DNA from: Sulfurospirillum diekertiae
GTDB taxonomy: Bacteria; Campylobacterota; Campylobacteria; Campylobacterales; Sulfurospirillaceae
Reading direction: 5' to 3'
DNA length: 64,000 nt
Assembly: GCF_011769985.2 (NCBI RefSeq)
Contig: NZ_CP039734.2
Span: 2,232,001 to 2,296,000, forward strand
Shown: positions 1 to 64,000 of the stretch, piece by piece
How the letters are laid out: the number at the start of each line of letters is the position of its first letter
How positions within the stretch are numbered: position 1 is the first letter of the stretch
Made by a program: the position numbers and the translations under genes
The notes under the pieces: model-generated
What the model was told of the DNA's origin: nothing
Seen by the model: the letters and a program-made list of their open reading frames with translations, nothing else
Databases searched by the model: none

Positions 1-319
1 TCGCTGACTTGCTGACATTGCCAAAATCCGTCGGAAGGGCATTGATGGATGATGGAATGTTAAAAACAACCCAATGCCACCAGCCGCTTCCTGTTGGCGC
101 ATCGGGGTCATAGACCGTTATGGCAAAACTTTTCGTACCCGAGGGTGCATCACTCCAATGCAATTCAGGAGAGATATTCGCACCATTACACCCAAAACCA
201 GAAAACTCTTCCGTTTTAGAAAGTTGTCCAGCGAGGTCATGACTGTAAAGGGTAAAGCCACCTGCTAAGAGCGTGCTTCCAGATAACATGAAAGCAGCTA
301 CCCAATGTATGATTTTCAT
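1..319 (-). CDS. YbhB/YbcL-family PEBP-like secreted protein (3' part outside window)
   Basis: The reading frame runs from an ATG at 319 to the left edge without a stop, so only about 106 N-terminal residues are visible. It begins with a signal-peptide-like stretch (MKIIHWVAAFMLSGSTLLAG) and continues with the phosphatidylethanolamine-binding fold signature of this family: an N-S-P-E-L-x-W-type segment (here NISPELHW), then VYDPDAPTG and WWHWVVFNIP. Family members bind small ligands, but the role of the bacterial secreted forms is mostly unknown. An AAAGGA ribosome-binding site lies six bases before the chosen ATG. The AraC regulator gene lies upstream on the same strand, 59 bases away, and the gap holds a perfect TTTACATGTAAA palindrome. 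Family assignment is confident from sequence; function is not. Confidence 0.85.
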   Translation of the reverse strand, partial: MKIIHWVAAFMLSGSTLLAGGFTLYSHDLAGQLSKTEEFSGFGCNGANISPELHWSDAPSGTKSFAITVYDPDAPTGSGWWHWVVFNIPSSINALPTDFGNVSKSA

Positions 320-353
320 CCATAATCCTTTTGTCTCAAAATTTAAAGATTAT

Positions 354-365
354 TTTACATGTAAA
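354..365. repeat. TTTACATGTAAA palindrome, intergenic copy
   Basis: Perfect 12-bp palindrome between the AraC regulator gene and the PEBP-like gene. It is the first of 33 copies of the TACATGTA core counted by eye in this window. The seven intergenic copies (354, 3173, 7666, 24834, 28237, 56350, 59711) are all perfect over 12 bp. Confidence 0.9.
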
Positions 366-378
366 AAGTATTTTGAAG

Positions 379-1260
379 TTAGTCTGTTAGGTTTGATATT
401 TTGCCTATAAGGTTTTTAGGGGAGAATTCATGTTTTGCTTTAAAAAGACGCGTAAAGTGAGACTGGCTTTTAAAGCCTGCCTTAAATGCCGCTTCGCCAA
501 TACTAAGGTTGCCTTTTTCGATGAAAAAACGTGCGCGCTCGACTCTTTTTTGAAGTATCCATTTCATGGGCGAGGTCTGAAACTGTGATGTAAATTCCGC
601 TTTAAATGCGCTCAAACTTCGACCACTGCGCTTTGCAAACTCAGGGATACTCCAGTTTTGTATAAAATGCTCTTCCATAAAGACACTCAGATCAATACCA
701 CGTGGTAGCAATGTTTGAAAGTAAGAGACCAATTTTGCTCCCTCAGAAGAGCCCAAAAGTAAGAGTAAAAGCTCTTGCAATTTTAATATCAAAATCGTAT
801 CAACAAAAGCTGGTTTTTGCTCGATAAACGGAAGCAGTGACAGTGCCGTACTTTTCATAATTGGGCTCAGTTCTATCTTGCAAAAAGCCTCTGGTGGATA
901 GGTCTGCATCTTTACATGTAAAGGTACTTTTTCTAAAATGGGGGATAACCAATTGCCAATCACCTTCTCATCAAAAAAGACGAGCAAACACGCATAGTTT
1001 CCTCCTTCACACACTTCACTCATGACGTATTCACCCCGTGAGAGAAAAAAAGCTTCGCCCGCTTTAACCTCAACATCACCCTTTTTCGTGTGGAGCATTT
1101 TTTTACCTTCTAAGATAATATTGAGAAGATTTTGCTCCATAAATGCTTCGGCTTTGTAATGATCTTCCACTACAAAATAGCGCGCTATTACCACACCATT
1201 GGCTTCAATGGAATGCTCTTTATAATTTTTTTGAATGTATTCAAGCACATGAATGGACAT
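379..1260 (-). CDS. AraC-family transcriptional regulator
   Basis: A 293-residue protein with an N-terminal cupin-like sensing half (EGKKMLHTKKGDVEVKAGEAFF resembles a small beta-barrel) and a C-terminal double helix-turn-helix domain from about residue 190. The second helix-turn-helix carries the usual AraC ending, AAFKAGFKSQSHFTRLFKAKH followed by SPKN. The length is normal for the family. The inducer is not apparent. The neighbouring PEBP-like gene downstream on the same strand is a possible target, but that is only inferred from position. Residues LHVK in the N-terminal half come from a copy of the window-wide palindrome at 911-922. Confidence 0.9.
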   Translation of the reverse strand: MSIHVLEYIQKNYKEHSIEANGVVIARYFVVEDHYKAEAFMEQNLLNIILEGKKMLHTKKGDVEVKAGEAFFLSRGEYVMSEVCEGGNYACLLVFFDEKVIGNWLSPILEKVPLHVKMQTYPPEAFCKIELSPIMKSTALSLLPFIEQKPAFVDTILILKLQELLLLLLGSSEGAKLVSYFQTLLPRGIDLSVFMEEHFIQNWSIPEFAKRSGRSLSAFKAEFTSQFQTSPMKWILQKRVERARFFIEKGNLSIGEAAFKAGFKSQSHFTRLFKAKHEFSPKNLIGKISNLTD

Positions 1261-1328
1261 TTACATTTCCTGTTCGTTAACTCTATTGAGTTACAATTTT
1301 AGCACATACTTCTTTGAGGAGAAGAAAA

Positions 1329-1892
1329 ATGACACAAAACGTTTCACGTTGTGGCTGGGTAAAACTAAGCGATCCTACTTATGTGGCATACCACGATGAG
1401 GAGTGGGGAAAACCTCTGCATGATGATCGAGCCCTCTTTGAACTCTTTTGCTTAGAAACCCAATCCGCTGGCCTTAGCTGGCTCACAATTTTAAAAAAAC
1501 GTGATGGCTACCGCAATGCTTTTGCTAGTTTTGTCCTTGAGAAAGTGGCTCATATGGGTGAGATGGATGTTGAACGCATTTTAAATGAAGGCGAAGTCAT
1601 CAAAAGTCGCCCAAAAATTGAAGCCATCCTTCATAATGCCAAACTTTTTCAAGGTATTGCGCAAGAATTCGGTTCACTGGATACCTACTTTTGGAATTAC
1701 GTAGGTGGCAAAACGATTGTTAACGATGTAAGCGATTACAAAACTGCCGCATGCACTTCGACCATTTCCGATGCTTTAACCAAAGATCTTAAAAAACGCG
1801 GTTTCAAGTTTGTTGGATCCACCACGATTTATGCGTTCATGCAAGCGTGTGGGATGGTGAATGACCATGAAAACAGCTGTGGGTGCAAATAA
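1329..1892 (+). CDS. tag: DNA-3-methyladenine glycosylase I
   Basis: Excises 3-methyladenine from alkylated DNA in base-excision repair. The protein starts RCGWVKLSDPTYVAYHDEEWG, with Cys8 and His22 matching the N-terminal zinc ligands of Tag, and ends DHENSCGCK, supplying the C-terminal His and Cys ligands. FELFCLETQSAGLSW contains the helix with the conserved catalytic Glu. I chose the ATG at 1329, which has GAGGAG eight bases upstream; an in-frame TTG at 1314 would overlap that site. The gene is the first of a four-gene plus-strand run and ends one base before the next start. Confidence 0.95.
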   Translation: MTQNVSRCGWVKLSDPTYVAYHDEEWGKPLHDDRALFELFCLETQSAGLSWLTILKKRDGYRNAFASFVLEKVAHMGEMDVERILNEGEVIKSRPKIEAILHNAKLFQGIAQEFGSLDTYFWNYVGGKTIVNDVSDYKTAACTSTISDALTKDLKKRGFKFVGSTTIYAFMQACGMVNDHENSCGCK

Positions 1893-1893
1893 A

Positions 1894-2250
1894 ATGACGT
1901 TTGAAATCCTCAATAACTACTGCCTCAGCCACATAGGCGCAATCAAAGAGTACCCCTTCGATAACACGACTGCCGTTTACAAAGTTGGCGACAAGATTTT
2001 TGCACTCATTGATGAAGCAAGCAATGCTCCACGCATCAATCTCAAATGCGACCCCTACTATGCAAGAGAACTTCGTGAAATGTATGAAAACGTTATCGCA
2101 GGCTACCATATGAACAAAAGACATTGGAATACAGTCATTTGTGAAGACGAAATAGACGAGACTTTGGTTTTTGAGTGGATCGACGACTCATATGACCTTG
2201 TATTTAATTCATTATCTAAAAAATTACAAAACTTTATCCGCAATTCATAG
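1894..2250 (+). CDS. MmcQ/YjbR-family protein
   Basis: About 118 residues of the YjbR fold (MTFEILNNYCLSHIGAIKEYPF at the N terminus, KVGDKIFALI, then a C-terminal ISDELL-like helix replaced here by WIDDSYDLVFNSLSKKLQNFI). Members are small double-wing-type proteins proposed to bind DNA, with no established reaction. I chose the ATG at 1894, one base after the tag stop, rather than an in-frame ATG at 1861 lying inside tag, because family members begin close to the TFEIL segment. Transcription with tag is likely from the spacing. Confidence 0.85.
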   Translation: MTFEILNNYCLSHIGAIKEYPFDNTTAVYKVGDKIFALIDEASNAPRINLKCDPYYARELREMYENVIAGYHMNKRHWNTVICEDEIDETLVFEWIDDSYDLVFNSLSKKLQNFIRNS

Positions 2251-2261
2251 CAGGAGTTTTC

Positions 2262-2552
2262 ATGTTTATTATCGCTTTAACCTATCATAAATCCCTCGAA
2301 GAGGTCGATAAACATTTAAGTGCTCACGTAGAATTTCTCAAAGCGCACTACGCGAAAGGTGTTTTCTTAGCGTCTGGTCGCAAAAATCCTCGCAATGGTG
2401 GCATTATCTTAGCACTTGCGCCCTCTAAAGCTGAAATTGAAGCGGTCATTGCACGTGATCCTTTTTACATTCATGATGTAGCAACCTATGAGATCACTGA
2501 ATTTACACCCTCAATGACCTCACCCGAACTGGATTATTTAATCAATCGCTAA
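2262..2552 (+). CDS. YciI-family protein
   Basis: A 96-residue ferredoxin-like-fold protein of the YciI family. The N terminus MFIIALTYHKSLEEVDKHLSAHVEFLK includes the His that aligns with the putative active-site His of YciI, and GVFLASGRKNPRNGGIILA is the family's central segment. The family is related to muconolactone isomerase-like enzymes and no reaction can be assigned here. The gene follows the yjbR-like gene by 11 bases and precedes the transglutaminase-like gene by 9, so co-transcription is likely. Confidence 0.85.
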   Translation: MFIIALTYHKSLEEVDKHLSAHVEFLKAHYAKGVFLASGRKNPRNGGIILALAPSKAEIEAVIARDPFYIHDVATYEITEFTPSMTSPELDYLINR

Positions 2553-2561
2553 AGGAATCTT

Positions 2562-3161
2562 ATGTCACAGACACTGAATGCTTACCTTCAAAGTTCATTC
2601 GTCATTGATTTTGAGCACCCTTCGATTTTAGCGAAAGCAGAGGAGTTAAAAGGGAACGCTAAAAGCGATGTGGAGATTGCCAAAAACTGTTTTACCTTTG
2701 TGCGCGATCAGATCCGTCATACGGGAGATCATAAAGATGCCATCATTACCTGTAAAGCCAGCGATGTCTTAGCCTTTCAAACAGGATGGTGCTATGCCAA
2801 GAGCCATCTTCTAGCAGCATTGTGTCGTGCCAATGGCATTCCTACAGGCCTTTGCTACCAACGACTCAGCCTTTTGGGCAATGGTGGCGAGCCTTACACG
2901 TTGCATGGGCTCAATGCCCTGTATCTCAAAGATTTTGGCTGGTACCGTGTGGATGCTAGAGGCAATAAAGAAGGCATCCATGCGGAATTTTCTCCACCAT
3001 TGGAACAACTTGCCTTTAAAGTCAAAGCATCCCACGAAATTGACTTCCAAGAGATCCTGAGCGAGCCTTTGAGTATCGTCATCACCGCTTTACAAACGTA
3101 TACAAGCTTTGAAGAATCTCTAAAGCATTTACCTGATTGCACAGAGATAACACGACTTTAG
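2562..3161 (+). CDS. transglutaminase-like domain protein
   Basis: A 199-residue cytoplasmic protein with a transglutaminase/protease-like core. The likely catalytic triad is Cys77 in TGWCYAKSHLLAALCRANGI, His115 in YTLHGLNALYL, and Asp131 in WYRVDARGNK. No signal peptide or membrane segment is visible. Such proteins are usually peptidases or amidases; the substrate is not predictable. It is the last gene of the tag-yjbR-yciI run. A perfect palindrome copy (3173) follows twelve bases after the stop. Confidence 0.85.
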   Translation: MSQTLNAYLQSSFVIDFEHPSILAKAEELKGNAKSDVEIAKNCFTFVRDQIRHTGDHKDAIITCKASDVLAFQTGWCYAKSHLLAALCRANGIPTGLCYQRLSLLGNGGEPYTLHGLNALYLKDFGWYRVDARGNKEGIHAEFSPPLEQLAFKVKASHEIDFQEILSEPLSIVITALQTYTSFEESLKHLPDCTEITRL

Positions 3162-3172
3162 CTTTACATGTA

Positions 3173-3184
3173 AAGATTTTGTAC
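3173..3184. repeat. TTTACATGTAAA palindrome, intergenic copy
   Basis: Perfect copy in the 110-base gap between the transglutaminase-like gene and the alcohol dehydrogenase gene, about 88 bases before the dehydrogenase start. Confidence 0.9.
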
Positions 3185-3271
3185 AGGATTAGGCAAGAAC
3201 TCTGCGAAAATGTTCTATCGCTTTGAGAACCTTTCGCTCTATAATAAACTATTAAAATTAAAGGAGAACCT

Positions 3272-4417
3272 ATGGTTAATTTTACCTATCAAAACCCCAC
3301 AAAAATAGAATTTGGAAAAGGCAAAGAAGAACTTATCGGCACAGCCATCGCGGAAGACAACATCACAAAGGTTTTACTCTGCTACGGTAGCGAGCGCATT
3401 AAAAGTGATGGACTCTATAACAAAGTGACCACCCGTTTGAAAGAAAAAGGCATCGCTTGGGTAGAGCTCTCTGGCATCATCAGCAACCCCATTCTTTCCA
3501 AAGTGCACGAAGGCATCACTATCGCTAAAGCAGAAAAGGTTGAAGCCGTCCTTGCCATCGGTGGTGGTTCTGTTTTAGACAGTGCTAAGAGTATCGCCGC
3601 GGGGGCTTTATACCATAGCGACGTTTGGGACTTTTTTATTGGCAAATCCGTCATTGAAAAAGCGCTCCCTGTGTATGCCATCATGACCCTTGCAGCAACA
3701 GGAAGCGAGATGAATGGCTTTGCCGTTGTTACCAACGATACGATTCAGCAAAAGTACAACATCGCCTCCATTCACGTCTATCCGCGACTTTCCATTCTCA
3801 ACCCAGAACTGACCAAAAGTGTTCCTAAAAATTACCTCGCGTATTCGGCGGTTGACATTATCGCACACGTTATTGAGGGCTATTTGACCGCGACGGTTCA
3901 GCCTCATTTTCAATCACGCATGGTGGAAGGTATTATTCAAACCGTTATGGAAACGACGGAAATTTTGCTTCAAAATCCTGATGATTACAATGCCCGAGCT
4001 GAATTTACATGGGCGGCTACGCAAGCGCTGAATGGTGTGACAACCGCTGGCACCAACCCTTCCGTCTTTCCTAACCATATGATCGAGCATTCCCTTTCAG
4101 CACTGTTTAACATCGCGCATGGTGCAGGTTTAGCGATCGTGATTCCTGCCTGGATGACATGGTTTCACACGCAAAATCCTACGCAATTTAAACGTTTTGC
4201 TGAAAAGATTTTTGACAAAAGCAGTGCGGAAGAAGGTATCGTGGCACTCAAAAGATGGTTCGCTAAAATTGGAGCCCCTGTGAGTTTAAAAGAGGCGGGA
4301 ATTAGTGTTGATTCTATTCCTGAAATTGCCGCCAATGTATACTTAGCGGCTGAAAGACAAGGTGCACAGAAAGTTTACACCCAAGCAGTCATCGAAACGA
4401 TTTTACATAACGCATAA
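3272..4417 (+). CDS. iron-containing alcohol dehydrogenase
   Basis: A 381-residue group III alcohol dehydrogenase, expected to interconvert alcohols or aldehydes with NAD(P)H in the cytoplasm. FTYQNPTKIEFGKG is the family N terminus, GGGSVLDSAKSIA is the nucleotide-binding signature, and the metal site is built from HVIEGYL, HMIEHSLSALFNIAHGAGLA and related His/Asp residues. The closest named types by pattern are YqhD and the butanol dehydrogenases, but substrate cannot be told. AAAGGAG lies just upstream of the ATG. The gene is monocistronic in appearance: a hairpin follows, then an opposing gene. Confidence 0.93.
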   Translation: MVNFTYQNPTKIEFGKGKEELIGTAIAEDNITKVLLCYGSERIKSDGLYNKVTTRLKEKGIAWVELSGIISNPILSKVHEGITIAKAEKVEAVLAIGGGSVLDSAKSIAAGALYHSDVWDFFIGKSVIEKALPVYAIMTLAATGSEMNGFAVVTNDTIQQKYNIASIHVYPRLSILNPELTKSVPKNYLAYSAVDIIAHVIEGYLTATVQPHFQSRMVEGIIQTVMETTEILLQNPDDYNARAEFTWAATQALNGVTTAGTNPSVFPNHMIEHSLSALFNIAHGAGLAIVIPAWMTWFHTQNPTQFKRFAEKIFDKSSAEEGIVALKRWFAKIGAPVSLKEAGISVDSIPEIAANVYLAAERQGAQKVYTQAVIETILHNA

Positions 4418-4424
4418 TCACTCA

Positions 4425-4453
4425 AGGCAAAAAGGGACTTACCCTTTTTGCCT
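4425..4453. terminator. hairpin between convergent genes
   Basis: A perfect 12-bp stem, AGGCAAAAAGGG with a five-base loop and its complement, sits between the dehydrogenase and the DUF523 gene. It overlaps the last codons and stop of the DUF523 gene. No clear T-tract follows on either strand, so termination is plausible for both genes but not certain. Confidence 0.6.
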
Positions 4454-4906
4454 CCAAAATGCTTCAGCTAAAACGAGCTCTTCTTCGCTAAAAACCGTAA
4501 TGCCACTCTCTTGCAACAATTTACATGTAATGCCAGAATCATTAACAGGCGTGTGCGTAAAGGTTCCATCATAGATAACATCTTTGCCACATGAGGGGCT
4601 TCTAGCTTTTAAAATCGCCATACACGCGCCCTCTTCTCGAGCCATTCTCAAACTCTCACGCGCTCCTTTAGCAAACGCCGCACTGACATCTTCACCCGTT
4701 TTACAGATAACGCTATCCGTTCCTTCAATGACTTCACATGGAGGTCTTGGAACGTTGAGCCCACCAAGCACTTCAGGGCACAACGGAACCAAAATGCCCT
4801 GCTCTTTCCACGCTTCCAGAATCTTTACATGTAAAGCATTATTGCCACCATCATATTTGACGTTTTCACCGATCAAACACGCACTGATAAGGATTTTTTT
4901 ATCCAT
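4439..4906 (-). CDS. DUF523 domain protein
   Basis: A 155-residue protein with the DUF523 pattern: ILISACLIGENVKYDGGNN at the N terminus, VPLCPEVLGGLNVPRPPCE in the middle, and LKARSPSCGKDVIYDGTF towards the C terminus. The spaced cysteines (in SACLIG, LCPE, PPCE, SPSCG) suggest a metal or thiol role, but no function is established for the family. Two copies of the window palindrome lie within it, at 4520 (reading ITCK) and 4824 (reading LHVK). Its start overlaps the stop of the chloride-channel gene, so the two are probably co-transcribed. Confidence 0.85.
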   Translation of the reverse strand: MDKKILISACLIGENVKYDGGNNALHVKILEAWKEQGILVPLCPEVLGGLNVPRPPCEVIEGTDSVICKTGEDVSAAFAKGARESLRMAREEGACMAILKARSPSCGKDVIYDGTFTHTPVNDSGITCKLLQESGITVFSEEELVLAEAFWRQKG

Positions 4907-6303
4907 TATTCAAAATCATCTTTGGCATTTTTAACTTGCCAGCGCAACCGTTTATAACGTAAACGATTTCGAAGGCGTTTGACTTTATCAATATCTCGCA
5001 TATCAATGCTAATAGAGGTATCTTCAAGATCATTGCCCTTTCCAATCATGATATTATCGGCCTTTTTAAGGGCGAGTTTTTGTGACTGAAAGACGCTGCG
5101 ATGCCCTGTAATCAAAAAGGCAATGACCACACTCAGTGCCGCATAGTTTGCCATATGTACACCAAAAAGTTCCACCGCCATAATAATGGACGCTATGGGT
5201 GAATTCGTTGTACCTGCCAAAACACTCACAAACCCAAGTGCGGCAAAAAGGGCTATATGTCCCCCAGTGATATGACCAAAAACAACACCACTGGTCGCCC
5301 CCACGTAAAAAACAGGGGTAATAATACCACCGCTACCACCAGAGCCTAAGGTCATTGCTGTAAAAATGGTTTTTAAAATGAAATCGTACCAATGTACATT
5401 ATTTGAAATTAACGCATTAGGACTGAGTGCATCGCGAATCGTTATGAGCCCAAGCCCCAAATAACTCTCAGAGAGGAAATAAGAGATCACCACCATCACT
5501 AAACCCGCGACAAACGCTTTTAAATAGCGATTGTAAGGAATTCTTTTAATCGCTGTTTCTATTTTATTGACTGCGGTAATAAAAAGATCCGAAACAACTC
5601 CAAAAAAGACACCGGCAACAACGACTTGCCCAATTAGCCCTAAATCAAGACTAAATGCGCGGTACATATTGATGTCATAATATTGGTATGTCACACCTAA
5701 AAATTGTGCGGTTGTAAATGCCGCAAAACCTGCAATGAACGAAGGAAGTAAAACATCGTACATAATCACACCAATAATGAGCACTTCAATTCCAAAAATA
5801 GCACCCGCAATCGGTGTACCAAACACTGAAGCAAAACCTGCGCTAATACCGCAGATGACCAGCTTTTTACGATCAGACTTTGAAAATTTGAGCAGTGTTG
5901 CGACAAATGAAGCTGCTCCTGCACCAATTTGCGCTCCGGGTCCCTCTTTTCCTACAGAACCACCAGAAAAAATGGTAAGAACCGTAGCAACCAATTTGAC
6001 AGGAATGACTTTAGCATTGATGTAACCATCGCGTTTATGAACCGCTTCAATGACTTTTTCCGTTCCATGCCCTGTGGCATTTTGGTCAAACGTTCGTACG
6101 ATCCATGTTGTGAGCATCAAAGCAAAAGGGAGAGTAAAGTAAAAAGGAAAAGGAAGAAGGCTTCTCGTCTGCTCAGCAGTTGTGAGAATTTTAAGAAAGA
6201 CGGACATCAGTCCGCCTATCATAATACCAACGGCTGAGGAGAGGAAGAGCCATTTGGAAACACTAAAGAAAATAACCGTCTGTTCAACAACATGTTTATT
6301 CAT
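4906..6303 (-). CDS. ClC-family chloride channel/antiporter
   Basis: A 465-residue integral inner-membrane protein with about ten hydrophobic segments. GSVGKEGPGAQIGAGAAS is the GxEGP ClC motif containing the gating Glu, and GSGGSGGIITPVFYVGA matches the anion-pathway segment near helix N. FGTPIAGAIFGIEVL is another family signature. There is no CBS domain pair; the short charged C-terminal tail ends after RLRNRLRYKRLRW. I chose the ATG at 6303 over a TTG one codon earlier. Whether it is a channel or a Cl-/H+ antiporter is not decided here. Confidence 0.92.
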   Translation of the reverse strand: MNKHVVEQTVIFFSVSKWLFLSSAVGIMIGGLMSVFLKILTTAEQTRSLLPFPFYFTLPFALMLTTWIVRTFDQNATGHGTEKVIEAVHKRDGYINAKVIPVKLVATVLTIFSGGSVGKEGPGAQIGAGAASFVATLLKFSKSDRKKLVICGISAGFASVFGTPIAGAIFGIEVLIIGVIMYDVLLPSFIAGFAAFTTAQFLGVTYQYYDINMYRAFSLDLGLIGQVVVAGVFFGVVSDLFITAVNKIETAIKRIPYNRYLKAFVAGLVMVVISYFLSESYLGLGLITIRDALSPNALISNNVHWYDFILKTIFTAMTLGSGGSGGIITPVFYVGATSGVVFGHITGGHIALFAALGFVSVLAGTTNSPIASIIMAVELFGVHMANYAALSVVIAFLITGHRSVFQSQKLALKKADNIMIGKGNDLEDTSISIDMRDIDKVKRLRNRLRYKRLRWQVKNAKDDFE

Positions 6304-6331
6304 CAAATCACTTTAAGTTTGGGCTTATTTC

Positions 6332-6337
6332 ATTATA
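6332..6337 (-). promoter_or_regulatory. candidate -10 element for the ClC gene
   Basis: TATAAT on the minus strand about 30 bases before the ClC start. No convincing -35 is seen, which is common for Campylobacterota sigma-70 promoters. Confidence 0.45.
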
Positions 6338-6394
6338 GCTCTCTTTGGTAAATTTTTTATAAATATTTATTTTAAAATTATTTTAGAGATGAAA

Positions 6395-7555
6395 TTAACC
6401 AACAATCGACGCAACAATTTCTTTAGCTCTCTTCTTTGCCGCTTCGACTTCATCTAAAACAAGCGCTACAGCCATACGACGCCCCACATGGCTCACAGGC
6501 TTTCCAAAAATACGCACAAAGGAATTTTTAGAAAAAGCCGTTTCAGGAATCGTCAGTGTTGGCACATGCTCTTCGTTTGAGCTTTTAAACGCACCACTTG
6601 CGCCTGAACCGTAAAAGGTGAAATCAAGTGGTAAGCCCAAAACCGCTCTTACATGTAAAGCAAATTCACTCTGGCTTTGTGTGATCATCGTCACCATTCC
6701 CGTGTCGTGTGGTCGTGGACTAAGCTCACTAAAATAAACTTCATCATCTTTGACAAAAAACTCCACGCCAAAGAGTCCTCGACCGCCCAAACCGTCTGTC
6801 ACCGCTTTTGCCATCATCTGCGCTTTGGCTAAGACTTCAGGCTTCATCGGTACGGGCTGCCAACTGAGGACATAGTCACCGTTTTCTTGAATATGCCCGA
6901 TCGGTTCACAAAAAACGGTCTCTTTGCCATTGCGCACGGTGAGAAGCGTGATCTCATAGTCAAACGGTACAAACGCCTCAACGATCAACTCGCTTGCATC
7001 ACCGCGTGCTTCTTTGGCGATCTCCCATGCTTTTTGAATGTCTGCCTCACGACGAATGACACTTTGTCCATGACCCGATGAACTCATAACCGGTTTGACC
7101 ACACAGGGAATTCCAAGCGCTTTTGTCGCTTCATTCAGCCCTTCGAGTGTTTTGACAAAAACATAGCCACTGGTTTTTAAACCCAACGTTTCAGCGGCAA
7201 ACTCACGAATGTTTTTGCGGTTCATTGTCTTTTTCACCGCGTCCGCATTAGGAATGACGCAAAAGCCTTCTTTCTCCGCCTCAATGAGCGCTTCGATGCT
7301 GAGTGCTTCAACCTCAGGCAAGATGAATGTCGGCTTTTCAAGGCGTATCACCTCCAAAAGTTCCTCTTTATTTTTCATATTGATGACATAACTTCGATTG
7401 GCAACCAAATGAGCAGGTGCTTTTGGGTATGAGTCCACCGCTACGGTTTCAATGCCTAAACGAGAGGCTTCGATGATGACCTCTTTGCCAAGTTCACCAC
7501 TGCCGATGAGCATAATTTTTGTGCTATTGCTTTTAAGGGGAGTTGTAAAGTGCAT
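6395..7555 (-). CDS. purT: formate-dependent phosphoribosylglycinamide formyltransferase
   Basis: Carries out the third step of purine synthesis, making formyl-GAR from GAR, formate and ATP without folate. The 386-residue ATP-grasp protein begins with a Rossmann-type segment ([22 protein letters not shown]), has the ATP-grasp lysine region [17 protein letters not shown], and the metal-binding region [24 protein letters not shown]. Length is typical. An AGAGGA site precedes the ATG. A variant palindrome copy (6648) reads LHVR inside the gene. Confidence 0.95.
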
Positions 7556-7665
7556 GATGTCCTCTTTGTGTTAGTTTAGGAGATTTTACACAAAAGTGGT
7601 TTAAGAAATGAAAGAACTTTAAAATTTTATGGCTCTTGGTTGGATATACTTACGCATCAAACAGA

Positions 7666-7677
7666 TTTACATGTAAA
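7666..7677. repeat. TTTACATGTAAA palindrome supplying a ribosome-binding site
   Basis: Perfect copy ending nine bases before the GTG start at 7686. Its right end, followed by GG, forms AAAGG, the only visible ribosome-binding site for that gene. Confidence 0.85.
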
Positions 7678-7685
7678 GGTTTTTT

Positions 7686-7970
7686 GTGGAAATTCTCTTC
7701 ACCATTCTTGCGATACTCACTCTTCTTGGCTTCTTATTTCTTCTACTAAAACCCAAAATTCAGCCAAAATCCAAAGAGCAAAAACAAGAAGAGATACGCC
7801 AAAATTTCCTTCAAAGGCTAGATGCCGAGCTTTCTGCTACCCAAAATCCTGATGAGCGTCAAACGAAAAAAATCGCGTTACTCAAAGTGTTTGCGAAAGA
7901 GTTGGAGTTCAATCTCTTTTTTGATAAAGATGAAGTGAAAGTATTGATACAAGAGTTGGCGGGTTATTAA
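7686..7970 (+). CDS. small membrane-anchored protein, unknown function
   Basis: I do not recognise this 94-residue protein. It has one N-terminal membrane helix (ILFTILAILTLLGFLFLLL), then a basic stretch and a helical soluble tail with many Gln, Lys and Glu residues (SKEQKQEEIRQNFLQRLDAE). It starts with GTG; AAAGG, formed by the palindrome at 7666, lies at the right distance. The stop overlaps the stop of the opposing cutA gene by four bases. The gene is probably real given its coding-like composition and ribosome-binding site. Confidence 0.7.
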   Translation: MEILFTILAILTLLGFLFLLLKPKIQPKSKEQKQEEIRQNFLQRLDAELSATQNPDERQTKKIALLKVFAKELEFNLFFDKDEVKVLIQELAGY

Positions 7971-8281
7971 GTCGTCTCTTCTTCAATCCATTGAAGGTAC
8001 GCCTTAAGTCCTTGTTCGATCGGTAGTTGAATGATCTGAGGCGTCGTATAGGGATGATGCTTTAAAATCAACGCTTCTATCTTTTGAAACAAAGAACTCC
8101 TCGTTTTAATCAAAAGCAACTGCTCACATGATTCGCACAGTTTCCCTTCCCAGTGGTAAAAACTTTGAACGGCTTGCATCTGAATACATGCGGCAAGTTT
8201 TTGCTCTAACAAAAGATGAATAATAGATTTTGCATTTTGTTCATCAGGGCATGTTGTGGTTATTAGGCAAAAAGAGTTCAT
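7967..8281 (-). CDS. cutA: divalent-cation tolerance protein CutA
   Basis: A 104-residue trimeric ferredoxin-fold protein. LITTTCPDEQNAKSIIHLLLEQKLAACIQM is the family N terminus and HPYTTPQIIQLPIEQGLKAYLQWI the conserved C-terminal part with the P-x-I-x-x-P-like segment. The family has been linked to copper tolerance in E. coli, although its actual biochemical role is unsettled. GGAG lies seven bases before the chosen ATG at 8281; an ATG at 8285 is out of frame. Confidence 0.9.
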   Translation of the reverse strand: MNSFCLITTTCPDEQNAKSIIHLLLEQKLAACIQMQAVQSFYHWEGKLCESCEQLLLIKTRSSLFQKIEALILKHHPYTTPQIIQLPIEQGLKAYLQWIEEETT

Positions 8282-8350
8282 TCATGTACTCCTCGTGTGA
8301 AAAAAGAAGTATTATAACGATTTTAGGTGAAAAAGTTTTAAAAGAAGAAA

Positions 8351-8371
8351 TGCAAGGGAAAATCCCTTGCA
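8351..8371 (-). terminator. terminator of the rplM-rpsI operon
   Basis: On the minus strand an eight-base-pair stem, GCAAGGGA paired to TCCCTTGC with a three-base loop (nine pairs with the flanking A-T), is followed by ATTTCTTCTTTT. It is the last and strongest of three successive hairpins after rpsI. Confidence 0.8.
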
Positions 8372-8381
8372 GAAAGAGCAA

Positions 8382-8466
8382 AAGTCTCGAAAGACTTCTG
8401 TAAAGAAATCATTAACGTTTTCAAGGAAACTTTTAATGATTCCCTTGAGGAAATCATTAACGTTTT
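8382..8466 (-). repeat. two upstream hairpins and a 17-bp direct repeat after rpsI
   Basis: Hairpin one (8435-8458) overlaps the rpsI stop and pairs AATGATTCCC with GGAAATCATT with one mismatch. Hairpin two (8382-8397) pairs AAGTCT with AGACTT around a UUCG loop on the minus strand. GAAATCATTAACGTTTT occurs twice, at 8405-8421 and 8450-8466; the second copy spans the last codons and stop of rpsI. The layout suggests a duplicated gene end. Confidence 0.75.
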
Positions 8467-8849
8467 GAGAATTGTGGACTACGACGTGCTTTTTTGCGAC
8501 CGTATTTTTTACGCTCAACAATTCTTGAGTCACGTGTCAATAAACCATAAGGTTTAAGGATCGCTCTAAAGTCAGCATCCATAGCAGAAAGTGCTTTAGA
8601 AATACCGTGACGAACGGCATCTGCTTGAGCTGAATAACCGCCACCTTGCGTAGAAGCTACGATGTCAAAGCTTGCTTCTTGTTTTGTCAAAGCAAGAGGT
8701 TGACGAACACGTTTTTTAATGGTCTCATGACCACCAAGCCACGCTTCAAAATCAACGCCATTAACTGTAATCGTACCTTTACCAGGTGCACTTACCCATA
8801 CTTTAGCGATTGCTGTTTTTCTTTTACCAGTTGCGTATACTTTTGCCAT
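8457..8849 (-). CDS. rpsI: 30S ribosomal protein S9
   Basis: A 130-residue S9 with the typical N terminus ([16 protein letters not shown]) and the basic C-terminal tail ending in SPQFSKR, which in the family reaches the P-site tRNA. It follows rplM by one base, the universal L13-S9 pair. The 3' end overlaps an unusual set of hairpins and a direct repeat. Confidence 0.98.
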
Positions 8850-8850
8850 A

Positions 8851-9279
8851 TTACTTTACCTCTACTTTAACTTGCGCTGTATGTGGATGCTCACTACCGG
8901 CATAAACTTTTAGCTTTTTGATCATCTCTTTAGCAAGATTTGTTTTAGGTAACATGCCTCTTACCGCAAGTCTGTACAATTTCGCTGGGTTGTTGTTCAA
9001 AAGATCACCCAATTTTTCAGTTTTAACGCCACCGAAATATCCTGTGTGTCTGTGATACAATTTTGTGTCTAATTTTGTTCCACTAAACTCTACTTTTTCC
9101 GCATTAATGATGATAACGAAATCGCCACAATCAACATTTGGAGTAAAATAAGGTTTATGTTTGCCTCTGAGCAGTGTTGCTACTTCTGTAAGGACTTTAC
9201 CAAATCTCTTACCAGCAGCATCCACTACGATCCAGTCGCGTTTAACTTCGCTTGGCTTAATCGCTTGTGTAGCTTTCAT
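8851..9279 (-). CDS. rplM: 50S ribosomal protein L13
   Basis: A 142-residue L13, an early-assembling large-subunit protein. [21 protein letters not shown] and the segment HRHTGYFGG followed by [16 protein letters not shown] are family signatures. It is the first gene of the L13-S9 operon. The 81-base gap upstream carries AT-rich sequence with two TTTAAGTA repeats in which the promoter presumably lies, but I could not fix a -10 with confidence. Confidence 0.98.
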
Positions 9280-9360
9280 CTGTCATAACCTTTGACGTAT
9301 TTATTTAACGAAGTGCAAGTGTAATCAAAATATACTTAAATACTACTTAAATTCAGTGTA

Positions 9361-12084
9361 CTATAAGTTTTTAAGAAGCTCGATTCCATCGTTCTGCAAG
9401 TAGCAGATATACGCAGCCACCGGCAAATTATAGATCGTAGAGAGGGCTTCTTGATAGAGCTTCACCTGTGCTTGATGCTTTGCACTTTGCTTTTTTGAAC
9501 TTTTATAATCCACCACGACGATACGATCTGGAAATTCAAGCAAAAGATCAATCTGCTTACGCTCTTTTTGGTAAATCAACGGTTGTTCTTTGGATATTTT
9601 TGCCCCCTCGATCAAATCCAAAAAGGCTTTACAAGAAATGAGTTTTTCGCCTCTTTGATAGATCGCTTGCAAGGTTGACTCATCCAACAGTGGCGCAAAA
9701 CGGTTTTGCAGAGCGATGTACGCGCGCTTGAGCGATGGCTCATCAAAACTGTCTAACATCTCCAACAAATAGTGCTGTGCAATTCCAAATGTGATAGAAG
9801 CGATCTCAGCGCTTTCATTCTCATCCTCAGATGTACTCGCCACCTCTTGAGCGCCATAACGCTTAGGCTGATAGACACTCATGGTGCTTGGAATGACGAT
9901 AGTCTCTTTGGTTGAAACACCTATCACGCCTCGCTCTGTTGTGCTTAACTCCAACATCTCAAACGCACTGTTTTGCGCTTTGGCACACACAAACAAGGAA
10001 CGTTTGGCTCTCGTAAAAGCGACATAAAGCGCATTGAGTCTATCTTCATGCATTAAAACACTCTCGTGCTCTTTGGCTTTGGCATAGACTGCATCGACCG
10101 ATTCTCTGCCACCCATAGTAAGGTAAAGCCCTTTGATGTCCACTTCATCGTAGCTAAATAAAAGCGTATCGCTTCGGTTATTGTCGCGACTCAAACGATC
10201 GCACACGATGACATGCTCAAACTCCAAGCCTTTGGATTTGTGTACGGTTAAAACACGCAAACCATCTACATCTTCACTTTTGGCTTCATCACTCAGTTCA
10301 TCCAGAGCAAACAAAAAGCTCTCAATCTCCTCATAACGACCGGCAACCTCTAAGAAACTGAGCAGATCCGCACTGCCATCAAACAGACCATAATTTTTGA
10401 TGATCTTTTCAACCAAAACGAGTGGCGTCGCGTCTAAATCCCACCCGCTACGAGAAAGTGGTGTCTCCCACGCCTTGCCACACTGCACAAGAAACGTTGC
10501 TTTGTAGAGTGCATCGCCAAAGTAGAGGTATTTAAGCAACGCAATGATGGCTTTAATGGAGCGAACTTCGATGAGTTTCAAGGTTGCCTCAAGTCTTACA
10601 TGTAAAGCAGGAAACTGCTCTTGCACCAACGCTTTAAAGGCTTTGGCATCTTTGTTCGTATGGACTAAAAGCGCGATGTCTTTAGGCTTGACACCCTCAT
10701 TTAAAAGCATTCCAATCGCCTCTAAAACAGAAGGCTCTATATCTTCTTCAATGCGCACATTGATGTACCCCTCACCTGTGGCTTTCGCAACCTTTTGTGG
10801 TTCATACCCTTTGATTTTACATGTAAAGATTTCATTGACAAAATTAACAACTTGCTCGCTGCTTCGATAATTGGTATCAAGCGCATTCACGTCTAAATGC
10901 AAACTCTTTTTGGCGTAGTCAAAGAGCTCTTTAGCCCCACCACGGAAGCGATAAATCGACTGCTTGACATCGCCCACGAAAAAGAGTGTTTTAAAGTCTT
11001 TCACACCCTGCCCTGCACGTATCTCTTCAATGAGTGGCAGAAGAATCTGGTACTGCACAATGCTCGTGTCTTGAAACTCATCGATCAGCAGATGTTCGAT
11101 CACCCCATCAAGGCGAAAATAGAGAAAATCTTTGCTGATCTCTTGGCGTAAAAGAGTGTAGAGCAGATTGGTTACGTCATCAAAACGAAGCTCACCATAC
11201 TCGCCCATCAAACCTCGCAGGCTCTCATCGTAGATCGCAAAGAGTTTGCCTAGTTGTCCTAAAAAGTATGCTTCTTTAGCATTGACATGTTCATTTAAAG
11301 CCTGTTTGAGTTCACGTAAAAGCGCATCGGTTGTCTCATTGGCATATTTTTTATAGTCCCAATACCCAAAGTCTTCACGCTCCAAATACTTCTTGGCAAG
11401 CAGATCGCTCAGTGTATCCGCTTTGAGTGTCGCAAGTCCACGCGCAGAGAGCCCACTTTGCTCAAAATAGTCTCGTATCTGCCCTAAAATATCCAAACAC
11501 GGTTTTAAAGAGGGGTAATGCTCTTCATCCAATGTGCTGATGTCCAGCTCGGACTTTTTCTGATAGAGCATATCGAGCAGACTAAAGAGATCGCCCAGTT
11601 TTTTATCTTCGTTAATGCTAAAAGCGATTAAGGCATTGTAGAGATTTTTGCTTTTGCACCCTTTGATGAAACGCTCCACCAGCTCCTCATCAAGCCCATT
11701 TTGCCCTACTTTAAAGTCAGGTTGCAAGCCTACATGTAAGGCAAAATGGCGCAAAATCAAAGAGAAAAAAGAGTCCAAGGTTGAAATCTTGATGTCGGCT
11801 TGAAGCAAGGTTTGCATGACGCGCTCTTTTTCATGTAGCAGCGTCTCTTTAGATTTACCCGTTTGCACGCAAATCGCCTCTAACTCATCTTTGTCTTCTA
11901 AGTGTTTGAGCGTCTCAAAGATGCGCGTTTTCATCTCTGCCGCTGACTTGTTCGTAAACGTCAATGCCACGATCTTTTGCGGATTGGCACCCATAAAGAG
12001 AAGTGAGAGATAACGCACACTGAGCGCAAACGTTTTACCGCTTCCTGCACTGGCTTCGAGGGCTAAATAAGGACTGAGATTCAT
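9361..12084 (-). CDS. addA: AddA-type helicase/nuclease (double-strand break repair)
   Basis: The UvrD-like motor subunit of AddAB, which unwinds and resects broken DNA ends for RecA-dependent repair. In 907 residues it shows all superfamily 1 motifs: Walker A ASAGSGKT at residues 11-18, Walker B LLIDEFQDTS, motif III VGDVKQSIYRFRGG, motif IV NYRSSEQVV, motif V VLTVHKSKGLEFEHVIV and motif VI LYVAFTRAKRS. The C-terminal nuclease has DRIVVVDYKSSKKQ, the PD-(D/E)XK D-x-K core. The ATG overlaps the addB stop by four bases, so the pair is translationally coupled. Three palindrome copies lie inside (10595, 10816, 11729). RecB is the alternative name for such proteins, but the AddB partner favours AddA. 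Confidence 0.92.
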   Translation of the reverse strand: MNLSPYLALEASAGSGKTFALSVRYLSLLFMGANPQKIVALTFTNKSAAEMKTRIFETLKHLEDKDELEAICVQTGKSKETLLHEKERVMQTLLQADIKISTLDSFFSLILRHFALHVGLQPDFKVGQNGLDEELVERFIKGCKSKNLYNALIAFSINEDKKLGDLFSLLDMLYQKKSELDISTLDEEHYPSLKPCLDILGQIRDYFEQSGLSARGLATLKADTLSDLLAKKYLEREDFGYWDYKKYANETTDALLRELKQALNEHVNAKEAYFLGQLGKLFAIYDESLRGLMGEYGELRFDDVTNLLYTLLRQEISKDFLYFRLDGVIEHLLIDEFQDTSIVQYQILLPLIEEIRAGQGVKDFKTLFFVGDVKQSIYRFRGGAKELFDYAKKSLHLDVNALDTNYRSSEQVVNFVNEIFTCKIKGYEPQKVAKATGEGYINVRIEEDIEPSVLEAIGMLLNEGVKPKDIALLVHTNKDAKAFKALVQEQFPALHVRLEATLKLIEVRSIKAIIALLKYLYFGDALYKATFLVQCGKAWETPLSRSGWDLDATPLVLVEKIIKNYGLFDGSADLLSFLEVAGRYEEIESFLFALDELSDEAKSEDVDGLRVLTVHKSKGLEFEHVIVCDRLSRDNNRSDTLLFSYDEVDIKGLYLTMGGRESVDAVYAKAKEHESVLMHEDRLNALYVAFTRAKRSLFVCAKAQNSAFEMLELSTTERGVIGVSTKETIVIPSTMSVYQPKRYGAQEVASTSEDENESAEIASITFGIAQHYLLEMLDSFDEPSLKRAYIALQNRFAPLLDESTLQAIYQRGEKLISCKAFLDLIEGAKISKEQPLIYQKERKQIDLLLEFPDRIVVVDYKSSKKQSAKHQAQVKLYQEALSTIYNLPVAAYICYLQNDGIELLKNL

Positions 12085-14429
12085 ATCTGCTCCTCACGTC
12101 CGCACAACTGCGCATAAGGGCACAGCCTGCAATGCTTAATCTCCTCGCACAATTCGTAGCCATTGATCGGTTTGGATAGCTCTTGTAGTTTTACATGTAA
12201 AAGCGCTTTCTTTTCTTCGAGGAAGTTTTCGCTCACTAAAACACCCTCTTTAAGGTCGTAGTAATAAACGCCTCCAACCCTGCCTAAAGTGCTTGCAATA
12301 TGGTCGTAAAAGACCAGTTGAAAATCGGTGGTGCTCTCCAAGGAACGCTCGCTCGTTGTTGGTACTTTCCCGCTTTTATAGTCGATGATAAAGAGCTCAT
12401 CTCCTTTTTGATCGATACGGTCAATCTGCCCTTCTAATATAAAACCCTTATAGGGCACAGCATGCACAAACTCTTTTTTGAAAACGCGAAAACCCTCTTC
12501 AAAACGATTGATTTCATTTTGCATAAAAGGACGGAGCTTTTGAAGCCATACATCAACAAAGTAGCCCCACACTTCATGTCTATTTTGCTCTTTTAAAAGA
12601 GTCTCTATTTTGGAATAGAGGCTTTTCTCATCCCTTAACGCTTCATCGCACATCGCATCTTCAAGTACTTTGTGAAGCGTTAAACCAATCACTTGCTCAT
12701 CAATCTTAGTGCTTGGCATCTTCGCCTCTTTAAGCCTTTGGATGTAACGAAAGTAAAACTGGCGTTTACATGTAAGCAGCGTTTTGAGCTTGGTTGCAGA
12801 AAGAGGAAACGCTTTAAGATCGTAGGGCGCGTCAATGAACGGCTGATCGTAAAGATTTTTAGGCGCATTGAGCTCAAACAAAAGCGGTTGCAGTGCTTTT
12901 TCATCTGCCATTGTGTTCGTATTAAAGCCAAGCTCATCCAAAAAGCGTGAAGGCATTGAGGTCTCATTTTTGACATAAGCGATAGCGATTTTCTGCGCAT
13001 GAGAAAAGAGCTGATGGTAGTAATAACGTTGCAAATTTTCGCGATCCCTTTTGGTGGGAAGTCCCGCGTGTGCGCGAACGGCTGAGGAGAGAAACAGATC
13101 TTTCTGGCTTCTTTTGGGTACAAACTCATCGTTGAAATCTAAGACGATCACCCCTTTATAGGTCACTCCTCTGGTTTCTAACACACCGAGTACGGTCACC
13201 TTTCCACCTCTCACATCATCTTGCGTAAGGGCTGCAAGGCGGTTTAAAAGCAGTTTGGTCACTTGCTCAAAACGTAGAGCTGGTGCGTGTTTTAAAAAGT
13301 GCGTGAAAGCAAAAAAAGCTTCTTGAAAGAGAGGATTTTGCTGCTCTTTTGCATTGTAAGAGAGCAGCTTTTCAAAGAAATTCATTGCCGTTTCAGGGGA
13401 GATTTTTTGATGCCAAATCTCTTTACATGTAACCATGATTTCAGGTTCAATCTTTAAGCGAGCAAGACGAAGATGGTCTTCAATTTCGTCGTTTCGCATC
13501 GCTTTTTCAATCGCACTCAGTCCCTGATAAAACTGGCTTTGCTTGAGGCTTATGCCCATCGCGAAGTTGAGATTGTGCCACGTATCAAAAGGGCGCAACA
13601 CTTCGGCAAAGCGTTCATCAGGAAGAATAACCACAATCTCTTCGGGACTCAACCCATCTTCCACAAACTGTGCAATCGCACTTTGTACATAGCCTATTTG
13701 CGCCAGCCGTGAGGAAAAACCATAGACTTGAATATCCCGTTTGGAAGTATTGTGAGGCTTTACATGTAAAATCTCTTTCGTGGAGAGATTGATCTCATAG
13801 GTCTGATTTTGTTCTAAAATGATGCCAAGTTCGGCAAAAACTGCAACCATTTTTTGATTGTAAGCACTCATCGTAACGTTTACATGTAAAGGTATCAGCG
13901 CTGCTATTTGGGTAAGAAGTTCCACTTCAAAACGGCTCAGAAACCCTTCTAAATGAATACGAACTTCCCCTAAAGAGCGAATGTACGACTCGTTGAGTTC
14001 ATAACACTCAGGAAGCGTGATGCGATCATACAAGGCGTGTTTTGAAAGAAGCGCTTTATAGTGCTTAAGCAAGGTTTGTAAGACCTCTAAATGCTCAGCG
14101 TAGTGCTCATAGGTATCAGCACTTAACAAAGCATCCAGTGCGACTTTTTCATGGCTGAGTTCTTCAAAAAAACGAAAGAGGTAGGAGGAGTTTTTCAAAA
14201 AAGTAAAAAATTCACGCTCAATGTACAAAAGCTCAAACTTGGTAAAGCGTGAAGCTTCTTGCATCAAAAGAACACGCATATCGTCATCAACTAAGGAATG
14301 ATGAGGCACTAAGACAGCTTTTTGCTCAAGTTCTGCAATGGTAATAGCTTTGGGAAGAAGCGTATTAGCATCTAAAAATGTGTCATAAAAGGAGCGTACA
14401 GCACGACTCGTTGCAAAAACTTCTAACAT
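12081..14429 (-). CDS. addB: AddB-type nuclease subunit
   Basis: Partner of AddA, 782 residues. The N-terminal part is an inactivated helicase-like fold. The C-terminal nuclease has EGQIDRIDQKGDELFIIDYKSGKVP (cut here to its core: D-x-I-D-Y-K). An iron-sulfur cluster is predicted from Cys in LLTCKRQFYFRY together with HCRLCPYAQLC near the C terminus, as in known AddB proteins. Five copies of the window palindrome lie in this gene (12190, 12765, 13422, 13759, 13879), the highest local density seen. The copy at 12765 encodes the predicted cluster Cys itself. The start at 14429 has GAGGG just upstream. Confidence 0.88.
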   Translation of the reverse strand: MLEVFATSRAVRSFYDTFLDANTLLPKAITIAELEQKAVLVPHHSLVDDDMRVLLMQEASRFTKFELLYIEREFFTFLKNSSYLFRFFEELSHEKVALDALLSADTYEHYAEHLEVLQTLLKHYKALLSKHALYDRITLPECYELNESYIRSLGEVRIHLEGFLSRFEVELLTQIAALIPLHVNVTMSAYNQKMVAVFAELGIILEQNQTYEINLSTKEILHVKPHNTSKRDIQVYGFSSRLAQIGYVQSAIAQFVEDGLSPEEIVVILPDERFAEVLRPFDTWHNLNFAMGISLKQSQFYQGLSAIEKAMRNDEIEDHLRLARLKIEPEIMVTCKEIWHQKISPETAMNFFEKLLSYNAKEQQNPLFQEAFFAFTHFLKHAPALRFEQVTKLLLNRLAALTQDDVRGGKVTVLGVLETRGVTYKGVIVLDFNDEFVPKRSQKDLFLSSAVRAHAGLPTKRDRENLQRYYYHQLFSHAQKIAIAYVKNETSMPSRFLDELGFNTNTMADEKALQPLLFELNAPKNLYDQPFIDAPYDLKAFPLSATKLKTLLTCKRQFYFRYIQRLKEAKMPSTKIDEQVIGLTLHKVLEDAMCDEALRDEKSLYSKIETLLKEQNRHEVWGYFVDVWLQKLRPFMQNEINRFEEGFRVFKKEFVHAVPYKGFILEGQIDRIDQKGDELFIIDYKSGKVPTTSERSLESTTDFQLVFYDHIASTLGRVGGVYYYDLKEGVLVSENFLEEKKALLHVKLQELSKPINGYELCEEIKHCRLCPYAQLCGREEQI

Positions 14430-14599
14430 CTTCCCTCTTTATTTTAATTCTTGACACGCTTTTAGAGCAAAGCTCAAAAACTACGTTAACACTAAGTTTT
14501 CCTAGACGCAATGCCCGAGCACCATTGGTACTTTTTTGCAAAGTGACCTTGTAAAAGGGACTATTATAACAAAGGAAAGATTTGAGAAGAATTTTTATA
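14430..14599 (-). promoter_or_regulatory. promoter and long leader of addB
   Basis: TATAAT on the minus strand at 14563-14568 would start transcription near 14556, leaving an untranslated leader of about 125 bases before addB. The leader includes GGTGCTCGGGCATTGCG and a GAGC-TTT-GCTC hairpin with T/A-rich flanks. No gene is convincing here. A small regulatory RNA or structured leader is possible but unproven. Confidence 0.45.
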
Positions 14600-14644
14600 T
14601 CAAAATGAAAGAAAACGGTAAGATCACACAACCGATCTTACCGT
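14600..14644 (-). terminator. terminator of the cbb3 oxidase operon
   Basis: A perfect 11-bp stem, ACGGTAAGATC with an eight-base loop and its complement, followed on the minus strand by TTTCTTTCATTTT. It lies 25 bases after the FixH-like gene stop. Confidence 0.85.
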
Positions 14645-14669
14645 AGGTTATTAAGGGAGAAAGGGGAAA

Positions 14670-15164
14670 CTACTGTGCTGCATAGGCTTCATTTTTATGA
14701 TAGCCCTTAAATTCACCTAGTTCTATTTTACTCAAAATCTGCCAACGACCCGGTTTATTAATTTCAAAAGGTCCAAAGGTATAATTGCCATTTTCTACCT
14801 TAGAAGGTAATAACTGCTTATTATCCTTATTGCTATCAGGGCGAGAGAGCATCATTATAATATTTGCATTATTAACGGCTACTCCACTTTTATCGGTGAG
14901 CTTTAACGTAATGCTATTTTGTCCTATTACAAATTTTTCTGTGGAATAGGCAAGATCAAATTTAGTATCAAACTTTTCCTGTAATGCCATAATTTCATTA
15001 ATATTATTCTCAACCTTTTGATATTTTTCCATATAAAAGGTATCCATCTCAACAGGATTATCAATAGCAATTTTAATGGTATAAGCACACCCAATCACAC
15101 ATCCAATAATCATACCGATAACTACATGAGGATAGTAGGTACGTTCACTTTTCACTTTGTCCAC
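14670..15164 (-). CDS. FixH-family protein, cbb3 oxidase accessory
   Basis: A 164-residue protein with one N-terminal membrane helix (VVIGMIIGCVIGCAYTIKI) and a periplasmic beta-sandwich domain (ITLKLTDKSGVAVNNANI, then NGNYTFGPFEINKPGRWQI), the FixH/CcoG-associated layout. FixH-type proteins assist copper delivery or assembly of cbb3 oxidase. It starts with GTG at 15164, overlapping the preceding gene by 20 bases, and is the last gene of the cco operon. FixH assignment rests on topology, domain pattern and operon position. Confidence 0.7.
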   Translation of the reverse strand: MDKVKSERTYYPHVVIGMIIGCVIGCAYTIKIAIDNPVEMDTFYMEKYQKVENNINEIMALQEKFDTKFDLAYSTEKFVIGQNSITLKLTDKSGVAVNNANIIMMLSRPDSNKDNKQLLPSKVENGNYTFGPFEINKPGRWQILSKIELGEFKGYHKNEAYAAQ

Positions 15165-15765
15165 GGCTTTTTATCCTTTTATAAATGATGAGTATTACAA
15201 CAATCGCCATAAATCCATAAATCAGAAGTCTCACAATATTGATGGTAATTTTATTGGCACTGCCAATGGCACTCTCTAACTCTATTTTACGATACGCTGC
15301 GATCTCTTCAACCAATTCCGCATAGCCATTGAGCAATGCAGGTCCAACACTCACTTCATTTTTTTTAGACGTTAGTAGTGGAATAATCGTACCATTCCAT
15401 GGTAAAGGTGAGAGGAGCGCTTCACGATCAAATTCTTTCTCAAGCCCTGCTGATTGGTATACATCTACTTTTTTTTCTGCTTGAAAAAGCGTTAAAAGCA
15501 CATACGGTGTGGTTAAATTTTTGGCAAAGTTTTGCTCATATGCGAGAATATTTTCACCCTCGCCACTTTTTTTAGCAATCAAAATAACTTTTACACCACT
15601 TTTTGCAAAAAGTTCACTGCCCATCTCTTCAATTTTCTGAGCGGTTCTCTCTTCTAGGCTATCATCATAAATGACAAATTCCTTGGCAAAAATCAACACT
15701 GGGAAAAAGGCAAGAAAGCAAAGAAGCCATAGCTTCTTTGCTTTTACATGTAACAAATTTTTCAT
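15145..15765 (-). CDS. TPM-domain-like membrane protein in the cbb3 operon
   Basis: About 206 residues: a signal peptide (LWLLCFLAFFPVLIFAKEF), a periplasmic domain resembling TPM (EFVIYDDSLEERTAQKIEEMGSEL, then SGVKVILIAKKSGEGENILAYE), and a C-terminal membrane helix (INIVRLLIYGFMAIVVILIIY). I chose the ATG at 15765 because it overlaps by one base the TAA of a 33-codon gene (TAATG), implying coupled translation; an upstream in-frame ATG at 15804 lies inside that small gene. A palindrome copy (15743) reads LHV in the signal peptide. TPM domains occur in proteins tied to photosystem or membrane-complex maintenance; a role in oxidase assembly is inferred from the operon. Confidence 0.65.
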   Translation of the reverse strand: MKNLLHVKAKKLWLLCFLAFFPVLIFAKEFVIYDDSLEERTAQKIEEMGSELFAKSGVKVILIAKKSGEGENILAYEQNFAKNLTTPYVLLTLFQAEKKVDVYQSAGLEKEFDREALLSPLPWNGTIIPLLTSKKNEVSVGPALLNGYAELVEEIAAYRKIELESAIGSANKITINIVRLLIYGFMAIVVILIIYKRIKSRGQSEK

Positions 15766-15866
15766 TAACCGATGAACAAATGGTGTGGTGTTAATACAGC
15801 CCATACCGATACTGCTGCTAGTATAACTAAACCTAGAACAATCACTTTATCCATAATTTCAGCCAT
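15765..15866 (-). CDS. 33-residue single-helix membrane peptide in the cbb3 operon
   Basis: A small gene encoding MAEIMDKVIVLGLVILAAV followed by SVWAVLTPHHLFIG. It has a clear AAGGAG ribosome-binding site before the ATG at 15866, one hydrophobic helix, and a TAA that overlaps the ATG of the next gene. It sits between the DUF4006 gene and the TPM-like gene. I know no named family for it; size and context recall the small helper subunits of terminal oxidases (CcoQ, CydX, CcoM). The coupling and ribosome-binding site make translation likely. Confidence 0.72.
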   Translation of the reverse strand: MAEIMDKVIVLGLVILAAVSVWAVLTPHHLFIG

Positions 15867-15876
15867 GTTATACTCC

Positions 15877-16089
15877 TTATTTTGCTATAACTTTTTGATT
15901 CGCATTCGCAGCATCTCTCATTTGAAGTGCTTGCGGATCCGTAATCTTATAAGGTTTATCAGCAACTGCTTGTTGTGCCTTTAATCCAAAGAATGTTAAT
16001 ACCCCAAGAATAGAGAGCAACAATACTGTTGCAATCAACATTCCTGTAATACCATTAAGTCCAAAGACGTTTCGATTTGTATTTTCCAT
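15877..16089 (-). CDS. DUF4006 family protein
   Basis: A 70-residue membrane protein, NVFGLNGITGMLIATVLLLS then ILGVLTFFGLKAQQAV, with one helix and a short periplasmic tail. DUF4006 proteins are typical companions of ccoNOQP in Campylobacterota and are presumed to help assembly or stability of the oxidase; no function has been shown that I can cite. It lies 10 bases after ccoP and 10 before the 33-codon gene. Confidence 0.8.
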   Translation of the reverse strand: MENTNRNVFGLNGITGMLIATVLLLSILGVLTFFGLKAQQAVADKPYKITDPQALQMRDAANANQKVIAK

Positions 16090-16099
16090 TGATGAGTCC

Positions 16100-16948
16100 T
16101 TATTTTGCTAAAGAGCTGACATAAGTGCCAACCGCTGTTTTTTGAACATTGGTTAAGCGTCCATCATTAAACTGTGGCATATTACCAATCGTTCCTTTTT
16201 TACCCAAACCAAGGACATTGACAACAAATTTAGCATTACCATAGACGCTAAGATCTGGCGCGCTTCCAGCCATTCCTTTACCATCATCACCGTGACATGC
16301 AGCACATGTTGCCCACAGTGCTTTACCACTCTCAACAAGTGCTGGATTGCTACTTTTTTTAACTACAGAAACTTCTTGCATTACATATGCTGCAACGGCT
16401 TTGGCACTTTCTGCATCCAAAAGTCCAGCTGGCATCTCACCAAGAGGATAATTTGAACCTTTTGCACCACCCAGAATAGTAGCAACAATCGCTGCTTCAT
16501 TACCCCATTTGGCTAAGTTCATTGCTTTTCCATTCATGCCATCACCCGTTACACCATGGCATGGTGCGCATTGTACCAAGAAAACGCCCTCACCCATTCC
16601 CATCAATGTAGCATTGTCAGGATTTGCAAATTTACTCTCAAAATGAGTGTTGTAGCTTTTTACTTCTTGGTTATATTCACCTATTTGTGAATAACTCGCA
16701 AGAGGGTATCCAGCAAGGAAATACCATAATCCCCATATAATAACTCCTACAAAGGAGAGTGCCCAACCAATAGGAGGTACATTTTTGTATTCTCCAATAC
16801 CATCCCAATTCTCTTTTGCTAATTCTCCGCTATTTTTATCGGTTTGCATCTGTCTTATATATTTACCAACAACAAAAATAGTGAGAATTAAAATTGCTGC
16901 TGCACCAAGCAATGATAATACGTTTACATTGTCATTCAGCCAATTCAT
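16100..16948 (-). CDS. ccoP: cbb3 cytochrome c oxidase subunit III, dihaem cytochrome c
   Basis: A 282-residue membrane-anchored dihaem cytochrome c that passes electrons to CcoO/CcoN. Two N-terminal membrane helices (LSLLGAAAILILTIFVVG and PPIGWALSFVGVIIWGLWYF) precede two haem motifs, CAPCH and CAACH, each followed by the distal Met-containing segments (EMPAGLL, NMPQFND). Length matches the family. It is the fourth structural gene of the operon. Confidence 0.96.
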   Translation of the reverse strand: MNWLNDNVNVLSLLGAAAILILTIFVVGKYIRQMQTDKNSGELAKENWDGIGEYKNVPPIGWALSFVGVIIWGLWYFLAGYPLASYSQIGEYNQEVKSYNTHFESKFANPDNATLMGMGEGVFLVQCAPCHGVTGDGMNGKAMNLAKWGNEAAIVATILGGAKGSNYPLGEMPAGLLDAESAKAVAAYVMQEVSVVKKSSNPALVESGKALWATCAACHGDDGKGMAGSAPDLSVYGNAKFVVNVLGLGKKGTIGNMPQFNDGRLTNVQKTAVGTYVSSLAK

Positions 16949-16961
16949 TTATTGCTCCTCT

Positions 16962-17171
16962 TTATTCTTTCTCTTTGTTTGATGGAGTACGGGTTTCAAC
17001 TGGAGTATCGTCAATATTGTCATGCAATGCGATATCGCCATATTGCTCATAATTTCGTGTACCTTTTTTTTCAGCCTTGTAAAGGTGATACAAATAACCA
17101 TACATCATTACGACCAAAAAAACTGTAGCTACCACATAAGCATATGCTTGAATTTCTCTAATTGTTTCCAT
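16962..17171 (-). CDS. ccoQ: cbb3 oxidase subunit CcoQ
   Basis: A 69-residue single-helix protein, METIREIQAYAYVVATVFLV then VMMYGYLYHLYKAEKKG, with a charged cytoplasmic tail. CcoQ stabilises the CcoNO-CcoP interaction. I chose the ATG at 17171, preceded by GGTGAG, over a GTG five codons upstream which almost abuts the ccoO stop. Confidence 0.9.
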   Translation of the reverse strand: METIREIQAYAYVVATVFLVVMMYGYLYHLYKAEKKGTRNYEQYGDIALHDNIDDTPVETRTPSNKEKE

Positions 17172-17187
17172 ACTCACCGTGAACACC

Positions 17188-17853
17188 TTATTTTAAGCTA
17201 TTGAGATAGGCAATGAGGGCCACAATCTCTTTGATCTCACCGCGTTTAAATGCCTCTTTAACCTCTTGGCTTTTCATGTCTGCAACAATCAGTGCAGCTT
17301 CTTCCATAACAGCTTTTTTAGCCTCTTCATGGGTACCAAGTTTAGGCATATCAGGTTGATCGTAAGGTGTGTTGAAAACTTTTTTTACGGTCAATGCTTC
17401 TGCGTATGCTGTATCAATGTCAGCAATGTTTTTAAACATATGCTTGTACGCTGGCATAATAGAACCAGGAACAACGCTGATAGGATCAGACATATGATAC
17501 TCATGCCAGTCGCTTGTTCGATAGTTTCCAACCCGCATCAAATCTGGTCCAGTTCTTTTAGAACCCCAAAGGAATGGTCTATCGTAAGCATACTCACCAC
17601 TTAAAGAGTACATACCGTAACGGTCTGTCTCTGATTTGAATGGACGAACCAATTGTGAATGACATGCATTACAGTCATCTTTAATGTAGACTTGACGGCC
17701 TGCTAATTGAAGTACTGTATAAGGCTTTGTACCAACAACTGGACGTGCTGTCTCCATAAAATCAGGTAAAATTGTTACAACACCTGCATATGCAATCACC
17801 AAAAATACACCTACCGCAAAAAAGAATGGGTTTCTTTCTAACCAATGAAACAT
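17188..17853 (-). CDS. ccoO: cbb3 cytochrome c oxidase subunit II, monohaem cytochrome c
   Basis: A 221-residue membrane-anchored cytochrome c of the cbb3 oxidase. One N-terminal helix (PFFFAVGVFLVIAYAGVVTI), then GRQVYIKDDCNACHSQLVRPF with the haem motif CNACH, and PGSIMPAYKHMF containing the axial Met. Position after ccoN and length are standard. Confidence 0.96.
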   Translation of the reverse strand: MFHWLERNPFFFAVGVFLVIAYAGVVTILPDFMETARPVVGTKPYTVLQLAGRQVYIKDDCNACHSQLVRPFKSETDRYGMYSLSGEYAYDRPFLWGSKRTGPDLMRVGNYRTSDWHEYHMSDPISVVPGSIMPAYKHMFKNIADIDTAYAEALTVKKVFNTPYDQPDMPKLGTHEEAKKAVMEEAALIVADMKSQEVKEAFKRGEIKEIVALIAYLNSLK

Positions 17854-17868
17854 AATCCTATCCTCCTT

Positions 17869-19335
17869 TTACGCTGCCATAGGTGAAGCATTTTGAGGTT
17901 CAGCCTCAATTGCTTTACTTACAGTCATTGTTTTATACATATTGTAAGTGAATATGAAGAAACCGACAAGGTATAGTAAACCACCTGTTGCACGAATAGC
18001 ATAGTAAGGAATCAATACAGTCACAGTATCAATAAATGAATAAGCAAGGTTACCAAATTGGTCTGTTGCTCTCCACATCATACCTTGTGTAATACCTGCA
18101 ATCCACATACTTGAGAAATAAAGTACGATACCCGTTGTTTGAATCCAAAATTGTGCTTCAATTAATTTTTTACTGAAAATTTCACGGTTAAACATACGAG
18201 GAGCCATATGATACAGTGCTGCCATGATCATAAAACCAACCCAGCCTAATGTACCATCATGAACGTGTCCAGGAACCCAATCTGTAAAGTGCGCAAGGGC
18301 ATTAACAGATTTAATCGCTAAGATTGGACCTTCAAGAGTACTAAACATATAGAATGTTGAAGCAAAAATCATCAATTTAATCAATGGATTCTCTTTGAGT
18401 TGACCCCACTGTCCTTTCATCGTAAGGAGAATGTTAATCGCACTACCCCAAGAAGGAAGAATCAAAATAATTGAGAAAATTGAACCCATGGTTTGTACCC
18501 AATCTGGAACAGTTGAGTAAAGTAAGTGGTGTCCACCTGCCCAAAGGTATACGAACATCAATCCCCAGAAAGAAAGAAGTGATAGTTTATAAGAAAAAAC
18601 TGGTTGACCAGACTCTTTTGGTAAGAAATAGTAGATCATCGCAATAATAGGCACGGTAAAAATAAATGCTACGGCATTGTGACCATACCACCATTGTACC
18701 ATTGCATCATTTGAGCCTGCATACATAGAAACGGAGTGATACCATTTTCCTGTGCCCGCAACAAAGTAGGTTGGAACTTCCATGTTATTGAAAAGGTACA
18801 ACATAGCAACACCAAGAAATGTTGCAATAAAATACCACATAGAAATATAAAGCGTCTTCTCGCGCCTAATACCAATGAGACCAAAAATATTTAATCCCCA
18901 GAGTACCCATACCACGACAACAAGAATATCCAATGGCCATTCAAGTTCTGCGTACTCTTTAGAAGTAGAAATACCCATAAAAAGGGAAATAACTGCACAT
19001 ACCATTAAAATCATATAGAGCCAAAAATGAAGCTTTGATATGAACATTAAGAATGGTGATTCTGCAATCGAAACCTTGAGTACTCTTTGCCCGATATAGT
19101 ACCACGCTGCAAAGATTCCGCTTAGTAAGAATCCAAAAATTACTCCTGACGTATGTAATGGTCTTAAACGACTGAAAGTACCATATTCACCTGCCAAGTA
19201 ATTCAACTCAGGGAAAGCCATTTGATAAGCGATAACCACGCCTATTAACATACCAACGATTCCAAAAAGGATCGCTGCGTAGGTAAAACATTTGGCTACT
19301 GAATAGTCATAGTTCAATGCATCTCTAGCCTGCAT
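17869..19335 (-). CDS. ccoN: cbb3 cytochrome c oxidase subunit I
   Basis: The catalytic haem-copper subunit that reduces oxygen to water with high affinity. 488 residues with twelve or so helices; LRPLHTSGVIFG holds the low-spin haem His, WWYGHNAVAFIFTVP the CuB His, and GGHHLLYSTVPDW and HVHDGTLGW further haem/copper ligands. An AGGAGG ribosome-binding site precedes ATG 19335; the in-frame TTG before it is unlikely. This is the first gene of an eight-gene operon, pointing to microaerobic respiration. Confidence 0.97.
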   Translation of the reverse strand: MQARDALNYDYSVAKCFTYAAILFGIVGMLIGVVIAYQMAFPELNYLAGEYGTFSRLRPLHTSGVIFGFLLSGIFAAWYYIGQRVLKVSIAESPFLMFISKLHFWLYMILMVCAVISLFMGISTSKEYAELEWPLDILVVVVWVLWGLNIFGLIGIRREKTLYISMWYFIATFLGVAMLYLFNNMEVPTYFVAGTGKWYHSVSMYAGSNDAMVQWWYGHNAVAFIFTVPIIAMIYYFLPKESGQPVFSYKLSLLSFWGLMFVYLWAGGHHLLYSTVPDWVQTMGSIFSIILILPSWGSAINILLTMKGQWGQLKENPLIKLMIFASTFYMFSTLEGPILAIKSVNALAHFTDWVPGHVHDGTLGWVGFMIMAALYHMAPRMFNREIFSKKLIEAQFWIQTTGIVLYFSSMWIAGITQGMMWRATDQFGNLAYSFIDTVTVLIPYYAIRATGGLLYLVGFFIFTYNMYKTMTVSKAIEAEPQNASPMAA

Positions 19336-19344
19336 CAATTCCTC

Positions 19345-19400
19345 CTACTTGTGTTTTTATGTCACAAAAATATCACATAATGTAAGAATTATAGTGCACC
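19345..19400 (-). promoter_or_regulatory. candidate ccoN promoter with TGTGA repeats
   Basis: TATAAT on the minus strand at 19388-19393 is followed within 20 bases by TGTGATATTTTTGTGACAT, two TGTGA direct repeats near the expected transcription start. The repeats could bind a CRP/FNR-type regulator, though the normal inverted-repeat spacing is absent. Basis for the -10 is fair; for the operator it is weak. Confidence 0.45.
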
Positions 19401-19469
19401 AAATCTACAACGAAGCTTAAGAAGATTAAATTTGTGTTAAATAAAAAATGTTAAGAAAAAATTTATAAT

Positions 19470-19503
19470 TAGCAGTACAAGAACGATGGAATTATCGTTC
19501 TTG
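19470..19503 (-). terminator. terminator of the response-regulator operon
   Basis: A perfect 10-bp stem, CAAGAACGAT with a six-base loop and its complement, overlapping the response-regulator stop codon. It is followed on the minus strand by TACTGCTAATTATAAATTTTTTC, a delayed T-tract. Confidence 0.65.
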
Positions 19504-20172
19504 CGTGTTGATTTTGTAGCCAAGACCGGGAATATTTTTGATAAACTCTTTATCTGTTTTTTCACGAACACGCTTAATAAAGGTACGTATGGCTGAATCT
19601 GTTACTTTTTTGTTTGTCCAAACATACTTTTTAATCTCTTCATGAAGGACAAATACACCTAAATTTTTAACAAGAACTGAGATAAAAAGTAACTCTTTTT
19701 TAGTTAAGAAAATTGTTTTACCCTCTTTCACTAAAACCCGTCTACTTTTATCAAACTGATAGCTGTATCCTAATTCAACGATATCACTTTGATCTAACAT
19801 CTCTTTGGAAACAAATTTGAGTGTTGTTAAGAGCTCATCTGGATCAATTGGTTTGATGAGATACTTGTCAATACCAACATCAATCGCCTCTAACAATCGC
19901 TCTTTTTCACTAAATGCACTTAAAATAATAATAGGGGTTTGCTTCGATATATGTTTAATCTCTTTTGCCATCATTAAACCATCCATAACCGGCATCATAA
20001 TATCTGTGACAACAATGTCAGGTTTATACTTTTTGAATTTTTTTAACCCATCATCACCATCACGTGCAACAATGAACTTAGCAAACTCATCCCCGATGGC
20101 GCTCTCTAAGGCATTTCTGAGATCTTCTTCGTCCTCAACAAACAAAACCGTCAATTTTGACAATCCACTCAT
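19492..20172 (-). CDS. OmpR-type response regulator
   Basis: A 226-residue regulator: receiver domain with the acidic pair in FVEDEED, phospho-acceptor Asp57 (VVTDIMMPVMDG) and Lys107 (YLIKPID), then a winged-helix DNA-binding domain (LTKKELLFISVLVKN, then DSAIRTFIKRVREKT and GLGYKI). It follows the histidine kinase gene by 12 bases and is presumably its partner. Targets are unknown; the divergent position is not available because ccoN lies downstream on the same strand behind a terminator, but the oxidase operon is an obvious candidate. Confidence 0.93.
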   Translation of the reverse strand: MSGLSKLTVLFVEDEEDLRNALESAIGDEFAKFIVARDGDDGLKKFKKYKPDIVVTDIMMPVMDGLMMAKEIKHISKQTPIIILSAFSEKERLLEAIDVGIDKYLIKPIDPDELLTTLKFVSKEMLDQSDIVELGYSYQFDKSRRVLVKEGKTIFLTKKELLFISVLVKNLGVFVLHEEIKKYVWTNKKVTDSAIRTFIKRVREKTDKEFIKNIPGLGYKINTQER

Positions 20173-20184
20173 AGCTCTTCCTTT

Positions 20185-21408
20185 TTACTCTTTGACTGAA
20201 GGAATAGTGATAGTGAAACAGACTCCATCATTGCAATTCTCTGCAACGATAAGTCCTTGCATACTATTATTGATAATCATCTTACTCATATAAAGCCCCA
20301 AGCCAGTGCCAGCACTCGCATGTTTTGTTGTAAAATAAGGCTCGAAAATCTTATCTAAAATAGTTGACTCAATCCCACCAGCATTATCGCAGACTTTAAT
20401 TATAGCATCTCCAAGCCCTAATGTGTCAATTTCAATATAAATTAATCTATTTTTTATTTTGTTGTTGCAAAATGCGTCAATCGTATTATTGATTAAATTG
20501 ATTAAGACTTGAGAAAATTCATTAAAATAACCTCTGATGTTGGCATCTTTTTTTATATTAAGCTCGATAGTAACTTCATTTTTTTCTAAAGTACCTCGCA
20601 TAATATCCATTGCTTCGTTCGCCACATGACTTAGCGCAAAAACTTCACTTTGACGATCAGGGCTGAAAAAATGACGGAAATCTTCAATGGTTTCGGACAT
20701 TTTGGAAACAATCTTTTTGGCATGCGCGTAACTGTCTTCAAACTCTATCCCTTTACCTTCATTTTGAAGACGATAGAGCTTGTTCATTTTATAAAGTGTG
20801 ATATTAAGCTCAGAAAGGGGCTGTCTCCATTGGTGTGCAATATTGGCGATCATTTCACCCATCGAAGCAAGACGTGATTGCTGAAATAAAATACGATCTT
20901 TCTCACGATTTTTTTCAACTTCTTCTCTCACACGCTCTTCCAACGTTTGATTGAGGATTGTTAAGGCTTTCGTCTGTTCTTTAACTCTCTCTTCAAGGGT
21001 TTCATTAAGTTCTTCGAGCTCTTCATCTTTGGCTATCAGCGCCTCGCTTAAGCGGACACTTTCTGTCACATCATAACGAATAGCAATAAACTCTTCAATA
21101 TCACCATTTTCATCGAGTATAGGGAAAACTGTCGTATTGACGTAAAACGTACTGCCATCTTTGGCTAGATTTTTAACCGTTGACTTATACGTTTTTTTTT
21201 GAAGTATGGTTTGCCAAAGTTGCTTAAATGTCGAAGCAGGTACGTCAGGATGTCTTACAATATTATGGTTTTTTCCTACTAGCTCTTCTTTAGTATAACC
21301 CGAAATTTTGCAAAACTCATCATTAACAAAGGTGATAATACCGAAAATATCGGTTTTTGAGATAATATTACTGCTTTCAATAGCACTCTGATATTGTTCT
21401 AATTTCAT
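20185..21408 (-). CDS. soluble PAS-domain sensor histidine kinase
   Basis: A 407-residue cytoplasmic kinase without membrane segments. An N-terminal PAS domain (residues about 10-118) has the Aer-like segment KNHNIVRHPDVPASTFKQLW, suggesting redox or oxygen sensing through a cofactor. A coiled coil follows (about 118-175), then the phospho-acceptor His192 in ANIAHQWRQPLSEL, and an HATPase domain with NLINNTIDAF, VCDNAGGI, TTKHASAGTGLGLYMSK. The start overlaps the SafE/TauE stop by four bases. Redox sensing is inference. Confidence 0.92.
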   Translation of the reverse strand: MKLEQYQSAIESSNIISKTDIFGIITFVNDEFCKISGYTKEELVGKNHNIVRHPDVPASTFKQLWQTILQKKTYKSTVKNLAKDGSTFYVNTTVFPILDENGDIEEFIAIRYDVTESVRLSEALIAKDEELEELNETLEERVKEQTKALTILNQTLEERVREEVEKNREKDRILFQQSRLASMGEMIANIAHQWRQPLSELNITLYKMNKLYRLQNEGKGIEFEDSYAHAKKIVSKMSETIEDFRHFFSPDRQSEVFALSHVANEAMDIMRGTLEKNEVTIELNIKKDANIRGYFNEFSQVLINLINNTIDAFCNNKIKNRLIYIEIDTLGLGDAIIKVCDNAGGIESTILDKIFEPYFTTKHASAGTGLGLYMSKMIINNSMQGLIVAENCNDGVCFTITIPSVKE

Positions 21409-22085
21409 ATAATTGCTGCACTGTAACCAAGATACGCCATATAAATTCCATAACCAACAATAATCAATGAAGCTATTTTAATCATAACTTCTCTAAATTC
21501 ACTTCCTTTTAAAAATCCTACAATAAATCCAAGCCCTAACATTGCAGGCATCGTTGAAAGTCCAAAAATAGCCATTGTGAAGCCACCCAAAAGAAAAGAA
21601 CCCGAAGTGGTTGCAGCCGCTAAAAAGAAATAGACTAGACCGCATGGCAAGAAACCATTTAAAAGACCTAGCCCATAAAAACTTCCCATGGATTTAGAGT
21701 GAATGAGATGTGAAAAAAGTGTTTTAATCAAAGGATTAAAAGCGACAGTTGCCTCTAATGAAGTTAAAAATTTTATTTTTCCCATCATTGATAATCCCAT
21801 TAAAACCATAAGAATACCAATGACAAAGTAGAAATAACCATTAATCTGGGCGGAAAAGGTAAAAATACTCCCCAATGCACCAAAAAACATGCCAAGAAAT
21901 GTATAGGCGCTAATTCGTCCTAGATTGTAAGTAAGATGTGCGAGAAATTGTCTGAATGAAGACGTGGAAGAGTCAATCTTAGCACTACTGTATGCCATGA
22001 CAAATCCTCCACACATGCCTATGCAATGCCCTAAACTTCCTAAAAACGCAACACTAATGATTGCTGTAATATCGATGACGTTAAT
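21405..22085 (-). CDS. SafE/TauE-family membrane protein, probable ATT start
   Basis: A six- to seven-helix protein of the urease-accessory/sulfite-exporter type; in cbb3-containing bacteria, members near oxidase genes (CcoS/CcoI-linked SafE types) are associated with metal handling. The family signature FLGSLGHCIGMCGGF is intact only if translation begins upstream of the first in-frame ATG (22016, the Met inside that motif). Upstream to an in-frame TAA there is no ATG, GTG or TTG. An ATT at 22085, seven bases after GGAG, gives (M)NVIDITAIISVAFLGSLGHC, the expected N terminus and first helix. Starting at 22016 gives 203 residues, at 22085 gives 226. Substrate is unknown. Confidence 0.75.
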   Translation of the reverse strand: MNVIDITAIISVAFLGSLGHCIGMCGGFVMAYSSAKIDSSTSSFRQFLAHLTYNLGRISAYTFLGMFFGALGSIFTFSAQINGYFYFVIGILMVLMGLSMMGKIKFLTSLEATVAFNPLIKTLFSHLIHSKSMGSFYGLGLLNGFLPCGLVYFFLAAATTSGSFLLGGFTMAIFGLSTMPAMLGLGFIVGFLKGSEFREVMIKIASLIIVGYGIYMAYLGYSAAII

Positions 22086-22101
22086 GGCATTGCTCCGTTA
22101 T

Positions 22102-23232
22102 TTAAAGTCTATTGGCAAACTCTTGGAAAATGTATCGACTCTCTTGCGGACCTGCACTCGCTTCAGGATGATGCTGTACGGAAAAAATGGGCGAGTTATT
22201 GTATTCAAGCCCCTCAATCGTATTATCAAAAAGATTCACATGCGTAATACGAGCGACCTTACAAATATCATCAGGAACATTGTAATTATGGTTTTGCGTT
22301 GTAATTTCCACAATACTAGTTTTCATATTTTTAACAGGGTGATTACCACCATGTTGTCCAAATTTTAACTTATAGGTCGGATACCCATGCGCAATAGAAA
22401 GTAATTGGTGTCCTAAACAGATAGCAAACATAGGTACTTTTGCTTCAATTAATTTTTGAATTTGTACCGCTTCATCTTTCAAAATAAGTGGATCCCCGGG
22501 GCCATTGGATAAAAAGAGTCCGTGGATTTCACCTTTTTTGTAGCGAGCAATGACATCATCAGCACTAAAATTATGAGGGATAACCTCAACATCAAGTCCA
22601 ACTTCACAAAGTTCATTTAAGATATTGCGTTTAATGCCTAAATCTACGGCAAGAATTTTTTTACCCAATCGTTTAGGTGTGGCATTATACGCTTGAGCTT
22701 CAGCGTCCCAAACACCGTTGACATGGACATAAGATTTTGGAGTGCTGACTTTTTCAATATAGTTGACATCTTCAATACGAGGGCTGGCTTCAAGCATGGC
22801 TTTGAGCTTTGCAGGATCGCTCACTTCTGTTGAAGCGATCATCATTTTAGGGCCTGAATCTCGAATCATTTTGGTAAGATAGCGTGTATCAATGTCACAA
22901 ATACCCATACTTTCATATTTTTTCAAAAACTCGGGTAACGTTTCATGTGAACGGAAATTAGAAGGCGTTTCGTTAAGACTTCGCACAAACATACCGCTCG
23001 CATAAATCGTAGAACTTTCCATATCATTCTCATTGCATCCCACAATACCAATTTCAGGCATTGTAAATACAACAAACTGTCCTGCATAGCTCGGATCACT
23101 CATGATTTCTTGGTAACCACTCATAGAGGTATTAAAAACAATCTCTCCTGTTTTTGAACCATCAAAACCAAAACTTTTTGCTTCTAAAAAAACACCATTT
23201 TCAAGATAAATCCATACAGGTTTTAACATCAT
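22102..23232 (-). CDS. carA: carbamoyl-phosphate synthase small subunit
   Basis: The glutaminase subunit that supplies ammonia for carbamoyl phosphate, used in arginine and pyrimidine synthesis. 376 residues: N-terminal CarA domain (VWIYLENGVFLEAKSFGFDG) and class I amidotransferase domain with FAICLGHQLLSIAHG (nucleophile Cys) and VQHHPEASAGPQES (His and Glu). Overlaps the DUF507 gene end by four bases. carB is not in this window. Confidence 0.96.
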   Translation of the reverse strand: MMLKPVWIYLENGVFLEAKSFGFDGSKTGEIVFNTSMSGYQEIMSDPSYAGQFVVFTMPEIGIVGCNENDMESSTIYASGMFVRSLNETPSNFRSHETLPEFLKKYESMGICDIDTRYLTKMIRDSGPKMMIASTEVSDPAKLKAMLEASPRIEDVNYIEKVSTPKSYVHVNGVWDAEAQAYNATPKRLGKKILAVDLGIKRNILNELCEVGLDVEVIPHNFSADDVIARYKKGEIHGLFLSNGPGDPLILKDEAVQIQKLIEAKVPMFAICLGHQLLSIAHGYPTYKLKFGQHGGNHPVKNMKTSIVEITTQNHNYNVPDDICKVARITHVNLFDNTIEGLEYNNSPIFSVQHHPEASAGPQESRYIFQEFANRL

Positions 23233-23783
23233 ACTAACATTCCTCTTTTTCTAAGCTCTTCTTCATAGAGCTTTTCAAAAATCAAATCATACTCTTCAGA
23301 ACCAGGAACTAAGGTTCGCTTGTAATTTGAAATTTTCTCTGCTACATCATCTTCAATCGCTTGAAAATTCGCAATATACGTTTCAATCGCAGTATAAACA
23401 ACATTCTTAACACGATTTTCGGTGACATTATAGTCAATCAAACCACTTTTCCAACAGATCTCTAAAATTTGGTGCGCAATATCGTTATACCTATCTTCAT
23501 AGGACAATGTAACACCAAATTCACGTGCAAGTTTTTTCTTAATTAACCAAAACATACTTCTTCGGTCAACTCGCTGAAACTCCATCTCATCTTCATTTTG
23601 ATCCAAAATCTCTGTAACACGCTCTTCAAGCGCAGTCTCTTGTTTAATATCGGCAACAATCAAATCCTCAGCGACTTTTACAATAGGCTCTAAGCCCTTA
23701 AGCATGGTAACAAATCCACAATTTAAAATATCGATCGCTATTTTATTGGCAATATAAGGGGCATGAGGCAATCTGATTTTCAT
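23229..23783 (-). CDS. DUF507 family protein
   Basis: A 184-residue helical protein with the DUF507 pattern: MKIRLPHAPYIANKIAIDIL at the N terminus and EELRKRGMLV at the C terminus, the latter highly typical. No function is established. The domain usually appears once per half; here two related halves seem to occupy the length (the EERVTEILDQNE and ENRVKNVVYTAI regions). It is followed directly by carA, as in several Campylobacterota. Confidence 0.85.
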   Translation of the reverse strand: MKIRLPHAPYIANKIAIDILNCGFVTMLKGLEPIVKVAEDLIVADIKQETALEERVTEILDQNEDEMEFQRVDRRSMFWLIKKKLAREFGVTLSYEDRYNDIAHQILEICWKSGLIDYNVTENRVKNVVYTAIETYIANFQAIEDDVAEKISNYKRTLVPGSEEYDLIFEKLYEEELRKRGMLV

Positions 23784-23866
23784 CCATAAACCTTACTTCT
23801 GAATTTTCCACATTCTATCAAAAGTAAGGTAAATATCTGTTTAGAGAAAGAAAGGGGAAGGTTTCG

Positions 23867-24394
23867 TCACTCTTTTGTTTGATTATCTTCTACAAAAGGA
23901 GGACCTTTCTTAAGGCGTTGGGTAATATCAGAAGCAATTTGGGGATTCATCTTTGCTAAGATTTGCGATATTTTCTTAGGTGGCAATCCAAAAATAATGG
24001 CTGCTCCCTCATGAATAGGGAGTTTTTCAACAATAGCGGCAGCTGCCGCATCTTTCATCTTAATATAGGTCTCATCTAGTTTATCATTTTTCTTCGATTC
24101 AACTTGCTCTAAAAGCTTTTTATTTTCAGCCAACATTGCAGCAATCTGTTGCTCTTTGGCTTCGATCTCAGCTTTAGTTTTAGCCAATGCATTTTCTTTC
24201 TCTTTGAGTGCATTCTTTTGTTTTTCAAAAAGTGCATTCGTTGCGGCTTGCAAAGCTTCAAAGGATTGTCGTGCTTCATCGATTTTTTCAACTTCATGCA
24301 AAAGTTCCCCTTTGCGCGTTTCAAAGACTTGCGTACAATCAATCGTTTCTGCATACACTAAAGAGCTGATCAATAAGATCCAAATACACTTCAT
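23867..24394 (-). CDS. MotE-like periplasmic motility protein
   Basis: A 175-residue secreted protein. Signal peptide MKCIWILLISSLVYA, a coiled coil over about residues 25-115 rich in Glu, Lys and Gln, and a C-terminal MgtE-N-like segment (AAAIVEKLPIHEGAAIIFGL then PPKKISQILAKMNPQIASDI). This arrangement matches MotE/PDP proteins of Campylobacterota, periplasmic factors needed for flagellar stator function. The preceding gene is fliJ-like and overlaps by four bases, supporting a flagellar role. Confidence 0.78.
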   Translation of the reverse strand: MKCIWILLISSLVYAETIDCTQVFETRKGELLHEVEKIDEARQSFEALQAATNALFEKQKNALKEKENALAKTKAEIEAKEQQIAAMLAENKKLLEQVESKKNDKLDETYIKMKDAAAAAIVEKLPIHEGAAIIFGLPPKKISQILAKMNPQIASDITQRLKKGPPFVEDNQTKE

Positions 24395-24825
24395 TCTCGA
24401 CCTTTTTTACTTATTTCACCCGCAAATAACATGGTTGATATTTCGTCCAAATAGAGCTGTTCTTCACGTTTGAGCTTCTCCATCATCGTTTGAAGCTCTT
24501 GCTCTTCAAGATACTTAAACTTTTCATATTCAATATGTGCTTTTTTATACTCTGATTGGAGCTGTTTTGTGTTTCGCTGAACAGAAACAAGTTCTTGCTC
24601 ACAACGTTTTTTATCACGATTTAAGATGCTTTTTTGCTCACCAACCATGAGAAGGAGTGAAATCATACCTTCTTTCGGTATTTGAACTGCCGAAATTTCA
24701 TCGTAAAGAGCCGCTATTTTATGATTTAACATGCGCTCTTTATTTTGGCTTTTTAAGAGTTCACGCTCGATTGCATCACGTTTTTGTTTTCGAATTTTAG
24801 CAATCTTGGAGAACTGGCTTTTCAT
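24391..24825 (-). CDS. fliJ: FliJ-like flagellar export chaperone
   Basis: A 144-residue, almost entirely helical coiled-coil protein (MKSQFSKIAKIRKQKRDAIE at the N terminus, long Lys/Glu/Gln heptads after it) of FliJ size and pattern. FliJ is the stalk of the flagellar export ATPase FliI. Coupling with a motE-like gene supports the call; low-complexity coiled coils make it less certain. The ribosome-binding AAAGG before the ATG comes from the palindrome at 24834. Confidence 0.68.
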   Translation of the reverse strand: MKSQFSKIAKIRKQKRDAIERELLKSQNKERMLNHKIAALYDEISAVQIPKEGMISLLLMVGEQKSILNRDKKRCEQELVSVQRNTKQLQSEYKKAHIEYEKFKYLEEQELQTMMEKLKREEQLYLDEISTMLFAGEISKKGRE

Positions 24826-24833
24826 AAATTACC

Positions 24834-24845
24834 TTTACATGTAAA
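24834..24845. repeat. TTTACATGTAAA palindrome supplying a ribosome-binding site
   Basis: Perfect copy eight bases before the fliJ-like ATG on the minus strand; its end plus GG gives AAAGG. It lies between the purA terminator and fliJ. Confidence 0.85.
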
Positions 24846-24885
24846 GATGAAAGATATTCTTGCGAAATGGCAAAATATTCCTAAA

Positions 24886-24924
24886 ACTATAGCGCTCAAA
24901 CATATATCACGTGAGCGCTATAGT
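24886..24924 (-). terminator. terminator of purA
   Basis: A perfect 13-bp stem, ACTATAGCGCTCA with a 13-base loop and its complement, directly after purA and followed on the minus strand by TTTTAGGAATATTTT. Confidence 0.8.
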
Positions 24925-24930
24925 CTTATT

Positions 24931-27034
<2,104 letters not shown>

Positions 27035-27036
27035 TA

Positions 27037-28146
27037 TTAACCTTGGTAAAATTCTTGGGTAAAGACCCTATTGGCAGTGCCATCGTATGCTCGCTTGCCA
27101 AGTTCCGCAAGAGCTAATTCAACAGCATTGAGTGTCCACGCAGTCTCATATACATTAACAAGTCCCATGTGGTTGATTCTAAACAGTGTCTCTTTTATGT
27201 GATCTTGTCCACCTGCCATATTGACACCGTATTTACTTTTCAAAATTTTACGGATTTTGCTCGCATCGTCATGTAAAACGGCACTCATCGCTTTAGCGGG
27301 TACTTTTGGATAGATGTGCAATCCCAAAGCTTGTAAAGCTTTATTGGTGGCAAAAGCTCTTTTCGCCGTATCCGCATAGAGCGCATCCAAACCGCCCTGG
27401 GAGTCTATGAGTTCAAACATAGCGACAAGACCAATAACCAGTGTCGTTGCTGCTGTCCATGCCGTTGTATTTTTCCGTTGATTTTTAAGTTCCGTTTTGA
27501 GGTTAAAATAATAACCCACGCCGCCATTTTCAATGATCTCTAACGCTTTAGCATTTAGACCAATAAAGGCAAGCCCCGGAGGAAGCATCAACGCTTTTTG
27601 ACTGCCTGAAATGAGTGCATCAACATGGGTCGTGTCAACTTTTTCAACGCCCACAGCGGTGATACCATCGGCAATGACCATAATATTAGGGCGAATCGCT
27701 TTTACTGCTTTGGCTACGGCTTCAACAGGATGACGAAGGCCACCTGCACTTTCACACACTTGCATACACACAGCATCAATGCTCGGATCGTTTTTAACAA
27801 GCTCAACAATGGCATCGACACTCACAGGAGTATCCCATTCATTTTTAATTTCGACAAATGGTTTATTGTAGGCAGCACAAATTTTGCCAAAACGCTCGCC
27901 AAATTTGCCCGAATTGACGACAATCGCTTTACTTTGGCACAAATGAAGCACACACGCTTCCATGGCACCAGTTCCACTGCTTGCAAGCATCAAAACTTCT
28001 TCCATATCAAACAGTTGTTTTAAATAGCCTCTTGCTTTTTCAAAAATAGACTCAAATTCAGGTGTTCTATGGTGAATGGTAGGTGTTCCCATCGCCATAC
28101 GAACCGCTTCAGGAACAGGAGTTGGTCCTGGTGTCAAAAGTAACAT
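27037..28146 (-). CDS. class V aminotransferase (alanine-glyoxylate aminotransferase family)
   Basis: A 369-residue PLP enzyme. MLLLTPGPTPVPEAVRMAMG is the family N terminus with the PGPT motif, SSGTGAMEA contacts the cofactor phosphate, and ISGSQKALMLPPGLAFIGL contains the PLP Lys. Family members use alanine, serine or aspartate with glyoxylate; substrate is not predictable here. GAGGAT precedes the ATG by four bases. It is the first gene of the run into hisZ-purA. Confidence 0.92.
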   Translation of the reverse strand: MLLLTPGPTPVPEAVRMAMGTPTIHHRTPEFESIFEKARGYLKQLFDMEEVLMLASSGTGAMEACVLHLCQSKAIVVNSGKFGERFGKICAAYNKPFVEIKNEWDTPVSVDAIVELVKNDPSIDAVCMQVCESAGGLRHPVEAVAKAVKAIRPNIMVIADGITAVGVEKVDTTHVDALISGSQKALMLPPGLAFIGLNAKALEIIENGGVGYYFNLKTELKNQRKNTTAWTAATTLVIGLVAMFELIDSQGGLDALYADTAKRAFATNKALQALGLHIYPKVPAKAMSAVLHDDASKIRKILKSKYGVNMAGGQDHIKETLFRINHMGLVNVYETAWTLNAVELALAELGKRAYDGTANRVFTQEFYQG

Positions 28147-28236
28147 AAGAGATCCTCATCGTGTAGTTTTAGAAGCGATTGTAACAAAATATTGCTTGTT
28201 GTTTCTTTAGCACCTCCCATATTTACTAGCTTTACT

Positions 28237-28248
28237 TTTACATGTAAA
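28237..28248. repeat. TTTACATGTAAA palindrome, intergenic copy
   Basis: Perfect copy in the 221-base gap between the divergent aminotransferase and first chemoreceptor genes, 91 bases before the aminotransferase start. Confidence 0.9.
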
Positions 28249-28367
28249 AAGTCTTTTACGAGTCGCTTTTCTACTTTAAACTTACATAAATAATGTAATG
28301 ATGTAGAATTTGATTGTCTCATTCGTACGTTGTACCACTTGTATAAAAATACCCAAGGAGTAGAATC

Positions 28368-30233
28368 ATGTCATTTAAAGCCAAAATCATCCTGACAATT
28401 TCTGCGTTAATGTTTTTAAGCCTCAGTATCTTTTGTACCATAAGCTATATTGATACGAAGAAAAATAGCGTTGTTCAAGTTGAATCAAGCCTGAAAATGG
28501 CATCACGTGCCTTAACAGACTACATTGATCTGTGGGTCGAATCGAAGAAAAAAGGAGTCGCCGGTTACGCACGATCCTTAAGTAACAGTTCCACAATGGA
28601 TGAAGCAGAACTCGAAGCCAAGCTAAAAGACATGGCTAAAACCTTTGACGCGCTAGATGCGTATGCAGGGTTTGAAGATGGTCGAATGTTTTACGGTAGT
28701 GGAAAGAAAAAAGCAGAAGGATACGATCCTAAAACAAGAGGCTGGTATAAACAAGCGAAGGTGGATGGTAAAGAAGGTATTACGGATGCTTATGTCGGTG
28801 CAACGGCGAAAGTATTGATGGTAACGGTGATGGCGCCCATTATGAAAAACAACACTATGATTGGTGTTTTTGGTATTGATCTTCCGTTAGAAACACTGAC
28901 CAAAGCCGTTGGAGATGTTAATTTTAATGGTGGATATGGAATGCTTTTGGATACAAAAAAGATGATTCTAGCCCATCCTAAAAAAGAACTCCTTGGAACC
29001 GAGTCAACATTGAGCCAAGAATTTAAAGATAAAAAAGAGGGATTTATTGAGTATATCTTTAATGGTGAAAACAAGATATTTGCTTTCAAAGTCTCAGAAC
29101 AAACGGGCTGGACACCAGGAATTACATTTGATAAAGAGACTGCTTATGCCTTTTTAAAGGTGCAAGTTCAAAGCCTAATGATGGCAGGCTTTATGATGCT
29201 AGTCCTGTCCATTGGCATCATGATTATACTCATTAAAACACTGCTTCGTCCACTCGATCATCTGAATGATGTTGTCCAAGAACTCTCAAGTAGTGAGGGT
29301 GATCTGAGACAAAGACTTGAAGCATCAGCCAATGATGAATTTGCACATGTATCACAAAACATCAATAAATTTATTGAAAAACTGCATGAGATCGTGAAAA
29401 AATCTAAAACAATTAGTAATGAAAATGCTTCTATTTCAGAAGAGCTTTCACGTACCGCATCCGAAGTGGTACGCAATGTCGACACCGAATCGAAAATAGT
29501 TGAAAACACCAAAGAAGAAGGGATCGCTTTAGTTAAAAGCATTGAAAGTTCTGTTCTTAAAGCAAAAAATTCGCAACAAGCCCTCTCTAATACGCAAAAA
29601 GATATTTCGGATGTAAAAACCAAAGTCGAACAACTCGAATACACGATGCAGGCCACAGCAGCCAAAGAACAAAACTTAGCAGAACGCCTTAATACCGTTA
29701 GTCAAAATGCCAATGAAGTGAAAGATGTTCTTGGTATTATTCGTGATATTGCCGATCAAACCAACCTTTTAGCCCTCAATGCTGCCATTGAAGCGGCACG
29801 TGCAGGAGAACATGGGCGTGGGTTTGCCGTAGTTGCCGATGAAGTAAGGAAGCTGGCTGAACGTACGCAAAAGAGCCTTGTTGAAATTGATGCAACAATC
29901 AATGTGGTCGTTCAATCTATCATGGATGCCAACACCGATATTGCTCAAAATGCCGGTGAGGTAAATGCTCTTGCTTCTATCTCAGTAGAACTACAAGAGG
30001 GAATGAATAATGTTGCAAATATCATCCATCAAACCATTGAGGAGAGTGACCATACGGTTCATGACTTTATTGATACAGCTTCAAAAATTAAAAAAATAGT
30101 CGATGAAATTGAAAAAATAAATGCAATTTCCAAAGAGAATGTGGGGAGTATTGACAATGTTTCTCAAGCGAGTGAACATTTACATGTAATGACTGAAAAC
30201 CTCAACAACGAACTGGGAAAATTTAAATCTTAA
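28368..30233 (+). CDS. methyl-accepting chemotaxis protein, first of tandem pair
   Basis: A 621-residue chemoreceptor: membrane helix near residues 8-28, a periplasmic Cache-type sensing domain ([39 protein letters not shown]), second membrane helix about 265-290 ([19 protein letters not shown]), HAMP-like segment, and signalling hairpin with [20 protein letters not shown], the MCP tip signature. No CheR-tethering tail is seen. AAGGAG lies before the ATG. A palindrome variant (30179) reads LHV near the C terminus. Ligand unknown; Cache domains often bind amino or organic acids. Confidence 0.96.
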
Positions 30234-30245
30234 ATACATTTTTCT

Positions 30246-30270
30246 ACAGCAAGGGGTTTTCTCTTGCTGT
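30246..30270 (+). terminator. hairpin after the first chemoreceptor gene
   Basis: ACAGCAAG pairs with CTTGCTGT around a nine-base loop, 13 bases after the stop. Only TGTGTG follows, with no good T-tract, so it may be a weak terminator. Confidence 0.5.
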
Positions 30271-30410
30271 TGTGTGATGCAAAATTTCACGTATACTCTC
30301 AAAATAAATCTTTCGACAGTACAAACAACTCTTTTCTCACTTGAGCATGCTATAATCAAAAAGTCTCATTTTGGTCATATTTCCCGTGTTATAATAAAAT
30401 ATGTCTTTCG

Positions 30411-30428
30411 CTCTATATGATATAAAAT
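30411..30428 (+). promoter_or_regulatory. candidate promoter of the second chemoreceptor gene
   Basis: An extended -10-like TGATATAAAAT lies about 45 bases before the gene's ATG, in an AT-rich 236-base gap otherwise without features. No clear -35. Confidence 0.4.
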
Positions 30429-30472
30429 CCCTATTTTGCATTTATTACTCAAAATAATACCAAGGAGTCATG

Positions 30473-32335
30473 ATGAACTTCAAGACGAAGGTTACTCTGA
30501 TTATCGCACTCTTAATCTGTATCAGCCTTACAGCATTTGGTTTTGTAAGCTATATTGATACCAAAAAAAACAGCATCACTCAAGTTGAATCAACCCTCAA
30601 GATGGCATCCCGTTCATTGACCGATTATATTGATCTTTGGGTTTTAAGTAAAAAACATGGGTTAGAGAGTGCTGCTCGCATGCTCACGGATGTTGAAACG
30701 ATGAGTGAATCACAAATCAAAGCTGTTTTACAAGAGACAACACTTGCATCCGGTGGACGTGATAGCTTTTTGGGTATAGAAGCCAGTGGTGTCATGATCT
30801 ACGGAAGCAATACAATCGCAAAAGTTGACCCAAGAGCACGCCCATGGTATATTATGGGAAAAACAACAGGAAAATCTGGCATGACCGATATTTACAGAGG
30901 TTCTGCTGACCCCATTGATCTTGTTGCAGTTATGGCGCCCATTATTAAAAATGGTAAAACCATCGGCATTGTTGCAACTTCTTTTGAGCTAAAGCATATT
31001 GTCAAAGCCGTTAGTGATATTAAGTTCAATGGTGGTTATGGCATGCTTTTGGATGCTAAAAAAACAATTGTAGCCCATCCTAAAGCGGAGTTCCTTGGGA
31101 AAGAATCTATTTTAAGCCAAAGATTTACAGGAGAGCCGGAAGGTATTATTGAGTATACACAAGAGGGAGAGCATAAGCTTTTTGCATTTAAAATGTCTCA
31201 AGAGACAAATTGGATTCCAGGTATTACATTTGATAAAGAGACTGCTTATGAATTCTTGAATGCTCAAGTGAAAGAGCTTTTTGTGATGGGTTTAATAATG
31301 CTCGTGCTTTCTATCGCCATTATGGCCTTTTTAATCAAAATGCTTCTTAATCCCCTTGATAAACTGAACCATGTTGTCAAAGATCTGTCCAGTAGTGAAG
31401 GCGATCTTAGACAAAGACTTCAAGCCTCAAGTCATGATGAATTCGGACAAGTTTCGAATAATATTAATCTCTTTATTGAAAAGCTTCATGAAATTGTCAA
31501 AAAATCTAAAGAGATTAGCAATGAAAACGCTTCTATCTCAGAAGAACTTTCACGTACGGCTTCCGAAGTTGTGAGAAATGTGGATGCAGAAGCTAAGATT
31601 GTGAGTAAAACCAAAGAGAGTGGTATTACGCTCACCAATGCAATTGAGGTATCAGTTCAAAAAGCGACCGCTTCTCAAGAAGCATTACATAAAACGCAAC
31701 AAGACATCAATACCGTTAAAGATCAAGCAGAGCATTTAGAAAAAACGATGCAAGCCACGGCAGCCAAAGAACAAAACTTAGCAGAACGCCTTAATACCGT
31801 GAGTCAAAATGCCAATGAAGTCAAAGATGTTTTGGGGATCATTCGTGATATTGCCGATCAAACCAACCTTTTAGCCCTCAATGCTGCCATTGAAGCAGCG
31901 CGCGCAGGAGAACATGGACGTGGATTTGCCGTAGTAGCGGATGAAGTACGAAAGCTGGCTGAACGTACTCAAAAAAGCCTTGTTGAGATTGATGCCACCA
32001 TCAATGTGGTTGTTCAATCGATCATGGATGCCAACACCGATATTGCTCAAAATGCTGGAGAGGTGAATGCTCTTGCTTCTATCTCTATCGAATTACAAAA
32101 CGGTATGAATAGCATCGATGCAACCATTCAGAAAACCATAGAAGGGGCACATGAAACTGTTAATAATTTTGTCAACACTGCATCGCAGATCAAAGGAATG
32201 GTTGAGGAGATTGAAAAAATCAATGTCATCTCCAAAGAGAATGTCACGAGCATCGACAATGTTTCTCAAGCATCCGAACATCTCCATGCGATGACCGAAA
32301 ATCTTAACAATGAATTAGGGAAATTTAAATCCTAA
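30473..32335 (+). CDS. methyl-accepting chemotaxis protein, second of tandem pair
   Basis: A 620-residue paralogue of the preceding gene with the same layout. The Cache sensing domain has diverged ([38 protein letters not shown]), whereas about 110 residues of the signalling core, from [14 protein letters not shown] to [12 protein letters not shown], are identical. The DNA in that core is also nearly identical, so recent duplication or gene conversion is likely. I chose ATG 30473 (five bases after AAGGAG) over the adjacent ATG 30470. The stop is three bases from the stop of the opposing HAD gene. Confidence 0.96.
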
Positions 32336-32338
32336 GAC

Positions 32339-32995
32339 TTAAACCTCAGCGAGCAGTTTAATCACATCGCTGGGGGTTTGAACCAAATACTGTGCTCCAT
32401 GTTCTCTGAGTTCATTTTCCTCTCTAAAGCCCCATAATGCTCCTATGGCTATCATGCCAGCGCTATTGGCTGTTTTCATGTCAATCATGGTATCGCCAAG
32501 ATAATAACAGTCGTTTGGCTTTACATGTAAAAGCTCACAAATCTCTAAAGCTCCTCTGGGATGAGGCTTTCTAGGAACTCCTTCACGTACACCATACACC
32601 ACATCAAACTTCCATGAACGCAAATATTTTATCGCACACATTTTGGTAAAGGAGTTTGGTTTATTGGAGAGGATTGCCATTTTAAAATTTCGTTTTTGAA
32701 GAAAACTCAGCATTTTACTCACACCCTCATACAGCTTAGTATTTTGGTTAAACTGCTTTGTATAATGTGTTTCAAAAAGAGTAACGGCCTGTTGGATAAG
32801 CTCAGGAGTTTGAACATTAGAAGCGAAAATGTTTTCAAATAATTTGAAAACACCTTCACCTACGAAATAGCGGTATTTTGCACTCTCTTGTGGTTGAAAT
32901 CCAAGCGAAACGAGTGCAAAATTTGCACTGATGGCAATATCTTCTAAGGTATTAAGAAGTGTGCCATCTAGATCAAATACAATGTTTTTTTTCAT
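32339..32995 (-). CDS. HAD-family phosphatase, phosphoglycolate phosphatase-like
   Basis: A 218-residue HAD hydrolase. FDLDGTLLNTLEDI holds the nucleophile Asp, LSNKPNSFTK motif II, and YYLGDTMIDMKTANSAGM motif IV. The cap domain and length fit Gph-type phosphatases; actual substrate is not certain. The start overlaps the tkt stop by 23 bases, so it is the last gene of the nifU-to-gph run. Contains a perfect palindrome (32520) reading LHVK. Confidence 0.88.
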   Translation of the reverse strand: MKKNIVFDLDGTLLNTLEDIAISANFALVSLGFQPQESAKYRYFVGEGVFKLFENIFASNVQTPELIQQAVTLFETHYTKQFNQNTKLYEGVSKMLSFLQKRNFKMAILSNKPNSFTKMCAIKYLRSWKFDVVYGVREGVPRKPHPRGALEICELLHVKPNDCYYLGDTMIDMKTANSAGMIAIGALWGFREENELREHGAQYLVQTPSDVIKLLAEV

Positions 32996-34967
32996 TATCT
33001 CGTTCTAACTCGGCCTTTAGTGCATTATAATCTAAGCCTAAAAACTCACATGCCACTTGAGTCGCTTGATGAGCTTTAAAGCCAAATTTTTCAAATAAAA
33101 GCTCCGCAGGACCACTCGCGCCAAAACGCTCCATGCAGATGACTTTATCAGCATAACGATACCATTCAATTCCTGCACCCGCTTCGATTGCAATGACTTT
33201 CGTTTGTGGTTCAATGATTGTTTGAATATACGCCTCATCTTGCTCATTTAAAAGATCAAAACAGGGGACACTGACCATATTGCTTGGAATGCCAAACATA
33301 GAAAGGTAACAGGCAACCTCTAACGCAAGATAGACTTCGCTTCCACTTGCCATGATGGTTACTTGCGCGTTTTCACGTCTTTTTACAAGATATCCACCAT
33401 TTTCAACATCACCATATGCTCGGTCATCTTTGAGTGCTCGAAGTTTTTGACGTGAGCAGACAAATGCTGCAGGAGCTTGCATACTCAGAGCCTTTTTCCA
33501 CGCTTTAACATTTTCTCTACCATCGCATGGGCGGTATACGTAGAAGTTTGGAAGGGCTCTAAATTGGCTGAGTTGCTCGATGGGTTGATGCGTTGGGCCA
33601 TCTTCCCCCACACCAATGCTATCGTGTGTCCAGATGTAAAAATTTTTCAATTTCATGAGTGCTGCTAAACGTACCGTTGGTTTCATGTAATCGCTAAAGA
33701 TAAAAAACGTTGCGCCAAATGGGATAAACAGACCATACAAAGCAAACGCGTTGATAATCGCACCCATTGCATGTTCACGAATACCAAAGTGAATATTGCG
33801 TCCTAGTGGAAAATCACCCATATCTTTCAATTCGCTTTTATTGGAAGGACTAAGATCAGCACTTCCTCCTAGAAAACCAGGAATGGCTTGTGCAATAGCA
33901 TTCAAAATTTTACCATTGCTGTCACGCGTTGCCACATCGCTATCAAAATTTGGCCATTCGATTTTTGAAAAATCAGGCGTTAGCAATGCTTCTAAAAGAG
34001 CCTTTTTCTCACTACTTAACTCGTTTTTAACCAGTGCATTCCACTTGGCCTCAGCCAAGTCACCTTTTTCAAGCGCACAGTTAAAACGTGCATAAACATC
34101 ATCATCCACGCTGAAGTTTTTCTCTGGATCAAATCCTGCTTTGATTTTAGAATTTTTAATCTCTTCACACCCCAAAGGTGCACCATGAGCATGATGGCTT
34201 CCTTCCATCTCGCAAGCACCTTTGGCAATGGTTGTATCGGCAATAATTAAATAGGGTTTGGTTTGCTCTTTGGATTGCTCTAAAACATCATTAATTTCTT
34301 CATAATCGTGACCATCAATACGGGAGACTTCCCAACCTTGGGCTTCAAAACGATGTTTGACATCTTCACTCCAAGCAATTGACGTATCCCCTTCAATGGT
34401 AATAGCATTACAATCGTAAATCACCACTAAATTATCTAAACACAAATGTCCTGCTAAGGAGCATGCTTCGTAACTGATACCTTCTTGAAGATCACCATCA
34501 CCGCACAAACAGTATACTTTATGGGAAATCACTTCTGTTTTGGGTGTATTTAAAAGAGTCGCTGCATACTTAGCCGCCATTGCAAAACCAACGGCATTCG
34601 AAATACCTTGACCTAAAGGGCCCGTCGTTACTTCAACACCGGGAACATCACCATACTCAGGATGACCTGGCGTTTTACTACCGAGTTGCCTAAAATTTTT
34701 AAGATCTTCTAAACTAATGTCATATCCACTTAAATGTAAAAAAGAGTAAACCAACGCTGAAGCATGTCCACCACTAAACACTAAACGATCACGATTGAGC
34801 CACTTTGTATTTTTAGGATTATGTGTGATATGTCGTGCCAAAATGGTGACGATATCGGCGAGTCCCATAGGAGCACCAGGATGTCCACTATTAGCACGTT
34901 GTACCATATCTGCCGCTAAAAATCGGATTGTATCAGCTTGTTTTTTTAATATTTTTTCATTTTCCAT
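32973..34967 (-). CDS. tkt: transketolase
   Basis: Thiamine-dependent enzyme of the non-oxidative pentose phosphate pathway. 664 residues: ANSGHPGAPMGLADI (substrate/cofactor site), GDGDLQEGISYEA (ThDP GDG motif), and HDSIGVGEDGPTHQPIEQL in the pyrimidine-binding domain. The ATG at 34967 is eight bases after the ispA stop with AAGGAT suitably placed; the in-frame extension upstream overlaps ispA and is unlikely. Confidence 0.97.
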   Translation of the reverse strand: MENEKILKKQADTIRFLAADMVQRANSGHPGAPMGLADIVTILARHITHNPKNTKWLNRDRLVFSGGHASALVYSFLHLSGYDISLEDLKNFRQLGSKTPGHPEYGDVPGVEVTTGPLGQGISNAVGFAMAAKYAATLLNTPKTEVISHKVYCLCGDGDLQEGISYEACSLAGHLCLDNLVVIYDCNAITIEGDTSIAWSEDVKHRFEAQGWEVSRIDGHDYEEINDVLEQSKEQTKPYLIIADTTIAKGACEMEGSHHAHGAPLGCEEIKNSKIKAGFDPEKNFSVDDDVYARFNCALEKGDLAEAKWNALVKNELSSEKKALLEALLTPDFSKIEWPNFDSDVATRDSNGKILNAIAQAIPGFLGGSADLSPSNKSELKDMGDFPLGRNIHFGIREHAMGAIINAFALYGLFIPFGATFFIFSDYMKPTVRLAALMKLKNFYIWTHDSIGVGEDGPTHQPIEQLSQFRALPNFYVYRPCDGRENVKAWKKALSMQAPAAFVCSRQKLRALKDDRAYGDVENGGYLVKRRENAQVTIMASGSEVYLALEVACYLSMFGIPSNMVSVPCFDLLNEQDEAYIQTIIEPQTKVIAIEAGAGIEWYRYADKVICMERFGASGPAELLFEKFGFKAHQATQVACEFLGLDYNALKAELERDNEKKHCI

Positions 34968-34974
34968 TGGGTCA

Positions 34975-35835
34975 CTATCCTTTAAAATATTCATCTACAA
35001 TGCTTTTAAGCCTTTTTGACAAAGCAGCATCAAGCTTACCTAGTTCAACATCTAACTCTGTTAACAGTTTGCGTTTCTCAACTTTTGCGCCCTCTAATCC
35101 CAGTAGGTTCACAAAAGAGTTTTTATGCCCATCATTTTGAGTGGGTTTCCCTGCCTCTTCACTGGTCAGTGTTGCATCGATAATGTCATCTTGGACTTGA
35201 AATAAAAGCCCAAGTTTCAATCCAAACTGATAAAGTGCTTCTTGTGTCGCCTTATCCAACTCGCAAATCACAGCTCCCATCAAAAGTGAAGCTGCTATCA
35301 ATTTAGCTGTTTTATGCAAATGTAAAAAAGTGAGTTCATCCACATTTAAATGCTTATCTTCAAAAAAGCAGTCAATGGCTTGACCAAGTACCATACCATA
35401 GATACCTGCATCACTTGAAAAGATGGAAACCAGTTTAATTTTAATCTCTGCGCTCAAAGGAGCATTTGCTAATAGATAAAAAGCATGGGTATTTAAAGCA
35501 TCTCCGACAAGCACGGCAGTCGTCTCATCATAGCTTACATGTAAAGTGGGATGTCCTCGCCTAAGCGCTGCATTATCCATGCAAGGCAGATCATCGTGAA
35601 TGAGTGAATAGGTGTGCATCATCTCTAAACCAAGCGCTACATGTAAAGCATTTTCAATCAAAAGTGGACGGGAACAGTGGACAACACTGAGCAATAAAAG
35701 CGGACGAAACCGTTTTCCTCCCACATCAAGCATTTCGCCAAAAGCATGGCTAAAATGAGGGTGAAAACTCTCTATTACGGGAAGTTTCTCTTTTAAAAAA
35801 ACTTCAAATTTTGATACTAACTCTTTAGAACTCAA
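34975..35835 (-). CDS. ispA: polyprenyl (farnesyl-type) diphosphate synthase
   Basis: Condenses isopentenyl diphosphate with allylic diphosphates to give farnesyl or geranylgeranyl diphosphate. The 286-residue protein has both Asp-rich motifs, IHDDLPCMDNA and VQDDIIDATL, and GGKRFRPLL. It starts with TTG at 35835, four bases after GAAAGGTT and CGT; the next in-frame Met is about 50 residues in, past conserved sequence. Two palindrome variants (35534, 35636) read LHV. Confidence 0.92.
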   Translation of the reverse strand: MSSKELVSKFEVFLKEKLPVIESFHPHFSHAFGEMLDVGGKRFRPLLLLSVVHCSRPLLIENALHVALGLEMMHTYSLIHDDLPCMDNAALRRGHPTLHVSYDETTAVLVGDALNTHAFYLLANAPLSAEIKIKLVSIFSSDAGIYGMVLGQAIDCFFEDKHLNVDELTFLHLHKTAKLIAASLLMGAVICELDKATQEALYQFGLKLGLLFQVQDDIIDATLTSEEAGKPTQNDGHKNSFVNLLGLEGAKVEKRKLLTELDVELGKLDAALSKRLKSIVDEYFKG

Positions 35836-35845
35836 AACGAACCTT

Positions 35846-36922
35846 TCAGCGTGGTAATGTTACAAAAAATTGGAAATCATCACGGTCAAATAACAGGCTA
35901 ACATCACGATTATGTATTTTCGACAAATAAGCATCTGCATTTTGGATCTGTGAAACAGAAACTCCATCCACTTGCATTAAACGGTCACCTACTTTTAAAC
36001 CACTTTGCTCAGCAAAAGAACCATGTTTTACATATTCAATCTTAAGATTATTATCGAATGTAAATCCTTTGCCGTGTAAAATAGTCTCTTTTTTTGACTC
36101 AGGGAGTGGCACTTTTTTAGAATCGACTTTTTTACTGGCCGGTTTTGGTGTTACAATAGTCTCGTCTATCCATGCATTATTGCGTTGAATGTGAGCAGTC
36201 ACTTTAGCAGAATCTTTACCCGCTTTGAGAGCATCAGCAAATTCGGCGATAGTGCTTACTTTTTTACCATTAAGCGATGTAATGCTATCGCCAGCTTTGA
36301 GCTTTGCATCTTTAAAAGTTGGATCAACAAAATCAACGATCACACTCTCATTACCATCTATAATCCGAGCACCCAACTCTGGGAAAAAGGCTGATTTACC
36401 TGTTATAAAACGTTCTAATTCTTCGGAACTAATAAAAAACTTATCTCCAATTCCAAGTCCATACATTTCACAACATAACCCACCAACAAGACTATTAATT
36501 TCACCGACCCCACCAAATTCAAACAACTCATTGCCACTTTTACCTATTTTGGAAGCATTAACAGCCACCAAAGAATTATCGGTCATGCTAACAAGCCATT
36601 CCCCCAACTTCAGCTCAGCGGTGGGTTTAAGTTTGACAGGAATCAGTGGTTTTGGAGAATCAAATAAATAGAGGTGAGAGAATGCATCGTATCTCGCAAA
36701 AGGTACACTTGGCTTTTCTTTAGAAAACGCAATTGCTTGTTTTTCACTAATGGCAATTGCACGCGTTTTACCAAAATAAACAACCGATTGCTTATTTTTT
36801 TCAAAACACTGTGAAAAATCAGGGTAGACGAACTCTGCTTTGCTAGCAGGAGCAGGGATAGGAATATCCGCCGCGAAAAGAGCTTGGAGTATTAAAAGAA
36901 GAGAAAGTCCTAGACGTTTCAC
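35846..36922 (-). CDS. secreted PDZ-domain protein
   Basis: A 358-residue protein with a signal peptide (MKRLGLSLLLILQALFA). The central part has a PDZ-like segment (KLKAGDSITSLNGKKVSTIAEF) and the C-terminal one a clearer PDZ (VKHGSFAEQSGLKVGDRLMQ then VDGVSVSQIQNAD). No protease catalytic triad is visible. Two Cys in LCCEMYG may be functional. It starts with GTG at 36922 after GGAGCGTAT. The role is probably periplasmic binding or scaffolding; function unknown. Confidence 0.8.
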   Translation of the reverse strand: MKRLGLSLLLILQALFAADIPIPAPASKAEFVYPDFSQCFEKNKQSVVYFGKTRAIAISEKQAIAFSKEKPSVPFARYDAFSHLYLFDSPKPLIPVKLKPTAELKLGEWLVSMTDNSLVAVNASKIGKSGNELFEFGGVGEINSLVGGLCCEMYGLGIGDKFFISSEELERFITGKSAFFPELGARIIDGNESVIVDFVDPTFKDAKLKAGDSITSLNGKKVSTIAEFADALKAGKDSAKVTAHIQRNNAWIDETIVTPKPASKKVDSKKVPLPESKKETILHGKGFTFDNNLKIEYVKHGSFAEQSGLKVGDRLMQVDGVSVSQIQNADAYLSKIHNRDVSLLFDRDDFQFFVTLPR

Positions 36923-36931
36923 ATACGCTCC

Positions 36932-37249
36932 TTAATTTTTTGCGCCAAATCCACCAATGCCTGAGAGCATCTGAGATGTTGCTAGTTTTTTATTATCTTC
37001 TACCATTTTGGAAACATCATTAATGGCACTCATGAGTAAAATCTGTAACGATTCTTTATCACTTAAAAGCGAATCATCAAGCGTAACATCGACGACTTCG
37101 CCATTACCGTCCATGCTCACACTGACCATGCCACCACCGCTTTTAGCAGTAAATTGCTTATTTCTTGCGTCTTCTTGCATTTTTTGGGCTTGCTTTTGCG
37201 CTTCTTCAAGCATTGCACCCACTTTTGATAAATCAAAATTTTCAAACAT
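36932..37249 (-). CDS. YbaB/EbfC nucleoid-associated protein
   Basis: A 105-residue dimeric DNA-binding protein of the YbaB/EbfC family. MLEEAQKQAQKMQEDARNKQ is the typical N-terminal helix and SVSMDGNGEVVDVTLDDSLL the central beta region. The start overlaps the panD stop by one base. The usual neighbours dnaX and recR are absent here. Confidence 0.9.
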   Translation of the reverse strand: MFENFDLSKVGAMLEEAQKQAQKMQEDARNKQFTAKSGGGMVSVSMDGNGEVVDVTLDDSLLSDKESLQILLMSAINDVSKMVEDNKKLATSQMLSGIGGFGAKN

Positions 37250-37614
37250 TAGATGTAATCTCGTACTTCTACCAACGCGTTGGTTTCATCAACTAAAACA
37301 ACCGTAGGTTTGAAAACTTCCATTTCAGCTCTCGTCATATGCGCATAAGCTATGATAATAATCTTATCACCAATATGTGCTTTTCGTGCAGCTGCGCCAT
37401 TAAGACAAATATCTTTCCCACCTGCCTTACCTTCAATGACATAAGTTGTAAAACGCTCACCATTGTTAATATTCACCACTTCTACTTTTTGTCCCACGCT
37501 AAGATTAGAAGCCATGATTAACTCTTTATCGATTGTAATAGAACCAACATAGTTTAAATTGGCATCTGTAACAGTAGCTCTGTGAATTTTGCTATATAAC
37601 ATCTCAAGCGTCAT
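37249..37614 (-). CDS. panD: aspartate 1-decarboxylase proenzyme
   Basis: Makes beta-alanine for pantothenate and coenzyme A. The 121-residue proenzyme has the self-cleavage site Gly24-Ser25 (NYVGSITID), which yields the pyruvoyl group, plus [21 protein letters not shown] near the active site. Its length and cleavage position are as expected. Confidence 0.95.
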
Positions 37615-37658
37615 CGCTTTTGTACCTCTTTTAGATTAAGAAATTTGTTTATTTTATC

Positions 37659-38972
37659 CTATTTTTGCTTAGCCCATTGAGCGATAAGCTCCCTAACTAC
37701 TTCTCTATCATCAAAAGGATATTTTTGACCTTGAATCTCTTGGTAAGTTTCATCCCCTTTACCAAGTATTAGAAGCACTTCGTTTTTACCTTGTAATTTC
37801 AGTGCTTTTTCAATCGCTTTGTGGCGATCTGCTTCTACATGTAAATGCTCACGAGGGTGCATCCCTGTTAAAATTTCAGTGATAATACTTTGTGGATCTT
37901 CTGAACGTGGGTTATCGCTGGTCACCACAATCTTTTTAGCATAGCGCTCAGCCATCGCTCCCATTTTGGGACGCTTCGTACGATCTCTGTCTCCTCCAGC
38001 ACCAAAGACAACCACAATATCGCGCTCTTTCATACTATCGAGCACTTTTTCCATACCATCAGGAGTGTGCGCAAAATCAACGATCACGAGAGGATCATTG
38101 CTCACTACCTCCATACGACCTTCCACGCCACCAAAATGCTCTACCGCTTCACAAATAGCCTCCATTGGTGCAACACCTAACATATCAACCGCACTAATCG
38201 CTGCAAGTATGTTATAAAGGTTAAAAAAGCCATGTAAAGGTGATTCAAAGTCATAAACTTTATCGATTTTGGCTACCGCGGCACTAATACCTTCTTTGAG
38301 TGAATAAGCTAAAATTTTATAGGTTGCGGGATGCTCAATCCCATAACTCATCGCGTTGGTACGATTGAAACGAATTTTACTCTCATCTTTGTTGATGAGC
38401 TTCAAACTCTCATCTTCAAAAAAACGACTCTTGACGGCAATATATTCATCAATCGTTTTGTGAAAATCCAAATGATCTTGGGTGATATTTGTTAAAATCT
38501 TTAAAGCAAAAGGAAGCCCATCGATGCGATTTTGAACAATAGCATGAGAACTCACTTCCATGACAAAATACTCGCACCCTGCTTCTACTGCCAATTTGAG
38601 ATTATGGATAGTCTGTAAAACGGGTGGCGTTGTCAGACTTTTATCTTCAATGCGATGATCGTTAATAAAACAGCCACGAGTCCCTTGTAATCCTGCTTTT
38701 TTACCCAAATCTAAGAGGATAGAGTAGATAGCTGCTGCTGTCGTTGTCTTACCATTGGTACCCGTTATGCCAATAATTTTGATCGCATTGGTAATAGCGA
38801 GAACATCTAAACACTCTTTGGATGAAATAATTTTAGTACATCCATGATCTCTTGCGCTCTGCTCATAAATGGCATTGAGCTTTGTTGAAACAAAGATGCT
38901 TGAAGCATCACATTCATTTGAATTATCCGTTACATGTAAAAACGGCGCATGGTTTTGCAAATCTATTTTCAA
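37659..38972 (-). CDS. murE: UDP-N-acetylmuramoyl-tripeptide synthase
   Basis: Adds the third residue, presumably meso-diaminopimelate, to UDP-MurNAc-L-Ala-D-Glu in peptidoglycan synthesis. 437 residues: IGITGTNGKTTTAAAIYSIL (ATP loop), VMEVSSHAIVQNRIDG, and DNPRSEDPQSII, where DNPR is the diaminopimelate-selecting motif of MurE. It starts with TTG at 38972 after GAGTTACC; no ATG fits the N terminus. Palindrome variants at 37834 and 38929 read LHV. Confidence 0.95.
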   Translation of the reverse strand: MKIDLQNHAPFLHVTDNSNECDASSIFVSTKLNAIYEQSARDHGCTKIISSKECLDVLAITNAIKIIGITGTNGKTTTAAAIYSILLDLGKKAGLQGTRGCFINDHRIEDKSLTTPPVLQTIHNLKLAVEAGCEYFVMEVSSHAIVQNRIDGLPFALKILTNITQDHLDFHKTIDEYIAVKSRFFEDESLKLINKDESKIRFNRTNAMSYGIEHPATYKILAYSLKEGISAAVAKIDKVYDFESPLHGFFNLYNILAAISAVDMLGVAPMEAICEAVEHFGGVEGRMEVVSNDPLVIVDFAHTPDGMEKVLDSMKERDIVVVFGAGGDRDRTKRPKMGAMAERYAKKIVVTSDNPRSEDPQSIITEILTGMHPREHLHVEADRHKAIEKALKLQGKNEVLLILGKGDETYQEIQGQKYPFDDREVVRELIAQWAKQK

Positions 38973-38981
38973 GGTAACTCT

Positions 38982-39545
38982 TTATTTTTGTGCTTTTTTA
39001 ATGAGCGATAATAGCTGCTCATCATTTGGGAAAAGAGTGATAGCACTCTCAAGGTAATTAAGAGACATTTCGATAAATCCATTGTCAATCAATTTAGATA
39101 AAAAATCAACAAAATCTTCTTTTTTTGAGATAATGACTTTGGTAGAGAACATAATATCTTCAAAAGCCTCTTTAAAACTACCACGAGATTTGATTAAACT
39201 CATAAAGTCTTCATACTTGATACCATTTTCTGCATTTATGCGTGCTTCAAGATCATTCTCTGTAAATAAATGGGCAATTTTTTCGCTATGTTCTTCCACG
39301 GAATTAATAATTTCTTCCATTACATCTTCACAATCTTCAGCACCATTCTCTTTGGTTAAAATATAGTACTCAAAAAGAGCCATTGCTTGTTCTTCATTTT
39401 GAGCTGCCATATCACATAAAATAGCTCCAATTCGAGCTTCTTTAGATTTTGGGTCTTCACTCAAAGCCAATGCAAACTGTAGCATTGCCTCAGCAAAGTT
39501 CTTTGCGTAAAATTTTTCAATACCTTTTTTTATATAAGCGTTCAT
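38982..39545 (-). CDS. TPR-like hypothetical protein
   Basis: A 187-residue acidic helical protein. The first 70 residues (KKGIEKFYAKNFAEAMLQFA then LALSEDPKSKEARIGAILCD) look like one or two tetratricopeptide repeats, and NYLESAITLFPNDEQLLSLIK at the end is another. I do not recognise the family. It overlaps nifU by four bases and precedes murE by nine, so it is co-transcribed. A scaffold role is the most that can be inferred. Confidence 0.7.
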   Translation of the reverse strand: MNAYIKKGIEKFYAKNFAEAMLQFALALSEDPKSKEARIGAILCDMAAQNEEQAMALFEYYILTKENGAEDCEDVMEEIINSVEEHSEKIAHLFTENDLEARINAENGIKYEDFMSLIKSRGSFKEAFEDIMFSTKVIISKKEDFVDFLSKLIDNGFIEMSLNYLESAITLFPNDEQLLSLIKKAQK

Positions 39546-39826
39546 TGCTCTCCTAATACTTCAAACTCATTCTCCGTGCCTGGTAAAATATTTACAACTT
39601 CTATTTCAGGGTGAATATCAATTCTAAGTTGGCGTTCAACGCCATATTTAAGTGTTTGCCCACTGGACGCACATCCTTGGCACGCACCTTGTAATTGAAC
39701 AAAAACACGCCCACCTTTAATGCCAAGTAACGTTAGTCCGCCACCGTCTAATGCCAACATTGGCTTAATTTTTTCAAGTGATTTTTCAACAACTGGAAGT
39801 AACTCTTCGTCACTAAATGGTATCAT
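39542..39826 (-). CDS. NifU-like iron-sulfur scaffold domain protein
   Basis: A 94-residue stand-alone NifU C-terminal domain. LALDGGGLTLLGIKGGRVFV and GACQGCASSGQTLKYGVERQL contain the CxxC that binds a transferable Fe-S cluster. Such proteins pass clusters to target enzymes. It is the first gene of an eight-gene run reaching the HAD phosphatase. Confidence 0.9.
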   Translation of the reverse strand: MIPFSDEELLPVVEKSLEKIKPMLALDGGGLTLLGIKGGRVFVQLQGACQGCASSGQTLKYGVERQLRIDIHPEIEVVNILPGTENEFEVLGEQ

Positions 39827-39919
39827 AGATTCTCCTATAGCAAAAGTATCTAATTTAACAATAGTTTGAGTTAAAAGTGACTTAATTTTTTAGTGGAGGA
39901 GAAGTGTTTTGGGTTAAAA

Positions 39920-39963
39920 AAATTTAACGAAGATATGCCTTGAGAGTAAACGACTCCCAAGGC
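39920..39963 (-). terminator. terminator of the ribosomal cluster
   Basis: An 11-base stem, GCCTTGGGAGT with a five-base loop and ACTCTCAAGGC (one mismatch), 14 bases after rplQ on the minus strand, followed by ATATCTTCGTTAAATTTTTTT. Confidence 0.8.
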
Positions 39964-39977
39964 AAAAAAAGTGAGAT

Positions 39978-40328
39978 TTAAACGAGTTCTAAAAACGCCA
40001 TAGGCGCTGCATCGCCTTTTCTAATACGTGTTTTTACAATACGGGTGTAACCACCATTTCTCTCAACATATTTAGGTGCGATCTCATTAACTAATTTTTT
40101 TGTACACTCTTTATCTTGAAGTGCAGCAAAAACTGTTTTGTGAGCATGATCGCCACCAACTCCAGCTTTCGTAATCAATTTTTCAACATATCCTCTAAGC
40201 TCTTTTGCTTTTGGAAGTGTTGTCTCGATTTTTTCATATTTAATGACAGCTATAGCCAAGTTCATCAACAATGCCGCTCTGTGTGATGAAGTACGACCAA
40301 GCTTTCTGTATCCGTGCTTATGTCTCAT
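39978..40328 (-). CDS. rplQ: 50S ribosomal protein L17
   Basis: A 116-residue L17 ([20 protein letters not shown] at the N terminus, [20 protein letters not shown] near the C terminus). It ends the alpha-operon part of the cluster, directly after rpoA, and is followed by the terminator. Confidence 0.98.
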
Positions 40329-40331
40329 AAA

Positions 40332-41345
40332 TTAACCCTCGTTGGCTTCAGATTTTAAATCTTCAATTTTTTTCTTGAGCAAACTTGCCGTATCGTCAGA
40401 GAAATTATATCCGACAGGATAACCACTCTCTTCCATAACTTGTCTGATCTCTTCTAACGATTTTTTACCTAGATTTTTAAGGTTTTTGAGTTCTAACTCA
40501 CTCATCAGAGTAAGCTCACCAATATATTTAACCTCTGCTCTATCTAAGCAGTTGAAGCTACGAGCACTCAGATTTAACTCTTCAATACTCTGTAATAGCT
40601 TTCCGAGCTCTACACTCTCATTAGAACTCTCACTCTTTGGAGCCACTGCAATATCTAAAATGCCATTAAATACTGACATCTGTGCATACATCGCTTCAAG
40701 CGAATTTTTAAAAGCTTCGATTGGAGAAACAAGTCCATCTGTTTCGATTGTGAAAACAATTTTTTCGTAATTAGGATTGTCTTCAACCAAAACATTCTCA
40801 ATATCGTAAACTGCTCTTTTTACAGGTGTAAAGAAAGCATCAAGTGCGATATAATCTTCTCCGACCAAACCTCTAATGTTCTCACTTGGAACATAGCCGA
40901 TTCCTTTTTCGAGAATCAAAGAAAAGTTAAATTCTGCATCTTCATTAATTGTTGCCAAATATGCGTCTGGCGTAACAATCTCAATTTGTGCATTTGCTAA
41001 GTCACTTCCTTTAATCTCTTTTGGTCCAGTAAATGAGTAGTTAACCTCTACACGTTTCTCATCACCTTTGATTTTGAAACGAATATTTTTAAGATTAATG
41101 ATGAAAAGAGCAACATCTTCAAGCATACCACGCATGCTATCGAATTCATGGGTTACGCCTTCAATCTTTACAGCCGTTGGTGCAGATCCTACTGTGCTAC
41201 TTAAAAGCAATCTACGTAAAGGATGTGCTAATGTTACCGCAAAACCAGATTCAAATGGGTATGCACTAATTTGAACCTTATTTGCAGCAATATTTTCTAC
41301 CTCAATTTCAGTTGGCATGTAAGCTGATGTATTGATTTTTTTCAT
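40332..41345 (-). CDS. rpoA: RNA polymerase alpha subunit
   Basis: A 337-residue alpha subunit. The N-terminal dimerisation domain has [17 protein letters not shown] and the C-terminal domain [20 protein letters not shown] then [11 protein letters not shown], which contacts UP elements and activators. Standard length for the phylum. The order rpsM-rpsK-rpsD-rpoA-rplQ is the alpha operon. Confidence 0.98.
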
Positions 41346-41360
41346 ATACTACCTACTTTA

Positions 41361-41987
41361 TTATTTAGAGTATAGCTCAACGATTAATCTTTCTTCAACC
41401 GGAATAACTATTTCTTCTCTCTCTGGAATACGTGTAAAAATACCCATTGCTTTTTCTCTTTCAACATCAACCCATGGTGCAATACCAGTTTGTTGTGTTA
41501 ATTCAAGAGCTCTTTTCACTTGTGGATTATTTTTAGATTTCTCACAAACTTCTACTTTGTCACCTGCACGTACTACAAATGAAGGAATGTCAACTCTGCT
41601 GCCATTTACCAAAATATGTCCATGTGTGACTAATTGACGTGCAAATCTTCTTGTAGTTGCAAAACCCATGCGGTATACAACATTATCAAGTCTTCTTTCA
41701 ATAAGAAGTACAAGGTTAATACCTGTATTTCCTTCTCTTCTTGCTGCTTCGTCAAAAATACGTCTGAATTGTTTTTCAGAAACTCCATACATAAATTTAG
41801 CTTTTTGTTTCTCTCTTAATTGGAGTCCATACTCACTAATTTTTGATCTTCTTTGTCCATGTTGACCTGGTGCATATGGTCGCTTATCTAATGCGCTTTT
41901 ACCAGCAAGTCTTCGCTCACCCTTAAGGGCTAAGCTAACACCGAGTCTTCTCTCGAGCTTTTCGACTGGTCCTCTATATCTCGCCAT
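41361..41987 (-). CDS. rpsD: 30S ribosomal protein S4
   Basis: A 208-residue S4, a primary 16S rRNA binder and in many bacteria the repressor of the alpha operon. [20 protein letters not shown], then [20 protein letters not shown] and the S4 RNA-binding [16 protein letters not shown]. The N terminus lacks the four-Cys zinc site of some S4 proteins. Confidence 0.98.
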
Positions 41988-42065
41988 TTTTTCTCCTAAT
42001 CTATTGCGTAAACGAAAAAATTATTTTGTTTCTCTATAAAGAAGTTATATTCTAAAGATTAGAAA

Positions 42066-42458
42066 TTAAACTCTTCTTCTTTTGGGAGGTCTACAGCCAT
42101 TGTGTGGAAGAGGCGTAATATCTTTTAGGAAAGATACTTTAATACCTTCTGTTGTACCAGCACTTTTTACCGCTGTCTCGCGACCACTTCCAGGTCCTTG
42201 AACTTTAATACCGATTTCTTTGAGTCCATGCTCTTTTGCTTTAGTCAATGCATCTTCTACGGCTTGTTGTGCTGCATAAGGAGTAGATTTTTTACTACCC
42301 TTAAAGCCCAAGCTACCGGCACTGCTCCAAGCAATAACATTCCCCATCTCATCAGTTACAGTTACGACAGTGTTATTAAATGTTGCAGAGATATAAATAA
42401 TACCTTTAGCAATATTTTTCTTAACAACTTTTTTACGTACTACTTTTCTTTTTGCCAT
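42066..42458 (-). CDS. rpsK: 30S ribosomal protein S11
   Basis: A 130-residue S11 of the 30S platform, with [20 protein letters not shown] and the C-terminal [19 protein letters not shown] 78-base gap separates it from rpsD, without obvious structure. Confidence 0.98.
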
Positions 42459-42479
42459 CTGTTTCCCTTTGAGACTTCG

Positions 42480-42848
42480 TTATTTAGCTTTTGCGCCAAC
42501 GGTACGTTTTTTACCTTTTCGGGTACGCGCATTCGTTTTTGTTTTCTGACCACGAACTGGTAAGCCTTTTCTGTGTCTAAGACCTCTATAGCTTCCCATA
42601 TCCATTAAAGCTTTAATATCCATAGCCACTTTTTTACGAAGGTCACCTTCTACTTGGAAATCTGCTTGGATCTCTTTACGAATGGCAGCAACTTCATCTT
42701 CACTTAGCTCATGTACTCTTTTATCAAACGAAATCCCAGTAGCTGTTAAAATAGCTCTAGAACTTGTCAAACCTATACCGTAGATATATGTTAAACCATA
42801 CTCTACTCTCTTTTTCATTGGAAGGTCTACACCTGCAATCCTTGCCAT
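42480..42848 (-). CDS. rpsM: 30S ribosomal protein S13
   Basis: A 122-residue S13 of the 30S head. The start [19 protein letters not shown] at 42848 matches the family; the open frame continues upstream into rpmJ but without homology. [20 protein letters not shown] is the C-terminal signature. It begins two bases after the rpmJ stop. Confidence 0.97.
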
Positions 42849-42850
42849 GC

Positions 42851-42964
42851 TTATCCTTGTCTCTGTTTGTGTTTTGGATTTACGCAAATGACTCTAACGA
42901 TACCTTTTCGTTTAATCACTTTGCACTTATCGCACATCTTCTTTACAGAAGGTCGTACTTTCAT
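42851..42964 (-). CDS. rpmJ: 50S ribosomal protein L36
   Basis: A 37-residue L36, [20 protein letters not shown] and onward, with zinc ligands Cys11, Cys14, Cys27 and His32 (CDKC, CVNPKH). This is the zinc-binding form. The 163-base gap upstream carries hairpins and a candidate promoter. Confidence 0.96.
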
Positions 42965-43127
42965 TCGTGACTCCTGAACTTTATTTCCACTGGAATTTTG
43001 AGTTAAACTGTCACAGGTTTGATGATGTATCTCAAACCAACAATCGAAAAAACAGTGGTTTCTTTTTCGATTATTCTTCACACAGCTTTACAAAAGGGGT
43101 AAATTATACATAAATTAAGCTAATAAT
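42965..43127 (-). promoter_or_regulatory. infA-rpmJ spacer with internal promoter and hairpins
   Basis: The largest gap inside the ribosomal cluster. On the minus strand TATAAT lies at 43103-43108. Downstream come a 10-bp stem with an 11-base loop (43042-43072, AATCGAAAAA paired to its complement) and a 7-bp stem with a nine-base loop (43016-43038, GGTTTGA). The parts suggest a separate start for the alpha operon and a structured leader before rpmJ. No gene is present. Confidence 0.55.
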
Positions 43128-43346
43128 TTACTTATACCTATAGGTTATACGCCCTTTATCTAAACTATACGGTGTTAACTCAACCTTTACAGTATCTCCT
43201 GGCATTATTTTAATATAATGCATTCTCATCTTTCCTGCAATATGACATAAAATCACATGGCTATTTTGTACTTCAACTTTAAAGGTTGCATTGGGAAGTG
43301 CTTCGATCACTTTACCGTCTATTTCAATCACATCATCTTTTGCCAT
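43128..43346 (-). CDS. infA: translation initiation factor IF-1
   Basis: A 72-residue OB-fold protein ([20 protein letters not shown], then [20 protein letters not shown] and GRITYRYK) that occupies the ribosomal A site in initiation. It sits between map and rpmJ, as is usual in the phylum. Confidence 0.98.
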
Positions 43347-43362
43347 TTTACCTCCTATAATC

Positions 43363-44121
43363 TCAAGATAGAGACAAAATTTCTACTTTACCATCTACGA
43401 TAGCAACTGTGTGCTCGTAGTGGCTTCCTCTTAACCCATCGGCAGAAACTACGCCCCATTTATCTTCTAAAATCTTTGGTGTACCATCTTTATAGCAGAT
43501 CATTGGCTCTATACAAAACACCATACCATTTTTGATTTCAGGACCACTTTTAGGATTGATTCCTTCTAAATAATTAGGAAGTTCTGGCTCTTCATGCGCT
43601 TTTCTACCAATACCATGTCCACAAAATCCACGCAAAGGAACATAGCCTTTTTGTAGAATAAATTGCTCAATAGCATAGCTCAACTCTTTAAAGCGCATTT
43701 CCGGTTCAATAATATCAATGGCATAATAAAGTGCATCCTTAGCACATGCAATTAAGGATTCATCACTCTTTGAGATCTCACCGACTCCTACTGTTACAGC
43801 AGAATCTCCATACCAGCCATCAATTTCTGTACCAATATCAAGACCAATAATATCCCCTTCTTGAAGACGATACTCTGTCGGAATTCCGTGAATAATTACC
43901 TCATTAACTGACGTGCAAACCCCCGCAGGAAATCCATAAAGGCCTTTAAAGGCAGCACGCGCTCCCATACTTTTAATGTAAGACTCACCCATGGCATTCA
44001 GTTCTTTCAAACTGATCCCTGGATGAATATTACATGTAAGATAGTCTAATGTTTTTGCAACAATTTGATTTGCTACCGAGAGCTTTTTGATCTCTTGCGG
44101 TTTTTTAATAGTAATTGCCAT
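43363..44121 (-). CDS. map: methionine aminopeptidase, type I
   Basis: Removes the initiator Met from nascent proteins. 252 residues with metal ligands in [20 protein letters not shown], the His in [13 protein letters not shown], and Glu in [15 protein letters not shown] palindrome variant at 44029 (reading LTC) is the only copy found in the 14-kb ribosomal cluster. Confidence 0.97.
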
Positions 44122-44126
44122 ACTCG

Positions 44127-45389
44127 TTAAAGTCCTACAGCACTCAATGTTTCATATTTATTCATGTACATTTGTGCCTCAATTTTACGCATTGTATCAA
44201 GTGCTACTTGCACAACAATCAAAACTGCTGTTCCACCAAAATAAAAAGGAACGCCCATGAATTTTACTAAGACCCAAGGAAGTGTTGAAATTAGGCCTAA
44301 ATAAATAGAGCCCCAAAAAGTTAGTCTACTTGCAACCTCATTTAAGAAAAGTGCCGTACTCTCACCTGGACGAACGCCAGGGATAAAGCCACCTTGCTTT
44401 TTAAGATTTTCTGAGATATCTTTTGCATTAAAAACAATTGATGCATAAAAATAAGCAAAGAAAATAATAAATAAGAATGTTAATACATTAAATACATAAC
44501 TATTTGGATTCAAAAAATCATGGATCGATTGAATAATAGGATTTGTACTTGCTTGCATAATTGTTGATGGAAACATCAAAATTGCACTTGCAAAAATAGG
44601 AGGAATAACACCACTTAGGTTCATTTTAATAGGAACATAATTCATAATACGTTTATGTTGATTTTGAAGCACTACTTTGCGTGAATACGAGATAGGAACA
44701 CGTCGTTCACCCATTTCAACATAAATAATTGAGCCAACTGTCGCTAAAATAACGGCTAAAATTCCAATAACGACAAGGAAATTCAATTCACCTGTATTTA
44801 CAAGGTTAATGGTTCCTCCAATTGCATGAGGGATACCTGAAACGATACCTGCAAAAATAATCAAACTGATACCATTACCAATACCACGTTGCGTAATCTG
44901 TTCACCAATCCACATGAGTAGCATGGTTCCAGTAAGCATACTTGCAGCTGCAATGGCTGTAAAGGTAGTCATATCGATCATAATAGCACTCTCGCCCGCT
45001 CGACCACTAAGCCCTCCAAGACCAACGGAAACACCAATGGCTTGTACAACCGTAATAACAATCGATGCATATCGAATGATCTGCATATATTTAACCATAC
45101 CATCGCGTTCTTTTTTCATTTTACCAAGTGTTGGAAAAGTTGCTGCAAGAAGTTCCATAATAATGGATGCGGTGATATAAGGCATAATACCTAGCGATAT
45201 AATACTAAGGCGTTGTGCAGCGTTACCACTGAACATATTAAACATTCCAAGTGCGTTGGAACTATTGGAGTCGAAGAATTCTTTAATTACTTCTAGGTTA
45301 ACACCAGGCACTGGCACATATGCCAGTATCCTGTATGCTAATATAAAACCTAATGTAACTAAGATCTTCTTCGTGAGATCTTGGCTCAT
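44127..45389 (-). CDS. secY: protein translocase subunit SecY
   Basis: The 420-residue channel protein of the Sec translocon in the inner membrane, with ten helices. [17 protein letters not shown] at the N terminus, [15 protein letters not shown] (SecY signature 1), and [16 protein letters not shown] near helix 8. The start overlaps rplO by four bases. Confidence 0.97.
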
Positions 45390-45790
45390 TTACTCATTCC
45401 AGTAAAAATGACGTTTTCGTCTTTGATTTTAGCAGCAAGTTCTTTTGCATTCACACCAATCAATTTTACTTTTACAACCGTACTAGCAATTTTATGTACT
45501 GTACGAATTGCATCAACAGTAATTTCAGCAAGTTCTGAAACTGCCTTAATTCTATCGATATTAATAACATAAGGTTTTTCAATTTTAGAAGTAAAACCAA
45601 CTTTTGGTAATCTTCTTTGAAGTGGTTGTTGACCACCTTCAAAACCTCTTTTACGTTTATAACCCGTACGAGATTTTTGACCGTTATTACCACGGCTTGC
45701 AGTTTTACCCATACCACTACCTTGACCACGACCTACGCGTTTGATCTCTTTGGTAGAGTTTTCTGCTGGTGTAAGATTATCTAATGCCAT
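45386..45790 (-). CDS. rplO: 50S ribosomal protein L15
   Basis: A 134-residue L15 with the glycine-rich N terminus [20 protein letters not shown] and [18 protein letters not shown]. It follows rpsE by 17 bases; there is no rpmD (L30) between them, as expected in Campylobacterota. Confidence 0.97.
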
Positions 45791-45807
45791 TTTGAATCCT
45801 TCTCCAC

Positions 45808-46251
45808 TTAGCTTTTAATCATACTAAGAGCTTTAATTGTCGCTCTTACCACGTTAGAAGCATTGTTTGAACCTAATGACTTTGTCAAAATATCTTTAAT
45901 ACCTGCAAGCTCAACAACAGGGCGAGTTGCACCACCAGCGATTACGCCGGTACCGTCACTTGCTGGTTTAAGAATAATACGACTTGCATTAAATTTAACT
46001 TCAACATCATGAGCGATTGTTGAACCTTTGATATTTACTTTGACAATGTTTTTAAATGCATCATCAACTGCTTTTCTAATAGCATCAGGAACCTCTTTAG
46101 CTTTACCAAAACCAAAGCCAACAAGACCTTTTTTATTTCCAACAACAACGAGTGCTGTAAATCTAAAACGTCTACCGCCTTTAACAACTTTTGTTACGCG
46201 GCCAATGTTAACGATGACTTCTTCAAACTCTTCTCTGTTGTATTTTTCCAT
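45808..46251 (-). CDS. rpsE: 30S ribosomal protein S5
   Basis: A 147-residue S5, with [20 protein letters not shown], the S5 signature region, and [20 protein letters not shown]. It is slightly short at the N terminus relative to E. coli, which is common in this phylum. Confidence 0.97.
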
Positions 46252-46275
46252 TGAATCGTTTTCCTCTTCTTTTTC

Positions 46276-46632
46276 TTATAGCACTATGCCGTTTGCTCTA
46301 AGGCCATCTGCAAAAGCAGCAACTACACCATGATACAAATAACCATTTCTATCATAGACAACTTTAGTCAAATTCTTAGCCTTGAGCGTCTCTGCAAAAG
46401 CTTTTGCAACTTCTATTGCACTTGCTTTGCTAGCATTGAAACCTAATTTTTTGCCATCTACACTTGCCAAAGTAACACCACTTATATCATCAATCGCTTG
46501 CGCATAGATAAATCTGTTTGATTTAAAGAAAGAGATTCTTGGTCTCTCAGCTGTGCCAGAAATATCTGCTCTTACTCTTTTTTTACGCTTAACTCTTAAT
46601 GCAAGCTTTCGTTTTAAAATATTTGCTCTCAT
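46276..46632 (-). CDS. rplR: 50S ribosomal protein L18
   Basis: A 118-residue 5S rRNA-binding protein, [20 protein letters not shown] and [20 protein letters not shown]. Gene order rplF-rplR-rpsE is standard. Confidence 0.97.
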
Positions 46633-46641
46633 CTCTTACCC

Positions 46642-47178
46642 TTACTTCTTGGAAGTTTTTCCGGCTTTACGGATAATAGTTTCATCAGAATATTTAACAC
46701 CTTTACCTTTGTAAGGCTCTGGAGCTCTAAAACTTCTAATTTCGGCAGCAATCTGACCAACTACTTGCTTGTCATCACCTTGAATAGTTACCACGTTTTT
46801 TTCAACTACAATGTGAATATCTTTTGGAAATTCATAATTGATTGGATGAGAAAATCCAAGTTGAAGTTCAAGAACATTACCACTAACGGCAGCTCTATAA
46901 CCAACACCGTTAATCTCAAGTTGCTTTTTAAAACCTTCAGTTAAACCTGTGACGATATTTTGACCAAGCGCACGGTATGTTCCCCAAAAAGCGCTGCTCT
47001 GACGATCAGCACCTTTTGAAATAAATACAAGCTCTCCATCCTGAACATTTACGTCAACATTTCCTTTAGTATCCAATATTTTTTGAACACTACCTTTTTT
47101 AAACTCAACGAGATTACCATTTACTGACACATCAATGCCAGCAGGTATCTTGACAGGTTTTTTACCAATACGAGACAT
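46642..47178 (-). CDS. rplF: 50S ribosomal protein L6
   Basis: A 178-residue L6 with the C-terminal L6 signature [16 protein letters not shown] and N terminus [21 protein letters not shown] 75-base gap separates it from rpsH; it shows an imperfect ATGG/CCAT hairpin but nothing decisive. Confidence 0.97.
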
Positions 47179-47253
47179 TTTATTTCCTTTTACTTGTCTA
47201 CGATAAGCTTACAATCTTAGAATGGATATCGAATACCATAAAAGAACAGCTAA

Positions 47254-47649
47254 TTACCAAATACTACAGATAACTTCGCCACCAAGACCTGCTTTGTGAG
47301 CGTCATCATTACTGAGAACACCTTTTGATGTACTAACAACAATCGTACCATAACCATTTTTGAAGCGTTTAATCTCATCACGACCTTTATAGACTCTACG
47401 GCCTGGTTTTGAGATTTTTTTCACTTCATTAATAACTTGGATGCCTCTTGCGTCATACTTCAAAACAACATTGATAAATTTCTTAGGACCTTCTTCAACA
47501 ACGTTAAAACTTTCGATATAACCTTTGTTTTGGAAAATAACTAAAATCGCTTCAACCAGTTTTGAATGCATTAACTTTGTGACATCAAGTTTTCTCATTG
47601 ATGCATTTCTGATTCTTGTTAAAGAATCTGCTACTAGATCATTAATCAT
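47254..47649 (-). CDS. rpsH: 30S ribosomal protein S8
   Basis: A 131-residue S8, [20 protein letters not shown] at the N terminus and [20 protein letters not shown] near the C terminus (S8 signature). In E. coli S8 represses the spc operon; no operator was identified here. Confidence 0.97.
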
Positions 47650-47660
47650 AGTCTATTTCC

Positions 47661-47846
47661 TTACCAGCTTGCTTTTTTGAGGCCTGGAATAAGACCCTCA
47701 TTTGCCATTTTACGAAGACAAATTCTGCAGATACCAAAATCTCTGTAAACAGAGTGTGGACGTCCACAAATTTGACATCGTGTGTATGCTCTTACTTGAA
47801 ACTTAGGCTTTCTCGCAGCCTTTGCAATCATCGATTTTTTAGCCAT
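47661..47846 (-). CDS. rpsN: 30S ribosomal protein S14, zinc-binding type
   Basis: A 61-residue short S14 ([20 protein letters not shown], then [20 protein letters not shown]) with four Cys in two CxxC pairs that bind zinc. I chose the ATG at 47846, two bases after rplE, over an upstream frame extension inside rplE. Confidence 0.96.
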
Positions 47847-47847
47847 A

Positions 47848-48393
47848 TTATTTACCTTTTGCGAACGGCAAACCAATGAGTTCAAGAAGTTTAAATGCCT
47901 CTTTATCATTGCTAGCAGTTGTTACGACTGTAATATTCATTCCGTGAGTTTTCATGATATTATCATACTCAACTTCAGGGAACATCAATTGTTCATTAAG
48001 ACCAAAGTTATAGTTTGCACGTCCGTCAAAACCTACTCTTGGAAGACCTCTAAAATCTTTTACTCTAGGAAGTGCTACAGAAATAAGTTTGTCCAAAAAT
48101 ACATACATATTCTCTTTTCGAAGTGTTACTTTAACACCGACTGGATAACCAGCACGTACTTTAAAACCAGCAACTGATTTCTTAGCATTCGCAACAACCG
48201 CTTTTTGTCCAGCGATTAAAGAGATAGTATCAACGATATTTTGCAATAACTTAGTATCTTTACCTTCTTCACCAGCACCAACGCTAATAACGATTTTTTC
48301 GATTTTAGGTGACAACATAGGATTAGCAATATTAAACTCTTTAACTAATGCTGGTTGAACTTCAGCATTAAATTTCTCTTGCAATCTGTTCAT
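47848..48393 (-). CDS. rplE: 50S ribosomal protein L5
   Basis: A 181-residue 5S rRNA-binding protein. [20 protein letters not shown] at the N terminus and [20 protein letters not shown] in the middle. Starts on the last base of rplX. Confidence 0.97.
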
Positions 48394-48629
48394 TATTTAC
48401 CCTCTACTTTAGCTACGTTAGAGACATGAATTGGTTTTTCAATATTTGAAAAACCACCCTTAGGATTGCTCTCACTTGGCTTAATGGCTTTTTTTACTAC
48501 TTTGCAACCTTCAACAACGACTTGTGAAGTTTTGGGCATTACTTGAACAACTTTTGCCTCTTTACCTTTATCGTCGCCTGCGATTACTTTAACAGTATCA
48601 CCTTTTTTAATTTTCATCTTAGTCGCCAT
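48393..48629 (-). CDS. rplX: 50S ribosomal protein L24
   Basis: A 78-residue KOW-domain protein ([20 protein letters not shown]) that starts 50S assembly. Overlaps by one base with both rplN and rplE. Confidence 0.97.
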
Positions 48630-48997
48630 TATAGTACCTCCGGTGCCAAAGATACGATTTTCATGAAGTTAGCATAACGAACTTCACGACCAACTGGTCC
48701 GAAAATCCTTGTACCGATTGGCTCTCTTTTATTATCAAGAATAACAGCTGCATTTTCATCAAAACGAATCAATGAACCATTTTCTCTTTGAATCTCTTTT
48801 TTTGTTCTTACGATAACCGCTTTGACAACTTGTCCTTTTTTAACTTTACCGCTTGGCAAAGCTTTTTTGACAGAAGCGATGATAACATCACCTACCGTTG
48901 CATAACGACGTTTACTACCACCAAGAACTTTAATACACATGATTTCTTTAGCACCACTGTTATCAGCAACAGCTAATCTTGTAAAACTTTGTATCAT
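48629..48997 (-). CDS. rplN: 50S ribosomal protein L14
   Basis: A 122-residue L14, [20 protein letters not shown] at the N terminus and [20 protein letters not shown] at the C terminus. Starts at the last base of rpsQ. Confidence 0.98.
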
Positions 48998-49248
48998 TAT
49001 TCAACTCCCACTTTAACAACTGCGCTAAGTCTAAAAGACTTTCTTTTTGAAAGTGGTCTGCACTCGATAGCGCTTACTGTGTCGCCGATTTTTACTTGGT
49101 TGCTCTCATCATGGACTAGGTATTTTTTGAAACGTTTAACGAACTTGCGATATCTTGGGTGCATTACACGTCTCTCTACCAAAACGGTGATAGTTTTATC
49201 ACCAGTTTTCTGAACAACTACGCCTTGAATCTCTCGTTTTAAAGCCAT
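48997..49248 (-). CDS. rpsQ: 30S ribosomal protein S17
   Basis: An 83-residue OB-fold S17 ([20 protein letters not shown], then [20 protein letters not shown]). Follows rpmC by nine bases. Confidence 0.97.
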
Positions 49249-49257
49249 TAGTTACCC

Positions 49258-49446
49258 CTACTTGTTTTGAGCAGAAATTGCCGTATTAATACGCGCGATA
49301 TCTCTTCTAACTTCTTTAATCTCATTTGGATTAGTAAGTTGCATTGTTTTTAACTTTTGTCTTAATGTAAACAAAAGAACCTTTTTCTCTTTTAACAACT
49401 CTAAAAGCTCTGACGCGCTTTTGCCGTTTAAATCAATATACTTCAT
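49258..49446 (-). CDS. rpmC: 50S ribosomal protein L29
   Basis: A 62-residue helical-hairpin protein near the polypeptide exit ([20 protein letters not shown], then [16 protein letters not shown]). Overlaps rplP by 14 bases. Confidence 0.96.
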
Positions 49447-49858
49447 TTTCGCTCTCTCGAGTTACAATCTTGGTTTTAAAAGGCAATTTATGCATTGCAA
49501 GAGTTAATGCTTCACGAGCCAACTCTTCAGGTACACCTGCCATTTCAAAAATAATTCTACCAGGCTTAACATTCATAACCCACTTATCAACAGAACCTTT
49601 ACCTTTACCCATACGTGTTTCGATAGGTTTAGCTGTTAATGGTTTGTCTGGGAATACACGAATCCAAGTCTTAGCTTGACGTTTAACATGTCTTGTATAC
49701 GCAATCCTCGCAGCCTCAATTTGACGTGAATCAATACGTCCAGCTTCAACAGCTTTGAGACCGATTTCACCAAAAGAGATTGAAGCACCACTATGGGCTT
49801 CACCGCGATTGCGGCCTTTCATCTGCTTTTTATATTTCGTTCTTTTAGGCATTAACAT
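49433..49858 (-). CDS. rplP: 50S ribosomal protein L16
   Basis: A 141-residue L16 ([20 protein letters not shown], then [20 protein letters not shown]) that helps form the A- and P-site region of the 50S subunit. The ATG shares one base with the rpsC stop. Confidence 0.98.
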
Positions 49859-50571
49859 TAGTTTTTACCTCTCTCTTTACGCGCTCTTGGCTTACGTGAA
49901 TTCTCTTTTTCAGATGCTTCTTCTTTTTCCGGAACGATACCTTTAACAAGTACCTCACCTTTGAAGATCCATACTTTAACACCAATCACACCGTATGTTG
50001 TGTGTGCTTCAGCAAAACCGTAATCGATTTTTGCACGAAGGGTATGAAGTGGAACGCGTCCTTCAAGATACCATTCAGTTCTTGCCATCTCAGCACCACC
50101 AAGACGTCCAGAAACAGAAATTTTAATACCTTTAGCACCTGATTTTTGTGCACCTTGAATTACTTTTTTCATTGCTCTTCTAAAGGCTACACGACGCTCA
50201 AGTTGCATTGCAACGTTTTCTGCACAAAGTTGTGCTGAAGCTTGAGGACGTCTCTCTTCTTTAATGTTAACATTAACGTCTTTATCAATCAATTTAGTCA
50301 ATTTGACTCTTAATTTTTCAATATCAGAGCCTTTTTTACCAATAATGATACCAGGACGTGCAGCAACAACTGTAACTCTAAGCTTTTTAGCAGTACGCTC
50401 GATCAAAATTTGACTGACACCTGCATAGTAAAGCTCTTTTTTCAAAAATGTTCTAATTTTGTAATCTTCACCAATGCTTGTCGCTAAGGTTTGCTTACCT
50501 GGAAACCAACGAGAATCCCAGTTTCTATTAATACCAAGTCTTAAACCAATCGGATTTACTTTTTGACCCAT
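49858..50571 (-). CDS. rpsC: 30S ribosomal protein S3
   Basis: A 237-residue S3 at the mRNA entry site. [20 protein letters not shown], the KH domain with [19 protein letters not shown], and a charged Lys/Glu/Arg-rich tail. Starts two bases after rplV. Confidence 0.98.
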
Positions 50572-50572
50572 C

Positions 50573-50905
50573 TTAGTCTTCCTTCTTTGCAGCTTTTGCT
50601 ACTTCAACAAATACATGAGAAGTTGGTTTTCTAATGCCACTCGCACTACCTCTTGCTCTTGGCAGAAAACGTTTAAGTACCGGACCTGCGTCAACACGGC
50701 AAGAAGCGACAATGACTTCTTGTGGTTCAAATCCGCCATTAGAAACAGCAGAAGCGATCACTTTAGAGATGATTTTTGCACCTTTGTTTGGCATAAATTC
50801 CAAACTTGCCATAGCAAGCTCAGCATTCATTCCTTGAACTTCACGTGCAATTAACCTTGCTTTTGTAGGAGATAATCTGATAAATTTTAATATTGCTTTA
50901 CTCAT
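50573..50905 (-). CDS. rplV: 50S ribosomal protein L22
   Basis: A 110-residue L22 ([40 protein letters not shown]). The long hairpin around the second segment lines the exit tunnel. Confidence 0.98.
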
Positions 50906-50912
50906 AGTCTAC

Positions 50913-51194
50913 CTACTTACCAATTTTTTTCTGAACAGAGCCTTTATGACCCTTGAACGTACGAGTTGGTGCGAATTCACCCATCTTATAACCGATATGG
51001 TTCTCTGTAACATATACTGGAACAAAGTTTCTACCGTTATGGACGTTAAATGTCAAACCGATCATATCAGGAATAATAGTACTTCTACGAGACCATGTCT
51101 TAATCGGCTTGTTTGATTTTGTCTCTTTTGCTTCAACCGTTTTTTTCAACAAATGAGCATCAACAAAAGGACCTTTTTTTAGCGATCTAGCCAT
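50913..51194 (-). CDS. rpsS: 30S ribosomal protein S19
   Basis: A 93-residue S19 ([20 protein letters not shown], then [17 protein letters not shown]) of the 30S head. Follows rplB directly. Confidence 0.98.
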
Positions 51195-52025
51195 CTATTT
51201 TCCTTTTCTTCTAGAAATAATCAGTTTGTCGCTCGCTTTTTTCTTACGAGTTTTTCTACCTTTAGTTGGTTGTCCCCATGGAGTTACTGGATGACGTCCT
51301 GAGTTGGTTTTACCCTCACCACCACCATGTGGGTGATCGACTGGGTTCATTGCAGAACCACGAGTTTGAGGTCTAATACCACGGTGTCTGTTACGACCCG
51401 CTTTACCGATAACAACATTCGCCCAATCTTCATTTCCGACAACACCCACCGTAGCCATACACTCAGCCAAGATTTGTCTCATCTCACCACTTGGAAGTCT
51501 TACCATAACATATTGAGTCTCTTTACCCATAAGTTGAGCGTAACCACCAGCACTACGTGCCATTTGTCCGCCTTTACCTGGTTTAAGTTCAAGGTTGTGT
51601 AAGATAGTACCAACAGGGATACTTTTTAGCTTCATTGCGTTACCTGGTTTAATATCCAGTCCACTTTCAGCTGCTTGAATTTTATCACCTACTTTTAATC
51701 CTGATGGTTGAAGAATATAAGCTTTTTCTCCATCAATATAATTAATAAGTGCAATTCTACAATTTCTGTTTGGATCATATTCAATAGCAGCAACTGTACC
51801 TTCGATACCAAATTTTCTACGTTTGAAATCAATAATTCTGTAAAGTTTTTTTGCACCAGCTTCTTTATGACGAGAAGTGATTCTACCATTGTTATTTCTA
51901 CCTGCAGTTGCAGCGATTTTCACGAGAAGTGAAGGAACACTCGCTTTAGCAGTAATGTCACCAGAATCAAGACTTGTTAAAAATCTACGACTTGGTGTAT
52001 AGGGTTTAAATGATTTTATTGCCAT
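51195..52025 (-). CDS. rplB: 50S ribosomal protein L2
   Basis: A 276-residue L2. [20 protein letters not shown] in the OB domain and [20 protein letters not shown], which contains the conserved His near the peptidyl-transferase centre. Confidence 0.98.
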
Positions 52026-52027
52026 GA

Positions 52028-52309
52028 TTACGCCTCCACATTCTCTAGTTTAGCGCCCTCTGGCAACTGAACATAAAACTTTTTAAAATCATTACGTTTG
52101 CCTTCAATGCCTTTAAACTTCTTAACTTTTCCCATAACTCTAAGAGAATTGATTTTTAATGGAGTGAAACCAAAGTATTGTTTTAATACTTCTTTTAAAC
52201 CATTTTTTGTCATTCTTACTGAAGTTTGGATAACAACTGTACCATTCTCTTGAAGGCTCAAGCTCTTTTCAGTATAAAGGATTGCCTTAATATCAGTAAT
52301 ATCAGCCAT
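52028..52309 (-). CDS. rplW: 50S ribosomal protein L23
   Basis: A 93-residue L23 ([20 protein letters not shown], then [20 protein letters not shown]), located at the exit tunnel where trigger factor and SRP dock. Confidence 0.96.
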
Positions 52310-52311
52310 TC

Positions 52312-52926
52312 TTAGCCCTCTTTTGTGATTGTTTCAAGCACTGATTTTTCTATGATTACCGCATAGAACGCAGTTGCTAAATACGCATTAAGCTCATTTG
52401 CTTCGACAAGGTAGCAGTTTTGAAGATTTCTAAACGCTAACAATGTTTTCTCATCAACCAATTCTTTAACGATTAATGCGTCTCTTGTGCCAAGTGTTTT
52501 AACGATTTTTGATGCGTCTTTGGTTTTACCAGATTCAACGCTCAAAGAATCAACAACAAAAAGTGCGTTATTGACTGCTTTTTCATTCAATGCGAATTCA
52601 AGCGCCAATTTTTTCTGCTTTTTGTTGACTTTTAAATCATAATTTTTGTTAGCTTTAGGGCCAAATGCAGCACCACCACCAACCCATACTGGACTTCTTC
52701 TACTACCAGCACGTGCACCACCTCGACCTTTTTGAGCCCAAGGTTTTTTACCGCCACCGCTTACTTCACCTTTTGTTTTGGTGTTTGCAGTGTTTGAACG
52801 AAGTGCAGCTTGGTATGATTTGACATAAAGATATAGGTTATGTGAATGGACTTCTTCAAAACTTGCAGGAAGAGCCAATGCACCAACATTTTCTAATTTT
52901 TCATTTAATACGATTGCACTACTCAT
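52312..52926 (-). CDS. rplD: 50S ribosomal protein L4
   Basis: A 204-residue L4, with the tunnel loop [20 protein letters not shown] and [20 protein letters not shown]. In E. coli L4 also represses the S10 operon; whether that applies here is unknown. Overlaps rplC by four bases. Confidence 0.97.
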
Positions 52927-53501
52927 TTAACAATCCTTACTTTACCTAATGATCCATTTGCACCTGGAACTGAGCCTTTAACAGCCAAGATACCATTTTG
53001 TGCGTCAAATGAAACGATCTCATTTTTTACGGTGACTTGAGTGTTACCATAGTGACCAGGCATTTTCTTGCCTTTTTGAACACGACCCGGCCATTCACAG
53101 TTACCGATTGAACCAGGAGCTCTGTGAAAACGACTACCATGTCCACCAGGACCACCTTGGAAATTGTGGCGTTTAATAACACCTGCAAAACCTCTACCTT
53201 TAGTATTCAAAGACACTTTAAGTGTTTTTGCTTCGCCCAAAGGTGCTGTATCTAAATCGCCCGCTTCTGCATTTGCAACATCAAGTGTCACAAAACGATT
53301 GAATGCAGCAGAAAGGTTATACTTTTTTTGCTGACCTGCAATAGCTTTGTTCATTTTTTTGCCACTAACATACGAAACTAAAGCGCGTTTGTCAGCGTTA
53401 ACTTCACATACTTTCGCTTCTAAAACTCTGAGTAACGTGACAGGAACGCTTGGTACTGCAATTGTTCGGCTCATGCCGATTTTTTCAATAATATATTCCA
53501 T
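52923..53501 (-). CDS. rplC: 50S ribosomal protein L3
   Basis: A 192-residue L3, the second gene of the S10 operon. [20 protein letters not shown] and [20 protein letters not shown] are the L3 signature. Two adjacent ATG codons exist; 53501 has the better distance from AAGGGG than 53504. Confidence 0.97.
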
Positions 53502-53510
53502 CATTACCCC

Positions 53511-53822
53511 TTATTTACCCATAGCTCTAACTTCAACATTGACTTCTGGAGCGAGGTCAAGTTTCATGAGTGAATCAACTGTATCCGTAGTCGCAGACAC
53601 GATGTCAATCATACGTGCATGGATTCTCATCTCAAATTGCTCTCTTGAAGTTTTATTTACGTGCGGAGATCTAAGCACTGTATAGCGCTTGACTTTTGTA
53701 GGCATAGGAATTGGTCCGACAATTTCGGCTCCAGTTCGTTTAACAGCTTCAACGATAGCTGCAACAGATCTGTCTAAAACTCTATGGTCATACGCCTTGA
53801 GTTTAAGTCTAATTTTTTCCAT
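53511..53822 (-). CDS. rpsJ: 30S ribosomal protein S10
   Basis: A 103-residue S10 ([20 protein letters not shown], then [20 protein letters not shown]). First gene of the S10-spc-alpha cluster, which runs without opposing genes to rplQ at 39978. Confidence 0.98.
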
Positions 53823-53877
53823 TTGTACCCCTGTAAAGAACTTGCCACCTTGAAGATGACCTAATTAAAGGACTGTG

Positions 53878-53906
53878 ATTTTACAACAATAGATATCAAA
53901 AGTCAA
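53878..53906 (-). promoter_or_regulatory. sigma-70 promoter of the S10 cluster
   Basis: On the minus strand TTGACT (53901-53906) is separated by 17 bases from TAAAAT (53878-53883), a near-consensus promoter about 50 bases upstream of rpsJ. This is the clearest -35/-10 pair in the window. Confidence 0.85.
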
Positions 53907-53990
53907 CAAATATGGGGCTTTTTGTATTAAGAATAGTTATTTTATTTCCTTTTAATAAGGAAAGTTATACACTTTTTTCAAAGGAAAGAG

Positions 53991-55064
53991 ATGCAAACAC
54001 TTCAATTTTTTTATGAAATGAATTTCAAAAACACACTCTTTTTTGATCGTAAAATTTCTATTACCCATAAAAAAAGCATTCTTTATGGACCACGGAAGAG
54101 TGGAAAAAGTCATCTGATTATTGATCATTTAAGTCATTATGAAAAAGGTAGCTACCTTTATATTGATTTTTCCGATGACCGCATTGAGCCTCATTTAGTC
54201 GCTGAAAATCTAGCCACTTTTGTGCAAAAAAATCGTATCAAACTACTGGTAATAGAGCATTTTGACTTCTCTTTTGAACTTCCAAACGTCGATGAAATTT
54301 TACTGACGACTATCTTTACATGTAAAACACTTAAAGGCTATGATTCACTCATACTTTTTCCACTCGATTTTGAAGAATTTATCTCTTTTGACAAAAAACA
54401 CTCTAATATTGAACATCTTTTTAACTTTTATACCAACAATGGAACATTTCCACAAATCGTGCAAAATAGTGAACAAAATTCCCAAAAACAGATGCAAGAG
54501 ATGCTTCACCTAATTTTAGGAGATACCACAACATTTCTCATTTACAAACGTTTATGTGAAATGCAAGGCTCAAAAATTTCACTTTTTCAGATTTATAATC
54601 ATCTGAAAGTTTTTACAAAAATTTCCAAAGATAAGCTCTATGCCATAACTTCTGAACTCATCGATCAAAATCTTCTTTTTTTAGTAGAAAAATACAATCA
54701 ACCAAGTAGCACGAAAAAAGTCTATCCCATTGATTTTGCACTCAAAGATGCCCTGACTTTCAAAAAAGACTTTTTGAAGCGTTTTGAAAATATGGTTTTT
54801 TTAGAACTCATCAAGCGCGGTAAAAAAGTCTTTTACGAAGAAGGAATTGACTTTTATCTACCCGATGAATCCTTAGCTATTTTATGCGTAGGCTTTGCGA
54901 CCACAGAGGCGATTGAGATGAAACTTCAAAAGCTTTTACCAACTTTTTGGGCTTTACATGTAAAGCGTATTGAAGTCGTCACGCTGAGCAGTGAAAGTGC
55001 CAAAGACATTGAAGGATTTAGCTTTTCCATTGCTCCCTTTTGGGAATGGGCACTACAACTCTAA
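53991..55064 (+). CDS. AAA-type ATPase (AAA_14/DUF4143-like)
   Basis: A 357-residue ATP-binding protein. GPRKSGKS at residues 33-40 is the Walker A loop and KIRLL-like NRIKLLVIEHFDF around residue 85 the Walker B region. The C-terminal half (SELIDQNLLFLVEKY, KKVYPIDFALKDAL, RFENMVFLELIKRGKKVFY) resembles DUF4143, a nuclease-fold-like domain of AAA_14 ATPases. Family members have been called archaeal-type or toxin-related ATPases but no role is established. AAAGGA lies before the ATG. The stop overlaps the opposing phosphatase gene by 12 bases. Two perfect palindromes lie within (54315, reading FTCK; 54953, reading LHVK). Confidence 0.75.
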   Translation: MQTLQFFYEMNFKNTLFFDRKISITHKKSILYGPRKSGKSHLIIDHLSHYEKGSYLYIDFSDDRIEPHLVAENLATFVQKNRIKLLVIEHFDFSFELPNVDEILLTTIFTCKTLKGYDSLILFPLDFEEFISFDKKHSNIEHLFNFYTNNGTFPQIVQNSEQNSQKQMQEMLHLILGDTTTFLIYKRLCEMQGSKISLFQIYNHLKVFTKISKDKLYAITSELIDQNLLFLVEKYNQPSSTKKVYPIDFALKDALTFKKDFLKRFENMVFLELIKRGKKVFYEEGIDFYLPDESLAILCVGFATTEAIEMKLQKLLPTFWALHVKRIEVVTLSSESAKDIEGFSFSIAPFWEWALQL

Positions 55065-56303
55065 AAAAGGTGTAATAAATTTTTGAATCGTAATGGCATT
55101 ACCTTTTTTATTAAAATAGAAGTGATCTAAAAGTTTTCGAATAATCACAAATCCTCTACCATTAAATTTTTCAGCATTAATGACAATGTTTTTCAACACC
55201 ATCGTATCAAACCCTTCTCCTTGATCACTAATGGTCGCCTCAAAGAGTTGACGCTTTCCGCTTGGAAGAATTCCATACGTTATTTTGATTTTTTTGTGTT
55301 GATGTAGTTTTTCAAGACGTGCCATCTCATCATCAAATAAATTATGCTCTATCAAATAATTTTTATGCGCTTTATCAACGCCAAAGCTCCCGTGTTCCAA
55401 AGCATTGAGTAACAGCTCTGAAAGTGTGAGCATAATCTGGCTCAACGTTTTACTGTCCACATCATGCTCTTTTAAATACTGCGAAATGGTTGTTAAAGAT
55501 TCATCAATGGCTTCGTAGGTGCTTGCAATACGTAATGTTTCAAACTCTTTGGATCGTGCAAGCTTTTGAATATAAACGTAGGTCAAATCGTCATCGCCTT
55601 TGCCAATACGTGCGCTCACTTTATCGCGAAAGTCTTTGACACAAATCGAATCAATAAAATCCTCCTTCAAGTAGGAAGCATATAACTTACCATCCGAGGT
55701 GCTACTCTCACTCAATCCATCACTGTAACAGAGCATTTTAGCAATAGGAATAGAAGGCAGACTCATCGTGCGCACATTCTCGGTAAAAATACTCAGTGGC
55801 GGATTATTACTGCGAATTGCTTGAAATTCATTTTCCTCACTTAAAATAAAAAAAGTCGGCATGCCACAAGATGCATACTTGATGATAGATTCTTGTATGT
55901 CATACTCAACGAGCACAATACTCATAATTTCTTCATCAAAAAGATTTTTTTGTAAAAATTTCAATGTCTTTTTAATCCAAACATCAAAGACAAAACCCTC
56001 TTCATCTTCCAACTCATCAAAAAAATAGTTTAAAAATCGCGTGATCGCCATCGCACTCATCGCCGCGGAGAGTCCTTTACCCATTGCATCGGCGATAAAA
56101 CCAACCAGTCTTCCGTCATTGGTCTTACGTAAAGAGTAGGTATCTCCGCTGAGTGTGCTGTGTGGTCTATAGGAAATATCCACACGTAAAAGCTCTTTCT
56201 TGCCATTTTTAGTAAGATCAATCTGTTGATAATAGAGGTCATTTTTAATGACAAAAAGCTCTTTATTAAATGCTTTTTCAAGATCTTCTTTTTCGTGTAA
56301 CAT
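55053..56303 (-). CDS. PP2C-type phosphatase fused to an HATPase domain
   Basis: A 416-residue signalling protein. The N-terminal two-thirds is a SpoIIE/RsbU PP2C phosphatase (SGDTYSLRKTNDGRLVGFIA, DAMGKGLSAAMSAMAITRFL, then LCYSDGLSE and a late GDDDLT metal-binding Asp). The C-terminal part is an anti-sigma-type HATPase (LTLSELLLNALEHGSFG as the N-box, ISDQGEGFDTMVL as the G1-like box). No membrane helix or receiver domain is visible. Such fusions normally act in partner-switching with an STAS protein, none of which is nearby. I chose ATG 56303 because AAAGGAG lies seven bases upstream. Confidence 0.88.
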   Translation of the reverse strand: MLHEKEDLEKAFNKELFVIKNDLYYQQIDLTKNGKKELLRVDISYRPHSTLSGDTYSLRKTNDGRLVGFIADAMGKGLSAAMSAMAITRFLNYFFDELEDEEGFVFDVWIKKTLKFLQKNLFDEEIMSIVLVEYDIQESIIKYASCGMPTFFILSEENEFQAIRSNNPPLSIFTENVRTMSLPSIPIAKMLCYSDGLSESSTSDGKLYASYLKEDFIDSICVKDFRDKVSARIGKGDDDLTYVYIQKLARSKEFETLRIASTYEAIDESLTTISQYLKEHDVDSKTLSQIMLTLSELLLNALEHGSFGVDKAHKNYLIEHNLFDDEMARLEKLHQHKKIKITYGILPSGKRQLFEATISDQGEGFDTMVLKNIVINAEKFNGRGFVIIRKLLDHFYFNKKGNAITIQKFITPFLEL

Positions 56304-56349
56304 GGATAGACTCCTTTGGGACATTTTAGCAAATCTACACTAAACTTCG

Positions 56350-56361
56350 TTTACATGTAAA
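56350..56361. repeat. TTTACATGTAAA palindrome supplying a ribosome-binding site
   Basis: Perfect copy between the divergent phosphatase and rnhB genes. Its right end continues into GGAG, giving AAAGGAG seven to eight bases before the rnhB ATG. Confidence 0.88.
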
Positions 56362-56370
56362 GGAGTTTGA

Positions 56371-56919
56371 ATGTTATGTGGTATTGATGAAGCGGGACGT
56401 GGATGTTTAGCCGGTCCTTTGGTTGTAGCAGGAGCCATTTTAAAAGAGCCTGTCGTAGGACTTAACGATTCCAAACAACTCAGCGAAAAACAACGTGAAG
56501 CTTTTTTTGAGATATTACAGAGCAAAGCAGAATTTAAAATCGTCTTTTGCGATAACCTCATGGTTGATACCAAAGGCTTAAGTGCTTGTCTTAGGTACGC
56601 CATAAAAACAATCAAAGCGCATTTTGAAGATCATGATATTTTGATGGATGGTAACTGCAATTTTGGTGTATCTGGCATTACCACCATGATCAAAGCCGAT
56701 GCCAAAGTGCCTGAAGTGAGTGCGGCAAGTATTTTGGCTAAAGTGAGTCGTGACCGCTATATGTATGAAATTGCCTCTACGTATCCTCAATATGAATTTG
56801 AAAAACACAAAGGTTATGGAAGTGCTTTACATGTCGAAAAAATTAAAGCCTTTGGATACTGCGAACTGCACCGTAAATCTTTCAAAATTAAATCCCTCAC
56901 ACAACCTTCTCTATTTTAA
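56371..56919 (+). CDS. rnhB: ribonuclease HII
   Basis: Cleaves RNA in RNA-DNA hybrids and single ribonucleotides in DNA. 182 residues: GIDEAGRGCLAGPLVVAGAI with the catalytic Asp-Glu, LMDGNCNF and SILAKVSRDRYM with further active-site Asp residues, and HKGYGSALH. The C-terminal end is normal. A hairpin follows two bases after the stop. Confidence 0.95.
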   Translation: MLCGIDEAGRGCLAGPLVVAGAILKEPVVGLNDSKQLSEKQREAFFEILQSKAEFKIVFCDNLMVDTKGLSACLRYAIKTIKAHFEDHDILMDGNCNFGVSGITTMIKADAKVPEVSAASILAKVSRDRYMYEIASTYPQYEFEKHKGYGSALHVEKIKAFGYCELHRKSFKIKSLTQPSLF

Positions 56920-56920
56920 T

Positions 56921-56939
56921 AGAGTTCTGCAAGAACTCT
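56921..56939 (+). terminator. hairpin after rnhB
   Basis: A perfect eight-base-pair stem, AGAGTTCT around a three-base loop, starting one base after the rnhB stop. The following T-tract is poor, so terminator activity is moderate at best. Confidence 0.6.
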
Positions 56940-57078
56940 TGAGCTATCTTTAATACAAGATCCATACACACTTTTTAAACATTTATTTCAACTTTCTTCT
57001 TTTTTACTATTTTATTTAACACAAATTTAATTTAATAATGATTTTTATTTATATAAAAGGAATAGAGTACTATTATTC

Positions 57079-57100
57079 GATTACGATTATCAATTATAAA
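57079..57100 (+). promoter_or_regulatory. candidate Fur box overlapping the ftr1 promoter
   Basis: GATTACGATTATCAATTAT (57079-57097) matches about 12 of 19 positions of the classic Fur box GATAATGATAATCATTATC. It overlaps a TATAAA -10-like element (57095-57100) about 50 bases before the ftr1 start. Iron-repressed expression is inferred; the AT-rich surroundings raise the chance of a false match. Confidence 0.55.
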
Positions 57101-57148
57101 TACTTAAACGGTTTTAGATAATCCTCGAATAAACAAAAAGGTAACTCA

Positions 57149-59065
57149 ATGAAGTATAAAATGCTCTGCTTATTTTTGCTAGGCTTTCTCCCCTCCCTAC
57201 TTTTTTCGGCGGCAACAACAAATTATGCTGATATTATAAATAGAATTAATCAAACCTTTAAAGAGAGTTTAGCTCTGTACGAAAAAGGAGCGCAAGAAGA
57301 GGCAAAACAAGTGGCACAAAGTGCTTATTTTGAGCTTTTTGAAAATCTTGAAGGTCCTATTCGTATTAATGTATCGGGTAAAAAATCGTATGCGATGGAA
57401 GCAGAATTTGTATCGATTCGCAAGCTGATTAATGATGGTGCATCGGTTGCTGAAGTCAAAGCCGTTATGGACAATCTCGCGTCTGAAATGGCAGAAGTAC
57501 TTCCTAAACTTGAAAAAGGGACACGCCTCATTGGTGAAAAGGGCGATGATAGTCATCTAAAAGCTGTAGAACAAACACCCGAGCCTACATTAGATATCAA
57601 ATGGAAAACACTCTACAAGCAAATCGAAACCAAATATGCCAAAGCCTTAAATGCTTTCGAAAAAGGCGATAAAGAAGAGACAAAATTTCTCATTACCTCT
57701 GCTAAATTTGAAGATTACCGTAACGGCATGATCGAAACAGCGGTACGTAAATACATCTCCAAATGGCGCGATAGCCAAATTCAGCAAGAGATGGGGCGTG
57801 TCATTCGCGCTGTGGATGAAGAGATTCACACCAAAGAGGAACTCAAAGAGGAGTTGGAGCGTTTGAAGAGCAACATCTGGCACTCAATGCTTGAACTACC
57901 AACAGATGCTGCTAAATTAGCGGTTGTAACTGTTAAAGAAGAGGCTCAAGAAGCGGTCAAAGAAGACTTCACGCCTGTCATGGCAAATCTCAAAGCAAAA
58001 CTAACAGAAGCACACAAACTCTACAGTGCAGGCGATGCTAAAAAAGCGATGCAACTGGTTCAAAATTCCTATTTTGACATCTTTGAAGCCAGTGGGATGG
58101 AAGTCAAAATTGGCGCTGTTGATAGCAATCTAAAAACAAGCATCGAAAGCTCCTTCAGCAAAATCGTAGCGCTGATGAAAAATCAAAGTACACCTGAAAG
58201 TGTGTTAAGCGAGATGGATTCACTCAACACGCAAGTTGCAAGTGGCGCTGAAAAGCTCTCGGGTTCGGATTCACCATGGAGTCAATTTCTCTACTCTTTG
58301 ATCATCATTTTACGCGAAGGCATTGAAGCACTCATCGTTGTCACCGCCGTCATTGCCTACTTAATCAAAAGTGGCAATGCAACACGCCTTAACATCGTTT
58401 ACAGCGCTTTATGGAGTGCGATTGTACTTAGCTTTGTGACTGCTTTTGTGATGAATTTGATCTTCCAAAATCCAGGAGAATCACGCGAAATGCTAGAAGG
58501 TGTGACAATGCTCGTCGCCGTTGGACTACTGTACTACGTGGGCTTCTGGCTTCTCTCCAATGCGCATGCGAAAAAATGGAGTCATTACATTGCGGAAAAA
58601 GTCTCGGAATCACTGAGTTCTGGCTCAATTAGGGCACTCTGGTTTACCGTCTTTTTAGCCGTTTACCGTGAAGGTGCGGAGACGGTACTGTTCTATCAAG
58701 CACTCATTTTTGATGCAAAAACTCCGCTTGGGTACAGCATGTTAGCCGCAGGTTTTGGCGCGGGCGTCATTGCACTTATCATCCTCTTTTTCCTCCTCAA
58801 AGCGGGAGCGATCAGGATTCCAATTAAGCCTTTTTTCATGATTACCAGTGCGATCATTTTTTACATGGCAATCGTCTTTACTGGCAAAGGTATTATGGAA
58901 CTGGTGGAAGGCAAAGTGTTTCAACCAGCCCTGATTGAGGGCTTTCCAACACTAACGTGGCTTGGAATTTACCCGTATATGCAAAGCCTTATTCTCCAAG
59001 CAGTGCTTGTCATTGGGCTGATTGTGGGCTCGTTATACATCATGATTCAAGCGAAAAAAGCTTGA
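57149..59065 (+). CDS. FTR1-family iron permease with long periplasmic domain
   Basis: A 638-residue iron permease of the inner membrane. Signal sequence (MLCLFLLGFLPSLLFSAAT), then about 375 periplasmic residues containing three related segments (LALYEKGAQEEAKQVAQSAY; ALNAFEKGDKEETKFLITSA; AHKLYSAGDAKKAMQLVQNS), and a seven-helix FTR1 domain with both iron-binding motifs, LREGIEALIVVTAVIAY and YREGAETVLFYQALI (REGxE). This is the first gene of a Campylobacter-type Ftr1/P19 iron-uptake operon. The REGxE motifs and neighbours make the call firm. Confidence 0.93.
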   Translation: MKYKMLCLFLLGFLPSLLFSAATTNYADIINRINQTFKESLALYEKGAQEEAKQVAQSAYFELFENLEGPIRINVSGKKSYAMEAEFVSIRKLINDGASVAEVKAVMDNLASEMAEVLPKLEKGTRLIGEKGDDSHLKAVEQTPEPTLDIKWKTLYKQIETKYAKALNAFEKGDKEETKFLITSAKFEDYRNGMIETAVRKYISKWRDSQIQQEMGRVIRAVDEEIHTKEELKEELERLKSNIWHSMLELPTDAAKLAVVTVKEEAQEAVKEDFTPVMANLKAKLTEAHKLYSAGDAKKAMQLVQNSYFDIFEASGMEVKIGAVDSNLKTSIESSFSKIVALMKNQSTPESVLSEMDSLNTQVASGAEKLSGSDSPWSQFLYSLIIILREGIEALIVVTAVIAYLIKSGNATRLNIVYSALWSAIVLSFVTAFVMNLIFQNPGESREMLEGVTMLVAVGLLYYVGFWLLSNAHAKKWSHYIAEKVSESLSSGSIRALWFTVFLAVYREGAETVLFYQALIFDAKTPLGYSMLAAGFGAGVIALIILFFLLKAGAIRIPIKPFFMITSAIIFYMAIVFTGKGIMELVEGKVFQPALIEGFPTLTWLGIYPYMQSLILQAVLVIGLIVGSLYIMIQAKKA

Positions 59066-59117
59066 ATCTCAAAAAAAGGAGAACGATTTTGAGATCTAAA
59101 TTTTCTAAGGAGGAACT

Positions 59118-59651
59118 ATGTTAAAAATGTTGGCAAAATCAGTATTAGCGCTGAGCGTAGCCGTTATGTTAGCCCATGCCGCAGAGGCTGAGATGAAAGA
59201 GTACCCAATTGGTGAAGAGGTTGTGATGAATCACATGACCGTAGCCGCTGTGTACCTTAAACCGATCGATATGGAGCCAAAAGGTATCGACCTCGCACCT
59301 TCACAAGCTGATGTGCATCTTGAAGCAGACATCAGTGCAACGGAAGGTAATACCAACGGTTTTGCAGCAGGTGAATGGGTTCCTTATTTGAGCGTGAGTT
59401 ATGAGCTTAAAAACCTCGATACCGGCAAAAGTAAAAAAGGTACATTTATGCCAATGGTTGCAGCCGATGGTCCTCACTATGGTGCAAACGTGAAAATGTT
59501 GGGTGTTGGTAACTACGAACTGAAATTTACCATCGACAATCCTTCAAAACAAGGTTTTGGAAGACATGCTGATGCAGCATCAGGTGTTGGTAAATGGTTT
59601 GAACCGTTCACAACGACATACAAATTTAAATACACAGGTATTAAAGACTAA
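59118..59651 (+). CDS. P19-type periplasmic iron/copper-binding protein
   Basis: A 177-residue secreted protein (signal peptide LAKSVLALSVAVMLAHAAEA) of the P19/Tpd family. MNHMTVAAVYLKPIDMEPKG, DVHLEADISATEGN, and GPHYGANVKMLGVGNYEL contain the conserved His, Met and Glu metal ligands. In C. jejuni P19 binds copper and iron and acts with the neighbouring permease in iron uptake at low iron. AAGGAGG precedes the ATG. A hairpin terminator follows before the next gene. Confidence 0.92.
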   Translation: MLKMLAKSVLALSVAVMLAHAAEAEMKEYPIGEEVVMNHMTVAAVYLKPIDMEPKGIDLAPSQADVHLEADISATEGNTNGFAAGEWVPYLSVSYELKNLDTGKSKKGTFMPMVAADGPHYGANVKMLGVGNYELKFTIDNPSKQGFGRHADAASGVGKWFEPFTTTYKFKYTGIKD

Positions 59652-59658
59652 AAACCCT

Positions 59659-59687
59659 AAGAAGAGCCTTGGTGCTCTTCTTTTTCT
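59659..59687 (+). terminator. intra-operon terminator after the P19-like gene
   Basis: A perfect nine-base-pair stem, AAGAAGAGC around a six-base loop, followed by TTTCT. It would reduce transcription of the downstream membrane genes relative to permease and P19. Confidence 0.75.
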
Positions 59688-59710
59688 GCCCAAAATTTGC
59701 GTCTCTTTTT

Positions 59711-59722
59711 TTTACATGTAAA
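59711..59722. repeat. TTTACATGTAAA palindrome, intergenic copy
   Basis: Perfect copy between the intra-operon terminator and the DUF2318 gene, 40 bases before that gene's ATG. Confidence 0.9.
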
Positions 59723-59762
59723 CGAAAAAAGACGCAAGTTTTTTGTTGAAGGACACGATGCA

Positions 59763-61175
59763 ATGTCGATTTATTTTATCCACGTGATGCAAGCATTACT
59801 GGGCTTTACACTTTTGAGTGCTTTATGGAACAAACACATCAGCCTCAAGACCTCTTTTTTAGCCTCTTTTATCGGTATTTGGATAGGTATTGGACTCTTT
59901 GAATTCGCCAATCTCTATCTCTGGGACACCACACTTAAACTCTATGCCAACGGTGTTATCGTCGTTTTATTGCTTCTGGGCTGGGCTGTGTGTCTGCTCC
60001 CCTTTAAAAGCGTTAAACTGGCGCTCATGGCACTGCTTGCGATCTCTTTTGGTATAGAATACGGCACACTTAGCCGTGATTTTCCATTGCTGAAGGGTGC
60101 GCTTTTAGACACGCTTTCCATCGTCTCTTTGGGCATTGTAATTTTGAGCGCCTGTTTGCTCCTACTACTTTTCTGGTTAATGACAAAGGTCAATGAAACA
60201 CTCAGCCCTAGAGTTCGAAACTCCGCCATTACCCTGAGCACCCTCTTTTTGCTATTAGATATTTGCGGGGAACTTGGCATTGCCTTGATGCGTTTAGGTG
60301 TGCTTCCAACCTCAACATGGCTTCTCTCAGCCGTTGCCAAAGTGTTGCACTACTCTTCGTTTTTCACCTATGTTTACCTTGCCATCATCATTGTCTTAAG
60401 CGCTCTTTTTCTACGTCAACAACCGCAAAAAGAGCGTAAAGAAGATGTGGGTGTTATCGCTTCTAGACGCATTCGTGCTACGAGGGCGCATCTGCAAAAA
60501 GTCTTTACATGTAACATCCTTATAGTGCTAGTGATGAGTACATTTATACTCTATTACGATCTTGTCGCTTCACGTCCGCCAACCATTTCGACACCTACGA
60601 TTTTAGAACCCGTGAACGGTGAATTTAAAATCCCGATGGAGCTGTTACGCGACAACGACCTACACCGTTTTGCGTACATTACCGATGAGGGCAATAAGAT
60701 TCGCTTCTTTCTACTTAACCGTTACAAAGAGAAAGACGCACCTGTTGCCGTGTTTGACGCGTGCATGATTTGCGGCGATATGGGCTATGTCAAAAAAGGT
60801 GATGAGCTCATTTGTATCTCGTGCAATGTGCGTATTTTTATTCCTTCTGTTGGTAAAGAAGGTGGATGCAACCCTATTCCTTTTCCATATGAATTTGATG
60901 GTAAAGAGATCACCATCAAGCTAGAGACGATTCTCAAAGGGGTGAACTACTTCTCAGAGATCGTGGAAAAAAGTGTGAGTGATCCCGTCAGTGGTGCCAA
61001 ATTGATTAACCTCAAAGCTCCTAAAACGTATGTTTTTGGTGGAAAAACCTACTACTTTGAAAACAGCGATACGTATGAAAAATTTAAAGAAAATCCTGAA
61101 CGCTACGTGGGTACTGCCAGTGAATCGCACTGGAGAGCGCAAGGCTACCAAGCGTTAGGAGATGTGAGCAAATGA
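59763..61175 (+). CDS. DUF2318 membrane protein with C-terminal YHS-like segment
   Basis: About 470 residues. The N-terminal half has eight or so membrane helices; the periplasmic C-terminal half holds DUF2318 with CMICGDMGYVKKGDELICIS, then C-N-V and GGCNPIPFPYEFDG, a Cys-rich probable metal or Fe-S site. The last 60 residues include TYVFGGKTYYFENSDTYEKF and NPERYV, resembling a YHS domain. This corresponds in context to Cj1660 of the C. jejuni p19 locus. I chose ATG 59763 (GAAGGA upstream) rather than a TTG at 59697. Confidence 0.85.
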   Translation: MSIYFIHVMQALLGFTLLSALWNKHISLKTSFLASFIGIWIGIGLFEFANLYLWDTTLKLYANGVIVVLLLLGWAVCLLPFKSVKLALMALLAISFGIEYGTLSRDFPLLKGALLDTLSIVSLGIVILSACLLLLLFWLMTKVNETLSPRVRNSAITLSTLFLLLDICGELGIALMRLGVLPTSTWLLSAVAKVLHYSSFFTYVYLAIIIVLSALFLRQQPQKERKEDVGVIASRRIRATRAHLQKVFTCNILIVLVMSTFILYYDLVASRPPTISTPTILEPVNGEFKIPMELLRDNDLHRFAYITDEGNKIRFFLLNRYKEKDAPVAVFDACMICGDMGYVKKGDELICISCNVRIFIPSVGKEGGCNPIPFPYEFDGKEITIKLETILKGVNYFSEIVEKSVSDPVSGAKLINLKAPKTYVFGGKTYYFENSDTYEKFKENPERYVGTASESHWRAQGYQALGDVSK

Positions 61176-62449
61176 TGGAATACAAACTCCTTAAAAGCGC
61201 TCTCTGGGGCAATAAAACTCAAAAGATGCTCGCCTTTTTGACCATCTTTTTAGCCTCTATGTTGGTCGCTTCGATGCTCAACATTACGCTTGGCATTGGC
61301 GACAAGGTCGCACTTGAACTTCGCAGTTACGGCTCCAATATCATTGTATTGCCCAAAGGTGGCGCACTGAGTATGGAGATCGAAGGCAAAACCTTTAAGC
61401 CTTTGCAAGAAGATGCTTACTTGGATGAGAGCAAACTTCCCAAAATCAAAGAGGTATTTTGGCGCAATAACATCGCCGCGTATGCTCCTTTTTTAGAAGG
61501 GAAAGTAGCGTGGTCAAAAGAGTCGATACCTGTTGCCATCGTAGGCACTTATTTTGATAAAAATCTCCCCATTGCGGATGAGCCAAACTACCGCATTGGC
61601 GTCAAGTCACTCTACCCGTTTTGGAGTGTTGAGGGAGCGTGGATCGAGGATGATACGGAAGCAAATATTTTAGTCGGTGAAACTCTCGCAAAAGAGCACC
61701 ACATCGCGGTTGGCGACACGGTTATGCTTGCAGGTAAATCTTTACATGTAAAGGGTATTTTAAAAGGCGCACAAGAGGCGGAGAGCAAGATCATGATGTC
61801 CATGGCTCTGGCACAAACACTGCTGGGTAAACCTGAAAAAATATCCCGTGTGGAAGTCTCAGCCCTCACCGTTCCAGAGGATGACCTCTCGATGAAAGCC
61901 AAACGTAACCCTGCAGAACTGGACACATTAGAGTATGACCATTGGTACTGTACGGCGTATGTGAGCTCGATTGCCTACCAAATCGAAGAAGAGTACAAAG
62001 GTGCTACGGCAAAGGCACTGATGAAAGTGAGTGATGGCGAAAGCAAAGTCGTGAAAAAAATCCAATCGCTGATGGGAATGGTGAGCATCATCGCATTGAT
62101 TGCGGCGTCCATTGGCATCGCTTCATTGATGGCATCGGAGATTCACCGTCGTAAAAAGGAGATCGGACTTTTAAAGGCGCTAGGAGCGAGCAATCTTGCG
62201 ATCTATGAGCTTTTCATCGCCGAATCACTGAGTGTCGCCCTCATCGCTGGAGCTGTTGGAGCACTCGTAGGGTATGGGCTTTCGATGCTAATAGCGCTTA
62301 GTATCTTCGGGCATGCGGTGGATATTTCATGGATTATTTTACCCCTTACGATCAGTTTTGCGCTCATCATCGCGTTTGTGGGCTCACTGCTCCCCATGCG
62401 CGGCGTGATCGATCTTTTACCTGCGGAGGTGCTTTATGGTCGCAAATAA
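61172..62449 (+). CDS. ABC transporter permease, FtsX/MacB-like, first
   Basis: A 425-residue permease: one N-terminal helix (KMLAFLTIFLASMLVASMLN), a large periplasmic MacB-PCD-type domain, and three C-terminal helices in a FtsX domain (SIIALIAASIGIASLMASEI, then RRKKEIGLLKALGAS). The ATG overlaps the preceding stop. MacB-like transporters usually perform mechanical work rather than substrate import; here the locus predicts a role in iron delivery. A perfect palindrome (61741) reads SLHVK. Confidence 0.9.
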   Translation: MMEYKLLKSALWGNKTQKMLAFLTIFLASMLVASMLNITLGIGDKVALELRSYGSNIIVLPKGGALSMEIEGKTFKPLQEDAYLDESKLPKIKEVFWRNNIAAYAPFLEGKVAWSKESIPVAIVGTYFDKNLPIADEPNYRIGVKSLYPFWSVEGAWIEDDTEANILVGETLAKEHHIAVGDTVMLAGKSLHVKGILKGAQEAESKIMMSMALAQTLLGKPEKISRVEVSALTVPEDDLSMKAKRNPAELDTLEYDHWYCTAYVSSIAYQIEEEYKGATAKALMKVSDGESKVVKKIQSLMGMVSIIALIAASIGIASLMASEIHRRKKEIGLLKALGASNLAIYELFIAESLSVALIAGAVGALVGYGLSMLIALSIFGHAVDISWIILPLTISFALIIAFVGSLLPMRGVIDLLPAEVLYGRK

Positions 62450-63599
62450 AAAACAGTCCTCACGCAGTACTTTTTTACTTCGTTCGGTATTTAAAAGCCT
62501 TCGTTTCAGTTACGATCGTACCCTCATCATTTTTATCTCCATCATGCTAGGGGCGTGCGTAACGGGTGCTTTTGTTAATGCCTATCTGGACATCGACTCT
62601 AAAATGCGCAAAGAGCTGAAGGCGTATGGTGCGAATGTGCTTTTCACGCCACAATCGGTTGAAAAATCACTTTTCTTCGATCAAAGCGATTATGAAAAGT
62701 CTTTACATGTAATCCCAAAAGGCTCCCTATTAGGTGCCTCACCCTACCTCTTTGGAACGGTTCGTTTAAGTCTGGGTGATGCCGTGATGGCAGGTGTTGA
62801 CTTTGCAGGAATGAAAGTGGCTAAACCTTTTTTAGAGGTCGTACAAGGAACCTACATCAACGTCGATTTTGATGAACGTAACGCCCTCATTGGTGTAGAT
62901 CTGGCGAAAAAGATGGAACTCAAAGTGGGTTCAAGCATCAACTTAGTCAATGAGCAGAGTGGCTTTTCCACAACCATTCGCATCAAAGGAATTGTCTCCA
63001 GTGGCGATAAAGAAGATGGACTGCTCTTTGTCTCCCTGCCTTTGGCACAAAAAGTTTTAGGCAAATCGGGAAAAATCCATCTGGTTGAGGCGGTCATATT
63101 GGGCGATTTTGATCAGATCAATGCGATTAGTTTAGAGCTTTCCAAAGTAGGCAGTTTCAACGCCAAACCTCTTGCGCGTATCTCACTCTCAGAGGGTCTG
63201 ATCTTAGATAAGATCAAATTCTTAATGGCATTGGTCGCTTTTACCGTACTACTCATCACCTCCATGTGTGTCAATACCACACTGAGTTCCATCATCTTTT
63301 CACGCACCAAAGAGATCGCCTTGCTTCGTGCGCTTGGAGCATCGAAGCGCAATGTCGCCACCCTTTTTGGCACGGAAACTTTTTTGATGACACTTTTTGC
63401 TTCGGTGTTAGGGGCATTTCTAGGCTTTTTTTTATCCCAATTTTTTGGCACGGTTATCTTTGGCTCAGGCATTGATTTTCGCTTTTTATCGATTCCGATT
63501 GCGACCATTTTATCACTACTGTTTGCAGCCATTGCCGCATACTTTCCCATCAAGCGTTCATTGAACTTGCCTGTGGCTACTATTTTAAGAGGAGAATAA
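62436..63599 (+). CDS. ABC transporter permease, FtsX/MacB-like, second
   Basis: A 387-residue paralogue of the preceding permease with the same layout (TLIIFISIMLGACVTGAFVN; FSRTKEIALLRALGASKRNV). The two share an early ELxxYGxNxxxxP pattern (RSYGSNIIVLP, KAYGANVLFTP), so they probably form a heterodimer. Starts 14 bases inside the first permease gene. A palindrome variant (62702) reads LHV. Confidence 0.9.
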   Translation: MVANKKQSSRSTFLLRSVFKSLRFSYDRTLIIFISIMLGACVTGAFVNAYLDIDSKMRKELKAYGANVLFTPQSVEKSLFFDQSDYEKSLHVIPKGSLLGASPYLFGTVRLSLGDAVMAGVDFAGMKVAKPFLEVVQGTYINVDFDERNALIGVDLAKKMELKVGSSINLVNEQSGFSTTIRIKGIVSSGDKEDGLLFVSLPLAQKVLGKSGKIHLVEAVILGDFDQINAISLELSKVGSFNAKPLARISLSEGLILDKIKFLMALVAFTVLLITSMCVNTTLSSIIFSRTKEIALLRALGASKRNVATLFGTETFLMTLFASVLGAFLGFFLSQFFGTVIFGSGIDFRFLSIPIATILSLLFAAIAAYFPIKRSLNLPVATILRGE

Positions 63600-63605
63600 T
63601 TCTTT

Positions 63606-64000
63606 ATGACATCTGTATTAGAACTTAAAAACATTGAAAAAAAATTTGGCGACGTGATCGCATTAGAGGGCATCAACCTCTGTGTACACAAAGGCGAGTG
63701 GATCAGCATCATGGGGCCGTCAGGTTCTGGAAAAACAACGCTTCTGAACATTCTCTCGTTGATGGATGCACCCTCAAACGGTGAGTACCTCTTAGGTGGC
63801 ATAGATGCGGGTTCTTTAGACGAGGCTCAAAAACTGGTTATCAGACGTGAAAAAGTGGGGCTTATCTTTCAACAATTTCACCTCATTCCCTACCTCAGTG
63901 CGCTTGAAAATGTCATGCTTGCGCAGTACTACCACAGCAGTGTGGATGAAGAGGACGCCAAAGCAGCGCTTGAAAAAGTAGGACTCTCCCACCGTTTAAC
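63606..64000 (+). CDS. ABC transporter ATP-binding protein (3' part outside window)
   Basis: The first 131 residues are visible. MGPSGSGKTTLLNILSLMD contains the Walker A loop and LIFQQFHLIPYLSALENV the Q-loop, typical of the MacB/LolD-type ATPase that pairs with FtsX-like permeases. GGAG lies before the preceding stop, about 13 bases from the ATG. The signature motif and Walker B lie beyond the right edge. Confidence 0.92.
   Translation, partial: MTSVLELKNIEKKFGDVIALEGINLCVHKGEWISIMGPSGSGKTTLLNILSLMDAPSNGEYLLGGIDAGSLDEAQKLVIRREKVGLIFQQFHLIPYLSALENVMLAQYYHSSVDEEDAKAALEKVGLSHRL

Follow-up and report, generated by a model that had tools for sequence, protein, structure and literature searches.

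Where does translation begin when a reading frame holds a conserved protein segment upstream of its first in-frame ATG? The question is raised by one gene on the minus strand of a 64,000-nucleotide stretch of the Sulfurospirillum diekertiae genome (referred to as the window), for which a preliminary description had proposed an ATT codon, seven bases after GGAG, as the start. The features around the 5' end of this gene are as follows.

22098..22100, minus strand: TAA, the in-frame stop that closes the reading frame upstream
22093..22096, minus strand: GGAG Shine-Dalgarno (SD) sequence, 7 nt before ATT
22083..22085, minus strand: ATT (AUU), predicted initiation codon and sole candidate between the in-frame TAA and ATG 22016
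22014..22016, minus strand: ATG, the first in-frame NTG, encoding Met24 of GMCGGF and predicted not to be the start; the invariant H20 and C21 lie upstream

The minus strand reads CTT TAA A TAA CGG AGC AAT GCC ATT AAC GTC ATC GAT ATT in this region, where the TAA at 22104-22102 terminates the preceding gene carA and the TAA at 22100-22098 is in frame with the gene under study. Direct reading revealed neither ATG, GTG nor TTG in the four codons upstream and the 22 codons downstream of ATT 22085, which bears out the earlier statement that these codons are missing between the in-frame TAA and ATG 22016. The gene ends at a TGA (21407-21405). No other ORF of 80 codons or more in the window combines an SD followed by ATH (ATT, ATC or ATA) with a lack of in-frame NTGs over at least 12 codons, and the same screen of the equivalent 66-kb stretches in five relatives recovered this gene every time, together with a few further, unmatched candidates. 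An RNA structure at the ribosome-binding site was considered and rejected (z +0.85), as was initiation at an out-of-frame ATG in GGAGCAATGCC, which is missing from many relatives.

The encoded protein and its surroundings were characterized by profile searches, and the following features were assigned.

21405..22085, minus strand: DsbD_2 (PF13386) multi-helix membrane protein, 226 aa counted from ATT, by profile match
22102..23232, minus strand: carA, carbamoyl-phosphate synthase small subunit (TIGR01368, 424 bits), with its stop 16 nt before ATT
20185..21408, minus strand: PAS-histidine kinase, whose ATG overlaps the stop of the DsbD_2 gene (ATGA, 21408-21405)
19492..20172, minus strand: OmpR-type response regulator (PF00072 and PF00486)
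14670..19338, minus strand: cbb3 oxidase locus (PF00115, PF02433, PF14715/PF13442, PF05751)
Within the latter, minus strand: ccoN 17869-19338, ccoO 17188-17853, ccoP 16100-16948 and a FixH/CcoH-like gene 14670-15164

The PF13386 match reaches 169.5 bits against a cut-off of 24.9 and spans residues 9-215, corresponding to positions 2-199 of the 199-position profile, and the cysteine motifs C21xxxC25 and P147C148 do not vary among 44 sequences. The SafE/TauE-family label given previously was thus a loose one, the Pfam match being to DsbD_2 in a locus ordered carA, DsbD_2 gene, PAS-histidine kinase, response regulator and ccoNOP...fixH. The search against sequences of solved structures returned no match, nor did the NCBIfam profile search, and the PDB fold search yielded no confident match (best E 0.095; CcdA TM 0.35). 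By location the gene lies inside the cbb3 locus, as a cbb3 assembly gene would, and a role of its product in the assembly or handling of the cbb3 oxidase or of copper is plausible, since the cluster continues with the response regulator and ccoNOP...fixH; a direct tie of the DsbD_2 protein to cbb3, or a lowered cbb3 activity upon its loss, was not found in the literature searched. The overlap between the DsbD_2 gene and the kinase (ATGA or GTGA), which amounts to 4 nt in the window (21405-21408), is kept in 27 of 30 relatives, and carA lies upstream of the Sulfurospirillaceae orthologs at a gap of usually 9-142 nt. In one relative of 97-98% identity (G015, L011), the frame of the DsbD_2 gene is broken close to its C-terminal end, and this break also parts the gene from the kinase start.

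Several lines of evidence converge on the ATT. In 36 orthologs with ATH at codon 1, the coding pattern, with bases 1 and 2 fixed and the third free, starts exactly at this codon, while it is absent from the preceding codons, among which in-frame stops are present. Residues 2-23 display strict conservation of the protein type, and helix 1 comprises residues 6-23 in an AlphaFold model (mean pLDDT 81). The competing proposal that translation starts from ATG 22016 or from scattered downstream NTGs, leaving the conserved upstream segment untranslated, can draw on the presence of this ATG in all orthologs and on its being the first NTG open to a standard gene caller. However, H20 and C21, invariant in 44 sequences from many families, are both located upstream of it, so that a start at 22016 would forfeit these residues and most of helix 1, and the conservation of residues 2-23 is of the kind expected of translated sequence; very little probability is therefore left to this proposal. 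The argument of the preliminary description that the conserved segment and the first helix require an upstream start was well founded. On the basis of the coding pattern, the SD position, the invariant H20/C21 and helix 1, ATT 22085 is predicted with high confidence to be the start, as had been suggested.

The codon was subsequently compared across relatives, for which 44 genomes of Sulfurospirillaceae and 399 genomes of the order were sampled, with some 80 additional loci extracted. Among the carA-linked orthologs of 37 Sulfurospirillaceae species, codon 1 is ATA in 18, ATT in 11, ATC in 7 and ATG in a single one, which means that 36 of the 37 carry ATT, ATC or ATA at the identical alignment column; in most relatives, too, no usable NTG is available. 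This distribution bears directly on the plain alternative raised earlier, that the true codon is ATG and a sequencing or strain error has turned it into ATT in the record, in which case relatives with ATG would be expected. The only such relative (G034) has a rebuilt upstream region with a TAATG overlap with carA and a weak SD. The independently deposited genome of JPD-1 (L031) encodes a 100% identical protein. The probability of an error is accordingly next to nil, and the occurrence of AUH (AUU, AUC or AUA) starts in 36 of 37 species and in other genes indicates an overlooked, retained feature instead. An ATA in a further genome (G049) was rejected as an additional AUH start, as this row is misregistered and an ATG is present a few codons upstream. 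The genomes of genus g5 (some of them: L077, L078, L080, L081 and L079) and a second copy in G007 contain a DsbD_2 form that starts with ATG, is not linked to carA and is closer to genes from other families.

Outside the Sulfurospirillaceae, ATH was also observed in most sampled species of family f19, in f21, f22 and f2, and in one f14 species, and the remaining families of Campylobacterales mostly have ATG, GTG or TTG at the same column. When mapped onto a tree built from 109 proteins, the ATH/NTG label proves clustered; it requires 8-9 changes, two of them forced by well-supported branches, which leaves the number of its origins wide. Within the Sulfurospirillaceae tree, at least seven changes occurred at codon 1, one of them to ATG. 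Active selection against ATG is not supported statistically, since one change to G in seven is about the share of G at four-fold sites (15.6%).

These figures invite the explanation that the codon is a neutral relic, in which little protein is needed, AUH suffices without regulatory meaning, and codon 1 drifts among T, C and A and sometimes to ATG. The roughly neutral share of changes to G is in its favor, as is the fact that two further AUH genes described below, encoding a radical-SAM and a VTT-domain protein, carry ATG or GTG instead in several species. Such long drift would nevertheless be unusual, as purifying selection elsewhere preserves ATG starts; in that data set AUG-to-AUU switches amount to about 1.6e-5 and non-NTG starts are few (PMC5622118). 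The failure of ATG to replace AUH at codon 1 is the unusual point, given this maintenance of AUG elsewhere. Moreover, ftsK keeps an AUH start in all 28 species inspected, which also speaks against a relic, and we regard neutrality as doubtful, though with a real minority chance of being correct.

The SD accompanying the ATH codon is well placed. A GGAG/AGGA-type sequence was identified 4-8 nt upstream of the start in 55 of 56 rows scored ATH, the 56 including the misregistered G049, with a spacing of 7 nt in 30 and of 6 nt in 13 of these rows. The SD is stronger in ATH rows, with a mean energy of -6.0 versus -3.9 kcal/mol (p = 6e-7, uncorrected), a difference that was not borne out by phylogenetically independent pairs on the tree, which are too few.

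The proximity of carA suggests another route, namely that termination-reinitiation from carA alone feeds the frame and that the codon requires no initiation strength of its own. The carA stop lies 9-26 nt from the start in many species, the sole ATG ortholog (G034) combines its TAATG overlap with a weak SD, and f11 genes show TTATG/TAATG-like overlaps, all of which would suit such a coupling. Against it, the gap measures 70-142 nt in many Sulfurospirillum species, and the remaining AUH-start genes are not adjacent to carA. An overlapping or adjacent carA stop was thus not common to all AUH orthologs; coupling to carA appears unnecessary because gaps reach 142 nt and the f19 AUH-start genes have no carA detected upstream, and reinitiation as the only source of translation is judged improbable.

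Whether the DsbD_2 gene stands alone was addressed by a screen of 1.66 Mb, equivalent to 61% of the main contig and holding 1679 gene-like ORFs, for a coding signal that extends upstream of the first NTG and ends at an SD plus ATH; genes with an NTG nearby are missed by this criterion, and the hits were checked in relatives. The four genes retained are listed below with their positions in this genome (G000, contig C1).

1370018, plus strand: ftsK (PF01580; L312), AAAGGATCTATT ATC
253942, minus strand: gene of a dCache_3 sensor protein, predicted AUH start
323438, plus strand: gene of a radical-SAM protein, predicted AUH start
784804, plus strand: gene of a VTT-domain protein, predicted AUH start

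ftsK is usually an important gene. Its start is ATC, ATT or ATA in 28 of 28 Sulfurospirillaceae species, most of which also share a conserved leader, TTACATGTAAAGGAT, before it. The dCache_3 sensor protein has an AUH start in 19 of 19 species and the VTT-domain protein in 14 of 19, where three ATG, one GTG and one misregistered row make up the rest. For the radical-SAM protein, AUH is found in 14 of 29 species, while 14 others have ATG and one has GTG at the same column, so that ATC and ATG interchange at a single column from species to species. The SDs of these four genes in G000 are moderate (AAAGGA, -3.8 kcal/mol). Predicted AUH starts are therefore a small class kept in the lineage, with at least five per 1679 gene-like ORFs. 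The preliminary description had held ATT starts to be very rare, with infC as the known case; here at least four other AUH gene families exist, and infC of this genome has an apparent TTG start overlapping the end of thrS (L069, about 1250) and not an AUH codon. The initiator tRNA is normal-looking with a CAU anticodon, and a scan of 61% of the genome disclosed neither an altered initiator tRNA nor an initiator-like tRNA-Ile.

Further ATH hits, for instance those at 1868184 and 16354, were rejected as they look internal, frameshift-like or non-coding. Two ORFs are recorded as candidates: a substrate-binding-type sensor protein with a signal peptide at G000:C1:282510 (plus strand), preceded by AAGGAG and ATT and lacking an NTG for 22 codons, and a 287-aa ORF in G025 (L166:6529) that has AAAGGA and ATC, lacks an NTG over 50 codons and showed no relative in either the 64-kb window or the remaining four syntenic stretches. 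A palindrome, TTTACATGTAAA, recurs between genes, including upstream of ftsK, of the radical-SAM gene and, in L005 and L014, of the DsbD_2 gene, and at times overlaps the SD (TTACATGTAAAGGA).

As for the mechanism, AUU 22085 would be used by the ordinary initiator fMet-tRNA, positioned by the GGAG SD, and in the P site this tRNA would pair with the AU of AUH in a complex held by the SD. Initiation would be weak because IF3 discriminates against the AUH class (AUU/AUC/AUA), and, by extension from other bacteria, IF3 would destabilize the AUH initiation complexes, an effect established for infC and for the GTC start of sigR (PMC5472188). Previous work has shown that, in Listeria reporters, AUA and AUU starts yield a lower protein output than AUG (PMC13068326), and that IF3 represses non-canonical starts, of which sigR GTC is an example (PMC5472188). 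The most likely consequence of the AUH start is low output under IF3 control, which would provide a low, IF3-sensitive set-point for synthesis of the DsbD_2 protein. As the stop of the DsbD_2 gene overlaps the kinase start (ATGA/GTGA), weak initiation may also throttle the downstream PAS histidine kinase by translational coupling. Taken as a whole, the explanation that AUU 22085 is used by fMet-tRNA with the SD, as a weak, IF3-discriminated start class kept through the history of the family, is considered probable. A broader proposal, that at least five AUH-start families, including ftsK and the cbb3-linked DsbD_2 gene, constitute an IF3-controlled translational regulon truncated by standard gene callers, is put forward tentatively and is rather unlikely.

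AUH starts are commonly viewed as oddities of infC and a handful of further genes. Sulfurospirillaceae keep several of them, ftsK included, in such a way that the class is conserved and the codon is not. Gene finders limited to ATG, GTG and TTG cannot call AUH starts, and the N termini of AUH genes are therefore likely cut in databases; more of these genes could be found by looking, ahead of the first NTG, for conserved coding signal that terminates at an SD plus ATH. Meanwhile, weak start codons as IF3-set translational set-points become directly testable. The text of a Ribo-seq paper on C. jejuni names no such starts, and nothing relevant on Sulfurospirillum start codons and ftsK was found in the literature searched.

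As a kind, AUH starts are already known from infC (AUU/AUC) and Listeria rnhC (ATC), and the GTC of sigR is likewise non-canonical; the genes, the family-wide depth with drift inside the AUH class and the presence of several per genome appear to be new as far as the literature was searched. A close parallel is infC, the gene of IF3, which in E. coli, B. subtilis, Streptomyces and Listeria likewise has an AUH start with a good SD that is conserved across species and discriminated by IF3 (PMC5472188, PMC1805508, PMC13068326); unlike infC, the DsbD_2 gene encodes no initiation factor and would close no autoregulatory loop. Listeria rnhC, whose ATC start was confirmed by experiment, and other fixed non-canonical starts similarly place non-NTG codons in conserved genes (PMC13068326), but these were described within one species, whereas the codon in Sulfurospirillaceae drifts among ATT, ATC and ATA between species and is rarely ATG. 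Streptomyces sigR also has a non-canonical start, a co-translated gene, genus-wide conservation and a strong SD, and its weak start fixes the product ratio with the coupled neighbor (PMC5472188). It differs from the DsbD_2 gene in that the codon is GTC/GTT, the product is a sigma factor and the IF3 effect was derived from mutants (PMC5472188). Finally, the DsbD_2 proteins (PF13386) from other families of Campylobacterales share the same whole-protein match and the invariant HC..MCGG and PCG, but their genes mostly carry ATG, GTG or TTG at the column of the ATT.
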